From Sandaracinus amylolyticus (GTDB lineage: Bacteria > Myxococcota_A > Polyangia > Polyangiales > Sandaracinaceae): a stretch of DNA of 64,000 bases. The notes below the pieces were generated by a model that saw only the letters and a list, made by a program, of their open reading frames with translations, was not told the origin of the DNA and searched no databases. The stretch covers positions 5,084,001-5,148,000 of the forward strand of contig NZ_CP011125.1 of NCBI RefSeq assembly GCF_000737325.1, written 5' to 3'. Positions 1 to 64,000 of the stretch are shown here, in pieces; positions within the stretch are counted from its first letter, which is position 1; each line of letters begins with the position of its first letter. The translations under genes and the position numbers were made by a program.

Positions 1-62
1 GCTTGCGATCGCGCACCCGGCGAGTCAGCGGCTCGCAAGTGCGCGGGCGAATCTCTCGCCGG

Positions 63-608
63 TCACCGCGCACCCGCCGTCTTCATTTCGCGCAGGATCG
101 TTTCGATCAGCGCCGAGTCCGAGAGGTCGTCGGCGATCGCCAGCGCCGTTACGATTCGCGCAGCGCTGAAGAACACTGCGGCGTTCGACCCGATCACCGC
201 GTGGGCGGCGTGGATGATCCGGATCGTGCTCGGGGCCATGATCCCCGACGCCACGACGCTCACTCCGTCGAGCACGGCGTCGTGGTATTCGTTCGGAAGT
301 CCGATGTACGCCTCGTCCGGAGGCATGACGAGCGGACTCTGCCATCGTCGCTCGTCCACGCCACCTCCCGGCATTTCCACGCACACCTCGTTTCGCGCGA
401 GCTCATCGCAGCGCACGCCGAGGAGCGCGTAGTCGATGCGGCCGCCACGAGGAATCATCAGCTCCACGCCGACGTGTCGATGTCGCGGCACGAGCGCGCC
501 GGGCGCAAGCCGAGCGGCGATGAACGGAGGCGCGACGAGCCCGCTGCCGAGATCTTCGTCGATCCACACGCGCGCAACGCGGTGCTGCGAAAGGTCGAGA
601 CGTCGCAT
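63..608 (-). CDS. Hypothetical protein, probable immunity partner of the RHS toxin
   Basis: 181 residues. No family recognised. The start ATG shares its A with the TGA stop of the RHS gene (TGATG), so the two are translationally coupled. In RHS loci the gene directly after the toxin tip is normally the immunity gene, which is the basis for the proposed role; nothing in the protein itself proves it. There is no signal peptide and no membrane segment, so a cytoplasmic protein is expected. The composition looks genuine, with alternating hydrophobic strands such as GVELMIPRGG and VVASGIMAPS and a helical C-terminus (SDSALIETILREMKTAGAR). Alternative: an unrelated cargo gene of the same accessory patch. 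Confidence 0.6.
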   Translation of the reverse strand: MRRLDLSQHRVARVWIDEDLGSGLVAPPFIAARLAPGALVPRHRHVGVELMIPRGGRIDYALLGVRCDELARNEVCVEMPGGGVDERRWQSPLVMPPDEAYIGLPNEYHDAVLDGVSVVASGIMAPSTIRIIHAAHAVIGSNAAVFFSAARIVTALAIADDLSDSALIETILREMKTAGAR

Positions 609-2449
609 CAGAGCCCCCAGAAGGCGCGCCAGGCGAGATTGAAGTGCTGAGGCATCGCGGCGACCACGGACGCATGATAGACGCTGAACGCGTGCACTTG
701 GTATTTCGCAAGCGCAGCCTCGTGCGCCACGAGCTGAGCCGTCCCGCGGGCCACCATCGTGGCTTCCGATATTTCGTGCAGATAGAACACGGCATCGGCT
801 CCTTGCACCATTCCCCCACTACTGAGCGCTCCTCGCAGTCGGTTCACCATCGCTGCATTCGCTTCGAACGCTTCGAACGTAGCCAAGTGCCGTTCGACGA
901 TCGCTAGACCACGCTCGGTTACACGGATCGAGCGACCGGCCAACCGACCCAAGCCTTCCCCCGCGCCCCGTGCACCTTCGGCGAACGCGCCCGTAACTCG
1001 CGGCATCGACGCCGAGGCCGCACGCATCCCCGCAAGGCCTCTGAGGCCTGCCCGCCCGAGTCCGACGATGCCCCGCACGGCTCCGGGAAGCGACACGAGG
1101 ACACCCGCGACTTCGCCGCGGCCGTAGGCCGCGCTCGTGGTGTCCACGACCGCGGAATCGCCCGTGAGATCCCGGAAACGTCGCGTCAGCCCGAACGAGA
1201 GGAAGTCCCCAGCGCCCGCGGCGAAGTCGTCAACGCCGTGCGAATCGAGCCAGTTCGCCGCATCCAGCCAGGGATCTCGCACCTGGCGCTCGCTGCCCGA
1301 GGCGTATCCCGCAGCAGGCGGCGCTCCCGCGGGCACGACCGTCCGCGAGGCAGATCTCGTCACAGCCGCACTGCTCGTCGCCGCGCCCTGGCCGTCCACC
1401 ACTCGACTCGGCGAGCTCTGCACCGGGCGCGTGGCTCGTGACCCGCTGCCCGAGCTGAGTCCCTCGCGCTCGAACGACCCCGAGCCAGGGTCGTGGGAGC
1501 TGCCACGCGACAGGCTATCGATCGCGGCCCCGATCGCCCCGAAAGCGAGCGATCCAAAGAGGGCTACGTCACTGTCGTAGCAATTCCCGAACGGGTCACA
1601 ACACGGGACCAGACCACTGGGGTCCGTCCACGTCAGCGGGCGGTTCTCGACGTAGCTGTACGCGTTGAGGCTCTGACGATTGTACGGGCTACGAATGAGC
1701 GGGTCGGGCGTGAGGAACCGGCCGCTCCTCGGGTCGTACACTCGCCCTCGAGCATTGATCAGGCCGGTGTCGTCGTGCTCGTGCCCGGTGAAGCCCGCGG
1801 AGAAGTCGGTATCATCCGCCGCTTGATCGATTCGGTGCTCTCGTGCGCCGAACGGCTCGTAGCGATATCGCTCGACGACGTTGCCCGACTCGTCCGTGAC
1901 CGACTCGACGCTCCCGAGATGATCGGAGTGGACGTAGAACAGAGCATTCCCCAGCTCCTTCGTGCTGTGACGCTCCGCGATGAGCTCGCCTTCCGCGTAG
2001 ATTCGGACGACCTGGCGCTCGTCTCCGTCACGGCCGTGCTGCAGTTCGTACAGCTGACCGACGTAGTCAGTTCTGCTGCCGTCGTCGTGCCAGGCCTGTG
2101 CTCTGCTTCCCGACGCCGTGTAACGATAGAACGTCTTTCCCTGGCCCCACACATCGACGTAGCGGGGGAGGTCGAAGTACGTCCAGTCGATGTAGGGATT
2201 GTCGGGGGTGCCGGTCGCGCGTCCGCGATCGTCGTACGACACTTCGCCGAGGCGGTGGAGCCCCGTCGGGTGGAACTCGCGCTGAGGCGTCTCCAGCAGA
2301 TTGTCGGCGTAGTCGTAGCGATACTCGCCGACGACGTCTCCATTCGCGATCACCGCTCGTAGCCGGTCCTCGAGGTCGTACTGGAACTCGAGCTCGTCGC
2401 CGACGAGCGCATCGGTACGCGAGCGCACGCTGCCGACTTCGTCACTGCG
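608..2449 (-). pseudogene. 5'-truncated RHS/YD-repeat polymorphic toxin with intact core and C-terminal toxin tip
   Basis: About 610 codons of an RHS protein. YD-type repeats (DELEFQYDLEDRLRAV) are followed by the RHS-associated core (YVHSDHLGSVESV, RVYDPRSGRFLTPDPL) ending at the DPSG processing motif near position 1610-1625. A variable tip of about 330 residues follows, with a Gly/Ala-rich hydrophobic linker and a compact end domain containing FYLHEISEAT (an HExxE segment) and FSVYHASVV. RHS shells are normally 1000-2000 residues, so most of the N-terminal shell and any secretion or PAAR/VgrG-linked domain is missing. The open frame continues past 2449 to 3007, but that part overlaps a plausible plus-strand gene and has no RHS character. 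No ATG lies in the RHS part, so it is either a relic or uses an unusual start. The toxin activity is not identified. Confidence 0.75.
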
Positions 2450-3010
2450 ATGGCGCCGGGCGGCGAGTACGCGTTCGACGTGGAGCTGCTCGCGGCGAAC
2501 CGACTGCGCTCGACGGATCACCCGGCCGCGTCGCCCGCGACCGACGAGTGGTACGTCGACGGCAACACGATCCGGCTGTTCCTGCAGAACCGGTTCGTCG
2601 AGTACCGCGCGGACGTCTCGAACGGCACCGTGATGGTCGGCGACGCGCAGAACGTCCGCGGCGAGACGTGGCAGTGGCGCGGCGATCGGATGCAGGTCGG
2701 CGGCGGGTGTCATCCCGACGAGACCCAGCAGGGCGAGTCGTGCATCAACCTCTCGGGCACGCAGTGGACGCTGCGCACGTCGAGCGGCGAGCGCGTGATC
2801 CACTTCGAGGCGGGCGGCGCGCTGCTCACCGATCAGGGCGCGATCAGCGAGCGCAACCGCTGGTCGCAGCAGGGCGCGCAGCTGACGTTCTCGCTCGACG
2901 GCGTCGACTACACCGCGACGGTCGAGCGCGGCGACGCACTGAGCGGGACGGCCGGCGGTGCGCAGTGGAGCGCCGCGCCGGTGCAGCTGTTCGCGCCGCC
3001 GATGCACTGA
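2450..3010 (+). CDS. Hypothetical protein, possibly lacking its 5' end
   Basis: 186 residues from an ATG at 2450. No family recognised. The sequence is rich in beta-strand-like stretches (NTIRLFLQNRFVEYRA, ERVIHFEAGGALLTDQGAI, AQLTFSLDGVDYTATVERG), and its two halves look vaguely alike, suggesting a lipocalin-like or beta-barrel extracellular domain. It has two cysteines (GGGCHPDET, GESCINLS) but no signal peptide, which is odd for such a protein. The reading frame is open upstream to 2363, but that part is antisense to RHS sequence. It probably represents the 3' part of a secreted-protein gene whose start was lost at the junction with the RHS gene near 2445. It converges with the next minus-strand gene, 3 bp away. 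Confidence 0.5.
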   Translation: MAPGGEYAFDVELLAANRLRSTDHPAASPATDEWYVDGNTIRLFLQNRFVEYRADVSNGTVMVGDAQNVRGETWQWRGDRMQVGGGCHPDETQQGESCINLSGTQWTLRTSSGERVIHFEAGGALLTDQGAISERNRWSQQGAQLTFSLDGVDYTATVERGDALSGTAGGAQWSAAPVQLFAPPMH

Positions 3011-3013
3011 CGC

Positions 3014-3382
3014 TCAGGGCGCGGTGTTCCAGCTGCCGGGATCCCGCGCTTTCAACGTCGCGGCCGCTGTCCGAGCGAGGCTCACGACGCGGTCCCACGC
3101 GGGCAGCGCCAGGAAATACGCGTCGGGGTGCTCGGTCCCGTGCGCGACGAAGACGCGATCGATCTCGCTGATCACGTCGCGAACGAGCCGCGCTTCATCA
3201 GCGTCGACCAGATACCAACCAATCGTGCACTCCGCGTTCTGCGCGAGCGGTGTGTCGTCGAACAGGAAGTGGATGGGCTCGTCGAGCTGGATCGATCGGC
3301 CGCGTCCATCCCGGAGCTCGGGGCTCCCGAGGAGCTCGAGGTAGTCCACCAGCTCGGCACGCATCGTCGGGTACTTCAGCAT
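3014..3382 (-). CDS. Small SCO4402-like hypothetical protein
   Basis: 122 residues. The start is the ATG at 3382 (MLKYPTMRAEL), preceded by GAGGTGG at good spacing; a longer frame begins at 3442 but adds an implausible Arg/Ala-rich leader. The protein has an N-terminal PTMRAELVDYLELL helix and the core VHFLFDDTPL-type segment (here IHFLFDDTPL) followed by an acidic helix. This is the pattern I associate with the SCO4402/DUF family of small cytoplasmic proteins that often accompany polymorphic toxins. The function is unknown; immunity or chaperone roles are only suggested by the neighbourhood. It lies 29 bp downstream of the DUF2019-like gene on the same strand. Confidence 0.6.
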   Translation of the reverse strand: MLKYPTMRAELVDYLELLGSPELRDGRGRSIQLDEPIHFLFDDTPLAQNAECTIGWYLVDADEARLVRDVISEIDRVFVAHGTEHPDAYFLALPAWDRVVSLARTAAATLKARDPGSWNTAP

Positions 3383-3411
3383 CGGACCACCTCGCATGGC
3401 GCATGGGCGGA

Positions 3412-4017
3412 TCAGGGCTCGCGCAGCCGCCCGGCCCGCCACTCTTGCAGCGTCATGCGCGCGCCGAAGCCGAGGATACCGGGCTCTCGCGTCAGCTCCT
3501 CGATCGCTCGCTCGGCTCGCAACGGATCGATCGGCAGCAGGTGGGTCGCAGCCCAGAGCCGGACCGAGAGAGCCTCGTGCCCGAGCAGCTCGACGAACTC
3601 CGCGAGCTGCTCATCGGACCTCCGGATCTGCTTCCAGAGGCGCGTCAGCTCGCGCGCAGCTCGGTTCGCCTTGCGCGGATCAGCGTCGTTCGTTCCCTGT
3701 TCGTGCCGTCGCGCCGCGTCTGCATACCGACGAACGGGCGATCGATCGCGCCGCGCACGCTCGAGCGCAGCGATCAGCTCACGGGTCGACACACGTCGGA
3801 CCGCGACGCCGGGCGGCTCGAGCACATCCTCGATGACTGCCTCGTCGAGCTCGACGTCGATCGTGATCTCGAACCGATTGAGCTCGAGTCGCTTGCGCGA
3901 CGGGCCCGCACCGCGCTTGGCGTCGTCGACCGCGGCCCTCACGAGCTCGAGCAGCGGTGCACCGAGCGACTCCTCGTCGACGAGCAGATCGAGCAACGTG
4001 CGCATCGGCGCGCTCAC
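3412..4017 (-). CDS. DUF2019-like hypothetical protein
   Basis: 201 residues from a GTG start at 4017, whose GTGA overlaps the stop of the tiny reading frame upstream. The N-terminal 60 residues contain a beta hairpin (KRLELNRFEITIDVELDE). The C-terminal 75 residues (LTRLWKQIRRSDEQLAEF, SVRLWAATHLLPIDP, EPGILGFGARMTLQEWRAGRL) match the helical repeat style of DUF2019/HEAT-like proteins, in which a short alpha-solenoid ends with a GF-x-A-x-MTL-x-xW motif. Such proteins are common as orphan immunity-like genes around RHS or contact-dependent toxins. No enzymatic residues are evident. Function unknown; the domain assignment comes from motif memory and is moderate in strength. Confidence 0.6.
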   Translation of the reverse strand: MSAPMRTLLDLLVDEESLGAPLLELVRAAVDDAKRGAGPSRKRLELNRFEITIDVELDEAVIEDVLEPPGVAVRRVSTRELIAALERARRDRSPVRRYADAARRHEQGTNDADPRKANRAARELTRLWKQIRRSDEQLAEFVELLGHEALSVRLWAATHLLPIDPLRAERAIEELTREPGILGFGARMTLQEWRAGRLREP

Positions 4018-4094
4018 GCGGTGACGAGCGCGACGATCTTCGAGAACGCGCCGATGCGCCCGTCGAGCACGTCGCTGCTCTCGCCAGGCGTCAC
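4014..4094 (-). CDS. 26-residue coupled reading frame (small protein or gene remnant)
   Basis: GTG at 4094 opens 1 bp after the stop of the TPR gene. The frame encodes about 26 residues ending GAFSKIVALVTA and stops in a GTGA overlap with the following gene. The tight fit on both sides suggests it is translated or was once the 3' end of a larger gene. It resembles the C-terminus of a protein rather than a complete one. No family recognised. Confidence 0.3.
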   Translation of the reverse strand: MTPGESSDVLDGRIGAFSKIVALVTA

Positions 4095-4095
4095 G

Positions 4096-4635
4096 TCAAT
4101 TCAGGCTGCGATCCGGGCCGCCACCGCCGCCCTCGCCTTCGTCGCTGGGCTCCACGTCGCCGCGCAGCACCTGCAGGAGGCCGTGCACCTCGTTCGCGAC
4201 CTCGAGCTCGGGCTTCGTCGCGAGGAAGCGGTTCAGGTACTCCGCCGCCGCCGCGCGCTCGCCGCGCGCGTAGTGCGACAGGCCGAGCAGGTAGAGCGCA
4301 TCGCCGTCGTCCTTGTTCTGCGCGAGCAGCTGGCGCGCGACGCGGATCGCCTCCTGGTGCCGGCCCATCATGCGCAGCGCGTGACCGAGCTGCACCAGCG
4401 CGCCGAGGTACTGCGGCGCGATCTCGAGCGCCTTCACCGACGCCTTCATCGCCTTGTCGAACGCGCCCTTCTCGAAGTGCGCCGCGCCGAGGAAGTAGTA
4501 CGCGTACTCGTTCTTCGGGTCGCGATCGATCACCGATTCGAGCTCGCGGATCGCCGCGTCGATCTCGCCCTCGGCGATCAGCTCCGCGCCTTCTTGCGCG
4601 GCGTCCCACTTCTCTCCGTCTCTCTGGCCGCTCAT
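4096..4635 (-). CDS. TPR-repeat protein
   Basis: 179 residues and no signal peptide. About four tetratricopeptide repeats run from residue 12 to 150, with recognisable consensus segments (AIRELESVIDRDPKNEYAYY, GAFDKAMKASVKALEIAPQ, HQEAIRVARQLLAQ, GERAAAAEYLNRFLATKPE), followed by an acidic, Gly-rich tail. TPRs bind other proteins; the partner is unknown. It is divergent from the glycosyltransferase, with 56 bp between start codons, so the two may share a promoter region. The downstream small frame and DUF2019-like gene lie on the same strand almost without a gap. Confidence 0.75.
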   Translation of the reverse strand: MSGQRDGEKWDAAQEGAELIAEGEIDAAIRELESVIDRDPKNEYAYYFLGAAHFEKGAFDKAMKASVKALEIAPQYLGALVQLGHALRMMGRHQEAIRVARQLLAQNKDDGDALYLLGLSHYARGERAAAAEYLNRFLATKPELEVANEVHGLLQVLRGDVEPSDEGEGGGGGPDRSLN

Positions 4636-4691
4636 CGTCGATCCACCGTGCCATACTCGCGCGTCCCGAGCACCCCTGGAGCCAGCCTCGC

Positions 4692-5468
4692 GTGATCGTC
4701 GTCCTGCCTTGCTTCAACGAGGAGAAACGCCTCGATCCCCACGCCGTGGCGCAGCTCGTCGCGGACCCGCGCATCGACGTCATCCTCGTCGACGACGGCT
4801 CCACGGACGGCACACGCGCGCTGCTGGAGTCGATCGCGGCGCGCCATCCAGATCGCGTCACCGCGCTGTCGATGGGTCGCAACGTCGGCAAGGCGGAAGC
4901 CGTGCGCACCGGCGTGAACCTCGCGCTCGAGCGCATCGTGCGCGGCGAGGCGCGCGACGATCTCGTCGGCTACCTCGACGCGGACTTCGCGACGCCGCCC
5001 GAAGAGCTCTCGCGCATGCTCGATCGCATCGAGGACAGCCCGGCGAAGGTCGCGATGGGATCGCGCATCGCGCGGCTCGGCGCGCGCGTGCGCCGCAAGC
5101 AGACGCGCCACTATCTCGGTCGGCTCTTCGCGACGACGGCGTCGATGGTGCTCGACATGAGCATCTACGACACGCAGTGCGGCGCGAAGCTCTTCCGCGA
5201 CACGCCCGCGCTGCGCGCCGCGATGAGCGTGCCGTTCCGATCGCGCTGGGTGTTCGACGTCGAGCTGCTCGGACGGCTCACCACCGGCACCGCCGACGCG
5301 CCGGGGCTCGCGGTCGACGACTTCCTCGAGATCCCGCTGGAGGTCTGGGAGGACGTGCGCGGCAGCAAGCTCGGCGTGAAGGGCGCGCTGCGCGGCGGGA
5401 TGGATCTGCTGCGCCTCGGCGCTCGCGTGAAGAGCGCCGGGCGCGGCGAGTTCTTCCCGAAGAAATGA
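4692..5468 (+). CDS. Family 2 glycosyltransferase, polyprenyl-phosphate sugar transferase type
   Basis: 258 residues from a GTG start (VIVVLPCFNEEKRLD); the open frame extends far upstream but without protein character. It carries GT2/GT-A motifs: the N-terminal LPCFNEE, VDDGSTDGT near residue 35, and YLDADFATPPEE carrying the DxD that binds the nucleotide-sugar metal, then MGSRIARLGA and DTQCGAKLFR. This arrangement is that of DPM1/ALG5/GtrB-like enzymes, which load a sugar from UDP- or GDP-sugar onto a polyprenyl phosphate at the cytoplasmic membrane face. No C-terminal membrane helices are present, unlike GtrB. It converges with the PhoX-like gene, 22 bp downstream. Confidence 0.85.
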   Translation: MIVVLPCFNEEKRLDPHAVAQLVADPRIDVILVDDGSTDGTRALLESIAARHPDRVTALSMGRNVGKAEAVRTGVNLALERIVRGEARDDLVGYLDADFATPPEELSRMLDRIEDSPAKVAMGSRIARLGARVRRKQTRHYLGRLFATTASMVLDMSIYDTQCGAKLFRDTPALRAAMSVPFRSRWVFDVELLGRLTTGTADAPGLAVDDFLEIPLEVWEDVRGSKLGVKGALRGGMDLLRLGARVKSAGRGEFFPKK

Positions 5469-5490
5469 CCGCGGTCAGTTCCTCGGATCG

Positions 5491-6831
5491 TCAGACCGGC
5501 TCGTGGAACGGGCCGGTCACCTCGAACGTCACGCCCACGCCGCCGCCGCCCTCGGCGCCGCGCTGCGAGCTGAAGTAGAGGCGCGTACCGCTCGGGTCGA
5601 ACGCGGGCCCGGTGATCTCGGACCCCGTGTGGCCGACGACCTGCGCGATCGGCTTGAGCTGACCGTCGGGGAGGATCGCGACGATCTGCATCGTCCCGCC
5701 GTCCTCGGCGACCAGCACGTCGCCGCAGCACGAGACCGTGAGGTTGTCGACGCCGCGCAGCGGCGCCGGATCGCCCTGCTCGGTGATGTCGTAGATCACG
5801 TCGAGCTCGTTCGTCGCGACGTCGAGCGCCCACACGCGGTTGTCGCCCTTCGTGCTGAAGTAGACGACGCCCTCGTGGTACCAGATGCCCTCGCCGCCGC
5901 GGAACGCGGTGCTCTCCGCGACCTGCATGCGCGTCGGCACCTCGCCCTCGAAGCGCGGGTCCGGCAGCTCGGCCCACGTCACGCGTCCATCGCCGCCGAC
6001 GACCGCGACCTCGAGACGTCCCGACGAGAGATCGGGATGACCGCGGCTCGTCAGGCGATCGGGCACGAAGCGATAGAAGCGTCCGTCGCTCTCGTCCTCG
6101 GTGAGGTAGACGTGCGCGCGCACCGGATCGATCGCGGCGGCCTCGTGCTTGAACACGCCGAGCGCGGGACGCGCGACCGCCTCGTGCTCGCCCCACGGAT
6201 CGCACTCCCACACGCGACCCGTGCCGGTCTCCTCGCACGAGAGCCACGTGTGCCACGGCGTCTTGCCGCCCGCGCAGTTCACGCTCGTGCGATCGAGGAT
6301 GCGATGCGCGGCGACGATCTCGCCGTCCGCGTCGAAGCGCACCGCGCCCACGCCGCCGATCAGCGGGACCTCGCAGTTCGACGTGTAGATCCAGCCGCCG
6401 TCTTCGGTCGCGTAGGTCGCGCCGCCGTCGGGGAAGCGATGCCACTCGTAGCTCGTGCCCGCGACGGTCTCGCCGGTGCGGCCGATGATCCGCGACGTGA
6501 AGCCGGGCGCGAGGCGCACGCCGTTCGCGTCGGGCTCGCCGAGCGCGCCGATGTCGGCGATGCGCGATCGCAGCGGCGGCGGCGCGGGGATGTCGCGATG
6601 CGGGAACTCGAACGAGCCCGCGTCGGGCATCGTCGCGTCGATGCCGCTCGCGTCCTGCCCGGAGAGGCCCGCGTCGGTCGCGCTCGCTGGTCCTCCGTCG
6701 TCGCAGCCCATCAGCGTGCGCGACATCATCGCGGCCGCGAAGCCCGCGAGCCCGCCCTTGAGCAGCTTGCGACGAGGAACGAGCAGACCGCTCCTCGTCA
6801 CGCCCCAATCGACCACCCGTCCCGAAGACAT
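5491..6831 (-). CDS. PhoX-like (DUF839) secreted protein
   Basis: 446 residues. The N-terminus carries a twin-arginine-type signal (RRKLLKGGLAGFAAAMM) followed by a Cys (LMGCDD) and an Asp/Ala/Gly-rich linker, so an exported, perhaps lipid-anchored protein. The body has PhoX beta-propeller signatures: GTSYEWHRFPDGGATY, CAGGKTPWHTWLSCEET, GVFKHEAAAIDP, YLTEDESDGRFYRFVP and STKGDNRVWALD. PhoX enzymes are Ca/Fe-dependent alkaline phosphatases of the periplasm or exterior; DUF839 members also include proteins without proven activity. It is the last gene of the long minus-strand run, 50 bp after the PI-PLC gene. The exact start is uncertain because a shorter ATG start is not available near the signal. 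Confidence 0.8.
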   Translation of the reverse strand: MSSGRVVDWGVTRSGLLVPRRKLLKGGLAGFAAAMMSRTLMGCDDGGPASATDAGLSGQDASGIDATMPDAGSFEFPHRDIPAPPPLRSRIADIGALGEPDANGVRLAPGFTSRIIGRTGETVAGTSYEWHRFPDGGATYATEDGGWIYTSNCEVPLIGGVGAVRFDADGEIVAAHRILDRTSVNCAGGKTPWHTWLSCEETGTGRVWECDPWGEHEAVARPALGVFKHEAAAIDPVRAHVYLTEDESDGRFYRFVPDRLTSRGHPDLSSGRLEVAVVGGDGRVTWAELPDPRFEGEVPTRMQVAESTAFRGGEGIWYHEGVVYFSTKGDNRVWALDVATNELDVIYDITEQGDPAPLRGVDNLTVSCCGDVLVAEDGGTMQIVAILPDGQLKPIAQVVGHTGSEITGPAFDPSGTRLYFSSQRGAEGGGGVGVTFEVTGPFHEPV

Positions 6832-6881
6832 GCGCGCGAGAGTGCCACGTCCGAGGGATTTTCGGATCGTGCGCGCGCCGC

Positions 6882-7820
6882 TCAGAGCCCGTTGAGCTCG
6901 TCGACGACGTCGAACAGGTCCGACGCGTCGTAGAAGTCGACGGTCACGAGGTTCGGAAAATCGCCCGTTTCCTCGCGACAGCGCATCACGTGCTCGCGCA
7001 GCACGTCGTAGTTCACGAGCTCCGACTGTTCGCGCGATGCGAGCGGGTTCGTCACGAAGTGGTTGAGCACGAACACCGCGTTGTCACGCGAGCCGCGCAG
7101 CACGTCGCAGTCGAAGTCCGCCGCGCTCTCCGCGCGATAGTCGTTGTCCCAGACGTAGTCGTACGCGTGGTGGTGCCAGGGCAGCGAGACGTTCGAGGTC
7201 TCGGTGAAGATCACCAAGCGACGGCCGCTCGTGATCATCTCGCGCAGCGTGGGCCACGGCGCGTCCTCGGCCTGCTGGTGCAGGTATGGAAGAAGCCCCG
7301 CTTCTTCGATGACGGCGGCGAACGGCGCCTCGTCGACGTGCGGCTCGAAGACGATCGAGATCACGTCGGCCGGATGGCAGTCCATGAACTGCCGGAGCTC
7401 GATCATCGCGTCGATCAGCGGGCGCATGCCGAGCACGCCGCAGCCGCCGTGACAGAGCATCACCTGCGTCGCGCTCGCGGGCTGGTGCGTGTCGAGCATG
7501 AACGCGCGCACGCCGTCCTCGAGCTGGTGCCAGAGGTTCCGGCCCTGGTTCGGCGCGATCCAGCCGTCCTCCTCGCTCGACATCCCGTTGTGGGTCGTGG
7601 GGAACGCGACGGCGTCGTAGGCGCGGTCGCAGAGCGCCGCGTGGCCGTTGCACACGAGCGGATCGGGGAGGCCCGTCGCGGGCGTGCACCTCGGGCCGGC
7701 GTCGATCGGCGGAGGCGCATCGAGCGGCGCGTCGAGCCCCGCGTCGACGGGATCGCTCGGCGCAGGACCACACGCGAGCACGAAGAGCAGCAGCACGGAT
7801 GAAGAGAAGCGTCGCGACAT
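6882..7820 (-). CDS. PI-PLC X-domain-like lipoprotein
   Basis: 312 residues from the ATG at 7820 (MSRRFSSSVLLLFVLACG). A lipobox LVLAC is followed by a DA/PP-rich linker, marking an exported lipoprotein. The catalytic-barrel part shows PLC-X features: AVAFPTTHNGMSSEE with the first His, GVRAFMLDTHQP, VMLCHGGCG with the second His, then the MIELRQFMDCHPADVISIVFEPH strand-helix. Bacterial PI-PLC-like proteins cleave phosphoinositides or glycerophosphodiesters outside the cell; the substrate here is unknown. It sits between oleD (37 bp upstream) and the PhoX-like gene, so it is probably cotranscribed. Confidence 0.85.
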   Translation of the reverse strand: MSRRFSSSVLLLFVLACGPAPSDPVDAGLDAPLDAPPPIDAGPRCTPATGLPDPLVCNGHAALCDRAYDAVAFPTTHNGMSSEEDGWIAPNQGRNLWHQLEDGVRAFMLDTHQPASATQVMLCHGGCGVLGMRPLIDAMIELRQFMDCHPADVISIVFEPHVDEAPFAAVIEEAGLLPYLHQQAEDAPWPTLREMITSGRRLVIFTETSNVSLPWHHHAYDYVWDNDYRAESAADFDCDVLRGSRDNAVFVLNHFVTNPLASREQSELVNYDVLREHVMRCREETGDFPNLVTVDFYDASDLFDVVDELNGL

Positions 7821-7857
7821 CGTCGCGAGGCTCTCACATTCGTGACACCGATCGCTG

Positions 7858-8868
7858 TCAGGGCGCGTGCAAGGACGCACGGAGCCGGCGAAGGCCCTCG
7901 GCGGTCGAGACGGGGGCCTCGTACCCGAGGTCGCGCTTCGCGGCGCTCAAGTCGAACCAGTGCGCCGTCGCGAGCTGGTGCGCGACGAAGCGCGTGAGCG
8001 GCGGCTCGCCCGAGCGGCGCAGCGCGCGATACGTGCCCTCGAGCAGCGCGCCCGCCGCGTACGCGACGCGCGGATCGATGCTGCGCACCACCGGCGGCAG
8101 GCCCGCCGCGCCGACGATCCCGAGGATCAAGTCGCGCAGCGGCATCGGCTCGCCCTGCGCGACGAAGTACGCGCGTCCCGCGCACGCGGCGCCCGGCGCG
8201 AGGCGATCCCACGCGCAGAGGTGCGCGTGCACCGCGCTGTCGACGTAGGTCGCGTCGACGCGCTTGTGGCCGCCCCCCGGCAGCACGAGGCGACCGCGCC
8301 GCGCGCGCTCGAGCACGCGCGGCACGAGGTGCGGATCGCCGGGGCCCCACACGAGGTGCGGGCGCAGCGCGACCGTCGAGAGACCTGCGAGCGTGTTCTC
8401 GGCGAGCACCATCTTCTCGGCGATCGCCTTGGTCTCGGGGTACGCGGTCTCGTAGCGCTCGGCGTACGGCGTGCGCTCGTCCGCGCCCTCCACGTCGTCG
8501 CCCGCGTGCACCACGCTCGGCGTGCTCGTGAGGACGAGCTTGGGGATCGCGTGCTCGCGGCACGCGTGGAGGACGTTCTCGGTGCCGACGACGTTGCTGC
8601 GGTAGTAGTCGGCGTAGGGGCCCCACACGCCCGCCTTCGCGGCGACGTGGAACACGCCGCGCGTGCCCTCGGCGGCACGCGACACGGCGTCGCGATCGGC
8701 CAGATCGCCGCGGAAGATGCGCAGCTTTCCTTCGCGCTCGAGCGCGTCGAGCGCCTCGTATCGACCGCGCTGGATGGCGTGCACGAACACGCCGCGCGCG
8801 ACGAGCGCACGCACGATGCCGCTGCCGACGAAGCCTCCGGCGCCTGTGACGAGAACGGGCTCGCTCAT
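7858..8868 (-). CDS. oleD: OleD-like 2-alkyl-3-oxoalkanoate reductase
   Basis: 336 residues. It belongs to the extended short-chain dehydrogenase/3-beta-HSD family: the NAD(P)-binding glycine motif TGAGGFVGSG is at residues 8-17, and catalytic Tyr143 and Lys147 lie in YPETK. The HVAAKAGVWGPYADYY and NVVGTENVL segments are characteristic of OleD. The reaction is NADPH-dependent reduction of the beta-keto acid made by OleA to the 2-alkyl-3-hydroxy acid used by OleC. It is separated from oleC by two inserted genes but is on the same strand, 42 bp after the esterase gene. Related cholesterol or sterol dehydrogenases look similar; the oleA-oleB-oleC context decides the call. Confidence 0.88.
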   Translation of the reverse strand: MSEPVLVTGAGGFVGSGIVRALVARGVFVHAIQRGRYEALDALEREGKLRIFRGDLADRDAVSRAAEGTRGVFHVAAKAGVWGPYADYYRSNVVGTENVLHACREHAIPKLVLTSTPSVVHAGDDVEGADERTPYAERYETAYPETKAIAEKMVLAENTLAGLSTVALRPHLVWGPGDPHLVPRVLERARRGRLVLPGGGHKRVDATYVDSAVHAHLCAWDRLAPGAACAGRAYFVAQGEPMPLRDLILGIVGAAGLPPVVRSIDPRVAYAAGALLEGTYRALRRSGEPPLTRFVAHQLATAHWFDLSAAKRDLGYEAPVSTAEGLRRLRASLHAP

Positions 8869-8910
8869 GTGCGCGGTCGCGTGCCATCCGCGGCGCGCGC
8901 ACGCAAGCGA

Positions 8911-9621
8911 TCAGCGCGCGGTCACCTCGCGCACGAAGGTCGCGATCTCGGTGGACACCTCGGGCGTGGCGACGTGCCCGCCGGTGAACGGTCGGAAGCG
9001 CACGTCGAGCCCGCCTTCGCGCATGAGCGACACGAGGCGCTCGGTGTTCGCGAAGGGGAGCACGTCGTCCTCGCGGCCGTGCGAGACGTACGCGCGCAGC
9101 CCGCGGCGCGACGCGAAGCGCGCGCCCCACTCCGCCTCGTCGACGAGCGTCCCGCTCATCAGCACGAGGCCCGCGAGCGGCCGCGGATCGTGGAGCGCGA
9201 CGTCGAGCGCGAGCATCGCGCCCTGCGAGAACCCGCCGAGCACGATGCGATCGCTGCGCACGTCCATGCGTCGCTCCACGTCGTCGAGCAGCGCGCGGAC
9301 GCGATCGCGCGCCGCGCGCATCGCGGGCACCGGCGTGCGCGGGAGCTCGCGGAGCGCGCACGGGAAGCGCCACCACACGAAGCCCTGCACCGCGTCGGTC
9401 GGCCGCGTCGGCTCGGGCGCATAGGGGAACACCAGGCGTGTGCCCGGCGGCAGATCGGGCCGCTCGGCGAGACCGACGAGGTGCTCGGGGCGCGAGCCGA
9501 AGCCGTGCAGCAGCACGAGCACGGGACCCTCCCCGGCCCCTCGCTCGATCGTGCGCAGCGGCGCGACGCTCGAGGCGCACGCCGCGATCGACGCGATCAC
9601 GCAGAGGACGGACGCGCGCAC
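8911..9621 (-). CDS. Alpha/beta-hydrolase esterase (carboxylesterase/phospholipase type), lipoprotein
   Basis: 236 residues. A signal with lipobox IAAC puts the lipidated Cys at residue 15. The fold belongs to the phospholipase/carboxylesterase group: VLLHGFGS oxyanion region, nucleophile Ser132 in GGFSQGAML, acid in HGREDDVLPF and the catalytic His in TGGHVATP. It likely hydrolyses acyl esters at the membrane surface. It lies inside the ole operon between the SpoIIAA-like gene and oleD. Whether it handles olefin precursors is unknown, and its export would put it in a different compartment from the Ole enzymes. Confidence 0.8.
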   Translation of the reverse strand: MRASVLCVIASIAACASSVAPLRTIERGAGEGPVLVLLHGFGSRPEHLVGLAERPDLPPGTRLVFPYAPEPTRPTDAVQGFVWWRFPCALRELPRTPVPAMRAARDRVRALLDDVERRMDVRSDRIVLGGFSQGAMLALDVALHDPRPLAGLVLMSGTLVDEAEWGARFASRRGLRAYVSHGREDDVLPFANTERLVSLMREGGLDVRFRPFTGGHVATPEVSTEIATFVREVTAR

Positions 9622-9633
9622 TGCGCGAGTATG

Positions 9634-10095
9634 TCACCCCAGCGTGCGCGCGATGCGCTCGACGTCGCCGCGTCGCCCCAGCGCCTGCCCGGCCGCGCCG
9701 AGCGTCGCGAGCAGCCACGTCTCGGCCTCGCCCATGCTGCCGAAGATGCGCATCGGGGCGCCGTTGCGGACCACGAGCGCGATGCTGGTGATCACGCCAC
9801 GCAAGAGCGCCGCGCCGAATCCGTCGCTCTCGTAGACCACCGCCGAGCCGAGGATCGGCACGCCCGGGAGCTGCATGAACTGGTGCGCCTCGCGCCGGAC
9901 GTCCTCGCCGACGTGCGTCAGCTGCGTGCCGGACGGAAGCACGCTGAACAGGCCGATGCCCGACGGGTGCGCGCGCGCGAGGCCGCGCGCCTCGTTCGCG
10001 GCGTGCCGCACCTGATCGGGCGTCGACACGGCGCCCCAATGGATGACGAGCACGTTCTGCGCGTGAGCGCAGCGGACACCAGCTGGGCGGCTCAT
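9634..10095 (-). CDS. SpoIIAA/STAS-like hypothetical protein
   Basis: 153 residues from the ATG at 10095 (MSRPAGVRC); a TTG four codons upstream is possible. The pattern of an initial strand (NVLVIHWGAV), a helix (TPDQVRHAANEARGLAR), a second strand and a C-terminal GSMGEAETWLLATLG helix resembles small SpoIIAA/STAS-like proteins seen in myxobacteria, but no phosphorylatable Ser motif could be assigned. Function unknown. It lies 75 bp after oleC and 12 bp before the esterase, on the same strand. The 10096-10170 spacer shows nothing notable. Confidence 0.5.
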   Translation of the reverse strand: MSRPAGVRCAHAQNVLVIHWGAVSTPDQVRHAANEARGLARAHPSGIGLFSVLPSGTQLTHVGEDVRREAHQFMQLPGVPILGSAVVYESDGFGAALLRGVITSIALVVRNGAPMRIFGSMGEAETWLLATLGAAGQALGRRGDVERIARTLG

Positions 10096-10170
10096 CGACC
10101 GCACCAACCCGCGCGCGCGTGGAGCATCCGGCGAGGATGCCGCGTCCGACCGCGCGCCGGAAGAGGCGTA

Positions 10171-11850
10171 TCAACGCGACAGCTGCTCGGTCGCCCAGGG
10201 GCCGAGGTCTTCGCGGCGGATCTTCGCGTTGTGGCGCACGTCCACCGGGAACTTCTCGTGCACGAGGAAGTGTTCGATCCGCTTGGTGCGCTCGTTCGAG
10301 CGCGCGATCTCGCCGAGCTCCGTGACCAGGCGCGCGCGCTCGGCCGCGGACATCGCGCGCCACGGCTCGACGATGATCACCGGGACGGTGCGGCCCGCGA
10401 GCTTCGCCGCGACGAGCGCGCTGCGCCTCACGTCCGAGTGCGCGTTGAACGGGCCCTCGCACGGGATCGTGAAGAGCGTCGTTCCGTCGTCGAGCACGAC
10501 ACGGTGCGACTTGCGGCCGCAGAACCAGATGCGGCCGCTCGCATCGCGCCACCCGAGATCGCCCATGCGGTGCGCGATGCCCCCGGACGTGTCGATCTTC
10601 GCGCGCGCGGTGTGGTCCGGCGCGCCGACGTATGCGTGCGTGACCTGCGGGCCGCGCACCACGATCTCGCCGATCTCGCCGTCGGGCAGCACGCGCGCCT
10701 CGTCCCAGCGCGCGATCGGATCGTCGGTGATCGCGATCACCTCCACGCGCGCCGACGGCACCGCGCGACCGACGCAGATGCCCTCGCCGCGCTCGGTGCG
10801 CGCGCGCGTCTCGCCGAGCACCTCGTCGTGCGCGATGGTCGCCACCGGCAGCGACTCGGTCGCGCCGTACGGCGTGTGGATGCGCGCGCCCTCGGGCAGC
10901 AGCTTCGCGAACTGCTCGAGGATGCGCGGCGCCACCGGCGCGCCCGCGGAGATCACGCGGCGCAGCGAGGAGAAACGAATGCCCTTCGGGACTGCCCAGC
11001 GCGACACCGTGTCGAGCAGCGCGGGCGAGCCGAACATGTTCGTCACGCCGAAGCCCTCGATCGCCTCGACGATGTGGCGCGGATCGACCTCGGCGGGGCG
11101 CGTCGCGTCCATGTCGGGCAGGACCGTGACCATGCCGAGCGCGGGATCGAAGAGCGCGAAGAGCGGGAACGTCGGGAGATCGATCTCGCCCGGACGAATG
11201 TCGTACATCGCGCGGATCGACTCGACCTGCGCGCTGAACGTCGCGTGGCGATAGAGCGCGCCCTTCGGCGGGCCCGTCGAGCCACTGGTGAAGAGGATCG
11301 CGGCGAGGTCGTCGGGCGCGACCTCCGCCATCGATCGCTGCGAAGTGCGCTCGCCGCGCTCGCGCAGGTCGTCGATCGAGAACGCGCGGCGGCCCGCGAT
11401 CGGCCGCGCCCAGCGCGGCGCGACGTTCACCGTGATCTCGACCGTGCGCTTCGCCCACCCGAGCACGGCGCGCGCGGCGTGTGCCTTCGGGATGCCGACG
11501 AACGCGCGCGGCTCCGCGCGATCGAGGCACTCGCCGAGGTGCTTCGTGCCCATGCCGGGATCGACCATCACGAGCGGCGCGCCGACCTTGAACAGCGCGA
11601 ACACCATCGCGAAGAGATCGAGCGAGGGTGGGACCATCAGCACGGTGCGCACGCCGGGCCCGATGCCCACGTCGCGCAGTCCGCGCGCGAGACGATCGCT
11701 CTCCTCGTCGAGCTGGCGATAGGTCCAGTGCACGTAGCGCGGACGGCCGCGCGCATCGCGTCCCGCGGGCGCGAACACCGCCGGTGTGAACGGCTGATCG
11801 CGCGCGACGCGCGGCAGGTGCGCTGCGATGTTCGCGGAGTCGACGCTCAC
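10171..11850 (-). CDS. oleC: OleC-like beta-lactone synthetase (AMP-dependent ligase family)
   Basis: 559 residues from a GTG at 11850 whose GTGA overlaps the oleB stop. ANL-superfamily adenylating enzyme: the P-loop TSGSTGPPKG is at 188-197, then TPYGATESLP (A5-like), GDLGWRDASGRIWFCGRK (A7/A8) and the C-terminal VDVRHNAKIRREDL with the A10-type Lys. The DLFAMVFALFKVGAPLVMVDPGMG and FPLFALFDPALG segments are typical of OleC. The reaction converts 2-alkyl-3-hydroxyalkanoic acid with ATP into a cis-beta-lactone. The protein is cytosolic and in known systems assembles with OleB and OleD. Confidence 0.92.
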   Translation of the reverse strand: MSVDSANIAAHLPRVARDQPFTPAVFAPAGRDARGRPRYVHWTYRQLDEESDRLARGLRDVGIGPGVRTVLMVPPSLDLFAMVFALFKVGAPLVMVDPGMGTKHLGECLDRAEPRAFVGIPKAHAARAVLGWAKRTVEITVNVAPRWARPIAGRRAFSIDDLRERGERTSQRSMAEVAPDDLAAILFTSGSTGPPKGALYRHATFSAQVESIRAMYDIRPGEIDLPTFPLFALFDPALGMVTVLPDMDATRPAEVDPRHIVEAIEGFGVTNMFGSPALLDTVSRWAVPKGIRFSSLRRVISAGAPVAPRILEQFAKLLPEGARIHTPYGATESLPVATIAHDEVLGETRARTERGEGICVGRAVPSARVEVIAITDDPIARWDEARVLPDGEIGEIVVRGPQVTHAYVGAPDHTARAKIDTSGGIAHRMGDLGWRDASGRIWFCGRKSHRVVLDDGTTLFTIPCEGPFNAHSDVRRSALVAAKLAGRTVPVIIVEPWRAMSAAERARLVTELGEIARSNERTKRIEHFLVHEKFPVDVRHNAKIRREDLGPWATEQLSR

Positions 11851-12764
11851 GCCGCGCGCTCGCGCGCGAGCGGATGATCGGCGAGGAAGCGCTTCACGAG
11901 CAGCACGATCACCTCGGGCACGTCCTCGAGGACGTAGTGCCCCGCGTCCTCGAAGCGATGCACCTCGGCGTGCGGCATCCGCTTCTCCCACTCCGCGAGG
12001 AAGTGATGATCGAACACGAAGTCGCGCATCCCCCACGCGATCAGCGTCGGCGTCTGCCGGAACTGCGCGAGCCCCGCGGCCATCTCGTCGATGCGCGCGT
12101 ACGCGCGATCGCTCGGCTGGAGCGGGATGTCCTGCACGAAGCGCAGCGTCGCGATCCGCGAGCTCCAATCGGAGTAAGGCGCGAGGTACGCGCGACGCAG
12201 CTCGGGCGACATCGGCTTGCGCGTCACGCACGTGTACGCGGCGCCGCGCGCGAACGCGTTCCCGCCGCGCACCATCAGCGCGCCGAGCGGCGTGCGCGTC
12301 AGGCGCAGCGCCGCGGGGAACGTCTTGCTCTGCGGCAGGTGGAACGCCGCGGTGTTGAGCACCACGAGCCGCGCGACGCGATCCGCGTGGCGCGTCGCCC
12401 ATCCGAAGCCGATGCCGCCGCCCCAGTCGTGCACGACGAGCGTGATCTCGCGGTTCACGCCGAGGTGATCGAGGAGCTTCCCGAGATCGTCGATGCGCGA
12501 CGCGAGCGTGTACTCGTAGTCGACGTCGTTCGGCTTGTCGGAGAGCCCCATCCCGACGTGGTCCGGGACGATGCAGCGATGCGTCTCACGCAGCGCGAGC
12601 ACGAGCGCGCGGAAGTAGATCGACCAGCTCGGGTTGCCGTGCACCATCACGATCGGCGGCGCGTCGCGCGGGCCCTCGTCGAGGTAGTGCATGCGAATCC
12701 CGCCGCCGCGGTCGAAGCGACGACCTTCGAAGGGATAGACGCGCCGATCGATCGAGACGCTCAC
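11847..12764 (-). CDS. oleB: OleB-like beta-lactone decarboxylase (haloalkane dehalogenase fold)
   Basis: 305 residues from a GTG overlapping the oleA stop by GTGA. Alpha/beta hydrolase of the haloalkane dehalogenase group: oxyanion segment VMVHGNPSWS, nucleophile Asp113 in VHDWGGGIGFG, and catalytic His in FEDAGHYVLED. The family reaction for OleB is decarboxylation of the cis-beta-lactone to the cis-alkene plus CO2. The Asp nucleophile excludes ordinary serine esterases. In some organisms oleB is fused to oleC; here the two remain separate genes with a 4-bp overlap. Confidence 0.9.
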   Translation of the reverse strand: MSVSIDRRVYPFEGRRFDRGGGIRMHYLDEGPRDAPPIVMVHGNPSWSIYFRALVLALRETHRCIVPDHVGMGLSDKPNDVDYEYTLASRIDDLGKLLDHLGVNREITLVVHDWGGGIGFGWATRHADRVARLVVLNTAAFHLPQSKTFPAALRLTRTPLGALMVRGGNAFARGAAYTCVTRKPMSPELRRAYLAPYSDWSSRIATLRFVQDIPLQPSDRAYARIDEMAAGLAQFRQTPTLIAWGMRDFVFDHHFLAEWEKRMPHAEVHRFEDAGHYVLEDVPEVIVLLVKRFLADHPLARERAA

Positions 12765-13774
12765 CAGACGATCTCCGCCATCGCGCAGTTGAGGCCGCTG
12801 CCGATGCCCATGAGCGCCACGCGCATTCCGCTGCGGAGGCGCCCGATCTCCGCGGCCTTCGCGAGCACCATCGGCACCGACGCGGGCCCCACGTTGCCGT
12901 GCTCCGGGAAAATCGCGTGGATCTTCGCGGGCGCGACACCGAGCTGCGCGGCGAGCTTCTCGGTGTGCTGTCGGCTGACCTGGTGGATGACGACCTCGTC
13001 GAGCACGTCGGGGCTCCAGCCGAGCTCGGTGCGCGCGAGCTCGAACGTCTTCGACGCGAGGTCGAGCCCCTGCGTGAGGAGCTTCTGCGCGTCGGTGACC
13101 ATGCGGTCCGCGTGACCGCGGCAGAGGTGGTTCCAGTCGGTCGCCGCGAGCGACACGCCGCCGCGGAACGCGTGGGCCGCGGGCGCGAGATCACGGCGGC
13201 ACAGCACCATCGCGGCCGCGCCCGATCCCAGCGTGAGCGTCGCGAACTCCTCGCCGAGAGCGCGCGCATCGCCGCTCGCGTTGAGACGATCGATCGTCTT
13301 CTCGACCGCGAACCGACTGCCCTCTCCGTCGACGACGAGCGCCGCGTCGATCGCACCGCGCTCGATCATCGCCGCGACGAGCTCCATCCCGTCGAGGAAC
13401 CCGAGGCACGCGTTCGCGAGATCGAAGTTGCGGCAGCGCGGCGAGAGCCCGAGATGACGATGCACGATCGACGCGGTCGAGGGCTCGACGAAGTCGCGAC
13501 AGACGCTGGTGTTCACGAGCACGCCGATGCGCGCGCGATCGATGCCCGACGCGACGATGGCCTTCTCGCCCGCCTGCGCGGCGACCTCGCTCGGCTGCAC
13601 GCCCTCGTCCCAGAAGCGACGTGCCTGCACGCCCGAGAGCGACGCGATGATCCCCGGCGCGAGCCCGAGCCGTTTCAAGAGCGGCGAGAGCCGATCCTCG
13701 AGCTCGCGGGAGCTCACGCGATGCGGCGCGTCGACGTACGCCACGCTCGCCACCGAGACCGAGGAGAAGAGCAT
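12761..13774 (-). CDS. oleA: OleA-like thiolase, acyl-CoA head-to-head condensing enzyme
   Basis: 337 residues from the ATG at 13774 (MLFSSVSVASVAYVDAPH), which matches the usual OleA N-terminus; upstream codons are Ser/Arg-rich noise. It is a FabH-like thiolase with nucleophile Cys123 in NACLGFLDG and Glu97 in VEPSTA. The 26-residue spacing equals that between E117 and C143 of Xanthomonas OleA. The His (VIHQVSRQH) and Asn (EHGNVGPAS) of the triad are present. It condenses two fatty acyl-CoAs to a 2-alkyl-3-ketoacid, the first step of long-chain olefin synthesis. No good Shine-Dalgarno is visible; the PhoD-like gene is 52 bp upstream. Confidence 0.93.
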   Translation of the reverse strand: MLFSSVSVASVAYVDAPHRVSSRELEDRLSPLLKRLGLAPGIIASLSGVQARRFWDEGVQPSEVAAQAGEKAIVASGIDRARIGVLVNTSVCRDFVEPSTASIVHRHLGLSPRCRNFDLANACLGFLDGMELVAAMIERGAIDAALVVDGEGSRFAVEKTIDRLNASGDARALGEEFATLTLGSGAAAMVLCRRDLAPAAHAFRGGVSLAATDWNHLCRGHADRMVTDAQKLLTQGLDLASKTFELARTELGWSPDVLDEVVIHQVSRQHTEKLAAQLGVAPAKIHAIFPEHGNVGPASVPMVLAKAAEIGRLRSGMRVALMGIGSGLNCAMAEIVW

Positions 13775-13826
13775 GAGGAAGCGCGGGGTGTAGCTCCGTC
13801 GCGACAGCCGGGGAAGTGGCGCCGGA

Positions 13827-15107
13827 TCACGGGCGCACGAGCGCGAAGCGCTCGGTGCCGAGCTCGTCGATCCACGCGAACGAGATCGTCGGAGGCGCGG
13901 TCGCGCCGTCGATCTCGAGCCACCCGAAGCCGCGCTGATCGCGGCCGACGAAGAGCGCATCGGGCCCGAGCGTCTCCGGCGCCGGCGCGCCGCGGAAGAA
14001 CGCGGCGGTCGGCGTGCACTGCAGCTCGAGCACGGTGCCGCCGCCGGGCAGCGGGAGCTCGACCACCGCGGGCCAGTGCTGATCGCCGCTGACCACGAGA
14101 ACAGTGCTCGGATCGTTCGCCTCGATCGCGCGCAGGATCACGTCGCGCTCGAACGCGAAGCCGTGCGCCCACGCGTCGAGGCCGGTGTCGGCGTAGCGAT
14201 GGAGCGGCGTGGGCGATGCGATCACGCGCAGCGGCGCGTCGCTCGTCTCGAGCCACGTGATCAGCGCAGCGAGCTGTGCGTCGCCGAGCATCGTCTTGCG
14301 CGGTCCGTCGAGCGCGACGTTGGGCGAGCGGAACGTGCGTGTGTCGAGCACGAAGAGGCTCGCTGGTCCGGCGTCGAGGACCGTCCACTCTTCGTTGCTC
14401 GGAGAGCGCGAGCGCTGCATGCGCTCGTACGCGTCGCGCGCGACCTCGGTCCGCTCCGCGTCGAGCGTTCCGTCGAAGTCGTTCCACGACTCGTGGTCGT
14501 CCCACACGAGCAGCGTGGGCACGTTCGCCCAGCACGCGCGCAGCGCGTCGTCGTCCCACGTGCGGCGGTAGAGCGCCTCGTACCCGTCGCGCGTCGCGGG
14601 GATCATCCCGCTCGGATCGAGGTCCGCGTACACCTGATCCCCGAGCCCGAGGTAGAGGTGCGGCGAGAGCGCGCGGATCCGATCGAACGCGACGTAGGGC
14701 GCGCTGTCGGGATGGATGTCGGCGCCGATCGCGAAGCGCACGAGGCCATCACGCTCCGGCATCGTGCGGAACGATCCTTCGTGCGTCGCGTCGCCCGCGC
14801 GCACGACGAAGCGGTGCTCGGTGTCGGGCGTCAGGCCCTCGATGCGCGCGAGGAAGAGGCCATCCGCGATCGCCTCGAAGGGCGCGGTGCCGACGCCGAC
14901 GATCTCGGCGTCCTCGGGTGCCACGTCGGTCTCGCACCAGATCGCGATCGAGCGCGCCGTGGGCATGACCGGCCATGGGCCCAGCGTGATGGTCGCGTCG
15001 CGCGGCGGTTCGTCGTCGCCGCACCCGCCGAGCATGGGCGCGACGCCGAGCGTGCGCGCCGCGAGCGTCGCGAGGCCGAGTGTCCGCAGCGTCGCGCGTC
15101 GTCGCAT
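13827..15107 (-). CDS. PhoD-like alkaline phosphatase family protein, exported
   Basis: 426 residues. The N-terminus MRRRATLRTLGLATLAARTLG with a Cys (MLGGCGDDE) suggests Tat- or Sec-dependent export and possible lipidation. A fibronectin-like N-terminal domain (residues 40-125, ending EGSFRTMPE) precedes the metallophosphatase core. Core motifs are IGADIHPDS, LYLGLGDQVYAD, VLLVWDDHE-type (TLLVWDDHESWNDFDG), and VVSGDQHWPAV, which supply the metal-binding Asp/His residues of PhoD. The substrate is likely a phosphodiester or phosphomonoester outside the cell. Its ATG directly follows the TGA of the upstream hydrolase, with no gap. Confidence 0.85.
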   Translation of the reverse strand: MRRRATLRTLGLATLAARTLGVAPMLGGCGDDEPPRDATITLGPWPVMPTARSIAIWCETDVAPEDAEIVGVGTAPFEAIADGLFLARIEGLTPDTEHRFVVRAGDATHEGSFRTMPERDGLVRFAIGADIHPDSAPYVAFDRIRALSPHLYLGLGDQVYADLDPSGMIPATRDGYEALYRRTWDDDALRACWANVPTLLVWDDHESWNDFDGTLDAERTEVARDAYERMQRSRSPSNEEWTVLDAGPASLFVLDTRTFRSPNVALDGPRKTMLGDAQLAALITWLETSDAPLRVIASPTPLHRYADTGLDAWAHGFAFERDVILRAIEANDPSTVLVVSGDQHWPAVVELPLPGGGTVLELQCTPTAAFFRGAPAPETLGPDALFVGRDQRGFGWLEIDGATAPPTISFAWIDELGTERFALVRP

Positions 15108-15842
15108 TCAGACCTCGTACGCGCGGCCCTGCTCGAGACACTCGATGTTCGACGCCGCGAGGTCGAACGAGTCGGGGAAGTGCACGAGCCGCATCTTCGC
15201 ACGCAGCGCGGCGTCGAGGGCGGCGAGCGACTCGTACGGCGTGTGGGTCCCGAGGTTGGTCTCGTGCACCACGAGGTCGGCCTGCGCGAGCCACGCGATC
15301 AGCTTGGGATCGAACGACGTGTCCGCGGACAGACCGAGCGAGCGACCCCCGGCGCGGATCCTCAGGGCGGTGGTGGGCACGTGGTGGTGCGTGCCGCGGC
15401 ACTCGATCTCGAACGGCCCGATCGAGACCACGCGCGTCGTGTCGAGCGCGACGTGCTCGAAGTAGTCGTCGAAGCGCATCGCGCGCAGCCCCGACGCGGT
15501 CTCGAGCCGCTCCATGCCCGCCGCGAGATGTCCGTCCCAGGCGCGCGCGATCACCGCGGGATGCGCGGCGACGCGCGCCTTCTTGCCGAGCGCGAAGTGC
15601 GAGAAGTAGCCGTAGCCCTCGAGGCCCGACGCGTGATCCGCGTGCAGGTGCGTCAGCACGACCGCGGACACGCGCTCGAGCCGTAGATCGAGCCCCGACG
15701 TCTCGCGCGCCTCGCGGAGCATCTTGCGGATCGGATGCGGGCAGTCGACGAGGATCAGCGCGCCCTCGCTCTCGATCGCGAACGACGTCGAGTACCAGCG
15801 CTCGGAGAACGCGTCCCCGACGCCGAGCGGCACGAGCCTCAT
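15108..15842 (-). CDS. Metallo-beta-lactamase-fold hydrolase
   Basis: 244 residues from ATG 15842 (MRLVPLGVGDAFSERWYS), overlapping the coaD stop by 4 bp. The metal-binding signature is TLTHLHADHASG-like (VVLTHLHADHASGLEG), followed by GTHHHVPT, LSADTSFDP and VHETNL, consistent with the RNase Z/phosphodiesterase-like branch of the MBL superfamily rather than a beta-lactamase. No signal peptide is present, so it acts in the cytosol. The substrate is unknown; the coupling to coaD is positional only. Confidence 0.8.
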   Translation of the reverse strand: MRLVPLGVGDAFSERWYSTSFAIESEGALILVDCPHPIRKMLREARETSGLDLRLERVSAVVLTHLHADHASGLEGYGYFSHFALGKKARVAAHPAVIARAWDGHLAAGMERLETASGLRAMRFDDYFEHVALDTTRVVSIGPFEIECRGTHHHVPTTALRIRAGGRSLGLSADTSFDPKLIAWLAQADLVVHETNLGTHTPYESLAALDAALRAKMRLVHFPDSFDLAASNIECLEQGRAYEV

Positions 15843-16327
15843 CGCGCCTGCTCCGCGATGCGCGTGCGCAGGTGCGCCGCGATCGAAGGCGGGCACCACG
15901 GCTCGAGATCGTCGCCGCGCGCTGCGCGCGCCTTGAGCTCGGAGGACGAGACCTTCGCGAGGTGCGCCTCGGCAGGCAGCATGATCGTGCTGAGGTCCGG
16001 CGCGAGCTCGCGGTTCTGCCGCGCCAGATCGGTCTCCCACGCTGCATCCGCCGCGTCGCGCAGGCCGCGCACCAGGTGCGTCGCGCCGATCGCGCGGGCG
16101 TGCTCGATGACGAGCTTCGACGTCCACGCGACGCTCACCGTGGGCATCATCGCGAGCGCCTCCCGGATCATCGCGACGCGCTCGTCGGCGGTGAAGAGCG
16201 GCTTCTTGGTGGGATGCACCGCGACGAGCACGCGCACGTGCGCGAAGAGGCGCACGGCCTGGCGCACCACCGAGACGTGCCCCTCGGTGAGCGGATCGAA
16301 CGTGCCGGCATACACCGCGATCGTCAT
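15839..16327 (-). CDS. coaD: Phosphopantetheine adenylyltransferase
   Basis: 162 residues, the usual CoaD length. The start ATG at 16327 has a strong purine-rich ribosome site (AAGAGGAGAGCC). The nucleotidyltransferase motif is YAGTFDPLTEGH with T/HxGH at residues 14-17; then RNRE-type LARQNRELAPDLSTI, the LVRGLRDAADAAWE segment and VSSSELKARA near the C-terminus. It transfers AMP from ATP to 4'-phosphopantetheine, the penultimate step of CoA synthesis, in the cytosol. It lies 14 bp after the MFS gene. Its position in an operon with acyl-CoA-consuming ole genes is suggestive but may be coincidental. Confidence 0.95.
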   Translation of the reverse strand: MTIAVYAGTFDPLTEGHVSVVRQAVRLFAHVRVLVAVHPTKKPLFTADERVAMIREALAMMPTVSVAWTSKLVIEHARAIGATHLVRGLRDAADAAWETDLARQNRELAPDLSTIMLPAEAHLAKVSSSELKARAARGDDLEPWCPPSIAAHLRTRIAEQAR

Positions 16328-16341
16328 GGCTCTCCTCTTCT

Positions 16342-17523
16342 TCACGCGAACGAGGGCGAGGTCGCGACCGGCACGCGCACGACGTCGGCGAGACCGATGA
16401 CCGCGAGCGCGATCGCGAGCACGAAGTGACCGACGTACCCGAGGTGCTCGGCGCTGACACCGCCGAGCGCCGACGCGATGCCGGTCGCGAGCACGACGAC
16501 GCTCGCCTGGAGCGCGTAGTCGGTCGCCGCGTGCGCGGGCCGGCACGCGTCCATCATCGCGGTGAAGAGCGCCGCGGTCGCCATCCCGGCGAAGACGTGC
16601 TCGATCGCGACGACCACGTGCAGCGCCACGAGTGACCGCACGCCGGTGGCGGGCACGAGCCACGTCGCGATGCCGGCGACCTGCAGCGCGCCGAAGATCG
16701 CGAGCGCGCGACGACGCCCGAGCCGCGGCACGAGCGCGCCGCCGATCAGCGCGCCGGCGAGGCCCGCGGCGAAGCCGGTGCCGCCGAGCAGCGCCGCGAG
16801 ATCGCCCGCGTCGAGCCCACGATCGACGAGCATCGGGCGCGCCATCGCCGTGGCGAGCGCCTCGCCCGCCTTGAACAGCACGAGCACGCGCAGCCAGCGC
16901 AGCGCGCCCGGTCGCGATGCGGCGTCGCGCAGCGCGGTGTTCGTCGGACGCAGCGGCGCGGGCGTGCGCGCGGGCTCGTGCGTGATCAGGAGCGGGATGG
17001 TCGCGAGCGCGAGCGTCGCGCCGAGGGCGAGCATCGCGGGCGCCCATCCGATGTGCGCCATCGCGCCGAGCACCACGCCGCCGCCCGCGATCATCCCGAC
17101 GCGATAACCCGCGACCTGCAGGCCGTTGCCGAGGCCGCGCTCGTCCTCGGGAAGGAGATCGACGGCGAGCGCGTCGGTCGCGATGTCCTGCGCCGCGGCC
17201 GCGAGGTTCGTCAGCGCGACGATCACGAAGAGCGCGGGCAGGCTCGCCTCGGGCGACGCGAGCGCAGCGAGTGCGAGCAGGAGCGCGCTCGTGATCTGCA
17301 GCGGGACGATCCACGCGCGGCGAGTGCGCGCACGATCGACGAGCGGCGCGACCAGCGGCTTGAGCGCCCACGGCATGGCGAGCAGCGACGAGAGCCCGAT
17401 CAGCGAGAGCGACACGCCGCGCTCGCGCAGCACGACGGGCAGCGCCTGCACGAAGAAGCCGAATGGGAGCCCCTGCGCGAAGTAGAGCGCGCCGAGCACC
17501 ACGAGCCGCCCCGTCCGCGTCAT
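16342..17523 (-). CDS. AmpG-like MFS transporter
   Basis: 393 residues with about 12 hydrophobic segments, starting MTRTGRLVVLGALYFAQGLPFGFF. That N-terminal motif and the VPLVDRARTRR-like cytoplasmic loop after helix 2 are typical of the AmpG/MFS-1 group, whose E. coli member imports anhydro-muropeptides. DIATDALAVDLLPEDERGLGNGLQV is another conserved AmpG-type segment. The substrate here is not certain. The ATG overlaps the stop of the TetR gene (ATGA), so the regulator and transporter form a unit. Confidence 0.8.
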   Translation of the reverse strand: MTRTGRLVVLGALYFAQGLPFGFFVQALPVVLRERGVSLSLIGLSSLLAMPWALKPLVAPLVDRARTRRAWIVPLQITSALLLALAALASPEASLPALFVIVALTNLAAAAQDIATDALAVDLLPEDERGLGNGLQVAGYRVGMIAGGGVVLGAMAHIGWAPAMLALGATLALATIPLLITHEPARTPAPLRPTNTALRDAASRPGALRWLRVLVLFKAGEALATAMARPMLVDRGLDAGDLAALLGGTGFAAGLAGALIGGALVPRLGRRRALAIFGALQVAGIATWLVPATGVRSLVALHVVVAIEHVFAGMATAALFTAMMDACRPAHAATDYALQASVVVLATGIASALGGVSAEHLGYVGHFVLAIALAVIGLADVVRVPVATSPSFA

Positions 17524-18137
17524 CGTCGTGCCTTGGGTTGAGAAGCCAGGAGCCCTTCCGCGATGCGCGTGATCGTCGGCGCGGCGAAGCCCTCGGGGAG
17601 CACGCCCGGCGCAGACGCGGCGATGCGATACGAGCCCTCGATCGCGGCGAGCAGGCCCGCGGCGATGCGGCGCGCGCCGCGCACCTCGCGACCTTCCGCG
17701 CGCAGCGTCGCGGAGACGAGGTCGTCGATCGCGTCGAGCTGCTTCGCGATGGCGCGCGCGTAGACGTCGCGGACCTCGGGCTGGTGCCCGGCCTCCGCGG
17801 CGATGGCGGCCCAGCTCGCGACCGCGGCAGGGTCGGCGTCGTCGCCCTGCGCGACGTGCGCGTCGAGCAGCGCGAAGAGCCGCGCGCGCGGATCGTCGCC
17901 GGCTCGCTCGGCGCGTCGCTCGAAGCGCGCCTCGAGCGTCGCGGTGAGCCGCTCGACGAGCGCGAGCAGGATCTCCTGCTTCGACGCGAAGTGATAGTGC
18001 AGCAGCCCCGGCGTCATGCCCGCGGCGCGCGCGATCTCGGCGGTCGTCGCCGCGGCCCAGCCGCGCTCGGCGAGCACCCGGAGGAGCGCATCGACGATCT
18101 CGGCGCGGCGCGCGCTGGTGTTCGATGGACGTGCCAT
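17520..18137 (-). CDS. TetR-family transcriptional regulator
   Basis: 205 residues from the ATG at 18137 (MARPSNTSARRAEIVDALLRV). The N-terminal helix-turn-helix is GWAAATTAEIARAAGMTPGLLHYHFASKQEILL, a textbook TetR recognition region with the Y-H-F turn; the C-terminal ligand domain is less conserved. It heads the long minus-strand run and probably represses it or the AmpG-like transporter. An imperfect palindrome TTGGT-N6-ACCAA lies 10-25 bp upstream of its start, a likely self-operator. Confidence 0.9.
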   Translation of the reverse strand: MARPSNTSARRAEIVDALLRVLAERGWAAATTAEIARAAGMTPGLLHYHFASKQEILLALVERLTATLEARFERRAERAGDDPRARLFALLDAHVAQGDDADPAAVASWAAIAAEAGHQPEVRDVYARAIAKQLDAIDDLVSATLRAEGREVRGARRIAAGLLAAIEGSYRIAASAPGVLPEGFAAPTITRIAEGLLASQPKARR

Positions 18138-18142
18138 GCGAG

Positions 18143-18166
18143 TTTCTTGGTTGGCTGACCAAACAA
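18143..18166. promoter_or_regulatory. Putative TetR operator
   Basis: An inverted repeat TTGGT-TGGCTG-ACCAA occupies 18147-18162, flanked by TTT and AA half-matches at 18143-18145 and 18165-18166. It sits in the only A/T-richer stretch between the divergent tetR gene (start 18137) and the plus-strand gene at 18260. This position is typical of a self-regulated TetR repressor. No binding data; call based on symmetry and position. Confidence 0.45.
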
Positions 18167-18259
18167 TGAATGCAACCGAACCTGCCGTCAAGCGCGGGCC
18201 GAGATCGCGCGTCGCGCAGAAAGTTGCGTCGCGATCTCCGCGTCCGTAGCGTCCGGCGC

Positions 18260-18949
18260 ATGTTTGCCGTCTCCACGCGCGAGCCCACGCTCGCCGAGCT
18301 GATCCGCGGTGTCCCGCTGAGCGTCGTGTTCGCCGACGGCGAGCTGATCGCGGCCGTGCGCGAGCGCGGTGAGGGGATGCTCCCGCTCGATCCGCCGTTC
18401 CACGTGTCCGACGAGGACGCGTACCTCGTGCTGCCGATCGACATCGGGCTCGAGCTGGTCGACATGTTCCGCGACGGCGACGTGGACCTGCTCGAGGAAG
18501 CGATGCGCGACGGGCTCGTCGCGATCGGGACCATCGAGAAGCAGGGCCGCGGCAAGCTCGCGCTCGCCGTCGAGCAGTGCGCGCAGCCGTCCGAGCTGAT
18601 GAAGGATCTGCCGTTCGCGGAGACCGTCGGGATCGGTCGCAACGTCGATCCCCTCGAGGTCCTCAACGAGCTCGAGCACGTGCAGTGCACCGTCGCGAGC
18701 GGCTTCGTCGACGAGGAAGGGCTCGAGTCGATGCTGAGCGAGCGCGAGTTCGCCGGGCTCTCGTGGCGCGTGCCCGAGGGCGACAAGCAGCGCGCCCACG
18801 TCGACCCGACGTACGTGTGGTCGAAGCGACTGCCCGACGGACGGATCGCGATCGAGTGCGCGCTCTTCAGCGAGTACGAGGAGCTCGTCGCGGTGCTGCG
18901 CCCGGTCGCGCTCGCCCCGCTCGATCGGCCGCGGCTGAGCGCGGTCTGA
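18260..18949 (+). CDS. Hypothetical acidic protein
   Basis: 229 residues from ATG 18260 (MFAVSTREPTLAELIRG). No family recognised. It is acidic and has no signal or membrane segment. Features include a tandem of short beta/alpha segments (VPLSVVFADGELIAAV, DAYLVLPIDIGLELVDMF, LVAIGTIEKQGRGKLALAVEQ) and a conserved-looking C-terminal stretch FSEYEELVAVLRPVALAPLDRP. It is divergent from tetR and its last 83 bp overlap the 3' end of the convergent RlmM-like gene. Codon bias looks native. Confidence 0.65.
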   Translation: MFAVSTREPTLAELIRGVPLSVVFADGELIAAVRERGEGMLPLDPPFHVSDEDAYLVLPIDIGLELVDMFRDGDVDLLEEAMRDGLVAIGTIEKQGRGKLALAVEQCAQPSELMKDLPFAETVGIGRNVDPLEVLNELEHVQCTVASGFVDEEGLESMLSEREFAGLSWRVPEGDKQRAHVDPTYVWSKRLPDGRIAIECALFSEYEELVAVLRPVALAPLDRPRLSAV

Positions 18950-19970
18950 TCACGAGCACGCCGATCTCCTGGCGGTGCGCGGGCAGCTGGATCGCGCGCG
19001 CATCCGCCCCGGGGACGATCGCGCGCGCCTTCTCGAGCAGCGCGGGGATCGACGCGATCATCGCGGCGTCGTTCATCTTGAGCGTGAGGATCGCGCCCTC
19101 GACGCGCGTCGTGCTCGCGATGCGTGCCGCGTAGCGCAGCGCGACCGGCGGCGCGAGGTTGAGATCCGAGAGCAGCCAGCGCGCATCGTGCGGCAGCTCG
19201 TCGCGCGTCACCGCGCCGACCGGCTTCGCGAGGTGCGTGACGCGCGCGTCGCCCGGACCTCGATAGGCGAGCACGTGCGGGTCCATCTCCGCGGGATCGA
19301 TCGCGACCACGCTCACGCCGCGACGCGCGAGCGCGTACGCCGCACCGCCGGGCGCGGCGCCGACCTCGATGGCAACGTCGCCGGCACGCACCGGGACGTC
19401 GCCCCACACGATCATCTCCTCGACCTTGCGGTACGCGCGGGACGGCGAGCCCGCGGGCACGTCGATCGGGATGCGCCCACCGGGCCACGCGATCGCGCCC
19501 GCGCGATGCACGTGCACGCCGACGTAGAGATCGTCCTCACCGACGATCACGTCGAGCACGCGGTCGCCGCGCTCGGCGCGCGCATCGCGCTCGATCTCGT
19601 CGGACAGCTGCGCGCGCAGCTCGCGCTCGATGCCTCGCGCGCGCTCCTCTTCCTCCGGCGCGAGCTCCTCGGCGCCCTTCTTCCCGCGCGCGAAGACGTG
19701 CAGCCGAAGGCGCCCTGCCCTCGCCTCCTCACGCGCGATCCGCACGACGTCGTCGACGCTCTTCGCGACGCCGACGCCCCGGCCCCACACCCGCGCGACC
19801 ACCGTGAGCGCGTCCTCGCTGGACGCATCCTCGGTCGAAGCGGCGTCGCGCTTCCACGTGACGAGCCCGGCGCGCCCGTACGCGAAGCGCCACGCCGGCC
19901 GCGCCCGCGCGACCTCGCTCTTCGCCCACGCCTCGACGCCGGGGCGCACCACCGCGAACACGAACGACAT
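18867..19970 (-). CDS. RlmM-like 23S rRNA 2'-O-methyltransferase
   Basis: 367 residues from ATG 19970 (MSFVFAVVRPGVEAWAKSEV), about the length of E. coli RlmM (366). A predicted THUMP-like N-terminal half precedes a FtsJ/RrmJ-type SAM domain: AGDVAIEVGAAPGGAAYALARRG (SAM loop), VVAIDPAEMDP, WLLSDLNLAPP and a Lys in GAILTLKMND. RlmM methylates the ribose of C2498 in 23S rRNA. The C-terminal 20 residues are Arg/Ala-rich and lie in the overlap with the opposite gene, so the true stop region may be less conserved. The symbol is withheld because the position specificity cannot be read. Confidence 0.75.
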   Translation of the reverse strand: MSFVFAVVRPGVEAWAKSEVARARPAWRFAYGRAGLVTWKRDAASTEDASSEDALTVVARVWGRGVGVAKSVDDVVRIAREEARAGRLRLHVFARGKKGAEELAPEEEERARGIERELRAQLSDEIERDARAERGDRVLDVIVGEDDLYVGVHVHRAGAIAWPGGRIPIDVPAGSPSRAYRKVEEMIVWGDVPVRAGDVAIEVGAAPGGAAYALARRGVSVVAIDPAEMDPHVLAYRGPGDARVTHLAKPVGAVTRDELPHDARWLLSDLNLAPPVALRYAARIASTTRVEGAILTLKMNDAAMIASIPALLEKARAIVPGADARAIQLPAHRQEIGVLVIRPRSAAADRAGRARPGAAPRRAPRTR

Positions 19971-19981
19971 CGGCGCTGCTT

Positions 19982-21946
19982 TTGTCCGCGGTCCTGCGAT
20001 CCGTCCACCTCGCTTGCGCGCCTGCACACGCGTGGGCCACTCTTCCGCCGCTTTCGGGCCGTCGAGTGCTGGTGCTCATCCTCCTGACCGCGCTCGCGTT
20101 CCTCTCCGGCGTCGCCGTCGCCGACCGGCTGTATCCGGAGAGCCGCGCCGAGCGCGCGCTCGCGGCGTGCGTCGTCGCGCTCGCGATCGTCGCGGGCAGC
20201 ATCCACGCGCTGGGCTGGATGAACGTGCTCACGGCCGCGAGCCTCGCGGGCTCGGTCGTGATCCTCTCGATCGTCCCGATCGTGATCACGATGCGGCGTG
20301 ATCCGCGCCGGCTCGCGCACGCGACGCGCGAGATCGTGATGCTGCCGGTCGACGCGATGCGCGAGGCGTGGCGCGCGCGCAGCGTGGTCGTGGTCGCGCT
20401 GCCGTTCACGCTCGGGATCTTCGCGTGGACGGCGTGGCTCGCGTGGCTCGCGCCGAGCGGGTCGTGGGACGGCGTCTGGTACCACGAGCCGATGGTCGGG
20501 TTCGCCCTGCAGAACCGCGGCTTCGGGCTCGTCGAGGTGCCGATCCAGCTCGAGTGGGTGAACGGCTATCCGCGCACGTCCGAGCACTTCCTGCTCTGGA
20601 CCACGGTGTTCGGCGATCGGCGCCTCATCGACGTCGTGCCGAGCGTGATGGGCGCGATCTCGCTGCTCGCGTTCTACGTGATCGCCGCGCGCGGATCGTC
20701 GTGGCGCATGGGCGCGCTCGGGCTCGCGTGCGTGCTGGTGACGATCCCCGCGGCGGTGCTCCAGCTGCGCAGCACGTACGTGGATCTCACGGTCCTCGCG
20801 ACCTTCCTCGCGAGCGTGCACTTCGTGACCCGGCCGAGCCTCTCGGCGCGCGACGTGTGGATGGCGTCGCTCTCGCTCGGCGTGCTCGGCGGCACGAAAG
20901 CGAACGGGCTCTTCTTCGTCGGCGTGCTCGCTTCGATCGGGCTGGTCGGCGTCGTCGCGCACGCGATCCGTGCGCGCAGCGCGCGCATCGTGGGGCACGC
21001 GATCGCGGGCCTCGCGCTCACGATCGTGCTCGTCGCGCCTCCCTACTGGCGCAACTTCGAGCGACACGGGAACCCGATCTGGCCGCTGCGCTACCACAGC
21101 GCGCTGCTCGACGTGACGCTCGAGGGCCCGCACGACCTCACGAACGATCACTGGCCGCTCGCGCAGCAGCTCGAGGAGATGTTCGGCGCGCCGCGGCCCG
21201 GCGAGGACTATCACGACACCCGACGCCACGCGTACGGCTACTCGCTGACGTTCGTCGCGCTGCCGCTCTTCGTGCTCGGGCTGATGCGCATGCTCGGCGC
21301 GGCGTTCGCCGCGATCGGCCTGCGGCGCCGCCGGGAGCTGCTCGAGCTCACGCGCATCGGCGTGGTGCTCGGCGTGTGCGCGCTGACGCTGCTCACGTCG
21401 CCGGCATACCAGTGGGGTCGCTACGCGCTCCCGATGCCGGCAGGCGCGCTGCTCGTCGTGCTGTGGCTCCTCGGCGGTCGCGCGCGGCGCGGGCTCGGTG
21501 AGGGCGCGCTCGGGGCGATGGTCACGCTGAACCTGATCACGCTCTTCTGGGCCGCGCCGGGGTGGGACGTGACGGTCACGCGCGCGCTCGAGCTCGCGCA
21601 GATGAGCCCGCGCGAGCGCGCCGAGCAGCCCGCGAGCCTCAACCTGCTCCCGGCCGAGTCGAGCCGGCTGCGCACCGAGCGCATCGCCGACGGAGACGTG
21701 GTCGCGTTCTCCGACGAGGTCTCGTTCCTCGCGAACCTCTGGAACGAGCGCATGAGCAACCGCGTGGTGTTCGTTCCCGCCCCGAGCTCGACCGCGTTCC
21801 TCGATCGACTGCGCGAGATCGACGCGGAGTGGGTCGTGGTGCGACGCGGGACGTCCGAGGAGTCCGCGCTGCGACGCGAGGGCTCCGGGTACGAAATGCT
21901 CGCGCCCGGACAGCGCGACGAAGTGATCTACGAGCGAGCGCGTTGA
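19982..21946 (+). CDS. Polytopic membrane protein, PMT/ArnT-like glycosyltransferase candidate
   Basis: 654 residues if translated from the TTG at 19982; a GTG at 20066 ([15 protein letters not shown]) is an equally good start and leaves a more normal 95-bp gap to the divergent gene. At least ten hydrophobic helices are present. The luminal-type loop after the early helices contains [22 protein letters not shown], with acidic residues placed like those of GT-C enzymes, and [21 protein letters not shown] resembles loops of polyprenyl-phosphate-sugar transferases. The C-terminal 90 residues are soluble. It could add sugars to cell-surface material; the donor and target are unknown. Confidence 0.6.
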
Positions 21947-21955
21947 GCCCGGGAT

Positions 21956-21971
21956 CACGCGTTCTCGCGTG
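21956..21971 (+). terminator. Possible short terminator hairpin
   Basis: A 6-bp stem CACGCG/CGCGTG with a TTCT loop, 10 bp after the membrane-protein stop and followed by CTTGTCCCC. There is no T-run, so an intrinsic terminator is only weakly supported. Confidence 0.3.
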
Positions 21972-22028
21972 CTTGTCCCCGGCCCCGCCCTTGCACCAAA
22001 CTGGCCCGCGCCCCAGACGGAGTACCTC

Positions 22029-23129
22029 ATGGCCCGCAAGACACCCAAGGCGAAGCGCTCCGACGAGGAGAGCGAGAGCACGGACGACGTGCTCGCGGGC
22101 GAGGTCGTGGACGAGCGCGAAGAAGCACGCGACGACGACGAGGGCTCGGAGGCGTCGGAGCAGGAGCCGCGCGACGACGACGAGGCGCTCGAGGGCGACG
22201 TCGTCGTCGAGGGCGAGGTCGTCGACGAGGTCGATCTCGCGGAGCCGCTCCCCGCGCGCCCCGCCACCGGCGCCGCGCTCACGACGCAGGACCCGCTCCA
22301 GGCGTACATGCGCGACGTGCAGCGCTACTCGCTGCTCACGCCCGAGCAGACGCACGAGCTCGCGGTGAAGTACGTGGAGAGCGGCGACGTCGAGGCGGCG
22401 CGCAAGCTGGTCACGTCGAACCTGCGGCTCGTCGTGAAGATCGCGTACGACTACCGCCGCGCGTACCGCAACATCCTCGACCTGATCCAGGAGGGGAACA
22501 TCGGCCTGATGCAGGCCGTGAAGAAGTACGACCCCTACCGCGGCGTGAAGCTCTCGTCGTACGCGGCGTGGTGGATCCGCGCGTACATCCTGCGGTTCAT
22601 CCTGAACAACTGGCGTCTCGTGAAGCTCGGGACGACGCAGGCGCAGCGCAAGCTCTTCTTCAACCTGAAGAAGGAGAAGGCGCGCCTGTCGGCGATGGGG
22701 ATCGATCCCACGCCCGAGGTGGTCGCGAAGAACCTCGACGTCACCACCGACGACGTGGTGCAGATGGATCGTCGTCTCGGCGCGGGTGAGCTCTCGCTCG
22801 ACGCGCCGGTCGGCCACGGCGATGGAAAGCCGACGTCGCGGATCGACACGCTGGCGGCGCTCGACTCGCCGGCGGACGAGCTGCTCGCGAGCGCGGAGCT
22901 CGAGGACCTGCTGACCGAGAAGATCCGCGAGTTCGGGCAGACGCTGAAGGGCAAGGAAGACGTGATCTTCCGCGAGCGCCTGATGAGCGACGAGCCGAAG
23001 ACGCTGCAGGAACTCGGCGAGCAATTCGGCGTGAGCCGCGAGCGCGTGCGGCAGATCGAGAAGCGCCTCCAGGGGAAGATCCGGGCGTACCTCGAGCAGC
23101 ACGTCGAAGCCTCGGCGTTGCCCTCGTGA
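22029..23129 (+). CDS. rpoH: RpoH-type RNA polymerase sigma factor
   Basis: 366 residues from the ATG at 22029 with GGAG 7 bases upstream. Residues 1-80 form an unusual highly acidic extension ([20 protein letters not shown] and similar). Region 2 is intact ([54 protein letters not shown]). At 206-215 is the RpoH box [10 protein letters not shown], which separates heat-shock sigma factors from RpoD. Region 4 helix-turn-helix is [21 protein letters not shown]. It directs RNA polymerase to stress promoters. The 3' end overlaps rsmI by GTGA. Confidence 0.9.
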
Positions 23130-23965
23130 GCGCCGGCAAGCTCTCGATCGTCGCGACGCCGATCGGAAATCTCGAGGACATCACGCTGCGTGCGCTGCGC
23201 GTGATGCGCGAGGCGGACGCGATCCTCGCCGAGGACACGCGGCGCACGTCGGGGCTGTGCCGTCATCACGGCGTGGGCACGCCGCTGCGCGCGTTCCACG
23301 CGCACACGCCGAGCGCGCGCATCGACGCGATCGTCGAGGAGCTGCGCGGCGGCGCGAAGCTCGCGCTCGTGAGCGACGCAGGGACGCCGCTGGTGAGCGA
23401 TCCCGGCGCCGAGCTGGTGCGCGCGTGCGCCGAGGCAGGGATCACGGTGGAGGCGATCCCCGGGCCGAGCGCGCCGATCGCGGCGCTCGTCGCGAGCGGT
23501 CTCGCCGCGCCGAGCTTCGAGTTCGTCGGGTTCCTGCCGCGCGGCGGAGGACGGAGGACGCGCGCCCTCGCGTCGATCGCGAAGGCGCGCGGGGCGGTGG
23601 TGCTCTTCGAGGCGCCGAACCGGATCGCGGCGACGCTGCGCGATCTCGCGGGCGTGCTCGGCGGCGCGCGTCAGGCCGCGGTGTGTCGCGAGCTGACGAA
23701 GCTGCACGAGGAGATCGCGCGCGGCTCGCTCGATGCGCTCGCCGAGAAATTCGCCGAAGGGACGCTCGGCGAGATCACGCTCGTGGTCGCGGCGCCGGAC
23801 GTCGCGCCCGAGGACGAGAATGAGCCCGTCGACGACGAGACGGTGCGCGCGTGGCTCGACGACGAAGGGCTCGGCACGCGCGAGGCCGCCGATCGGCTCG
23901 CGGAGCGCGAGGGCATCCCGCGCAAGGACGCCTACAAGCGCGTCCTCGCGCTCGCAGGGCGCTGA
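23126..23965 (+). CDS. rsmI: 16S rRNA (cytidine1402-2'-O)-methyltransferase
   Basis: 279 residues from a GTG overlapping the rpoH stop. Tetrapyrrole-methylase fold of RsmI: N-terminal [21 protein letters not shown], the [15 protein letters not shown] segment, [19 protein letters not shown] and [16 protein letters not shown] are all diagnostic. The family length is 280-290. It methylates the ribose of C1402 in the decoding centre. The last 34 bp overlap the convergent MYXO-CTERM gene. Coupling to rpoH is not a widespread arrangement that I know of. Confidence 0.94.
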
Positions 23966-25677
23966 GCGCGGCGCACGAGGAGCAGCGCGAGCATCGCGAG
24001 GAGCGCCCACGGAGCGTGCGCGGCGCGCGCGCCGACGCTGCAGCCCGATCCGCTCGGAAGCATCGCGGGCATCGCGCCGGCGTCGGCCTCGGTCGGCATG
24101 CCCGCGTCGGGCGCGACACCCGCATCGTCGTTCGCGGGCGTCTCGTCGAGCATCTGGATCGCCGAGAGCTCCCACCCCGCGCCCTCGGTCGCGAAGCAGC
24201 CGACGTAGTAGACGCGCCGGAGCACGTCGTCGGTGCCGAGCGCGCAGCCGACCGGGGTCTCCGTGCCGCTCGACGCAGGCACCGAGACGTCGTCGACGAG
24301 CGCGCCGTCCTCGGCCGACACCGCGATCGCGCGCCCCGGCGACGCGATCCAGATCGCGCTCCGATCCGCGCCGAACACCAGACGATTCGGGCGCGGGCCG
24401 CCCGCGACGCGACGCTCCCACACGAGCCGTCCCTCGACGTCGAACGCGTCGAGCCACGACTGATCGCGGATCACGAACGTGCGGCCGTCGCGCCCCGCGA
24501 GCGGCGATCCGAGCCCGCCGCCCTGCTCGACGCTCGTCATGCCGACGAACGCACCGCTCGAAGGAGCGGCGAAGCGCACGCGCTGGCCGACCGACGACGA
24601 CACGAAGCTCGACACGAGCACCGCTCCGTCGTCGCGCACCGCGGGCCACACCTGGAGCGGCGACGCGCTGCCCGACGGCGCGAGCGTGAGCGCGACGAAG
24701 GTCTCGCGACCGTCGTCGAGCGCGAACCCGCGCAGCGCATCGCGCTGGGGATCGCCCGGCGAGGTCGAGAGCGCGCCCTGCTCGGCGAAGACGAACGCAC
24801 GGTCGATCGCGCCGCCCGGCGTCGACGCGCCGAACACGATCGGCGCGCCCTCGAAGGGCACCTGCGTGATCACGGGGTCGCCGCGGGTCGCCCAGACGGT
24901 CGCGCCGTCGTCGTGACGAAGGCGCATCATCCCGCTGCTCGGCCCGGGCGGATCCGTGCTCACGACCCAGCTCGCCGAGTTCAGGACGTAGACGTCGCCC
25001 TCGGGCCCGATGCTCGGGCCCGCGCTGAGGAAGCCGCTCTCGAACGTGCGCGCCCACGCCGTCGCGCCGTCGCGATCGATCGCGAGCACGTGCTCCTCGG
25101 TGCCCGACGTGATCGCGACGTAGGCCACGTCGTCGTGGCCGACCGCGATCGGCCCACGATCCGCGGCGGCCCACTCGACGTCGAGGGCGCGCGCCGCGTC
25201 GACGATCCACCGCACGACGCCTTCGCGATCGATCGCGTACACGAAGCCCCCGCCGTCACCGACGATCACGGTGCCGTCGCGACGCACGCCCGGCGCGTGG
25301 TGCCCCGCGCCGCTGCCGTCGCCGGTCACGCGCCACGCGATGCGATCGTCGACGGGCGTGCTCGGCAGGATCGTGATCAGGCGTGCATCGGCGCCTTCGG
25401 GCGTCACGACGCGCACCGACGTCTCACCGATCCGTGCGCCGACGGGCACGTACGCGGTGATCCCGGTCGAGGTCCACCTCGCCGTCGGCGCGGGCCTGCC
25501 GCCGATCTCGACGCGCGACGTCGCGGGATCACCGAGGTCGCTCCCGACGATGCGCACGCGCGCGCCGCGCGGCGCCTCGAGCACGTCGAAGCTGTCGATC
25601 CACGGCGGCGCAGCGAGAGCGCGCGCGGGGATCGCGATGAGGAAGAGCACGAGGAACGAGAACGCAGGTCGCATCAT
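23932..25677 (-). CDS. Secreted TIG-domain and beta-propeller protein with MYXO-CTERM-like anchor
   Basis: 581 residues. Signal peptide MMRPAFSFLVLFLIAIPARALA, then an IPT/TIG immunoglobulin-like domain (residues 25-105: GARVRIVGSDLGDPATSRVEIGG, with the conserved G-x-N/D-x-G type loop). A PQQ-like outer-membrane beta-propeller follows (repeats with DRDGATAWARTF, DVEGRLVWERRV, SAEDGALVDDV). The tail has a DAG-rich linker, a Cys (SGSGCSVGARAAHA), a hydrophobic helix and RR residues, which is the MYXO-CTERM sorting layout. It is therefore probably exported and surface anchored. The 5' end is 25 bp from the next minus-strand gene. Confidence 0.8.
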   Translation of the reverse strand: MMRPAFSFLVLFLIAIPARALAAPPWIDSFDVLEAPRGARVRIVGSDLGDPATSRVEIGGRPAPTARWTSTGITAYVPVGARIGETSVRVVTPEGADARLITILPSTPVDDRIAWRVTGDGSGAGHHAPGVRRDGTVIVGDGGGFVYAIDREGVVRWIVDAARALDVEWAAADRGPIAVGHDDVAYVAITSGTEEHVLAIDRDGATAWARTFESGFLSAGPSIGPEGDVYVLNSASWVVSTDPPGPSSGMMRLRHDDGATVWATRGDPVITQVPFEGAPIVFGASTPGGAIDRAFVFAEQGALSTSPGDPQRDALRGFALDDGRETFVALTLAPSGSASPLQVWPAVRDDGAVLVSSFVSSSVGQRVRFAAPSSGAFVGMTSVEQGGGLGSPLAGRDGRTFVIRDQSWLDAFDVEGRLVWERRVAGGPRPNRLVFGADRSAIWIASPGRAIAVSAEDGALVDDVSVPASSGTETPVGCALGTDDVLRRVYYVGCFATEGAGWELSAIQMLDETPANDDAGVAPDAGMPTEADAGAMPAMLPSGSGCSVGARAAHAPWALLAMLALLLVRRAQRPASARTRL

Positions 25678-25702
25678 CGGAGGTCTCCGGTGGAAGGAAG
25701 CG

Positions 25703-27028
25703 TCAGGGCGCCCAGTACGCGTCGACGGCGAGCGCGAGCCGCGCCTCGACGTCGGCCTCGAGGACGAACGCGCCGTTCGCGTCGAGGCGCGTGGTGAACG
25801 CGGTGGTGCTCGTCCCGTCGCGCAGCTCGAGCGTCGTGTGCGGACCGCTCGGCGCGTCGGTGGTGGGCTCGGCGCCCGCGGCGAGGCTCCCGCGGCCCGC
25901 GCTCCACGCGCTGATGCGTCCCGACGCGGCGATCGCGCCCGCTGCGAGCGACGACGCGACCTGGCGCGGCGCGACGCCGAGCTCGATCTCCGCGCCGATG
26001 CGCGACGCGAGCGGGTGATAGAGCGCGTCGCCCTCGCGGTAGGGCACGAGGTACGCGGCGACGTCGAGGTAGACGAGCGCGTCGGCGCGCTCGGCGCGCA
26101 GCACGAGCTGCTGCGACGCGCTGGCGCCGATCACGAACGCGGTGCTCGCGCGGCTGGGGAACGTCGACTCGGGCGCGCAGGTCGCGATGCGCGCGAGGCC
26201 GCGGGTGTCGCCCTCGGCGCGCGCCGGACCGAGCGAGACGAACGCGCCCTCGTCGCAGAGCCCGTCGGGCCCGACGTGCGCCACGCCGATCAGGCCGACG
26301 ACGTCGCCGGGAAGCGCGCCGAGCGGCTCTTCGGCGATCTCGTTGAGCGCGAGCCGCTCGTCGACGTCGGCCGAGGTCGGGCCGTGCCACACGCCCGCCT
26401 CGTCCCATCGCGCCGTGTAGAGCCGCACCGGACGTTCGAGGAAGCGCACGCCGCGCGCGCCCGGCCCCGGCGGAGCGAGCACCGCGGTGAGCTCGACGAT
26501 CACGTCGGCCGCGGCGCCGTTGCTCGACTCGATGCGGAGCGTGCGCGACGCGCCGAGCATCGTGAGCAGCCCGCTGGTCCACGCGTCGTGCGGGCCCGCG
26601 CGCATGACGGGCTGCGACGAGATGGACTGGGGCGCGCCCGCGCGCACCTCGATGGTCGCGCCGGGCTCGCGCGGGACGAGCGTGAGCGTCGCGGCGATCG
26701 CGGCCGCGCCGGGCGGGAGCTCGAGGCCGGCGCACGCGTCGAGCGAGACGTCGATGCGCGAGTGCGTCGCGTCGAGCGCCGCGTGCGCACCGCACGGCGC
26801 GGCCTCGGCGCGCGTGTCGACGATCGCGACCGGGCGCACCGGGTACACCGCGAGCCCCGGCGCCTCTTCGGGCGTCGCCGCGTCCTCGCTGCCCATCGCG
26901 GCGTCGGTCGACGGACCGCCGTCGGCGACGTCGCCCACCGCCGGCCGCGCGTCGTCGCACGCGATGATCGCGAGAGCGGCCGCGATGAAGCCGAGGGCAC
27001 GACGGGCCCGTGACGAGCGCTGATCCAA
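25703..27028 (-). CDS. Lipoprotein of unknown function
   Basis: 441 residues from a TTG at 27028 (LDQRSSRARRALGFIAAALAIIACDD). The TTG is chosen because GGAGGTGGGA precedes it at good spacing; an ATG 15 codons upstream would give a Cys-rich leader without a ribosome site. Signal with lipobox IIAC, then an Asp/Ala/Gly linker. The body is repetitive and mostly beta (VYPVRPVAIVDTRA, SQQLVLRAERADALVYLDVAAYLV, GTSTTAFTTRLDANGAFVLEADV), resembling repeated extracellular domains found in myxobacterial surface proteins. No enzymatic motif. It is transcribed away from the palindromic intergenic region and toward the MYXO-CTERM gene. Confidence 0.65.
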   Translation of the reverse strand: MDQRSSRARRALGFIAAALAIIACDDARPAVGDVADGGPSTDAAMGSEDAATPEEAPGLAVYPVRPVAIVDTRAEAAPCGAHAALDATHSRIDVSLDACAGLELPPGAAAIAATLTLVPREPGATIEVRAGAPQSISSQPVMRAGPHDAWTSGLLTMLGASRTLRIESSNGAAADVIVELTAVLAPPGPGARGVRFLERPVRLYTARWDEAGVWHGPTSADVDERLALNEIAEEPLGALPGDVVGLIGVAHVGPDGLCDEGAFVSLGPARAEGDTRGLARIATCAPESTFPSRASTAFVIGASASQQLVLRAERADALVYLDVAAYLVPYREGDALYHPLASRIGAEIELGVAPRQVASSLAAGAIAASGRISAWSAGRGSLAAGAEPTTDAPSGPHTTLELRDGTSTTAFTTRLDANGAFVLEADVEARLALAVDAYWAP

Positions 27029-27085
27029 TCCCACCTCCACGCACGGCCGTCCCAGGCCGTCCACGCAGCCCATGCTGCGCGTGGA

Positions 27086-27186
27086 TGCGCGTCACGCCGC
27101 TGACGAGCGCTGACGCGTTTTGACGGGAATCGCGCCGCGTTTTTCCCGTCAGCGCAGGTCAGACCCCGTCAGCGGCGTGACGCGCA
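27086..27186. repeat. Nested inverted repeats in a divergent intergenic region
   Basis: Three nested perfect inverted repeats share one centre region: 20-bp arms at 27086-27105 and 27167-27186; 9-bp arms GCGCTGACG/CGTCAGCGC at 27107-27115 and 27147-27155; and 9-bp arms TGACGGGAA/TTCCCGTCA at 27121-27129 and 27143-27151. The motif TGACG recurs throughout, and TGACGAGCGCTGA also occurs as a direct copy at 27011-27023. The region holds no gene and lies between divergent lipoprotein genes. It may be a multi-site operator or a mobile-element relic. Confidence 0.8.
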
Positions 27187-27249
27187 AGCGCGGTCACCTT
27201 CACGTGAGCGCGGCAGCTCGGGAGCTCCCCGGCGTCGCACGGAGGAACC

Positions 27250-27666
27250 ATGCGCTCGATCGTTCGTGCTCTGTTCGTCGGCTCGCTGATGCTCGTCGGA
27301 TGTGCGCCGGAGGGCCCCGAGGGATCCGTCGCACCGCTCGCATGCGACACCCACGCGGATTGTCCCGCGCGCCACGCGTGCGAGCCCGAGGACGGCGGCC
27401 CGGTGTGCCGACCGCTCGGCGACGCGACCGGCTCGGGCGTGACGTGCGCCGTCGACACCGACTGCCCGTCCGGCGAGGAGTGCGAGATCGAGCACGGCGT
27501 CGCGTTCTGCAAGGCGCACGGCGGCGACGACGACGGCGCGCCGTCGGGCGCGGCGTGCACGAGCGACGCGGACTGCCCGTCCGGACAGGAGTGCGAGGTC
27601 GAGCACGGCGTCACGTACTGCAAGCCGCACGGTGGCGGCGGTGACGACGACGACGACGGGATCTGA
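27250..27666 (+). CDS. Cys-rich repeat lipoprotein
   Basis: 138 residues from ATG 27250 with GGAGG five bases upstream. Lipobox LVGC places the lipidated Cys at residue 18. After that come three copies of a 26-residue module with four Cys each. The clearest copies are DTDCPSGEECEIEHGVAFCK and DADCPSGQECEVEHGVTYCK, while the first (HADCPARHACEPEDGGPVCR) has diverged. Each module probably forms two disulfides. Acidic Gly/Asp spacers (GGDDDG, GGGGDDDDDG) separate or end them. Similar short modules occur in secreted myxobacterial proteins; the function is not known. A GGGAGCTCCC palindrome precedes the ribosome site. Confidence 0.8.
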   Translation: MRSIVRALFVGSLMLVGCAPEGPEGSVAPLACDTHADCPARHACEPEDGGPVCRPLGDATGSGVTCAVDTDCPSGEECEIEHGVAFCKAHGGDDDGAPSGAACTSDADCPSGQECEVEHGVTYCKPHGGGGDDDDDGI

Positions 27667-27682
27667 TCCGTTCGATCGCTGA

Positions 27683-27708
27683 ACCGTTGCGCATCGAGCC
27701 GCAACGGT
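27683..27708 (+). terminator. Hairpin terminator candidate
   Basis: Perfect 9-bp inverted arms ACCGTTGCG and CGCAACGGT with an 8-base loop, starting 17 bp after the Cys-rich lipoprotein stop and followed by CTTCTCTCC. It is 20 bp before the next plus-strand gene, so it could also attenuate read-through into it. Confidence 0.55.
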
Positions 27709-27727
27709 CTTCTCTCCACCCAGTGCG

Positions 27728-28360
27728 ATGTCGGAGGTTCGGGTGCGGCGGACGAAGAAGTGGCTGTGGATGATGAGCGCCGGGCTCGCGCTCTCGGCGT
27801 GCTCCGAGAGCCGTGGCGCCACGCCGGACGCGGCGCGCGAGACGACCGGCGACGCCGGCGCGATCGTGACGCCGCCGCTGCCGCTGCCCTACTACGAGGT
27901 GCCGGTCGCGGATCCTGCGCTCGCGCCGCACGCGCTCTTCTTCGTGCCCGACGTGCACGTGATCGTCGCCGCGGGCGAGGTCACGCTCACCTACGATTTC
28001 CCGCCGGATCTGAGCGGCGTCGAGGATCAGACCGTGACGCTGCGCGGCCCCGTCGGCCCCGTGGCGGGCCGTGAGATCGAGGGCACGACGCTGAGCGACG
28101 CGGTCGGCACCGGCACGTGCACCGTCGACGCGGCGGGTGTGGCGCGATGCACCGAGATCTTCACGGCGCTCCCGATCGACTACGCCGCCGCGCTCACCGC
28201 CGTCGAGGCGGGCGCGGCGAACGCCGAGGAAGCGCTCGCGCGCCGCGCCGTGGTCGATGCGTTCGTCTCGGATCCGATCGGCATCGTCGTGTTCGATCTC
28301 GCGACCGCGCTCGAGCCGAGCGGCGGCGACGACGACGACGATCACGAAGAGCACGACTGA
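27728..28360 (+). CDS. Lipoprotein of unknown function
   Basis: 210 residues from ATG 27728. Basic N-terminus RRTKKWLWMMSAGLALSAC with lipobox ALSAC, then a short low-complexity linker. The body has PYYEVPVADPALAPHALFFVPDVHVIVAAGEVTLTYDFPPDL, a beta-rich segment, and ends in an Asp/His/Glu-rich tail (GGDDDDDHEEHD) that could bind metal. No family recognised. It shares the acidic tail style with the Cys-rich lipoprotein just upstream, which suggests both face the cell exterior and may be functionally linked. Confidence 0.65.
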   Translation: MSEVRVRRTKKWLWMMSAGLALSACSESRGATPDAARETTGDAGAIVTPPLPLPYYEVPVADPALAPHALFFVPDVHVIVAAGEVTLTYDFPPDLSGVEDQTVTLRGPVGPVAGREIEGTTLSDAVGTGTCTVDAAGVARCTEIFTALPIDYAAALTAVEAGAANAEEALARRAVVDAFVSDPIGIVVFDLATALEPSGGDDDDDHEEHD

Positions 28361-28407
28361 TCACGCGAGCCTTGCGTCGCGAGCGAGGCTCGCCGAATCT
28401 TGCGCGC

Positions 28408-30150
28408 GTGGTCGGACGCGACTTGCGCGCGACGTTCCGCTCCGGGCTCCACCACGAAGTGCTCGCGCGCGCGTGGGACGCTCCGGATGCGGCGTTCGAG
28501 CCCGACGACGCTCCGTGCGTCGTCGGGTCGCTCGCGCTGCTCGGTCGCATCGACGAGGCGCTCGCGCTCGCCGACGACGTGCGCGCCGATCCGACGTCGA
28601 CCGACGCGATCGTGGTCGAGTCGCAGTTCTTCGCGATCGTCGGGCTCTGCCACGCGGGGCGCTACGCGGACGCCGAGAGCCGCGCGCGCAGCAACCTCCG
28701 CTACGCTGGCGCGAGCGATCCCAGGACGCGCTTCTTCGTCTTCCAGGGCATCGCGCTGTTCCGCTACTTCGTCGGTCGGATCGGGCGCGCGCGGCTCGCG
28801 TCGCGGCGCGCGCTGCGCGAGGCGGTGCGCGCGCGGTTCCAGTACGGACGCCTGCTCGCGCTCGATCTCCGCGGCCACGTGCTGGTGCAGCGCGGCGAGG
28901 TGAACGCCGGGCTGCGCGTGCTCGATCAGGCGGAGAAGCTCGCGATGGCGCTCGGCTTCGAGGGGCATCGCGTGTCGATCGAGTGCGCGCGCCTCGCCTA
29001 CGAGAACCGTCACGGGCGGCGCGACGCCGAGGTCGAGAGCGCGCTCACCCAGGTCGCGATCGCGAGCATGGGCAACGTGTACGCGCTGCGCTCGGCGTGG
29101 CTCGAGCTCGCGTTCCGCAGCGCGCTCTCCGGGGATGCCGAGCGCGGCCGCGAGGCGCTCGATCGCGCCGCGGAGCACACGATCCCCGAGTCGGACCATC
29201 GCGGTCGCGCGCGCTTCTCGATCACCCTCGCGCTGCTGGCGCGGCTCGATCGCTCGCTCGACGACGCGCGCGAAGCGCTCGACGATGCCCGGCGCGCGCT
29301 CGAGGCGGGACACGATCGGAGCCTCCTCGCCGAGCTGATCGCGTGGGATCGCGTGCTCGGCACCGGGCTCTTCGAGCCGGATCTCGCGCGCTCCGAGTCG
29401 CTCGCGCGGCTCACCGACGGGCTCGTCGCGCGCGCGCTCGAGGCGATGGACGGCGGGCGCACGCTCGGCAGCGCGGTCGCGAACGAGTCGCCGCTCTGGG
29501 CGCTGCTCGCGAGCGATGCGCCGCACGCGGCGCGCGTCGCGGTCGCGCTGCGACGCGGCTGGCTCGGGCTCGTGCCGCTCTTGATCGCGCGGGAGCCGGG
29601 GCGCGATCTCGTGTTCACGTCGGACGCGCTCGTCGCGGCGGATCACGGCACGGTGGTGCACGCGACGAAGCTCCCGGGCCACGCGCGCGAGCTCCTGGCC
29701 GCGCTGGGCGCGGGCGAGCGCACCAAAGAAGCGCTGATCAACGAGGTGTGGCGCGTCGCGCGTTACTCGCCGCAGCACCACGACGCGGTGATCCACACCG
29801 CGATCGCGCGCCTGCGCCGCACGCTCGGCCCGCTCGCGGAGTGGATCCGCACGACCCCGCAGGGCTACGCGCTCCAGAGCGGCGTGCGCGTCGTGCGCCT
29901 CGACGACGCAGGGCACGACGCGCCGGTCGCGAGCACGACGTCGGAGCCGGAGCAGCCCGAGCGCGAGGAGCGCGATCCGATCCTCGCGCTCCTCGCGGAG
30001 CGCCCGCTGCGCTCGACCGAGCTCGCCGAGCGGCTGCGCGTGTCCGAAGCGACCGCGCTACGACGCCTGCGCGCGCTCGTCGCGTCGGGCGCGATCACCC
30101 GCGACGGCACGGGCAAGCGAACGCGCTACGTGCTCACCGCGTCCGAGTGA
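28408..30150 (+). CDS. TPR regulator with OmpR-type winged helix and second C-terminal HTH
   Basis: 580 residues from GTG 28408 (VVGRDLRATFRSGLHHE); a TTG at 28372 is an alternative, and neither has a clear ribosome site. Residues 1-410 form helical TPR-like repeats (ALALADDVRADPTSTDAIVVE, GRYADAESRARSNLRYAGA, GEVNAGLRVLDQAEKLAMALG). Residues 435-500 are an OmpR/PhoB-type winged helix (ERTKEALINEVWRVARYSP, VIHTAIARLRRTLG, IRTTPQGYAL). A second HTH of MarR/ArsR style ends the protein ([28 protein letters not shown]). This architecture suits a transcription factor that senses a partner through the TPRs. It converges with the beta-propeller lipoprotein gene, 4 bp away. Confidence 0.7.
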   Translation: MVGRDLRATFRSGLHHEVLARAWDAPDAAFEPDDAPCVVGSLALLGRIDEALALADDVRADPTSTDAIVVESQFFAIVGLCHAGRYADAESRARSNLRYAGASDPRTRFFVFQGIALFRYFVGRIGRARLASRRALREAVRARFQYGRLLALDLRGHVLVQRGEVNAGLRVLDQAEKLAMALGFEGHRVSIECARLAYENRHGRRDAEVESALTQVAIASMGNVYALRSAWLELAFRSALSGDAERGREALDRAAEHTIPESDHRGRARFSITLALLARLDRSLDDAREALDDARRALEAGHDRSLLAELIAWDRVLGTGLFEPDLARSESLARLTDGLVARALEAMDGGRTLGSAVANESPLWALLASDAPHAARVAVALRRGWLGLVPLLIAREPGRDLVFTSDALVAADHGTVVHATKLPGHARELLAALGAGERTKEALINEVWRVARYSPQHHDAVIHTAIARLRRTLGPLAEWIRTTPQGYALQSGVRVVRLDDAGHDAPVASTTSEPEQPEREERDPILALLAERPLRSTELAERLRVSEATALRRLRALVASGAITRDGTGKRTRYVLTASE

Positions 30151-30154
30151 TCGA

Positions 30155-31942
30155 TCACTGCGCCGCGAGGTAGATGACCTCGGGCTGCGGCAGCGACGCG
30201 TTCATCACCGACGCGTCGAAGCGCAGACCGCCCACCGTGAGCGCGCCGCCCTCGGGCAGCGCGGTGGTCGTGTGCAGCGCGCGCCCCTCGGCGAGCTGGA
30301 GCGGCGTCGGGCTCACGACCGCGGCGCCCGTCGCGTCCACCGTGCCGGTGAGCACGTCGACGGTGTTGTTCACGCTCCAGACGAGCGCGCCGATGCCGCC
30401 CGTGACGATCACCCGGCCATCGTCGAGCCGCGCGCTCGCGCCGAACGCGTGCGGGTTGTTCGTCATCCCCGGCGTGGCGAGGCCGGTCTCGACGTCGATC
30501 GTGACGCTGCGGCGTGCGCCGCCGCACCGCTCGACCGCGCCCGCGCCGCCCGCGAACACCGGGTTCATCGTGCCCGCCTCGCAGAGCGCGCCATACCAGC
30601 CGATCACGACTACGCGCTCCCCGCCGGCGACCGTCTCGACGATCGGCCGCACGAAGCTCCACTCGGGCCGCGACACCGCGACGCCCGCCATCGCCTGCGG
30701 GAAGAGCAGCGGCTCGGCGTTCGCCGGCGCGCTCGCGCCCGTCGCGTCGTCGGCCGCGCCCGACCACACCTCCGCGAGGTCCGCGTCGCTGCGCGCTTCG
30801 TTGCCGCCGAGGATCCACACCGCCGCCGACGCGCCGCTGCCGACACCCGCGCTGCCCGCCGCGACGCGCGACGCCGCGAGCTCGTCGTCCTCCTCCGCCG
30901 CGAGCACGCCGTAGCCGCCCGCGCGATCGGCATCGAACACGGCGAAGCTCGTGCTCGCCCCGGCCCCCTCGCCGCCCGCGATCAGCACGCGCTCCGTGCC
31001 CGGGATCGCCGATGCGGTCGCGAGGAAGCGCGGGACGTCGAGGCGACCCGGCGTGGTGGGCGCGTCCGCGGCGCCGACGAACGCGCCGCGACCGGGATCG
31101 CCGTCGGCATCGACGTCCTCGACCTCCGGGCTCAGCTCGGGATCGAAGATCTCGAACGACGCGAGCGACGCGTCCTCTCCGGGCACGATCGAGATCAGGT
31201 ACGTGCCCGAGGTCGCCGCGCCCTGCGGCGTCATCAGCATCAGCGCGTCGCTCGCGCCGCCCGCGAGCAGCACGCGCCCGTCGGGGAGCGCCGTCGCGGT
31301 GTGCCCGCCGCGCGCCGCGAGCAGACCACCGTCGACCGCGTGGAAGCGACCCTCGGCGGGATCGAACACGTACGCGTCGTCGCTCGCTGCCAGCGCGAAG
31401 CACCGCGTGCCCTCCGGCTGACCATCGGGGCACGCCGTCGTGCTCACGCCGAAGCCGCCCGCGACGAGCACGCGCCCATCGGGAAGCGCGGTCGCGCTGT
31501 GCAGCACGCGCCCTCGCACGCCGCTCGCCGCGACCGAGGTGGACGCGCCCACGCGGTACATCGCGGGCTCGACGTAGCGCCGCTCACCCGCGCGCAGGAC
31601 GATCGGACCGACGTGCCCGACGTACGCCGGCACGCCGCCGACCTCGCCGACGATGCGCATTCGGATCGGCACGTTCGTCGGGAGCCCGCCGCGGATCAGA
31701 TCGAGGCGCCCGTTGTCGTCGGAGTCCTCGAGGTTCGCGACCGTGTGGATCGAGTTGTCGGGCGTCGTGTCGTCGCCGACGAACACGTCGATGCTGATCC
31801 GATCGACGTCGGACGGCAGCGCGGAGGGCTCGGTGAGGCTCCATCGCACGCGCATCCGGAGGTCGGGTGGATCGCCGGCATCGGCACACGAGACGAGGGC
31901 GAGCGACGTGAGGATCGCGAGAAGAGCAAGCCGGCGCAGCAC
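30155..31942 (-). CDS. Kelch/beta-propeller lipoprotein
   Basis: 595 residues. Signal peptide with lipobox ALVSC (MLRRLALLAILTSLALVSCADAG). After a 110-residue beta domain, Kelch-like repeats recur about every 50-90 residues, visible as HSATALPDGRVLVAGGFG, HTATALPDGRVLLAGGASD, TASAIPGTERVLIAGGEG, SARLDDGRVIVTGGIG and HTTTALPEGGALTVGGLR. The [AL]PDGRVL-[VL]-AGG motif marks each blade. It is probably an extracellular binding or scaffold protein; no catalytic residues are evident. Numerous similar proteins occur in large myxobacterial genomes. Confidence 0.78.
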   Translation of the reverse strand: MLRRLALLAILTSLALVSCADAGDPPDLRMRVRWSLTEPSALPSDVDRISIDVFVGDDTTPDNSIHTVANLEDSDDNGRLDLIRGGLPTNVPIRMRIVGEVGGVPAYVGHVGPIVLRAGERRYVEPAMYRVGASTSVAASGVRGRVLHSATALPDGRVLVAGGFGVSTTACPDGQPEGTRCFALAASDDAYVFDPAEGRFHAVDGGLLAARGGHTATALPDGRVLLAGGASDALMLMTPQGAATSGTYLISIVPGEDASLASFEIFDPELSPEVEDVDADGDPGRGAFVGAADAPTTPGRLDVPRFLATASAIPGTERVLIAGGEGAGASTSFAVFDADRAGGYGVLAAEEDDELAASRVAAGSAGVGSGASAAVWILGGNEARSDADLAEVWSGAADDATGASAPANAEPLLFPQAMAGVAVSRPEWSFVRPIVETVAGGERVVVIGWYGALCEAGTMNPVFAGGAGAVERCGGARRSVTIDVETGLATPGMTNNPHAFGASARLDDGRVIVTGGIGALVWSVNNTVDVLTGTVDATGAAVVSPTPLQLAEGRALHTTTALPEGGALTVGGLRFDASVMNASLPQPEVIYLAAQ

Positions 31943-32007
31943 GGCGCGAGCCTATCACGCAGCCGTCCTTCGTTGGGGCGCGGCCCTCCAGGGACTAGCT
32001 CTCGATC

Positions 32008-32829
32008 ATGCGGCGTCGCGAGCTGCGGGTCGGCACGTCGGGCTGGGTCTACAAGGACTGGAACGGCGTGTTCTACCCGGAGGGCCTGCCGGCGCGCGAT
32101 CGCCTCGCGCACTACGCGAGCCACTTCGACATGGTCGAGATCAACGCGACGCACTACCGGCTCGCGAGCGAGCGCGCCGCGGCGGCGTGGCAGGCGACGG
32201 TGCCCGAGGGGTTCGTCTTCGTCGCGAAGGGCTCGCAGTTCATCACGCACCGGCTGAAGCTCAAGAATTGCGAGGGCGCGCTGGAGCGCTTCTTCGCGCC
32301 GCTCGCGCCGCTCACCGCGATGCAGGTCGTGCTGTGGCAGCTCCCCGCGGCGGCACCGCGCGATCTCGAGCGCGTCGATCGCTTCCTCGCGCTCCTGCCG
32401 CGCGAGCACGCCGGGCACCGGCTGCGTCACGTCTTCGAGCCGCGCGATCCGTGGTGGTGGAGCGACGAGGTGCGCGCGCTGCTCTCGAAGCACCACGTCG
32501 CGTTCTGCTGCGTGAGCCATCCCGCGCTGCCCGCCGACGTCGTCGAGACGAGCGACCTCGTCTACCTCCGCTTCCACGGGCTCGGCGAGAAGCCGTACCT
32601 CTACGACTACCGCGACGACGAGCTCGCGCCGTGGGTCGAGCGCCTCGCGCCGCAGCTCGATCGTCGCGACGTGTACGTCGCGTTCAACAACGACTGGCAC
32701 GGCCACGCGATCACGAACGCGCGGCGCTTCCTCGAGCTGATGCACGAGGCACGCGCCCCGGCGCGCGCCCTGACGCGCACGACGAAGGCCGCGGCGCGCA
32801 CCACGCGTCAGCGATCGCGCGGATCGTGA
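32008..32829 (+). CDS. DUF72 (YecE-like) family protein
   Basis: 273 residues. DUF72 TIM-barrel signatures: RVGTSGWVYKDWNGVFYP at the N-terminus, HFDMVEINATHYRL, FVAKGSQFITHRLKLKN, VFEPRDPWW and YLRFHGLGEKPYLYDYRDDELAPW; the C-terminal VYVAFNNDWHGHAITNA is the standard end motif. The biochemical role of the family is not established. The Arg/Thr-rich 20-residue tail extends past the normal end and overlaps the convergent gene by 22 bp. Confidence 0.85.
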   Translation: MRRRELRVGTSGWVYKDWNGVFYPEGLPARDRLAHYASHFDMVEINATHYRLASERAAAAWQATVPEGFVFVAKGSQFITHRLKLKNCEGALERFFAPLAPLTAMQVVLWQLPAAAPRDLERVDRFLALLPREHAGHRLRHVFEPRDPWWWSDEVRALLSKHHVAFCCVSHPALPADVVETSDLVYLRFHGLGEKPYLYDYRDDELAPWVERLAPQLDRRDVYVAFNNDWHGHAITNARRFLELMHEARAPARALTRTTKAAARTTRQRSRGS

Positions 32830-33224
32830 TCGCGCGGCGTCGGCGCGCGTGGCGAGCGGCGGCTCGAGCCGCGCCCCTCGCTCGATCGGCGGCGCATCGG
32901 GCGTAGCGGCGGCGTCGGGTGCTTGGGAGGGACGGGCGCGGCGACGGGCTTCGGCAGCTCGTGCGCGCGCTCGCCGCGCGCGATCGCCTGCACGTCTCGG
33001 AGCGGTCGCACCACGCCGTGCACGAGGTCGAGCACGCGCTCGTCGAGGCTGCCTCCGCCGATGCGCCAGTCGCGCTCGTGTCCGCAGCGCGCGCAGCGCG
33101 TCCACGCGCCGAGGTGCGGGTGCCGCGCGGTGGGCTCGCAGGTTCGCGCCCAGACCACGAAGCGATGGCCGGTGAGCACGCACGCGGCGTCGGCGATCGC
33201 CTGGCGGAGCGTGCCCTTGGCCAT
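32808..33224 (-). CDS. Small zinc-ribbon-like hypothetical protein
   Basis: 138 residues from ATG 33224. The N-terminal half has a treble of cysteines with WARTCEP and TRCARCGHERDW, consistent with a small zinc knuckle. A helix (GGSLDERVLDLVHGVVRPL) follows, and then a disordered Pro/Arg/Ser-rich tail. The C-terminal 60 residues are low complexity and overlap the DUF72 gene end. Function unknown; a nucleic-acid or protein contact role would be typical of such a ribbon. Confidence 0.55.
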   Translation of the reverse strand: MAKGTLRQAIADAACVLTGHRFVVWARTCEPTARHPHLGAWTRCARCGHERDWRIGGGSLDERVLDLVHGVVRPLRDVQAIARGERAHELPKPVAAPVPPKHPTPPLRPMRRRSSEGRGSSRRSPRAPTPRDHDPRDR

Positions 33225-33340
33225 CCACCGATTCTGCCACCGATCCGCGGGAGCCGGGATCGCGTGTCTCCTCGCGGCCGTCTCCCCAGCCCTCGACCCA
33301 CGCCACGGATGCCGCCAACGGAGTTGTCACACGCGGCGAA

Positions 33341-38076
<4,736 letters not shown>

Positions 38077-38089
<13 letters not shown>

Positions 38090-39012
38090 TCGAACCCGGT
38101 GCGCGCCGTGGTCGCGCCCACGATCCCCGGCTCACGCGTGATCTCGCCGATCGGATGCGCGATCCGCGAGAGATCGACGCCCGGCGCTGCCGTGATCAAG
38201 AGCTCGTAGTCGTCCCCGCCCGACTCGAGCAGCGCGCGCGCGTCGACGCCGAGCCTCCGCGCCAGCGCGTCCGCTTCGCGCGTCGGTGCGAGCGCATCGA
38301 GCCGCGCGCCCACGCCGCTCGCGTCGCAGAGGTGTCCGAGGTCCTGCAGCAGTCCGTCGGACACGTCGATCATCGCGTGCGCGCTCTGGGCAGCGGCGCG
38401 ACCCGCATCGATGCGCGAGGGCGGCCGCACGAAGCGCGACACGAACGCCGCTGCGTCGGGCTCGCGCGCGATCCCGGCCTCGAGCGCAGCGAGCCCGAGC
38501 GCCGCCTCGCCGAGCGCGCCCGTCGCCCACAGCACGTCGCCGGCCTGCGCACCGTCACGACGCGGCGCCCGCGCCGGCGCAGCGCCGATCACCGTGGTCG
38601 TCAGCCCGATCTCTCTCGCCCGCGCGAGGTTCCCGCCGATCACCGGCGCGCCGTAGACGTCCGCCGCGTCGCGGAACCCGCGCGCGATCTCGTCCACGAC
38701 GTCGTCGCCCACGTCGCGCGGGAACGCCCACGACGTGAGCATCGCGCGCGGCTCCGCGCCCATCGCCGCGAGATCGCTCAGCGCCGCCGCGGCCGCGCGG
38801 TACGCGACGTCGCGCCACGTCACGCCCTGCCCGATCCACGCGCGCCGGAAGTGCACGTCCTCGATCGCCGCGTCCGTCGAGAGCACCGCGCCCGTCGCGA
38901 GCACATCGCCCGCGAGGATCGCCGCGTCGTCGCCGATGCCGAGGATCACACCGCGATGCGCGCCCGCGAAGATCGCGCGCAGCCTCGCGACGCGATCGAA
39001 CTCGCCGCTCAC
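38077..39012 (-). CDS. thiL: Thiamine-monophosphate kinase
   Basis: 311 residues from a GTG at 39012 whose GTGA overlaps the histidine-kinase stop. AIR synthase/ThiL fold motifs: GIGDDAAIL near residue 22, STDAAIEDVHFRR, SDLAAMGAEPRAML, GGNLARARE, IDVSDGLLQDLGHL and ESGGDDYELL. It phosphorylates thiamine monophosphate to the diphosphate. SelD and HypE relatives differ by catalytic Cys or C-terminal motifs not present here. Placement behind a signalling operon is odd but is likely only cotranscription. Confidence 0.9.
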
Positions 39013-40415
39013 GCGAGCTCGTCGGGCTCGGGGATCGCGACGCGGAACGTCGCGCCCTCGCCCGGCTTGCTCTCGACCCACACGCGACCGCCGTGCGCGT
39101 CGACGAGCCGCTTCACGATCGAGAGGCCGAGGCCGGTCCCTCCGTGCTCGCGCGTCGAGCTGCCGTCGACCTGATAGAACGCGTCGAAGATCTTCTGGTG
39201 CTCCGACGACGGGATCCCGATCCCCGAGTCGCTGATCCAGAACTCGACCGCGCGCCGCGGCGCGGCCATCAGCACGAGCCCGAGCGCGCCCTCGTCGTCG
39301 GCGCCGTCGACCATCTCGGTCGCGCGCACGCCGAAGCGCACGCTGCCGCCCTTCGGCGTGAACTTGATCGCGTTCTCCGCGAGGTTGAACAGCACCTGCT
39401 TGATGCGCACCGGGTCGAGCGGCATCGGGTCGCGTGCGCCCTGCACGTCGACCTCGACCTTCACGCCCTTCTTCTGCGCCTGCGGGAGCACCGTCTTCGC
39501 GAGATCGTCGATCAGCGCCGAGGGCGCGACCGGCTCGCGACGCAGCGGGAGGTTCCCCTGCTCGAGCTTGTTCAGATCGAGCAGGCTCGTGATCAGCGCG
39601 AGCAGGTGATCGCCCTTGCTGCGGATCGTCTCGACGAACTCCTGCTGCTCGCCGTTCAGCTCGCCTGCGATCCCCGACGCCAGCATGTCGCTGTAGCCGA
39701 TGATCGACGTCAGCGGCGTGCGCAGCTCGTGGCTCACCGTCGCGAGGAAGTTCGACTTCAGGCGATCGAGCTCCTTGAGTCGATCGTAGGCCTCCTGCAG
39801 GCGCTGCGTCTTCTCGGTGAGCTCGCGGTAGCTCTCGCGCACGCTCGCGACGTGCATCTGGCTCGTGAGGTACGCGCGGTGGCCCGAGAAGAGGATCAGA
39901 TCGAGCACGCGACGCAGGTGCTCGGTGATCCGCTCGATCGTCTCCTGGCGCACCCGCGGCATCTCGCCGAGGGCGTCGCGCGCGGCGCGCGGATCGATGC
40001 GATCGTCGAGCACCAGCAGCGAGCGCGGCACCTCGCGTCGCTCCGCGGGCATGTACGGACCGACGACGAAGCGGCCCAGCCGACGGCCCTGGTAGTGGAT
40101 CGGCACGACGCGATAACACGCGCCGGTGAAGCACGGGTGCTCGACCGGCCCGCCCTCGGGGTCGAGCGCGCGCACCTCGCCCACGAGCGCGCTGCACGCC
40201 GCGCGACCCGGCGCGAAGCCGTTCACGTAGCGGCAGATCGCCTGCTCCTCGTGCACGTCGCTCAGCAGCGTCCCGTCGCGCGAGAACACGCGCACGGGCA
40301 GCGAGAAGAGCTCGAAGAACGAGCGACACACCTCCGCGAGCGCGGCGCGATCGACCACGTCCTCGAGGCGCGCGACGTCCGCGAGGCTCAGCTCGGTGTC
40401 CACCGCCGTGCTCAC
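39009..40415 (-). CDS. PocR-domain sensor histidine kinase
   Basis: 468 residues from GTG 40415, overlapping the mglA-like stop by GTGA. The N-terminal 15-180 region is a PocR-type sensory domain with four cysteines (61, 74, 95, 100; EQAICRYVNG, RAACSALVGE, EHPCFTGAC), followed by a coiled helix (SYRELTEKTQRLQEAYDRL). HisKA contains phosphoacceptor His229 in ATVSHELRTPLT; HATPase has N box ENAIKFTP, G1 DSGIGIP and G2 GGTGLGLSI. There is no membrane segment, so it is a cytoplasmic sensor, perhaps of redox state or small organic ligands. No adjacent response regulator is present; output may go to the MglA-like GTPase or elsewhere. Confidence 0.88.
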   Translation of the reverse strand: MSTAVDTELSLADVARLEDVVDRAALAEVCRSFFELFSLPVRVFSRDGTLLSDVHEEQAICRYVNGFAPGRAACSALVGEVRALDPEGGPVEHPCFTGACYRVVPIHYQGRRLGRFVVGPYMPAERREVPRSLLVLDDRIDPRAARDALGEMPRVRQETIERITEHLRRVLDLILFSGHRAYLTSQMHVASVRESYRELTEKTQRLQEAYDRLKELDRLKSNFLATVSHELRTPLTSIIGYSDMLASGIAGELNGEQQEFVETIRSKGDHLLALITSLLDLNKLEQGNLPLRREPVAPSALIDDLAKTVLPQAQKKGVKVEVDVQGARDPMPLDPVRIKQVLFNLAENAIKFTPKGGSVRFGVRATEMVDGADDEGALGLVLMAAPRRAVEFWISDSGIGIPSSEHQKIFDAFYQVDGSSTREHGGTGLGLSIVKRLVDAHGGRVWVESKPGEGATFRVAIPEPDELA

Positions 40416-41092
40416 GGGGCCACCTCCCCGCGCGCCGCGTCGATGCCGAGCTTCGTGCGCACCTCGCCGAGCAGATCCGCGCCCTGCACGCCGAACTTCT
40501 CGGCGAGCTGGTGCTCGCGCTCGAGCTTGCCCCACGTGATCTCGAAGAGGCCGATCAGCGTCTCGAGCACGCCGTGCCCGCGCAGCGCGATCGCCTTGTA
40601 GACCGGCTCCTTGCCCTTCGCCGCGAGCGCGTCGATCTCGACGTCGGTGCGCACGTCGGGCATGTCGCGCTTGTTGAACTGGATCACGAGCGGCATCGAC
40701 GCCGGATCGATCCCGTTCTCGACGAGGTTCTGGCGCAGGTTCACGAACGCCGCGGCGTTCGCCTTGGTCTCGGCGCGCTGCGAGTCCGCGATGAACGCGA
40801 CGCCGTCGGCGCCCTGCAGCACCAGCCGTCGCGTCGCGTTGTGGATGACCTGACCGGGAACGGTGAAGAGCTTGATCCGCACCGAGAGGCCCCGCCCGGC
40901 CTGCACCGAGAGCGGCAGCAGATCGAAGAAGAGCGTGCGGTCGTCCTTCGTCTCGAGCGTCATCAGACGACCACGCGCCTGCGGCGAGACGAGCTCGTGG
41001 ATCGCCTGGAGGTTCGTGGTCTTTCCGCTGAGCGCCGGCCCGTAGTAGACGAGCTTGACGGTCAGCTCGCGTGCCTTGAAATCGAGCTGCAT
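40412..41092 (-). CDS. MglA-like Ras-family GTPase
   Basis: 226 residues from ATG 41092. Small GTPase motifs: P-loop GPALSGKTTN with Lys24, PM3 TVPGQVIHNATRR, NKRD in QFNKRDMPD. Myxococcus MglA has GPG at the same loop; here Ala20 replaces the Gly (equivalent to MglA Gly21, Ras Gly12). Length exceeds the 195 residues of MglA by a C-terminal extension (residues 190-226). No mglB (the GTPase-activating partner) is nearby. It is cotranscribed with the PocR kinase and thiL. Possible roles are polarity or motility control or as a kinase-linked switch; the symbol is withheld because it is probably a paralogue. Confidence 0.85.
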   Translation of the reverse strand: MQLDFKARELTVKLVYYGPALSGKTTNLQAIHELVSPQARGRLMTLETKDDRTLFFDLLPLSVQAGRGLSVRIKLFTVPGQVIHNATRRLVLQGADGVAFIADSQRAETKANAAAFVNLRQNLVENGIDPASMPLVIQFNKRDMPDVRTDVEIDALAAKGKEPVYKAIALRGHGVLETLIGLFEITWGKLEREHQLAEKFGVQGADLLGEVRTKLGIDAARGEVAP

Positions 41093-41160
41093 GGCGCGGG
41101 CGACCAGGCTACGCGCACGCTGCGTCCGCGCGCAATCACGGAGATCGCGCAGGTGCGCGG

Positions 41161-41487
41161 TCAGCGACCGAGCAGCTGGTACAGCGCGGCCGCGATCAGC
41201 GCGGCGCTCACGCCGAACGCGACCCACTCGAGCTTGCTGCGCGAGGGCTTCTCGTCGCGCTGCTCGATCACCTTCATGCGCGCCATCGCGCGCCCGAGGA
41301 TCTCGTCGATGCGCCGCTCCGCCTCGGCGCGCCGCTCGGGATCGTGCTCCTTCACCTCGCGATACCGACGCCCCGCCTCCGCGAGGCGATCGGTCGTCTC
41401 CGCGAGCACGAGGAAGCGCTTGTGCCGATCGCCGTCGTCCCACGCGGCGAGCACGTCGTTCCACGCGCGCTCGAGGTCCTCGTCCAT
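41161..41487 (-). CDS. Small tail-anchored membrane protein
   Basis: 108 residues from ATG 41487. A charged coiled-coil-like N-terminal part (ERAWNDVLAAWDDGDRHKRF, RRAEAERRIDEILGRAMARMKV) is followed by one C-terminal transmembrane helix (LEWVAFGVSAALIAAALYQLLG), so it is probably tail anchored in the inner membrane. No family recognised. It is the first gene of the minus-strand operon with the MglA-like GTPase, 68 bp upstream of it. Confidence 0.65.
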   Translation of the reverse strand: MDEDLERAWNDVLAAWDDGDRHKRFLVLAETTDRLAEAGRRYREVKEHDPERRAEAERRIDEILGRAMARMKVIEQRDEKPSRSKLEWVAFGVSAALIAAALYQLLGR

Positions 41488-41636
41488 GTGCGTCGACTCT
41501 ATCCGGGTCCCGCGCGCGCCTCCGACATGAACGGACGATCAGATCGGTGGAGCGGGGTTTCGATCCACTTTCTACCACCTCGCCGACGGGAGCTGCGATC
41601 ATCGACGAAATGGTGCGATCCGTGTCCGGTGCGAAG

Positions 41637-41666
41637 TTGACAGCGCCGGGATCGCTCCCGTAGGTT
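41637..41666 (+). promoter_or_regulatory. Sigma-70 promoter of the dcw cluster
   Basis: TTGACA at 41637-41642 and TAGGTT at 41661-41666 are separated by 18 bp, and a start site near 41673 would fit. The -35 is a perfect consensus. It precedes mraZ and faces the operon. The region 41488-41636 holds nothing else that I can support. Confidence 0.65.
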
Positions 41667-41674
41667 CGGCCTCG

Positions 41675-41700
41675 GTGGGAAGCAGTGGTAAGCGGTGCCA
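41675..41700 (+). promoter_or_regulatory. MraZ operator: phased GTGG repeats
   Basis: GTGGGA (41675-41680), GTGGTA (41685-41690) and GTGCCA (41695-41700) repeat with exact 10-bp spacing, the array typically bound by the MraZ ring. They lie right after the predicted -10 element, so binding would block initiation, as in MraZ autorepression. Confidence 0.7.
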
Positions 41701-41739
41701 GCCGGCGGCACCGCGAGACTGCCCCGAGGACGACGCGGC

Positions 41740-42192
41740 TTGTTCCGAGGGCAATACGCGCATGCGATCGACGAGAAGGGGCGGACCTCCGTCCCCTCGC
41801 GCTTCCGCGAGATCCTCGCGGCGCAGGGCGAGTCGCGCCTCGTGATCACCGCCGGCGTCGACCCCTGCCTCGTCGCCTATCCGATGAAGGAGTGGATCGC
41901 GTTCGAGGAGCGGCTCTCGCAGCTTCCACGATTCGATCCGAGCGTCGCGATGATCCGCCGTCTCTACGTCTCGGGCGCGGTCGAGGTCGAGCTCGACAAG
42001 GTCGGTCGCCTGCTGATCCCGCAGACGCTGCGCGAGCTCGCCGAGCTCGAGCGCGAGGCGCTCTGGGCCGGCATGGGCAAGCACATCGAGCTGTGGTCGA
42101 AGGAGCGCTTCGCCGGTCTGCGCGCGCAGGTGCTCGCGGACGAGAGCGCGAAGCAGAAGATGGCCGAGCGCCTCGCGGAGCTGGGGCTGTGA
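41740..42192 (+). CDS. mraZ: Transcriptional regulator MraZ
   Basis: 150 residues from the TTG at 41740, which gives the normal N-terminus L(M)FRGQYAHAIDEKGRTSVPSRFR; the preceding GTG at 41695 would fall inside the operator. The two SpoVT/AbrB-like halves have DEKGRTSVPSRFR and DKVGRLLIPQTLR. MraZ binds GTGG repeats and represses the dcw promoter. It overlaps rsmH by GTGA. AGGA lies 10 bases upstream of the TTG. Confidence 0.93.
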   Translation: MFRGQYAHAIDEKGRTSVPSRFREILAAQGESRLVITAGVDPCLVAYPMKEWIAFEERLSQLPRFDPSVAMIRRLYVSGAVEVELDKVGRLLIPQTLRELAELEREALWAGMGKHIELWSKERFAGLRAQVLADESAKQKMAERLAELGL

Positions 42193-43088
42193 GCGAGCAG
42201 GTCTACACGCACGCGCCGGTGCTCCTCGCGGAGGTGCTCGCGCAGCTCGCGCCGAAGAGCGGCGGGCTCTACGTCGACGCGACGCTCGGTCGCGGCGGGC
42301 ACTCGGAGGCGATCCTCGAGGCGAGCGCGCCCGACGGCCGCCTGATCGGCATCGATCGGGATCCGCGCGCGCTCGAGGAGACCGCGCCGCGCCTCGCGCG
42401 GTTCGGCGATCGCGTGAAGCTCGTGCACGCGGCGTTCGCGGAGCTGCAGAACGTGCTCGGCGACGAGCGCGTCGACGGGCTGCTCGCGGATCTCGGCGTG
42501 AGCTCGCCGCAGCTCGACGACGCGACGCGCGGCTTCTCGTTCCGCGCCGAGGGCCCGCTCGACATGCGCATGGATCCGACGCGCGGGCTCAGCGCGCGCG
42601 AGCTGATCGCGGAGACCGACGAGCAGGAGCTCGCGAACCTGATCTTCCGGCTCGGCGAGGAGCGTCGCAGCCGTCCGATCGCGCGCGCCATCAAGCGGCT
42701 CGAGGCGAGCGGCGAGATGAACACGACGGGCGATCTGCGCCGCGCGACCGTGTCGGTGCTCGGGCCGCGTCGGACCGGTGGGATCGATCCCGCGACGCGC
42801 ACGTTCCAGGCGCTGCGCCTCGCGGTGAACGGCGAGCTCGAGCAGCTCGACGCGCTGCTCGCGGCGGTGCCCGACGTGCTGGTCGACGGTGGCGTCGCCG
42901 CGATCATCAGCTTCCACTCGCTCGAGGATCGCGCGGTCAAGCGCGCGTTCCGCGGCGACGAGCGCCTCGAGCCGACGACGAAGAAGCCGATCGTCGCGAC
43001 CGACGAGGAGAACGATCGCAACCCGCGCGCGCGCAGCGCGAAGCTGCGCGCAGCGAGGAGGCTGTCGCGCGGGGAGGAGGCGCGATGA
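42189..43088 (+). CDS. rsmH: 16S rRNA (cytosine1402-N4)-methyltransferase
   Basis: 299 residues from GTG 42189. Motifs of RsmH (MraW): HAPVLLAEVLAQL, DATLGRGGHSEAIL (SAM), IGIDRDPRAL, DGLLADLGVSSPQLDDATRGFSF, DMRMDPT, and the C-terminal IISFHSLEDRAVKRAF. It methylates N4 of C1402 in 16S rRNA; RsmI (23126-23965 in this window) methylates the ribose of the same base. It is translationally coupled to mraZ and ftsL through 4-bp overlaps. Confidence 0.95.
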   Translation: MSEQVYTHAPVLLAEVLAQLAPKSGGLYVDATLGRGGHSEAILEASAPDGRLIGIDRDPRALEETAPRLARFGDRVKLVHAAFAELQNVLGDERVDGLLADLGVSSPQLDDATRGFSFRAEGPLDMRMDPTRGLSARELIAETDEQELANLIFRLGEERRSRPIARAIKRLEASGEMNTTGDLRRATVSVLGPRRTGGIDPATRTFQALRLAVNGELEQLDALLAAVPDVLVDGGVAAIISFHSLEDRAVKRAFRGDERLEPTTKKPIVATDEENDRNPRARSAKLRAARRLSRGEEAR

Positions 43089-43399
43089 ACGCGATGAAGA
43101 CGCGCTTCCTCGTGCTCTGGGCGGCGGCGGTGCTCGCGACCGCGGCGGCGTTCGTCGCGCACCTCTCGCTGCGGCTCGAGACCGTGCGCCTCGGCTACGA
43201 CGTCGGTCAGGCGCGCCGCGAGCAGCGGCGCCTCATCGAGCAGCGGCGTCTGCTCTCGATCGAGGCGGCGACACTGCGCGAGCCCGAGCGCGTCGAGGCC
43301 GTGGCGCGCGGCACGCTCGCGATGGACGTGCCCGATCCCTCGCGCGTGGTCTCGATCGGACAGCGCAGCGGGCGCCGGCCCTCGGGGAGGATGCGATGA
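43085..43399 (+). CDS. ftsL: Cell division protein FtsL
   Basis: 104 residues, starting ATGA-coupled to rsmH. Short cytoplasmic tail (MNAMKTR), one transmembrane helix (FLVLWAAAVLATAAAFVAHL), then a periplasmic heptad coiled coil (RLGYDVGQARREQRRLIEQRRLLSIEAATL). This is the FtsL/DivIC-like bitopic layout that recruits FtsWI with FtsB. Sequence identity within the family is low, so the assignment rests on topology and position between rsmH and ftsI. Confidence 0.85.
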   Translation: MNAMKTRFLVLWAAAVLATAAAFVAHLSLRLETVRLGYDVGQARREQRRLIEQRRLLSIEAATLREPERVEAVARGTLAMDVPDPSRVVSIGQRSGRRPSGRMR

Positions 43400-45585
43400 G
43401 GAACCTCGATCCGTCGCGCCGCCGTTGGGTGAAGGTGCGCATCGCGCTGCTCGCGCTCCTCTTGATGGTCGGCGCGAGCGCGGTGCTGCATCGCGCGTAC
43501 GACCTGCAGATCTCGCAGGGAGCGGAGCTGCGCCGCGAGGCCGACGAGCAGCAGCTGCGCGACGTGCGGCTCGCGCCCAAGCGCGGGACCATCTACGACC
43601 GCCACGGCGCCGAGCTCGCGGTGAGCGTCGACGTCGAGAGCGTGTACGCGAACCCGCGCCAGATGCGGCGCGAGCACGTCGACGTCGAGAGCGCGGCGAT
43701 CCGGCTCTCGGCGGCGCTCGGCGTCGACCGCGAGCGCGTGCTCTCGCGCCTGTCGAGCGATCGCTACTTCGCGTGGATCGAGCGCCAGGTCACGCCGCAA
43801 GAAGCAGCCTCGGTGCGCGCGATGGCGATCCCGGGCATCGAGCTCACGCGCGAGTCGCGCCGGTTCTATCCGAACCACGATCTCGCGGCGCACCTGCTGG
43901 GCTTCGCGAACGTCGACGGCGTCGGCATCGAGGGCCTCGAGCTCTCGATGGAGGAGCGCCTCCACGGCTCGACCGAGAGCGTGCCCGCCACGGTCGATCG
44001 CCGCGGTCGCGTCGTGTTCAGCGAGACGCTGCTCGACGATCGCGCGGCGCAGGGCGACGACCTCTACCTCACGATCGACAAGACCATCCAGCACGTCGCG
44101 GAGCGCGAGCTCGCGCTCGCCGTGCGCACGTTCGAGGCGCAGTCGGGCAGCGTCGTCGTGATGGATCCGGCGAACGGCGAGATCCTCGCGCTCGCGAACT
44201 TTCCGACGTTCGACCCCAACGACGCCGGCGCGTCGCCCGCGTCGCACCGGCGCAACCGCGCGATCACCGATCGCTTCGAGCCGGGCTCGACGATCAAGAC
44301 GTTCACCGTCGCGGCGGCCCTCGCGGCAGGTGTGGTGCGGCCGAGCCAGGAGTTCGACTGCAGCGGCGACGAGCGCCACCGCCTCGTGATCGACAGCGAG
44401 GGCAACTCGATCGGCGATCACGGGCGCGACTACGGCGTGCTCACGCCCGCCGAGATCCTCGCGCACTCGAGCAACATCGGCGCGACGCTGATCGGCATGT
44501 CGCTCGGCCGCAGCGGGCTCTACCGCGGCCTGCGTCGCTTCGGGTTCGGCGAGCCGACCGGCCTGCCGCTCCCCGGCGAAACGGGCGGGATCCTGCGGCA
44601 CCACCAGCGCTGGTACGACATGGATCTCGCCACGATCTCGTTCGGGCAGGGCATGTCGATCACCACCATCCAGCTCGCCACCGCGATGAGCGCGGTCGCG
44701 AACGGCGGGCGCCTGATGGAGCCCACGCTGATCCGCCGCGTCGTCGACGCGCGCAGCGAGGTCGTCGAGGAGGCGAGCCCGCGCGTGCGCCGTCAGGTCG
44801 TGCCGCGCGCCACCGCGCGTCTCGTGAGCGACATGCTCACCGGCGTCACCGGCGAAGAGGGCACGGGCCTCGAGGCCGCGATCGACGGCTACCTCGTCGC
44901 GGGCAAGACCGGCACCGCGCAGAAGGCGGACTACCGCCGCGGCGGCTACGAAGCGGGGCTCTACACCGCGTCGTTCGTGGGCTTCGCGCCCGCCGACGCG
45001 CCGCGCGTGGTGATCGCCGTCGTGATCGACGAGCCGATGATCGATCACTACGGCGGCGTGGTCGCGGGCCCGGTGTTCCGGCGCGTCGGAGACGCGACGC
45101 TGCGTCACCTCGGCGTGCCTGCGTCGGGCGGCGGCGAGGTGCTCGCGGACATCGAGCGCGAAGGTCGCCGCCGTGTGCGCGAGGAGCGCCAGCGTGCGCG
45201 TGAAGAGCGCCAGCGTGCGCGCGAGGAGCAGCCGACCGAGGAGCTCGCGGCGGCGCCCGAGGTCGAGGTCCGCGCCCCCGCCGAGGGCGAGGTGCTGGTG
45301 CCCGATCTGCGCGGCGCCGGCGCGCGGCGCGCGCTCGTGATGCTCGCCGAGGCGGGGCTCGAGGCGCAGATCGAGGGCACGGGCGTCGTCGCAGCGCAGG
45401 CGCCGGCCGCGGGCGGGATCGTGGCGCGCGGCGCGCGCGTCCGGGTCGTGCTCGAGGCCCCGGTGTGGCACGAGCCGGCGATGATCGAGGAAGAGACCGA
45501 GACCGCCGAGGCGGCGACCGACGCAGCCGCAGCGACGGGCGCGATCGTGATCAGCGCGCCGGCACGCCCGAGGGCTCGTCGATGA
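43396..45585 (+). CDS. ftsI: FtsI/SpoVD-type transpeptidase with C-terminal PASTA domain
   Basis: 729 residues. A transmembrane helix near 15-32 is followed by the class B PBP dimerisation domain (PKRGTIYDRHGAELA) and the transpeptidase: nucleophile Ser298 in GSTIK, SSN 358-360 and KTGT 504-507. After the enzyme come two to three tandem 7-residue units of R-x-R-EERQ (residues 593-612), then a PASTA domain (about 635-690: VLVPDLRGAGARRALVMLAEAGLEAQ, PAAGGIVARGARVRVVLE). PASTA domains are unusual in E. coli-type FtsI but common in Gram-positive SpoVD/PBP2x and some myxobacteria. It makes septal peptidoglycan cross-links in the periplasm. Coupled to ftsL and murE. Confidence 0.93.
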   Translation: MRNLDPSRRRWVKVRIALLALLLMVGASAVLHRAYDLQISQGAELRREADEQQLRDVRLAPKRGTIYDRHGAELAVSVDVESVYANPRQMRREHVDVESAAIRLSAALGVDRERVLSRLSSDRYFAWIERQVTPQEAASVRAMAIPGIELTRESRRFYPNHDLAAHLLGFANVDGVGIEGLELSMEERLHGSTESVPATVDRRGRVVFSETLLDDRAAQGDDLYLTIDKTIQHVAERELALAVRTFEAQSGSVVVMDPANGEILALANFPTFDPNDAGASPASHRRNRAITDRFEPGSTIKTFTVAAALAAGVVRPSQEFDCSGDERHRLVIDSEGNSIGDHGRDYGVLTPAEILAHSSNIGATLIGMSLGRSGLYRGLRRFGFGEPTGLPLPGETGGILRHHQRWYDMDLATISFGQGMSITTIQLATAMSAVANGGRLMEPTLIRRVVDARSEVVEEASPRVRRQVVPRATARLVSDMLTGVTGEEGTGLEAAIDGYLVAGKTGTAQKADYRRGGYEAGLYTASFVGFAPADAPRVVIAVVIDEPMIDHYGGVVAGPVFRRVGDATLRHLGVPASGGGEVLADIEREGRRRVREERQRAREERQRAREEQPTEELAAAPEVEVRAPAEGEVLVPDLRGAGARRALVMLAEAGLEAQIEGTGVVAAQAPAAGGIVARGARVRVVLEAPVWHEPAMIEEETETAEAATDAAAATGAIVISAPARPRARR
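45172..45231 (+). repeat. 21-bp tandem repeat inside ftsI
   Basis: Two full and one partial 21-bp units (45172-45192, 45193-45213, 45214-45231) encode R-x-R-EERQ-type heptads in the linker between the transpeptidase and PASTA domains. The unit boundary is in frame, so length changes would not disrupt the gene. A charged helical spacer is predicted. Confidence 0.8.
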
Positions 45586-47087
45586 CGACGCTCGGCGAGC
45601 TGCAGCGCGCGCTGGGCGCGGAGCTCCGTGGCGATGCGAGCATCGTCGCGCGCGGCGTGCGCCACGACTCGCGCGCGGTCGAGGCCGGTGACGTGTTCGT
45701 CGCGATCGCCGGGCAGAAGGCGCGCGGCAGCGAGTTCGCGGCGGCCGCGCTCGCCCGCGGCGCGGTCGCGGTGATCACCGAGCAGCTCGTCGACGTCGAC
45801 GCGCCGCAGCTGCGCGTGTCCGATGCGCGCCGTGCGCTCGCGATCGCGTCGCACCTCGTGTACGGCGATCCGACCGCGTCGCTCGCGTGCATCGGCGTCA
45901 CCGGCACGAACGGCAAGACCACGACGACGTGGCTGATCGACGAGGCGCTCACCGCGCTCGCGCAGCGCCCTGCCCTGCTCGGCACGGTCGAGACGCGCGG
46001 CCCGGGCTTCCGCGAGCAGAGCGCGTTCACCACGCCCGAGGCCGACGCGATCGCGCGCTTCGCGCGCCGCATGGTCGACGCGAGCGCGACGCACCTCGTG
46101 ATGGAGGTCTCGAGCCACGCGCTCGCGCTGCACCGCGCCGACGGGATCCGCTTCGAGGTCGCGGCGTTCACGAACCTCACCCAGGATCACCTCGACTTCC
46201 ACGGCTCGATGGACGCGTACTTCGAGGCGAAGGCGCGGCTCTTCACCGAGCTCGCGCCGCGCCACGCGGTCGTGCGCACCGACGATCCGATGGGCGTCGA
46301 GCTCGCGCGCCGCATCCCGTCGCGCACGCAGGTGCACACGCTCTCGCGTCATCGCGACGCGTCGATCCGCGCGACGAACGTCGCCGTCGATCGCGACGGA
46401 GCGCGCTGCGACGTGAGCACGCCGTGGGGCGCGCTGCGCATCGAGAGCGCGCTGCTCGGCGCGCACAACCTCGACAACCTGCTGGTCGCGGCGGGCTGTC
46501 TGCTCGCGGCCGGCTTCGCGCCGTCCGATGTGTCGCGCGCGCTCGGCGCCGCGAAGGGCGCCCCGGGACGCCTCGAGCGCGTCGAGGATCCGCGCGACGT
46601 CGCGGTGCTCGTCGATTACGCGCACTCGCCCGACGCGCTCGCGAACGTGCTCGACGCGCTCCGCCCGCTCACGCCGGGACGCCTCGTCTGCGTGTTCGGC
46701 TGCGGTGGCGATCGCGATCGCGGCAAGCGCCCGAAGATGGGCGAGGCCGCGGCGACGCGCGCCGATCTCGTCGTGATCACCAGCGACAACCCGCGCACCG
46801 AAGATCCGCGCGCGATCGTCGACATGATCGTGCCCGGTGTCGTCGCGCTGCCCGCGATCACGCCCGACGCGCTCGCGTCGTCGGCGCGCGGTCACGTGGT
46901 CGAGGTCGATCGCCGCCGTGCGATCGATCTCGCGCTCGCCGCGGCGCGCCCGGGAGACACCGTGCTCATCGCGGGCAAGGGCCACGAGGACTACCAGATC
47001 GTCGGCACCACCAAGATCGACTTCGACGATCGCGTCGAGGCGCGTCGCGCCATCGCGCGCGCGCTCGAGGCGGGAGGCGCGCGCTGA
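45582..47087 (+). CDS. murE: UDP-MurNAc-tripeptide synthetase MurE, meso-diaminopimelate-type
   Basis: 501 residues. Mur ligase motifs: ATP loop GVTGTNGKTTTTWL, the EVSSHALALHR segment, NLTQDHLDFHGSM, VDYAHSPDALANVL and FGCGGDRDRGKRPKM. The amino-acid specificity motif DNPR lies at residues 402-405 (SDNPRTEDP), which denotes meso-diaminopimelate rather than L-lysine. It adds that residue to UDP-MurNAc-Ala-Glu in the cytosol. The ATG overlaps the ftsI stop by ATGA, and its TGA shares a base with the murF start. Confidence 0.95.
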   Translation: MTTLGELQRALGAELRGDASIVARGVRHDSRAVEAGDVFVAIAGQKARGSEFAAAALARGAVAVITEQLVDVDAPQLRVSDARRALAIASHLVYGDPTASLACIGVTGTNGKTTTTWLIDEALTALAQRPALLGTVETRGPGFREQSAFTTPEADAIARFARRMVDASATHLVMEVSSHALALHRADGIRFEVAAFTNLTQDHLDFHGSMDAYFEAKARLFTELAPRHAVVRTDDPMGVELARRIPSRTQVHTLSRHRDASIRATNVAVDRDGARCDVSTPWGALRIESALLGAHNLDNLLVAAGCLLAAGFAPSDVSRALGAAKGAPGRLERVEDPRDVAVLVDYAHSPDALANVLDALRPLTPGRLVCVFGCGGDRDRGKRPKMGEAAATRADLVVITSDNPRTEDPRAIVDMIVPGVVALPAITPDALASSARGHVVEVDRRRAIDLALAAARPGDTVLIAGKGHEDYQIVGTTKIDFDDRVEARRAIARALEAGGAR

Positions 47088-48580
47088 TGGCCACGCCGAT
47101 TCCCGCGAACTCCGCGCGATTCTCGATCGACGAGCTCGCCGTCGCGACGCGCGGCACCGTCGCCGCGAGCACCGATCGCCCGCTCGTCGGCGTCGTCACC
47201 GACTCTCGCGCCGTCACGCCCGGATGCATCTTCGTCGCGCTGCGCGGCGCGAAGCACGACGCGCACGACTTCGTGCCCGCCGTCATCGCCGCGGGCGCGG
47301 GCGCGCTCGTCGTCTCGCAGCCGGTGAGCGCGCCCCCCGGCGTCGCGGTGGTGATCGTCCCCGACACGCTCCGCGCGCTCGGTGATCTCGCGCATGCGCA
47401 TCGCCGTCGCTTCCCCGTCGCGCTCGTGGCCGTCACCGGATCGGTCGGCAAGACGACGACCAAGGAGCTCACCGCCGCGGGCCTCGAGGCGCTCGGCCTG
47501 CGCGTGCTGCGCAGCGCGGGCAACCTCAACAACCGCATCGGCGTGCCCATGACCCTGCTGACGCTCGGCGCCGATGACGACGTCGCGGTGATCGAGATGG
47601 GCATGAACGTGCCCGGCGAGATCGCGCGGCTCACCGAGATCGCGATGCCGAGCGTCGGCGTCGTCACCGCGGTCGCCGAGGTGCACACCGAGGGCGTGGG
47701 CGGCATCGAGGGCGTCGCGCGCGAGAAGGGCGCGCTCCTGCTCGGGCTCGGCGCCGACGCGGCGGCCGTGTTCACCGCGGACGACGGGATCCTCGCGCCC
47801 TACGCCGAGCGCAGCCCCGCGCGCACGAAGCTCTCGTTCGGGCTCGCAGAGGGATCGGACGTGCGCGTCGCGGACGTCCAGATCGCGCTCGACGGAACGC
47901 GCTGCATCTACGTCGTGCAGGGCCTCAACGAGTTCGTGAACGCGAAGCTCGCGCTGATCGGCGAAGGTCCCGCGCGCTGCGGCGCGGCCGCGCTCGCCGC
48001 GATCGTCGCGCTCCGCGGCGCCGACGCGGTGCCCGCGGCGCTCGAGGGCATCCAGCGCGTCGCGCCCGGCGAAGGCCGCGCGCGTCCGATCCACGGCGTG
48101 GGCGGCACCGTCATCCTCGACGACGCCTACAACGCGAGCCCGCGCTCGACCGAGCTCGCGCTGCGCACCTGCTACGAGCTCGCGCGCGCTCGCGGCGGGC
48201 GCGCGATCGCGGTGCTCGGCGACATGCTCGAGCTCGGCGTCGAGAGCGAGCGCCTGCACGAGAGCGTCGGTGAAGCGGCGGTCGCGAGCGGCATCGCGCT
48301 GCTCGTCTGCTGCGGCCCCGAGATGCGCGCGGCCGCGCGCGGCGCGCTCACCGCGGGCATGGCGAGCGGCGTGAGCGGCATCCGCATCGAGCGCCTCGAC
48401 GATCCCACCGAGGCGATCTCGCTGGTGCGCGCGTTCGTCGAGCCGAACGACGTCATCCTCGTGAAGGGATCGCGCTCGATGCGCATGGAGCGCGTGGTCG
48501 AAGGGCTGCGCGAAGTGGACGCGTTCGGAAGCACCGCGCCCGGCATCATCGCCCCCGGCAGTGAAGAGGCGCCGCGATGA
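47087..48580 (+). CDS. murF: UDP-MurNAc-tripeptide D-alanyl-D-alanine ligase
   Basis: 497 residues from ATG 47087 (TGATG junction with murE). ATP loop VTGSVGKTTTKEL, EMGMNVPGEIARL, DDAYNASPRSTELAL and GDMLELG are MurF hallmarks. It joins D-Ala-D-Ala to UDP-MurNAc-tripeptide. About 40 residues longer than E. coli MurF because of a short C-terminal Gly/Pro tail and loop insertions. It overlaps mraY by 4 bp. Confidence 0.95.
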   Translation: MATPIPANSARFSIDELAVATRGTVAASTDRPLVGVVTDSRAVTPGCIFVALRGAKHDAHDFVPAVIAAGAGALVVSQPVSAPPGVAVVIVPDTLRALGDLAHAHRRRFPVALVAVTGSVGKTTTKELTAAGLEALGLRVLRSAGNLNNRIGVPMTLLTLGADDDVAVIEMGMNVPGEIARLTEIAMPSVGVVTAVAEVHTEGVGGIEGVAREKGALLLGLGADAAAVFTADDGILAPYAERSPARTKLSFGLAEGSDVRVADVQIALDGTRCIYVVQGLNEFVNAKLALIGEGPARCGAAALAAIVALRGADAVPAALEGIQRVAPGEGRARPIHGVGGTVILDDAYNASPRSTELALRTCYELARARGGRAIAVLGDMLELGVESERLHESVGEAAVASGIALLVCCGPEMRAAARGALTAGMASGVSGIRIERLDDPTEAISLVRAFVEPNDVILVKGSRSMRMERVVEGLREVDAFGSTAPGIIAPGSEEAPR

Positions 48581-49698
48581 TCTACTACCTCCTCTACCCG
48601 TACAGCGATCGCATCGGGTTCCTGAACGTCCTGCGGTACGTCCCGTTCCGCGTCCTCGCGGCGACGATGACCGCGATGCTGCTCACGTTCGGGCTCTACC
48701 CGTGGTTCATCCGTCGCCTGCAGTCGCGACAGATCGGGCAGGTCGTCCGCAAGGAAGGCCCGCAGAGCCACCTCAGCAAGGCGGGCACGCCGACGATGGG
48801 CGGCGCGCTCATCCTGCTCGCGCTGGTCGCGTCGACGGTGCTCTGGGCCGATCCGACGAACACGCCGGTGTGGCTCACGCTCGCGGTCACCGCGGCGTAC
48901 GGCGTCGTCGGCTACATCGACGACGCGCGCAAGGTCCGGAAGAACAACACCGGCGGCCTCAGCGCGCGCGGCAAGCTCGTGCTGCAGTTCTCGGTCGCGA
49001 TCGCGGTGTGCGCCTACCTCTGGTACGGCGAGGCCGGGCTCGGCGAGGACTGGCTCGCGATCCGCAACCGCCTCGCGGTCCCGTTCATCGCGTTCGATCG
49101 CGTGCAGATCGCCCTGCCCCCGTGGGCGTACGTGATGTTCGGCGCGTTCGTGATCGTCGCGACCTCGAACTGCGTGAACCTCACCGACGGCCTCGACGGG
49201 CTCGCGATCGGCCCGGTGATGATCAACGCCGGCACCTACGCGATCCTCGCGTACCTCGCGGGCGTCACGTTCTTCGGCGAGGACCTCGCGGACTACCTGC
49301 AGATCCCGTCGCTCGAGAGCGCGAGCGATCTCAGCGTCTACTGCGGCGCGATGATCGGCGCGGGGTTCGGCTTCCTCTGGTTCAACACGTACCCCGCGCA
49401 GGTCTTCATGGGCGACGTGGGCTCGCTCGCGCTCGGCGGCGGCCTCGGCACGCTCGCGGTGCTCACGAAGAACGAGCTGCTCTCGGTGCTGCTCGGCGGG
49501 ATCTTCGTGATCGAAGGCGTGAGCGTCATCGGTCAGGTCGCGAGCTTCAAGCTGTTCAAGAAGCGCATCTTCCTGATGGCCCCGATCCACCACCACTTCG
49601 AGAAGAAGGGGTGGCCCGAGCCGAAGGTCATCGTCCGGTTCTGGATCATCAGCATCATGCTGGCGCTCGCGAGCCTCGCGACGCTGAAGCTGAGGTGA
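48577..49698 (+). CDS. mraY: Phospho-N-acetylmuramoyl-pentapeptide transferase
   Basis: 373 residues with about ten membrane helices. Signature segments: SHLSKAGTPTMGGAL, GYIDDARKVRKNNTGGLSARGK (catalytic Asp pair and Mg site), NCVNLTDGLDGLAIGP and MAPIHHHFEKKGWPE. It transfers phospho-MurNAc-pentapeptide to undecaprenyl phosphate to form lipid I at the inner face of the membrane. ATGA overlap with murF and GTGA overlap with murD. Confidence 0.97.
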   Translation: MIYYLLYPYSDRIGFLNVLRYVPFRVLAATMTAMLLTFGLYPWFIRRLQSRQIGQVVRKEGPQSHLSKAGTPTMGGALILLALVASTVLWADPTNTPVWLTLAVTAAYGVVGYIDDARKVRKNNTGGLSARGKLVLQFSVAIAVCAYLWYGEAGLGEDWLAIRNRLAVPFIAFDRVQIALPPWAYVMFGAFVIVATSNCVNLTDGLDGLAIGPVMINAGTYAILAYLAGVTFFGEDLADYLQIPSLESASDLSVYCGAMIGAGFGFLWFNTYPAQVFMGDVGSLALGGGLGTLAVLTKNELLSVLLGGIFVIEGVSVIGQVASFKLFKKRIFLMAPIHHHFEKKGWPEPKVIVRFWIISIMLALASLATLKLR

Positions 49699-51062
49699 GC
49701 GTGCTGGATCTCGCAGGCAAGCGTCTCGTGGTCGTCGGCGGCGGCAAGAGCGGTCTCGCGGCGGCGCGTCTCGCCGCGAAAGCCGGCGCGCGCGTCACGA
49801 TCAACGACAAGAAGAGCGAGGCCGAGGCCTCGGCGCTCGTCGCCGACGCGCGCGCGATCGACGTCGACGTCGTGCTCGGCGGACACCCCGAGTCGCTCTT
49901 CGCGGCGGCCGACGTGATCGTGCTCTCGCCCGGCGTGCCCTCGCTGGCGGTGGTCGACGCCGCGGAGAAGCGCGGCGCGAAGGTGATCCCCGAGGTCGAG
50001 CTCGCCGCGCACTTCCTCCGTGGAACGCTGATCGGCATCACCGGCAGCAACGGCAAGAGCACGGTGACCACGCTCGTCGGCGAGATGTGCGCGGCGAGCG
50101 GCCGTCCTTCGTTCACCGGTGGCAACCTCGGCGACGCGCTCGCGCTCGCGGTCGGCACCGAGGCCGCGGAGAGCAAGAAGGGGCTCGTGGTCGCGGAGCT
50201 CTCGAGCTTCCAGCTCGAGCGCATCGAGACGATGCGCTGCCACATCGCGGCGTGCCTCAACGTCACCGAGGATCACCTCGATCGCCACGGCACGTTCGCG
50301 GCGTACGCCGCCGCGAAGGGACGCATCTTCCTCACGCAGACCACGGACGACCACGCGATCGTCCCCGCGGGCGACGAGCTCTGCATCGCGCTCGCGCGGG
50401 CCGGCGCGGCGAAGCTGCACACGTTCGGCGGCGCCGACGGCGAGGTGCGCGTCGAGGACGGCGTGCTCGTCGACACCGTCAGCGGGCTACGCTTCCCGGT
50501 CGCGAAGCTGCGCATCCGCGGCCTTCACAACCAGGCGAACGCGTGCGCCGCCGCGCTCGCCGCGCGCCTCGCAGGCGTGCCGCGCGAGGCGATCGAGGAC
50601 GTGCTCGCGCGCTTCGCGGGCCTGCCCCACCGCATGGTCCACGTGCGCGATCTCGACGGCGTCGTGTACTACGACGACAGCAAGGCGACGAACGTCGGCG
50701 CGACGGTCGCCGCGCTCGACGGCCTCGCGGATCTCGAGGGCCGCGTCGTGTTGATCGCGGGCGGCGTCGACAAGGGCGGCTCCTACGCGCCGGTGCGCGA
50801 GCGCATGGAGCGCATCGGCCGCGCGCTGGTCCTCATCGGCGAGGCCGCGCCGCTGATCTCGAGCGCGTTCGAGGGCTCGCCGATCGAGCGCATCGCCGCG
50901 ACGACGATCGACGACGCGGTCGCCAAGGCGCGCGCGGTCGCGCGTGCGGGTGATGCGGTGCTGCTCGCGCCCGCATGCGCGAGCTTCGACATGTTCCGCT
51001 CGTACGCGCATCGCGGTGACGAGTTCGCGCGCGCCGTGCGCGCCCTGCCGGAGGCGATCTGA
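49695..51062 (+). CDS. murD: UDP-MurNAc-L-alanine-D-glutamate ligase
   Basis: 455 residues from GTG 49695 (VSVLDLAGKRLVVVGGGKSG). N-terminal Rossmann part with VVGGGKSGLAAARL, ATP loop ITGSNGKSTVTTLV, ELSSFQLERIE, LNVTEDHLDRHGTF and the C-terminal DDSKATNVGATVAAL. It ligates D-Glu to UDP-MurNAc-L-Ala. The order mraY-murD-ftsW-murG is canonical. It is followed by a 1-bp gap to the ftsW ATG. Confidence 0.95.
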   Translation: MSVLDLAGKRLVVVGGGKSGLAAARLAAKAGARVTINDKKSEAEASALVADARAIDVDVVLGGHPESLFAAADVIVLSPGVPSLAVVDAAEKRGAKVIPEVELAAHFLRGTLIGITGSNGKSTVTTLVGEMCAASGRPSFTGGNLGDALALAVGTEAAESKKGLVVAELSSFQLERIETMRCHIAACLNVTEDHLDRHGTFAAYAAAKGRIFLTQTTDDHAIVPAGDELCIALARAGAAKLHTFGGADGEVRVEDGVLVDTVSGLRFPVAKLRIRGLHNQANACAAALAARLAGVPREAIEDVLARFAGLPHRMVHVRDLDGVVYYDDSKATNVGATVAALDGLADLEGRVVLIAGGVDKGGSYAPVRERMERIGRALVLIGEAAPLISSAFEGSPIERIAATTIDDAVAKARAVARAGDAVLLAPACASFDMFRSYAHRGDEFARAVRALPEAI

Positions 51063-51063
51063 C

Positions 51064-52368
51064 ATGGGCATGATCCGCAGCTGGATCGCGGCGCGATTCC
51101 GCAAGAGCGAGATGCCGCTTCGCGTGGCCGACGTGCCGCGCGCGTCGGTTCCAGCCCCCGCGCCCTCGCTGCTCGGCGGGTGGCCCAAGGCGATCGGCCC
51201 GAGCGATCCGGTACTGCTCGGCATCGTGCTCGCGCTGATCGCATTCGGCGTCGTGATGACGTTCAGCGCGAGCGCGGTGTTCGCCTCGCAGCGCTTCCAC
51301 GACGGCCACTTCTTCCTGGTGCGTCAGGCGATCTTCGCGGGGATCGCGCTGCCCGTGATGATCGTCGTCTCGCGCATCGACTATCACCTGCTCCGCCCGC
51401 TCACCTATCCGATCCTCGGCGTCACGATCGCGCTGCTCGTCTACGTCGCGCTCGGCTTCGGTCACAGCGCCGGCGGCGCGGCGCGCTGGATCGCGATCGG
51501 CCCGTTCCACGTGCAGCCCGCGGAGGTCGCGAAGGTCGCGATGATCCTCTGGCTCGCCTACTCGCTCTCGAAAAAGCAGGAGGCGATCCGCACGTTCAAG
51601 GTCGGCATCCTCCCGCACCTGCTCGTGATGGGCTTCCTCGCGCTGCTCTGCCTGCGCCAGCCCGACTTCGGCAGCGCGGTGATGATCTGCGTGATCACGT
51701 TCGTGCTGCTCTTCGCCGCGGGCGCGAAGGTCGGGCCGATCCTCTCGATGGTGCTCGCGGGCGCCGGGCTCGCGGTGCTGCTCGTCATCAGCTCGCCGTA
51801 CCGCATGCGGCGCGTCGAGGCGTTCCTCGATCCCTTCGGCCATCGTCAGGACGCGGGCTACCAGGTCGCGGAGTCGATCATCGCGTTCGGCTCGGGCGGC
51901 GCGACCGGCGTGGGCATCGGCGACTCGCGGCAGAAGCTCTTCTTCCTGCCCGAGGCGCACACCGACTTCGTCAGCGCGATCATCGGCGAGGAGCTCGGCT
52001 TCGTCGGCATCGCGCTGCTCGTCCTCGCGTTCGTGCTCATCGTGGTGCGCGGCGTGCGCGTCGCGTTCCGCGCGGCCGACGACTACGGCTCGTTCCTCGC
52101 CATCGGCGTGACGATGTTCGTGGGCCTCCAGGCGTTCACGAACCTCGCGGTCGCGATGGGCATGGTGCCGACGAAGGGCCTCGTGCTGCCCTTCGTGAGC
52201 TACGGCGGATCGGCGCTGCTCGTGAACGCGGCGGCGATGGGGCTCCTGCTCAACGTGTCGCGGCCCCGCGAGGGCGACGAGACCGCGACCAGCGAGTCCA
52301 CCCAGACCGGCAACGCGCGGGCGAGCGCGCCGAGCGGCTTCAGGACGATCGAAGGAGGCGCAGCATGA
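51064..52368 (+). CDS. ftsW: Septal peptidoglycan glycosyltransferase FtsW
   Basis: 434 residues from ATG 51064. A 45-residue cytoplasmic N-terminus precedes about ten membrane helices. SEDS motifs: ARWIAIGPFHVQPAEVAKVAM, LLCLRQPDFGSAVMI, PYRMRRVEAFLDPFGHRQDAGYQVAESIIAFG in the large loop, and GLVLPFVSYGGSALLVN; the catalytic Asp of the SEDS family lies in the loop region (LDPFG). It polymerises lipid II at the septum together with FtsI. Overlaps murG by ATGA. Confidence 0.94.
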   Translation: MGMIRSWIAARFRKSEMPLRVADVPRASVPAPAPSLLGGWPKAIGPSDPVLLGIVLALIAFGVVMTFSASAVFASQRFHDGHFFLVRQAIFAGIALPVMIVVSRIDYHLLRPLTYPILGVTIALLVYVALGFGHSAGGAARWIAIGPFHVQPAEVAKVAMILWLAYSLSKKQEAIRTFKVGILPHLLVMGFLALLCLRQPDFGSAVMICVITFVLLFAAGAKVGPILSMVLAGAGLAVLLVISSPYRMRRVEAFLDPFGHRQDAGYQVAESIIAFGSGGATGVGIGDSRQKLFFLPEAHTDFVSAIIGEELGFVGIALLVLAFVLIVVRGVRVAFRAADDYGSFLAIGVTMFVGLQAFTNLAVAMGMVPTKGLVLPFVSYGGSALLVNAAAMGLLLNVSRPREGDETATSESTQTGNARASAPSGFRTIEGGAA

Positions 52369-53654
52369 TCGAGCGCGTCGTCATCGCGGGGGGCGGTACG
52401 GGAGGGCACCTCTTCCCGGGGATCGCGGTGGTCGAGGAGCTGCGTCGTCGCAACCACGACCTCGACGTCGCGTACGTCGGGACCGAGCGCGGCATCGAGG
52501 CGCGCGTGATCCCGGCGATGCGCGAGCGCTTCGAGACGCTCGACGTGCGCCCGCTGAAGGGCACGGATCCGTCGGGCTTCATGAAGTCCTTGCTGAAGCT
52601 CCCGGGCGCGTGGGGGCACGCGATCTCGATCCTGCGCGACGTCGAGCCCGAGGTCGTGATCGGCGTCGGCGGGTACTCGTCGGGCCCGATGCTCGTCGCG
52701 GCGGCGAGCCTCGGCATCCCGTGCGCGCTGATGGAGCAGAACGCGCACGTCGGCCTCACGAACCGCATGCTCGCGCCGGTCGTCGGCCGCGCGTACCTCA
52801 CGTACGACGTGACCGTGTCGCACTTCGGCGAGAAGGCGCGCGTGGTGGGCAACCCGGTGCGCCGCGCGTTCGTCGACGCGGCGCGCCTCGCGCTGAGCGA
52901 TCCCGAGGCGTTCGAGCTGCGCGCGCGCCGCATCCTCGTGCTCGGCGGATCGCAGGGCGCGAAGGCGCTCAACGAGACGGTGCCCGAGGCGCTCGCCGCG
53001 GCAGGCGTGACCGAGCGCGGGATCGAGGTCGTGCACCAGACGGGCGCGGCGATGCAGGCCGAGGTCGCAGCGCGCTACGAGGCGCTCGGCGTGAAGGCCG
53101 AGGTCGTGTCGTTCATCGACGACATGGCGCGCGCGTACGCGAGCTCGACGCTCGTCATCGCGCGCGCGGGCGCGACGACGCTCGCGGAGATCTGCGCGAT
53201 CGGGCGCCCGTCGATCCTGGTGCCCTACCCGCACGCGGCCGACGATCACCAGGCGCGCAACGCCGAGGCGCTCGAGCGCGCCGGCGCCGCGATCGCGATT
53301 CGTCAAGAGAGCTTGACCATCGACCACCTCGCGAGCGACGTGCGCGCGCTGCTCGACGATCCCACGCGCCGCCGCGCGATGGCCGCCGCCGCGCGCGAGG
53401 AAGGCCGCCCCGATGCAGCCGCCGCCATCGTCGACGACCTCATCTCGTGGCTCGGCCGCCCGACGATGACCCCGGCGCGCGTCCCGACGATCCCGCCGCC
53501 GCGCCACGATCCCGAGCCGGGCATGGCGTTCGCGCGCGTGGACTTCCGCGCGTCGCGCGGCGCGATCGAGGCGCGTCGCGCCACCACGCCTCCGACCGCG
53601 CGCTTCGAGCCCGCGGTGTTCCCGATGCCGCGCGGCGCAGCGCTCGCGAGCTGA
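52365..53654 (+). CDS. murG: Lipid II synthase MurG with C-terminal extension
   Basis: 429 residues from ATG 52365 with GAAGGAGG as ribosome site. GT-B motifs: GGGTGGHLFPGIAV, VIGVGGYSSGPMLVAAA, MEQNAHVGLTNRML, VLGGSQGAKALNE, IARAGATTLAEICAIGRPSILVPYPHAADDHQ. The enzyme ends around residue 365, and about 60 extra residues follow (TMTPARVPTIPPPRHD and so on), which are Pro/Arg-rich and probably disordered; E. coli MurG is 355 residues. It transfers GlcNAc to lipid I at the inner membrane face. Last gene of the dcw cluster in this window; no murC follows. Confidence 0.94.
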   Translation: MIERVVIAGGGTGGHLFPGIAVVEELRRRNHDLDVAYVGTERGIEARVIPAMRERFETLDVRPLKGTDPSGFMKSLLKLPGAWGHAISILRDVEPEVVIGVGGYSSGPMLVAAASLGIPCALMEQNAHVGLTNRMLAPVVGRAYLTYDVTVSHFGEKARVVGNPVRRAFVDAARLALSDPEAFELRARRILVLGGSQGAKALNETVPEALAAAGVTERGIEVVHQTGAAMQAEVAARYEALGVKAEVVSFIDDMARAYASSTLVIARAGATTLAEICAIGRPSILVPYPHAADDHQARNAEALERAGAAIAIRQESLTIDHLASDVRALLDDPTRRRAMAAAAREEGRPDAAAAIVDDLISWLGRPTMTPARVPTIPPPRHDPEPGMAFARVDFRASRGAIEARRATTPPTARFEPAVFPMPRGAALAS

Positions 53655-53663
53655 GCGGGGCAC

Positions 53664-53687
53664 ACGCTCGGCGGCTGCGCCGAGCGT
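53664..53687. terminator. Bidirectional terminator between murG and the chemosensory operon
   Basis: Perfect 10-bp stem ACGCTCGGCG/CGCCGAGCGT with a GCTG loop, 9 bp after the murG stop and 42 bp before the MCP stop on the other strand. The stem is symmetric, so it could end both convergent transcripts. No T-tract. Confidence 0.65.
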
Positions 53688-53729
53688 CGTTCGCTCCCGC
53701 GCCGAGCTCCTTACGACGCCCGCTCCGTA

Positions 53730-55139
53730 CTAGAGCTGGAACTGCGACGTGTAGTGGTGCAGTCGCTCCGCGATCTGCGAGAGCTCGCGCACCGCTTGCA
53801 GCGTCTGGTTCGTGCCCGCCGCGCTCTGGTGCGTCGCGTCGGCGATCTCGTCCATCGCGCGCGTCACCTGCTCCGTGCTCGACTCCTGCTCCTCGGTGAT
53901 CACGCCGATGCGCCGCGCGGCGTCGGTCGTGTCGCGCGCGAGCTTCGTCGCGTCCTCCGTCGCCAGCGCGGTCGCCTGCGTCGCCTTGCGGATGTCGCCG
54001 GTGAGCTCCTTCACGATCTTCACCGACTCCATCACGCTCTCCGCGAGCCGCTGCATCTGGTTCGCGACGAGCGAGAAGCCGCGCCCCGCCTCGCCCGCCT
54101 TGGCGCCCTCGAGCGCCGCGTTGAGCGCGAGCAGCTCCGACTTGTTCGCGACGTCGCGGATCAGCTCGAGCAGCTCGGTGATGCGCTGCGCGTGCTCGGT
54201 CAGCGTCCGGATGCGATCGCTGATGAGCTCGGCGTTCTGCAGCGTCGCGCTCGCGTTGTCGGTCACGCCGCGCGCCGCCCCCGCGATCGAGCGCGAGCCC
54301 TGGAGCAGCGTCCCCACCGTGCGCCGCGTCTCCTCGATCGCGCCGCCCTGCTCGATCGCGCTGCGCTCCTGCTGCTGCGCCATCGCGGCGATCTCGTTGC
54401 TCGCGTGCGTGAGCTGCGCCGCGTCCTTCTGGATCTGCTCGACCAGCCCGCGCAGCCCGCCGAGCATCGACGCGATCACGCGCGAGACGTCGCTGTCGCC
54501 CTGGATCTCGCCCGCGAGGTCGCCCTTCGCGATGCGCCGCGCGCGCTCCATCACGATGTCGATGTCGTGAAGCCGCTGGCGCAGCGACTCCTGGTGCTCC
54601 TTCGCCTGACCCACGAACGACGAGATCGAGAGCGCCGCGACGCCGAGCACCAGCGCCGAGCCCACCGCCGCGGGCACGAGGTCCGCCGGCGCGCCGCCGT
54701 CGACGACGCCGACCTTCAGGTGCGCGAGCATCCCCGCGCCCGCGTTGAACGCGACCAGCGCGATCACGCCGCTGCGCGGGAGCAGGAACGGCGAGAGCGC
54801 GACGTTGATCAGCAGCGCCTGCAGCGCGCCCGAGCCGAGCGTGCCGGTGCCGTCGAACGCGACCGCGAGCAGCGCGCCACACGACGTGCCGAAGAGCAGC
54901 ACGGCCGCCGCCGAGCGGCGGTACGGCGTGAACGTGAGCCCGAACGCGCTGCTCGTCGCGATGACGATGATCCCGAGGCACGCGACGGAGACGAGCGAGG
55001 GCTGGAAGTACGAGATCGCGCTGAGCGCCGCGACCATCACCGTCGCGAGCCCCGCGCTCGCGGTGCGCAGGAAGCGGACCTCGAACGCGCGCGTGCGCGC
55101 GTCGAGCTCCGACACGATCGACCGTTCGCCGCCTTCCAT
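53730..55139 (-). CDS. Membrane methyl-accepting chemotaxis protein
   Basis: 469 residues from ATG 55139, with a strong ribosome site (GAAGGAGGAGG). Instead of a periplasmic sensor, residues 35-190 hold about six hydrophobic helices (ASAGLATVMVAALSAISYF, LVSVACLGIIVIATSSAFG, ALVLGVAALSISSFVG). A HAMP-like DIVMERARRIAKGDLAGEI precedes the signalling domain, whose hairpin tip is NKSELLALNAALEGAKAGEAGRGF. Possible methylation glutamines/glutamates flank it (EETRRTVGTLLQGS). It may sense the membrane or act with a partner. Last gene of the chemosensory operon; its ATG overlaps the cheR stop. Confidence 0.88.
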   Translation of the reverse strand: MEGGERSIVSELDARTRAFEVRFLRTASAGLATVMVAALSAISYFQPSLVSVACLGIIVIATSSAFGLTFTPYRRSAAAVLLFGTSCGALLAVAFDGTGTLGSGALQALLINVALSPFLLPRSGVIALVAFNAGAGMLAHLKVGVVDGGAPADLVPAAVGSALVLGVAALSISSFVGQAKEHQESLRQRLHDIDIVMERARRIAKGDLAGEIQGDSDVSRVIASMLGGLRGLVEQIQKDAAQLTHASNEIAAMAQQQERSAIEQGGAIEETRRTVGTLLQGSRSIAGAARGVTDNASATLQNAELISDRIRTLTEHAQRITELLELIRDVANKSELLALNAALEGAKAGEAGRGFSLVANQMQRLAESVMESVKIVKELTGDIRKATQATALATEDATKLARDTTDAARRIGVITEEQESSTEQVTRAMDEIADATHQSAAGTNQTLQAVRELSQIAERLHHYTSQFQL

Positions 55140-56452
55140 CACCCGACCTCCTCCTTCGAATCCACTCGCTGCGCGCAGATCGCGCGCACCATCTCGGCGG
55201 GGCACGCCAGCGCCTCGATGTCGTCCACGCACGAGCGCCACCGGATCTCCGGGCGCCGCGCGAGCGATCGCCACGTCGCGTCGAGCGCAGCGCGCGCGCG
55301 CTCGTGCTCCCCCGCGCGATCCCACGCGCCCGCGAGCAGATAACGCGCGGGCCACAGATCGGCGTCGAGGAAGAGCGCGCGACGCAGCGCGCGCGTCGCG
55401 TCGTCCCACGCGCCACGCTTGCGATGGAGCGCGCCCCACAGGAAGCACAGCTCCGCCGAGAGCGGGTCGATCCGCTCCGCCGCGCGATACGCGTCCTCCG
55501 CGCCCGCGAGATCGTGCGTCGCGAGCCGCACGTTCCCGAGCGCGAGCCACGCCTCGACACGATCGGGCGCGCGCGCGACGAGACGCTCGAGCGCGCCCGC
55601 TGCCGCGGCGTACGCGCCGCGCGCGATGCGCTCGCGAGCCTCCGCCCAGAGCTCGTCGGCGCTCGGCTCGCGCGGCGGCGGCGTCGAGCGCGCGCGCGGC
55701 GCGGCGCGCTGCGGGATCACGATCGGCGCGCTCGGCCGCGCGTCACCGGGCCCGAAGAGCACGACGCCGTGCGACGCGATCGAGCTCGCGAGCTGATCCG
55801 CGATGCGCGACGACGAATCGTCGGTGCAGTGGAGCAGCACGTTGCGGCACACGATCGCGTCCCAACCGCCGCCTCCTGGCGCGATCAGCGGCGGGTCGAG
55901 CAGGTTGTGCACGCGGAGCGTCACGCGCGCGCGCAGCTCGACCGCGACGCGTGCGCGATCGCCGCGCATCTCGAACCACCGCGCGATCGTCGCCGGGGGC
56001 ACGCGCCGTAGCGCATGCGCGCCGTACTCCGCGCGTCGCGCGATCTCGATGCGCGCCGCATCCACGTCGGTCGCCGTCACCCGCACGTCGACGCCGCGCT
56101 CCGCGCACGCGATCGCCACGCCGTACGCCTCCTCGCCGGTCGAGCACCCCGCGACCCACACGCGCGCCGGCCCGCCGACGGCGCTCGCGCGCAGCCGCTC
56201 GGCGAGCGCGACGATCGCGTCGTGATCGCGGAAGAACCACGTCCATCCGTTCGTGAACGCGGCAGCGAGGTGCGCGAGCTCGGGCTCGGGCGCGCGCGAC
56301 ACGTGCTCGACGTACGCGGCCGCGCTCGGCAGGCCGAGCGTGCGACGGCGCGCCTCGATGAGCGTCGCGAGCTCCGCGTCGTTCGATCGCAGCGAAGGCC
56401 GCAGACCGAGCCGCCGCGCGATCACCGGCGCGAGCCGCTCCGCGAAGCTCAC
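55139..56452 (-). CDS. cheR: CheR methyltransferase with TPR tail
   Basis: 437 residues from GTG 56452. CheR core: FTNGWTWFFRDHDAI, SAM loop VAGCSTGEEAYGVAI (102-110), the ATDVDAARIEIARRAEYG helix and VCRNVLLHC. Residues about 295-420 carry three TPRs (AYAAAAGALERLVARAPDRVE, AEDAYRAAERIDPLSAELCF, ATRALRRALFLDADLWPARY). It methylates MCP glutamates. CheR-TPR fusions occur in alternative chemosensory systems of myxobacteria and probably tether the enzyme to its partners. Overlaps cheB by GTGA. Confidence 0.93.
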   Translation of the reverse strand: MSFAERLAPVIARRLGLRPSLRSNDAELATLIEARRRTLGLPSAAAYVEHVSRAPEPELAHLAAAFTNGWTWFFRDHDAIVALAERLRASAVGGPARVWVAGCSTGEEAYGVAIACAERGVDVRVTATDVDAARIEIARRAEYGAHALRRVPPATIARWFEMRGDRARVAVELRARVTLRVHNLLDPPLIAPGGGGWDAIVCRNVLLHCTDDSSSRIADQLASSIASHGVVLFGPGDARPSAPIVIPQRAAPRARSTPPPREPSADELWAEARERIARGAYAAAAGALERLVARAPDRVEAWLALGNVRLATHDLAGAEDAYRAAERIDPLSAELCFLWGALHRKRGAWDDATRALRRALFLDADLWPARYLLAGAWDRAGEHERARAALDATWRSLARRPEIRWRSCVDDIEALACPAEMVRAICAQRVDSKEEVG

Positions 56453-57480
56453 GACGCGACCTCGCGCGCCGCGACCAGCGCGTCGAGCCGGGGGCCGATG
56501 CGCTCGATCGCCAGCGTCTCCGCGCCCGCGTCGCGCGCCGCACGCGGCATCCCGAACACGGTGCTCGTCGCCTCGTCCTGCGCGATGGCCACGCCGCCGG
56601 CGCGCCGCAGCGACACCAGGCCGCTCGCTCCATCGCGCCCCATGCCGCTGAGCACCACGCCTGCGGCGCGCGCGCCGGTCGACGCGAGCGACGAGAACAA
56701 GCGCGTCGCGGAGGGACGATGCCCTTCGATCGCCGCGTCGCGATCGAAGCGCACCCGCGCGCCGCGCTCGACGGCGACGTGCACGTCGTCGGGCGCGATG
56801 CGCACGTCGCCGGCGCGCAGCACCTCGCCCTCGCGCGCGAGCCGCACCCGCAGCGCGCACGCGTCGTCGAGCCACCGCGCCAGCCCCTCGGCCAACCCCG
56901 GCGCGAGGTGCTGCACGATCACGATCGGCGCGGCGAACGTCTTCGGCAGCGACGCGAGCACCGTCGCGATCGCGACCGGTCCTCCGGTCGACGCGGCGAT
57001 GCCGACGATCTCCACGCGCGCGCCCGACGTCGCGACCTCGTGACGCAGCCGCGGCGGCGGCGCGCTCGGCGACGTCATCATCGGCACCTGCGCGAGCGCC
57101 ACGATCCGACGCCGCAGGTCGTCGTGCTCCCCCGCGCTCCAGCCCTGCCGCGGATGCGGCCGCCGCACCACGTCGGCCGCGCCGCGCCGCATCGCCTCGA
57201 ACGCGAGCCCACGCGCGTCGTCGCGGGTCACGACGAGGATGCGCGCCGCCTGCGCCGCGCGGATGCGCGCGATCGCCGCGAGCCCGTCGAGCCGCGGCAT
57301 GTGCACGTCCATCGTGATCACGGTCGGACGCAGCGCCGCCGCCAGCTCGATCGCGCGCAACCCGTCGTGCGCGATCCCCACCACGCGCATCCGCGGATCC
57401 GCGTCGATCACCGTGCGCAACGCCTCCGCACAGAGCGGTGAGTCGTCGGCGACGAGCACCCGGATCGCGCGTGCCGTCAC
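56449..57480 (-). CDS. cheB: CheB methylesterase
   Basis: 343 residues from GTG 57480. REC domain 5-125 with Asp pair VADDS, phospho-acceptor Asp58 (ITMDVHMP) and ARILVVTRDD; the usual switch Lys is replaced by Arg107 in VVRRPHP. Effector domain catalytic triad Ser164 (IAASTGGP), His191 (VQHLAP), Asp283 (SGMGRDGASG). It removes methyl groups from, or deamidates, MCPs when phosphorylated by CheA. Overlaps cheA by GTGA. Confidence 0.93.
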   Translation of the reverse strand: MTARAIRVLVADDSPLCAEALRTVIDADPRMRVVGIAHDGLRAIELAAALRPTVITMDVHMPRLDGLAAIARIRAAQAARILVVTRDDARGLAFEAMRRGAADVVRRPHPRQGWSAGEHDDLRRRIVALAQVPMMTSPSAPPPRLRHEVATSGARVEIVGIAASTGGPVAIATVLASLPKTFAAPIVIVQHLAPGLAEGLARWLDDACALRVRLAREGEVLRAGDVRIAPDDVHVAVERGARVRFDRDAAIEGHRPSATRLFSSLASTGARAAGVVLSGMGRDGASGLVSLRRAGGVAIAQDEATSTVFGMPRAARDAGAETLAIERIGPRLDALVAAREVAS

Positions 57481-59501
57481 GAGCGCTCGCCCTCTCGCCG
57501 CGGCGTCGCCAGGTGCGCGCCGACCACTCGTCGGACCTCGTCGAGCTCGATCCGGTTCTTCACGAGGTACGCGTCCGCGCCGAGCTCGGATGCGCGCTGC
57601 AGGTCCGCGGGCGCCCATCGCGTCGAGAGCACGATCACGGGCAGCGACGACCAAGCGGGCTCGGCGCGCACGCGCCGCAGCAGCTCGAACCCGTCGACGA
57701 CGGGCATGTCGAGATCGGTGAGCACGAGGTCGGGCTTCGACGACGCGATGAGCTCCAGCGCCGATCGTCCGTCGACCGCCTCGATCACCTCGAGCTGCAT
57801 CTCGCGGAGGATGGACACCACGACATCGCGCGTGAGCTCGGAGTCGTCCGCGACCAGCACGCGCTTGCTCCGCGCTCGCGCGCGCTCGCTGTCCGCGGCG
57901 CCCGCGATCGCGCGCCCCGCGTCCGCGCGACGGAACAGCTCGCCCACGTCGAGCGCCACCGCGAGCTCGCCGTTCGCGAGCAAGGCCACGCTGCGCACCA
58001 GCGTCGCCCCCTCGAGGAACGGATCGAGCCGGTGCTGCAGCACCGGCAGCGTGCCCACGACGCGATCGACCGCGACCGCGACGCGCCGCCCGCCGTGCGC
58101 GATCACGAGCGCGCTCGATCGCTCCCGCGGATCGCGCCGCGCGCGCCCGAGGAGCGTCGCGAGATCGAAGAGCGGAACCGGCGCGCCGTCGACGCGCAGC
58201 GCGAGCCCGCGACCCACCGTCTCCACGCTCGACGCGACCATCTCCTCGAGCCGCTCGACGTCCTGCGGAGCGAGCGCGTAGCGCGCGTCGTCCGCCATCG
58301 CGCAGAGCATCGGCGCGAGCAGCGCCGACATCGGCACCTCGATCGAGAACGTCGCGCCCGCGCCCGCGATCGTGCGCAGACCGAGCCGCCCGCCCACCGA
58401 CTCGACGCGCCGCTTCACCACGTCGAGGCCCACACCGCGCCCCGACACGTCGCTGACCGTGCGTCGCGTGCTGAGCCCGCGACGGCACAGCCGCTCGAGG
58501 ATCTCCTCGTCGTCGAGCGTCGTCACGTCCTCGGCTGCGCCGATGCCACGCTCGCGGAGCGCGGCCTGGAGCGCGAGCACGTCGACGCCGCGCCCGTCGT
58601 CGCGCACCTCGATGCGCACCAGCGAGCCCTCGGTGCTCGCGTCGAGCTCGAGCGTGCCCTCGCGGTTCTTGCCGTGATCGCGCCGCACGTCGGGCGGCTC
58701 GAGCCCGTGATCGACCGCGTTGCGCACGAGGTGCAGCATCGGCTCCGCGATCACGTCGAGCACCTGTCGATCGACCTGCACGTCGGCGCCGCGCACCTCG
58801 ACGCGCAGCTCCTTGCCGAGCTCCCTCGCGAGCTGCTGCGCCGCGCGCGGGAAGCGCTCGAACAACGTTCCGAGCGGGACCATCCGCACCTCGCGCACGT
58901 GCGAGACGAGCTGATCGATGCGCACGTGCTGATCGAACGCGAGCTGCCTCATCGCGACGACGAGCCGACGCAGATCGGCCGCGGCGCGCGCCCGCGCAGT
59001 CGCGTCGTCGCCGCGCGTCCGGATCGCATCGGCGATGTCCGAGAGCCCTTCGATCGCGCGCTGGAGATCGCTCTCGCCGATCCGCAGCTCGCCGACGGTG
59101 CGCGCGATGCGCGAGACCGCGCCGACGTCGACGCGCAGCACCGCACCGCCCGCGCTCCGCGCGAGACGCTCGGCCCAGTCGTCGCCGCCTTCGCCTCGCG
59201 GGGCGTCGTCGTCGACCGCGACCTCGATCGCGTCGAGGCGCGCGAGCAACGACGCGACCTGCTCGCCCGAGAGCGCGCCCTCGCCTGCGGCCGCGAGCGC
59301 TTCTTCCACCTCGTGCAGCGCGTTCGCGACGTCGCCCTCGCCGACGATGCGCGCCTCGCCCTTCATCGTGTGGACCTCGCGGCGCAGCTCCGCGCCACGC
59401 TCCGCGACGTCGTCTCCCCGACCGAGCGCCGCGAGGTGCGCGCGGATCACGACGAGCCTCTCGCGCGCGAGCACGCGGAAGCGCGCCTGGAACGAGCTCA
59501 C
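57477..59501 (-). CDS. cheA: Hybrid CheA kinase with C-terminal receiver
   Basis: 674 residues from GTG 59501. Hpt domain with His44 in EVHTMKGEARIVG; a short linker and no separate P2; dimerisation helices (RMVPLGTLFERFPRAAQQL is CheA-like); HATPase with LHLVRNAVDHGLE, VRDDGRGVD and SDVSGRGVGLDVVK; a CheW-like P5 domain; then a receiver (RVLVADDSELTRDVV, LTDLDMPVVDGFEL, YLVKNR). It reads MCP state and phosphorylates CheB and receivers; the own REC may act as a phosphate sink, as in FrzE. Confidence 0.94.
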   Translation of the reverse strand: MSSFQARFRVLARERLVVIRAHLAALGRGDDVAERGAELRREVHTMKGEARIVGEGDVANALHEVEEALAAAGEGALSGEQVASLLARLDAIEVAVDDDAPRGEGGDDWAERLARSAGGAVLRVDVGAVSRIARTVGELRIGESDLQRAIEGLSDIADAIRTRGDDATARARAAADLRRLVVAMRQLAFDQHVRIDQLVSHVREVRMVPLGTLFERFPRAAQQLARELGKELRVEVRGADVQVDRQVLDVIAEPMLHLVRNAVDHGLEPPDVRRDHGKNREGTLELDASTEGSLVRIEVRDDGRGVDVLALQAALRERGIGAAEDVTTLDDEEILERLCRRGLSTRRTVSDVSGRGVGLDVVKRRVESVGGRLGLRTIAGAGATFSIEVPMSALLAPMLCAMADDARYALAPQDVERLEEMVASSVETVGRGLALRVDGAPVPLFDLATLLGRARRDPRERSSALVIAHGGRRVAVAVDRVVGTLPVLQHRLDPFLEGATLVRSVALLANGELAVALDVGELFRRADAGRAIAGAADSERARARSKRVLVADDSELTRDVVVSILREMQLEVIEAVDGRSALELIASSKPDLVLTDLDMPVVDGFELLRRVRAEPAWSSLPVIVLSTRWAPADLQRASELGADAYLVKNRIELDEVRRVVGAHLATPRREGERS

Positions 59502-59878
59502 GTGCTCCCTCCCGCGACGCGATCGACGTCGAGCTCGAACCCGAAGCCGTCGTCGAACGCGACCAGCGCGGCGATGCCGAGCCGCTCGTGCAGCGATCCC
59601 AACCAGCTCGGCAATGGCCGGAACGCCTCGACGCGCAGCGATCGCACGAGCACGCGCTCTGCCGCCACGAGCCACGCGCCTCCGTCGACCTGCAGCGCGC
59701 GCCGGCCGAGCTCGGCGACGCTCTGCGCGTCGAGCGCGACGCCCATCCGCGCCGCGAGATCGTGCGTCACGCCCTCCGCGCGCGATGCGTCCTCGATCGC
59801 GCTCACGCGCCGCGCGTCGACGACGAGCCGCACCGCCGCGAGCGGCACCACCACGACCGACGTCGCGAGCTCACGCAC
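59498..59878 (-). CDS. Divergent CheW-like protein
   Basis: 126 residues from GTG 59878, overlapping cheA by 4 bp and cheW by 8 bp. The pattern of short strands (VVVPLAAVRLVVDARRVSAIED, GGAWLVAAERVLVRSLRVEAF, ALVAFDDGFGFELDVDRV) follows the CheW beta-barrel outline but lacks the conserved VRG-x-x-x-P-x-DL motif seen in its neighbour. It may be a specialised or degenerate scaffold. The position between cheW and cheA, with overlaps on both sides, argues that it is expressed. Confidence 0.6.
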   Translation of the reverse strand: MRELATSVVVVPLAAVRLVVDARRVSAIEDASRAEGVTHDLAARMGVALDAQSVAELGRRALQVDGGAWLVAAERVLVRSLRVEAFRPLPSWLGSLHERLGIAALVAFDDGFGFELDVDRVAGGST

Positions 59879-60305
59879 GCGCCGCCTCCAGCATCCGCTC
59901 GACGTCGAGCACCACCGCGATCGCGTCGCCGAGATCGAGCTGCGCCTGCGCGTGCTCGCGCAGCTCGGGCGGCTGCACGCTCGCTGGCGGCGCGAGGCTC
60001 TCCTCGTCGATCGCGCGGACGCCCACGACGACGTCGCAGATCAGCCCGACCCGATAGCCCGCGGCGCGCACCACGAGCACGCGCGGCTCACGATCCTCCG
60101 ACCGCACCGCGTCACCGAGCCCGAGGAAGATCCGCAGATCGAGCAGCGGGACCGCATCACCGCGCACCGCGACGATCCCCGCGACGTGCGCGGGCACGCC
60201 CGGCACGATCGTCGGCGCGTCGCACGGCACGATCTCGTCGACGTGCTCCGCGGCGATCGCGAGCTGCGCGGTCGCCACCCGGAAGCGCACCACCTGCTGC
60301 CCCAC
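59871..60305 (-). CDS. cheW: CheW coupling protein
   Basis: 144 residues. CheW features: QQVVRFRVATAQLAIAAEHVDEIV, VAGIVAVRGDAVPLLDLRIFLGL (the hallmark RG-x-x-x-P-x-x-DL loop), GYRVGLICDVVVGV and a C-terminal DLGDAIAVVLDVERML. It links MCPs with CheA in the signalling array. Starts 3 bp after the response-regulator gene. Confidence 0.92.
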   Translation of the reverse strand: MGQQVVRFRVATAQLAIAAEHVDEIVPCDAPTIVPGVPAHVAGIVAVRGDAVPLLDLRIFLGLGDAVRSEDREPRVLVVRAAGYRVGLICDVVVGVRAIDEESLAPPASVQPPELREHAQAQLDLGDAIAVVLDVERMLEAARA

Positions 60306-60308
60306 GCG

Positions 60309-61055
60309 TCAGCCCTCGACGCCGTCGAGCGCGAGCGCCTCGACCAGTCGCTCCACACGATCCGCGCGCGTCCACCACACCACGTCGGGCGGCCACACGC
60401 GCTCCTCGCGCCCTCCTTCGTCGACGACGACGATGCGCCCGCGCAGCCGCGCGTCGACCTCGAGCGCCTTGCGCCACAACGTCGCCGCGCTGAGATCGCG
60501 CAGCGCGCTCCCGAGCACGACGCTGCGCAGCGCATCACGCGCGTAGAGCACGCGCAGCGCCTCGGTCCCCGAGTCCGTCGCCTGCACCGTCGCGCGCGTG
60601 CCGATCGCGTCACGCACCAGCGCCTGCGTCGCGCTGCTCGCCGCGACGAGCACACCGGCCGCGCGCCCGCGCGCCTTGCGCGCACCGTGCGCGAGCCAGC
60701 GCGACACCTCCGCGAGCAGCTCGCGCGGGTTGCCCGTCTTGCGCACGAAGCCGTCGGCCCCGCACTCCTTCACGAGCGTGACGAGCTCGTCCGCCGGACG
60801 ATCCGAGTGCAACACGATCACGCTGTCGTGTGTCGTGCGGCTACCGCGGAGTGACTGCGATATCTCGGTGCCCGTCACGAGCGGCATCGAGACGTCCATC
60901 AGCACCAACGCGGGTCGCTCTCGTAAGATCGCGGCGCTCGCTCCGACCGCGACCGATCGCGCGACGACCTCGTACCCTGCGCCGCGCAGCACCGATCCCA
61001 CGACCTCGATGATCAGCGGGCTGTCATCGACGATCATGATCTTCACCTTGCTCAT
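60309..61055 (-). CDS. Tandem response-regulator protein
   Basis: 248 residues from ATG 61055; first gene of the chemosensory operon. The N-terminal receiver is complete: VDDSP, phospho-acceptor in LVLMDVSMPLVTG, Ser in VIVLHSDRP, switch Lys in FVRKTG (KT rather than KP). The C-terminal half (about 135-248) has the same length as a receiver and begins AGVLVAASSATQALV, but it lacks the Asp acceptor and Lys and so is a pseudo-receiver. It probably serves as the operon's CheY-like output with a protein-binding second domain. The 104-bp region upstream (61056-61159) holds its likely promoter but no convincing -35/-10. Confidence 0.8.
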   Translation of the reverse strand: MSKVKIMIVDDSPLIIEVVGSVLRGAGYEVVARSVAVGASAAILRERPALVLMDVSMPLVTGTEISQSLRGSRTTHDSVIVLHSDRPADELVTLVKECGADGFVRKTGNPRELLAEVSRWLAHGARKARGRAAGVLVAASSATQALVRDAIGTRATVQATDSGTEALRVLYARDALRSVVLGSALRDLSAATLWRKALEVDARLRGRIVVVDEGGREERVWPPDVVWWTRADRVERLVEALALDGVEG

Positions 61056-61159
61056 CGACGTGCGATCACGGCACGAACGACGGGTCGATCACAAGGAACT
61101 CGTGATACCCCCGGCCCGGCTCACGCGTCGGTGCGACATGCGCAACATCGGACGACGAT

Positions 61160-62245
61160 TCACGAATTCGCCCACCGTCGATCCTTGATTCGCTTGAGAC
61201 CTGCGGCGCCCCAGCTGGCGATCACCAAGAGCGTCGCGGCGAGCGCGCACGCACCGATCGAGAGCCCTTCGCGCAGCCGCGAGACCTCGGCGAAGCGCCC
61301 GTAGCAGAGCGGCACGTGGAACGCGTACGCCCACAGCGACCCCTGCCCCATCACCACCACGGCCCAGCGCACACGCTCGGGCAAGCGCGGCGCGATCAGC
61401 GCACCGACCGCGAGCACCAGGATGCCGCGCGCGACGAGCTGCACCGCGTTCGCGATCACCGCGACGTGCGCGCGATCGAGCGGTCCCCCGAGCGCGTCGA
61501 CGAGCGCGTGCTGCGCCCACGTCCCCGCGACGATCACGACGCTCGCGGTCACGCCCATCGCGATCACGAAGGATGTCGGCGCCCCCGCGGCGCTCCTCAC
61601 GTCGCGGTTGCGCACGATCATCGCGCGCGCGACGAGGAACCCGATCGCGGCCCACGACGCGAGCGGGATCCACGGCATCCGCGTGATCCCCGGCACGTCG
61701 GCGAAGAGCCCGAGCACCCAGCCGATCGGCCCCTCGACGGTGCGCGACCACCGCGTCACCCACGGACAGATCACGATCGGCACGATCGCGATCCCGATCG
61801 CGACGCGCGTCACCACCTCCGCGCGCACCCGCTCACCGCGGATCGCGAGCGCGAGCGACGCGAGCGAGAGCCCGATGACGTGGAGCACGTCCGCGCGCAG
61901 CCACGTGACGATCCCTTCGGAGCCGTCGACGATCGCGGAGAACGCATTGAGCGCGTAGCCCACCACGACGATCTGCAGCGCGCGCGACAGCACCGCGCGA
62001 CGCACGTCCGCGGCGCGCTCGCCCTTCACGGCCGCGGCCTCGACCCGCAGCGCGAGCGACGCGCCCGCGAGCACGAGGAACGCCGGGAGCGCGAGGGTCT
62101 GCAGGAAGACGCGCTCGATCGCGTACCACGTCGTCTCGCGCGCCTCGGGCGAGGTCCATGCGTCGAAAGCGTGCCCCTGCACCATCAACATCGACGCGAT
62201 CCCGCGAGCGACGTCGATGCCCTGCACGCGCGCGGGCTTCGTCAC
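61160..62245 (-). CDS. HGSNAT/DUF1624-like membrane acyltransferase
   Basis: 361 residues from GTG 62245 (GTGA overlap with namZ). The N-terminus RVQGIDVARGIASMLMVQGHAFDAW carries the R-x-x-x-D-x-x-RG and a following His typical of heparan-alpha-glucosaminide N-acetyltransferase-like proteins; about ten membrane helices follow. Such enzymes move acetyl groups across the membrane onto amino sugars or other acceptors. Cotranscription with namZ hints at a peptidoglycan-sugar substrate, which is an inference. YeiB/OpgC-type acyltransferases are the alternative. Confidence 0.75.
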   Translation of the reverse strand: MTKPARVQGIDVARGIASMLMVQGHAFDAWTSPEARETTWYAIERVFLQTLALPAFLVLAGASLALRVEAAAVKGERAADVRRAVLSRALQIVVVGYALNAFSAIVDGSEGIVTWLRADVLHVIGLSLASLALAIRGERVRAEVVTRVAIGIAIVPIVICPWVTRWSRTVEGPIGWVLGLFADVPGITRMPWIPLASWAAIGFLVARAMIVRNRDVRSAAGAPTSFVIAMGVTASVVIVAGTWAQHALVDALGGPLDRAHVAVIANAVQLVARGILVLAVGALIAPRLPERVRWAVVVMGQGSLWAYAFHVPLCYGRFAEVSRLREGLSIGACALAATLLVIASWGAAGLKRIKDRRWANS

Positions 62246-63393
62246 CTCGGGTACAGCAGCCACGCGCGGCGCTCCTCGCCGAAGCGCGCCACCGCATCGC
62301 GCTCCGCGTCGAGGATCGCGTCGACATCGGCGCCCGCGTCGATCGCCTCGCGCACCTCGGGCCCACCGCACAGCAGATCGATCGCCGGCACGTGATCGAC
62401 GAACTCGTAGCGCTCGGTGCGCCACGCGAAGTCCCCGCGATGGGCGCGCGCGATCGCGGCGAGCATCCGCACGTACGCCGCGTACGGCGCGAAGCGCGCC
62501 TCGTCGGTCACGTGCACCTGCACGCCGCCGCACACCATCTTCGCGTGCTTGTGGAACGTCGGCGAGAACGTCAGCGGGCGCAGGACCGCGCCCTCGATCA
62601 CCACGTCGCGCGCGAGCGCGCGCCCGTCCACGAACGGCGCGCCGAAGATCTCGAACGGCCGCGTCGTCCCGCGCCCTTCGCTGAGGTTCGTGCCCTCGAT
62701 CAGACAGCCACCGGGATACACGCGCGCGGTGTCGAGCGTCGGCATGTTCGGCGACGGCAGCACCCACGGCAGCTCCCACCCGCGCGTCGCGTCCCAGCCG
62801 TCCATCGTCACGACCTCGAGCGCGTCGATGCCGCGCAGCGACGCGACCATCGTGACGATCTCACCGATCGTCATCGCGTGCCGCACCGGCACGTCGTGGA
62901 GGCCCACGAACGAGCGATATCCCGCGCGCTGCGGCGCGCCCTCCATCACGACGCCGCCGAGCGGGTTGGGACGATCGAGGATCACCGTCGTGATCCCGAG
63001 CGCGCTCGCGGCCTCGAGACACAGCGCCGCGGTCCACACGAACGTGTAGTAGCGACTCCCGACGTCCTGCAGATCGATGACGAGCGCGTCGATGCCCGCG
63101 AGCTGCGCCGGCGTCGGCGAGAGCGACGCGAAGCTGTCCCCGTAGAGCGTGTGGATCGGCGCACCGTCCGGCGCGCGCGCATCACCCACGCCGATCATGT
63201 CCTGCGCCTCGCCGCCGAAGCCGTGCTCCGGCCCGAAGTACGCGACGATCTCCGCGCCTGCGCGCGTCAGCACGCTCGACGCATGCTCGAACGTCGACGT
63301 CACGCTCGCCGGATGCGCGACGAGCCCGACGCGCCGCCCGCGCAGCGACGTCACCTCTCCGCGCGCGACGCGCTCCAGCCCGGTGCGCGTCAC
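62242..63393 (-). CDS. NamZ-like exo-beta-N-acetylmuramidase (DUF1343)
   Basis: 383 residues from GTG 63393, overlapping pyrB by 4 bp. DUF1343 motifs: [119 protein letters not shown]. Family members release terminal MurNAc from peptidoglycan fragments. No signal peptide is visible, so it may act on imported or cytosolic fragments rather than in the periplasm; many relatives are exported. Confidence 0.85.
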
Positions 63394-64000
63394 CCCTGCG
63401 TGCCCGGGCCGGCGCCCGCTTCACCCGCGAGCAGATAGAGCACCGCCATGCGCACCGCGACGCCGGCCTCGACCTGATCGAGGATCGCGCTGCGCGCGTG
63501 ATCCGCGACCTCCGGCGAGATCTCGACGCCGCGGTTCATCGGCCCGGGGTGCATGACGATCGCGTCCGGCTTCGCGTAGCCCAGCGTGCGCGGCGAGATG
63601 CCGAACGTGCGGCTGTACTCGCGCATGCTCGGGAGGAGCGCGCCCTCGAGCCGCTCGCGCTGGATGCGGAGCACCATCACGACGTCGGCGCCTTCGAGCG
63701 CGGGCTCGAGCCGATCGAATACTTTGACCCCCAACGATTCGACCTCGCTGGGCATCAGCGTGCGCGGCCCGACCACGCGCACCTCGCTCCCGAAGAGCCG
63801 CAGGAGGAGCGCGTTGCTGCGCGCGACGCGCGAGTGCGCGACGTCCCCGCAGATCGTCACGACCAGCTTCGACAGCGTGCCCTTCGCGCGGCGGATCGTG
63901 AACGCGTCGAGCAGCGCCTGCGTGGGGTGCTCGTGCGCGCCGTCGCCCGCGTTGACGATGCTGCACCCGACGCGCTCGCTGACGTAGTGCGGCGCGCCCG
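63390..64000 (-). CDS. pyrB: Aspartate carbamoyltransferase, C-terminal part (5' end outside the window)
   Basis: The visible part of 203 residues begins [13 protein letters not shown] at the window edge. ATCase motifs: [15 protein letters not shown] (aspartate and carbamoyl-phosphate site), [58 protein letters not shown]. Catalyses the committed step of pyrimidine synthesis. The 3' TGA overlaps namZ by GTGA. The truncation is due to the window end and not to a mutation. Confidence 0.95.

Follow-up and report, generated by a model that had tools for sequence, protein, structure and literature searches.

A 101-bp near-palindrome (positions 27086-27186; symmetry centre, 27136) was found in the window, namely the whole 64,000-nucleotide stretch of Sandaracinus amylolyticus DNA analysed here, and it is likely to be a cis-regulatory operator with multiple half-sites, bound by the transcription factor that the third downstream gene encodes; the operator is probably autoregulatory. 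Judged from its sequence and that of related loci, the array appears to be an unusually elaborate form of the multi-half-site operator, a known kind of element. With this prediction, an orphan palindrome becomes part of a regulator-operator pair that is concrete enough to be tested, and is tied to a small lipoprotein gene module of several myxobacterial genera.

The element contains three perfect inverted repeats, all of which had been reported in a preliminary description of the region and were verified: an outer one of 20 bp (27086-27105/27167-27186), a middle one of 9 bp (GCGCTGACG; 27107-27115/27147-27155), and an inner one of 9 bp (TGACGGGAA; 27121-27129/27143-27151). Since the middle and inner repeats have 5 nt of their right arms in common, these two repeats cannot pair simultaneously. 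As a whole, the element is an inverted repeat with 44-nt arms that are 82% complementary; it is best described by its phased array of cores rather than by the stem. The TGAC cores start at 27101, 27111, 27121, and 27178, the GTCA cores start at 27091, 27148, 27158, and 27168, and all eight are mirrored exactly about 27136. Six of them make up two converging triplets, each of direct repeats that follow one another every 10 bp (left triplet, 27101-27126, plus strand; right triplet in the opposite orientation, 27147-27171, minus strand), and the other two are an outward-facing pair (TGACGCGCAT, 27085-27094, minus strand; TGACGCGCAA, 27178-27187, plus strand). The inner half-site of the left triplet (TGACGGGAAT; 27121-27130, plus strand) is the sole 10/10 match to TGACGSGAWT in the window, and its mirror is TGACGGGAAA (27142-27151, minus strand); beyond TGAC(G), the half-sites other than the inner ones fit the consensus weakly. 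The convergent half-sites of the array are spaced by 21, 41, and 61 bp.

The palindrome lies in the intergenic region 27029-27249, between a minus-strand lipoprotein gene (25703-27028; TTG start at 27028, Shine-Dalgarno sequence GGAGGTGG) and a plus-strand gene for a Cys-rich lipoprotein (27250-27666; ATG at 27250). The latter, which is the first gene downstream of the array, belongs to NCBIfam TIGR04201 (Myxo_Cys_RPT), a myxobacterial repeat defined around TraA (PMC3325183). It is followed on the plus strand by a second lipoprotein gene (27728-28360), of a family conserved beside the regulator, and by the regulator gene itself (about 28402-30150; the exact start is uncertain). The left, divergent lipoprotein has 83% identity to its counterpart in the congeneric genome G002 and only remote relatives (about 30% identical) elsewhere; a Pfam search matched no family. 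A direct copy of TGACGAGCGCTGA, placed by the preliminary description in the intergenic region 90 bp away, is indeed an exact match (27011-27023, plus strand; 90 bp from 27101), but it sits in the coding sequence of this left lipoprotein, at codons 2-6; it is possibly an auxiliary site, or a coincidence. Both plus-strand lipoproteins (27250-28360) end in Asp-rich or His/Asp-rich tails, and these tails, together with the ArsR-like C-terminal domain of the regulator, suggest metal as a candidate signal for the solenoid of the regulator, although that domain is without cysteine.

In the structural model of the regulator, a TPR-like helical solenoid (residues about 8-320) is followed by a winged helix (about 401-500) and by a second winged helix (526-578). 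Because the search with the whole model was dominated by TPR matches, the middle winged helix was folded and searched alone. It was predicted with a pLDDT of 87.3 as an N-terminal beta-sheet, three helices, and a C-terminal hairpin, and its structural matches (Z up to 10.8 over 84 residues, 1.9 A) included the VanR, GlnR, CovR, and PhoB domains as well as the PhoB-pho box, KdpE-DNA, GlnR, and AfsR complexes. The modelled domain has the OmpR/PhoB winged-helix fold; the sequence score for an OmpR-type domain (19.6 bits) is below the Pfam cut-off (26.2 bits). Domains with this fold are known to read 11-bp direct repeats, which recur once per helical turn (PMC2648988, PMC10936776), and the PhoB box consists of two 11-bp repeats (PMC2648988). 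Direct-repeat boxes of this kind (spacing, about 10-11 bp) are present in the array at 27101/27111/27121 and at 27148/27158/27168, as in the pho box, OmpR F1, and KdpE sites, all of which are read by the same fold as the middle domain that is predicted to bind the array. In contrast to these operators, the array in the window comprises two converging triplets plus an outward pair, is dyad-symmetric, and is built on a TGACGSGATT-like half-site.

The regulator departs from each family with which it was compared. Unlike OmpR/PhoB response regulators, it gave no match to a receiver domain, residues 8-320 being the helical solenoid. SARP activators and AfsR, which use direct repeats at 11 or 22 bp (PMC10936776), likewise combine an OmpR-type domain with TPR-like helical repeats and have no phosphorylated receiver, but their DNA-binding domain is N-terminal and followed by a BTA domain, whereas here the solenoid comes first, the OmpR-type domain after it, and the second winged helix last. 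The fold of the solenoid resembles RRNPP and MalT-type TPR regulators (NprR, Rap, AimR, and MalT domain III), with a structural Z of about 19-23. TPR matches are common, however, and are not proof of kinship; moreover, neither the Pfam scan nor the model contained an N-terminal HTH like the Xre-type HTH of RRNPP proteins, and the DNA-binding domains are C-terminal. Among the ArsR/SmtB metalloregulators, SmtB and NmtR can be aligned with the C-terminal winged helix, but this domain scores 23.2 bits against an NCBIfam cut-off of 55, and the cysteine metal site is absent (no cysteine in residues 505-582). Judged by the features that define them, none of the known families compared accommodates this architecture, and a literature search for a comparable regulator in myxobacteria found nothing. 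It is conceivable but rather unlikely that the protein represents a one-component regulator family that has yet to be described, in which a sensor solenoid is joined to two different DNA-binding winged helices, one OmpR-type and one ArsR-like, and the operator grows by the addition of phased half-sites; if such a family exists, the dyad array with its eight sites would work as a cooperative switch with a steep response, one domain reading the direct repeats and the other bridging the symmetric halves.

Homologues of the regulator, a few of them partial, were found in 22 of the class's 317 genomes, a count that includes the genome of the window; the named relatives with the same regulator belong to Myxococcales and Polyangia. 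Since at least one of the two lipoprotein families occurs in the same short stretch at 19 of the 21 loci profiled outside the genus, the regulator and the lipoproteins form, as far as gene neighbourhood tells, a conserved module. Where the Cys-rich lipoprotein is divergent from the regulator, the promoter region that they share carries TGACGSGATT...AATCSCGTCA upstream of the homologues. The convergent half-sites of other loci are usually 39-40 bp apart (50 bp in one case), to which the 41 bp in the window corresponds; an outward-facing pair (ATTCCCGTCA-N16-TGACGGG) occurs at two loci that belong to another family. A strong half-site, defined as TGACGSGAWT with at least 9 of 10 positions matched within 150 bp upstream of a regulator homologue, was present at least once at all 11 homologous loci where the regulator has the Cys-rich lipoprotein as a neighbour and at none of the seven where it does not (Fisher p 3e-5, a descriptive value, as the threshold and part of the consensus were fixed with the loci already in view, and as the loci share ancestry). 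Apart from G003, which is described below, six homologues that lack the Cys-rich lipoprotein had no site within 150 bp, one of them having a match at -260. As an out-of-sample check on the half-site, a weight matrix was made from the loci other than the window; 3 of its 10 best sites among 127,982 window positions fall inside the palindrome. Also, with a matrix made from a single family, the upstream sites in a different family are recovered, and 27111 takes third place among the window positions. These homologous loci support the earlier proposal of a regulator with multiple half-sites.

The strict inverted pair was found in 6 of the 317 genomes of the class, against none for the reversed-pattern control, and in three of the six it lies upstream of regulator homologues; no module protein was detected in the fetched flanks of the other three (G559, G372, and G109), where the pair is probably due to chance or to another system. 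In G451 (L089:1567-1616), a second inverted pair (TGACGCGATT...AGTCGCGTCA; 40 bp from start to start) precedes another lipoprotein-like ORF, which lies downstream of the regulator; this is a hint of a lipoprotein regulon, with the ORF as a candidate member. The half-site motif could serve to locate the regulon. Two other observations were made at these loci. The sequence CGAGTTTCG (or CGAGTTACG) is conserved on the lipoprotein side of the half-sites (L056-L059, L069-L071, L073, and L076) and is perhaps a promoter element of the Cys-rich lipoprotein. In G544 (L075), four TGACGAG units, resembling the unit TGACGAGCGC that is present in the window, are closely grouped ahead of a regulator homologue that has no Cys-rich lipoprotein.

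A transcription factor other than the linked regulator might read the array, in which case the regulator would be just a co-inherited neighbour. The site does track the promoter of the Cys-rich lipoprotein rather than each regulator homologue, and two genes intervene between the array and the regulator in the window, which counts against the linked regulator. In addition, G003, a genome of the same family, retains the regulator and a lipoprotein but has a different palindrome (ATCACGCCA...TGGCGTGAT) upstream of the regulator (L055); this palindrome carries CTCACG direct repeats at 10-11 bp spacing and is possibly a diverged version of the operator. On the other side, at 11 loci of several genera the site lies in the promoter region shared by regulator and lipoprotein, and it persists through a change of gene order; an OmpR-fold protein also fits direct repeats at 10 bp. 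We regard a different factor as improbable, although it is the strongest of the alternatives.

If the array is the operator of the linked regulator, each triplet would be covered by OmpR/PhoB-type domains in a head-to-tail row along a single DNA face, so that the divergent promoter region would hold two rows of protomers facing each other. The bound array would then control the unit of Cys-rich lipoprotein, lipoprotein, and regulator, which closes an autoregulatory loop; the left lipoprotein on the divergent side is perhaps controlled as well. As the sign of regulation, autorepression is slightly favoured: at related loci, a -10-like NATAAT immediately ahead of the regulator start is overlapped by the right half-site; the left half-site would in that case sit near an activator-binding position. 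A sigma-70 promoter scan found nothing. A symmetric operator of two half-sites was probably extended to eight half-sites in this genus, giving rise to the palindrome; the natural series from two to eight offers a way to ask how operator copy number shapes the response.

The same intergenic region was compared with that of G002, as the preliminary description had advised, and the array, which is at the orthologous place, proved to be conserved far better than its flanks (the two genomes differ at 5 positions of the 101-bp array and at 21 of 74 positions beside it; p 2e-5). The changes in G002 keep or create CTGAC (27120 T to C makes one, and 27167 C to G yields the variant CTGACC), and one of them breaks a stem pair while the half-sites persist. 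This points to the half-sites, not the hairpin, as the constrained feature, the changes being so few that they give an indication only. The comparison bears on the quite improbable explanation that the palindrome acts within the lipoprotein mRNA as a structured RNA element, either a leader hairpin or an attenuator. Such an element would agree with the conservation between two species and with the highly stable fold (z-scores, -8.6 and -9.1), but the near-equal stability on both strands is that of any DNA palindrome, the broken stem pair spares the half-sites, there was no Rfam match, and a terminator scan found no terminator-like site. Furthermore, the half-sites of other genera are present without a long hairpin, which also argues against a cruciform-prone element, physically possible as this earlier suggestion is.

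The end of a mobile element, likewise proposed earlier, or a MITE or recombination site, is very improbable. The long perfect inverted repeat is of the terminal type, but the array is single-copy in its own genome (10,327,335 bp, single contig, GC-rich) and in that of G002, its position is orthologous in the two, and no transposase was found among the scanned neighbouring genes. Many unrelated copies in the genome would have marked a generic repeat; only the two arms themselves match the 20-bp arm exactly, and matches with 3 mismatches are about as numerous as for the reversed-pattern control.

That the palindrome arose by chance in GC-rich DNA can be dismissed for practical purposes: arms of up to 14 bp (the length of the runner-up) are ordinary in the window, but the exact symmetry of the eight cores, the fold z-scores, the half-sites of homologous loci, and the conservation of the array against diverged flanks contradict it. 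The 20-bp repeat is the longest inverted repeat of the window and exceeds the longest ones of 60 order-1 Markov windows (mean, 14.3; maximum, 18), and the eight TGAC/GTCA cores per 101 bp compare with 0.38 expected and with five at the next-densest spot. The earlier statement that the structure is beyond chance was borne out; it is the symmetric phased array that exceeds chance, the 20-bp arm alone being less striking genome-wide. The 16 bp that follow the palindrome (27187-27202), with another GTCA at 27193, are almost identical in both congeneric genomes.
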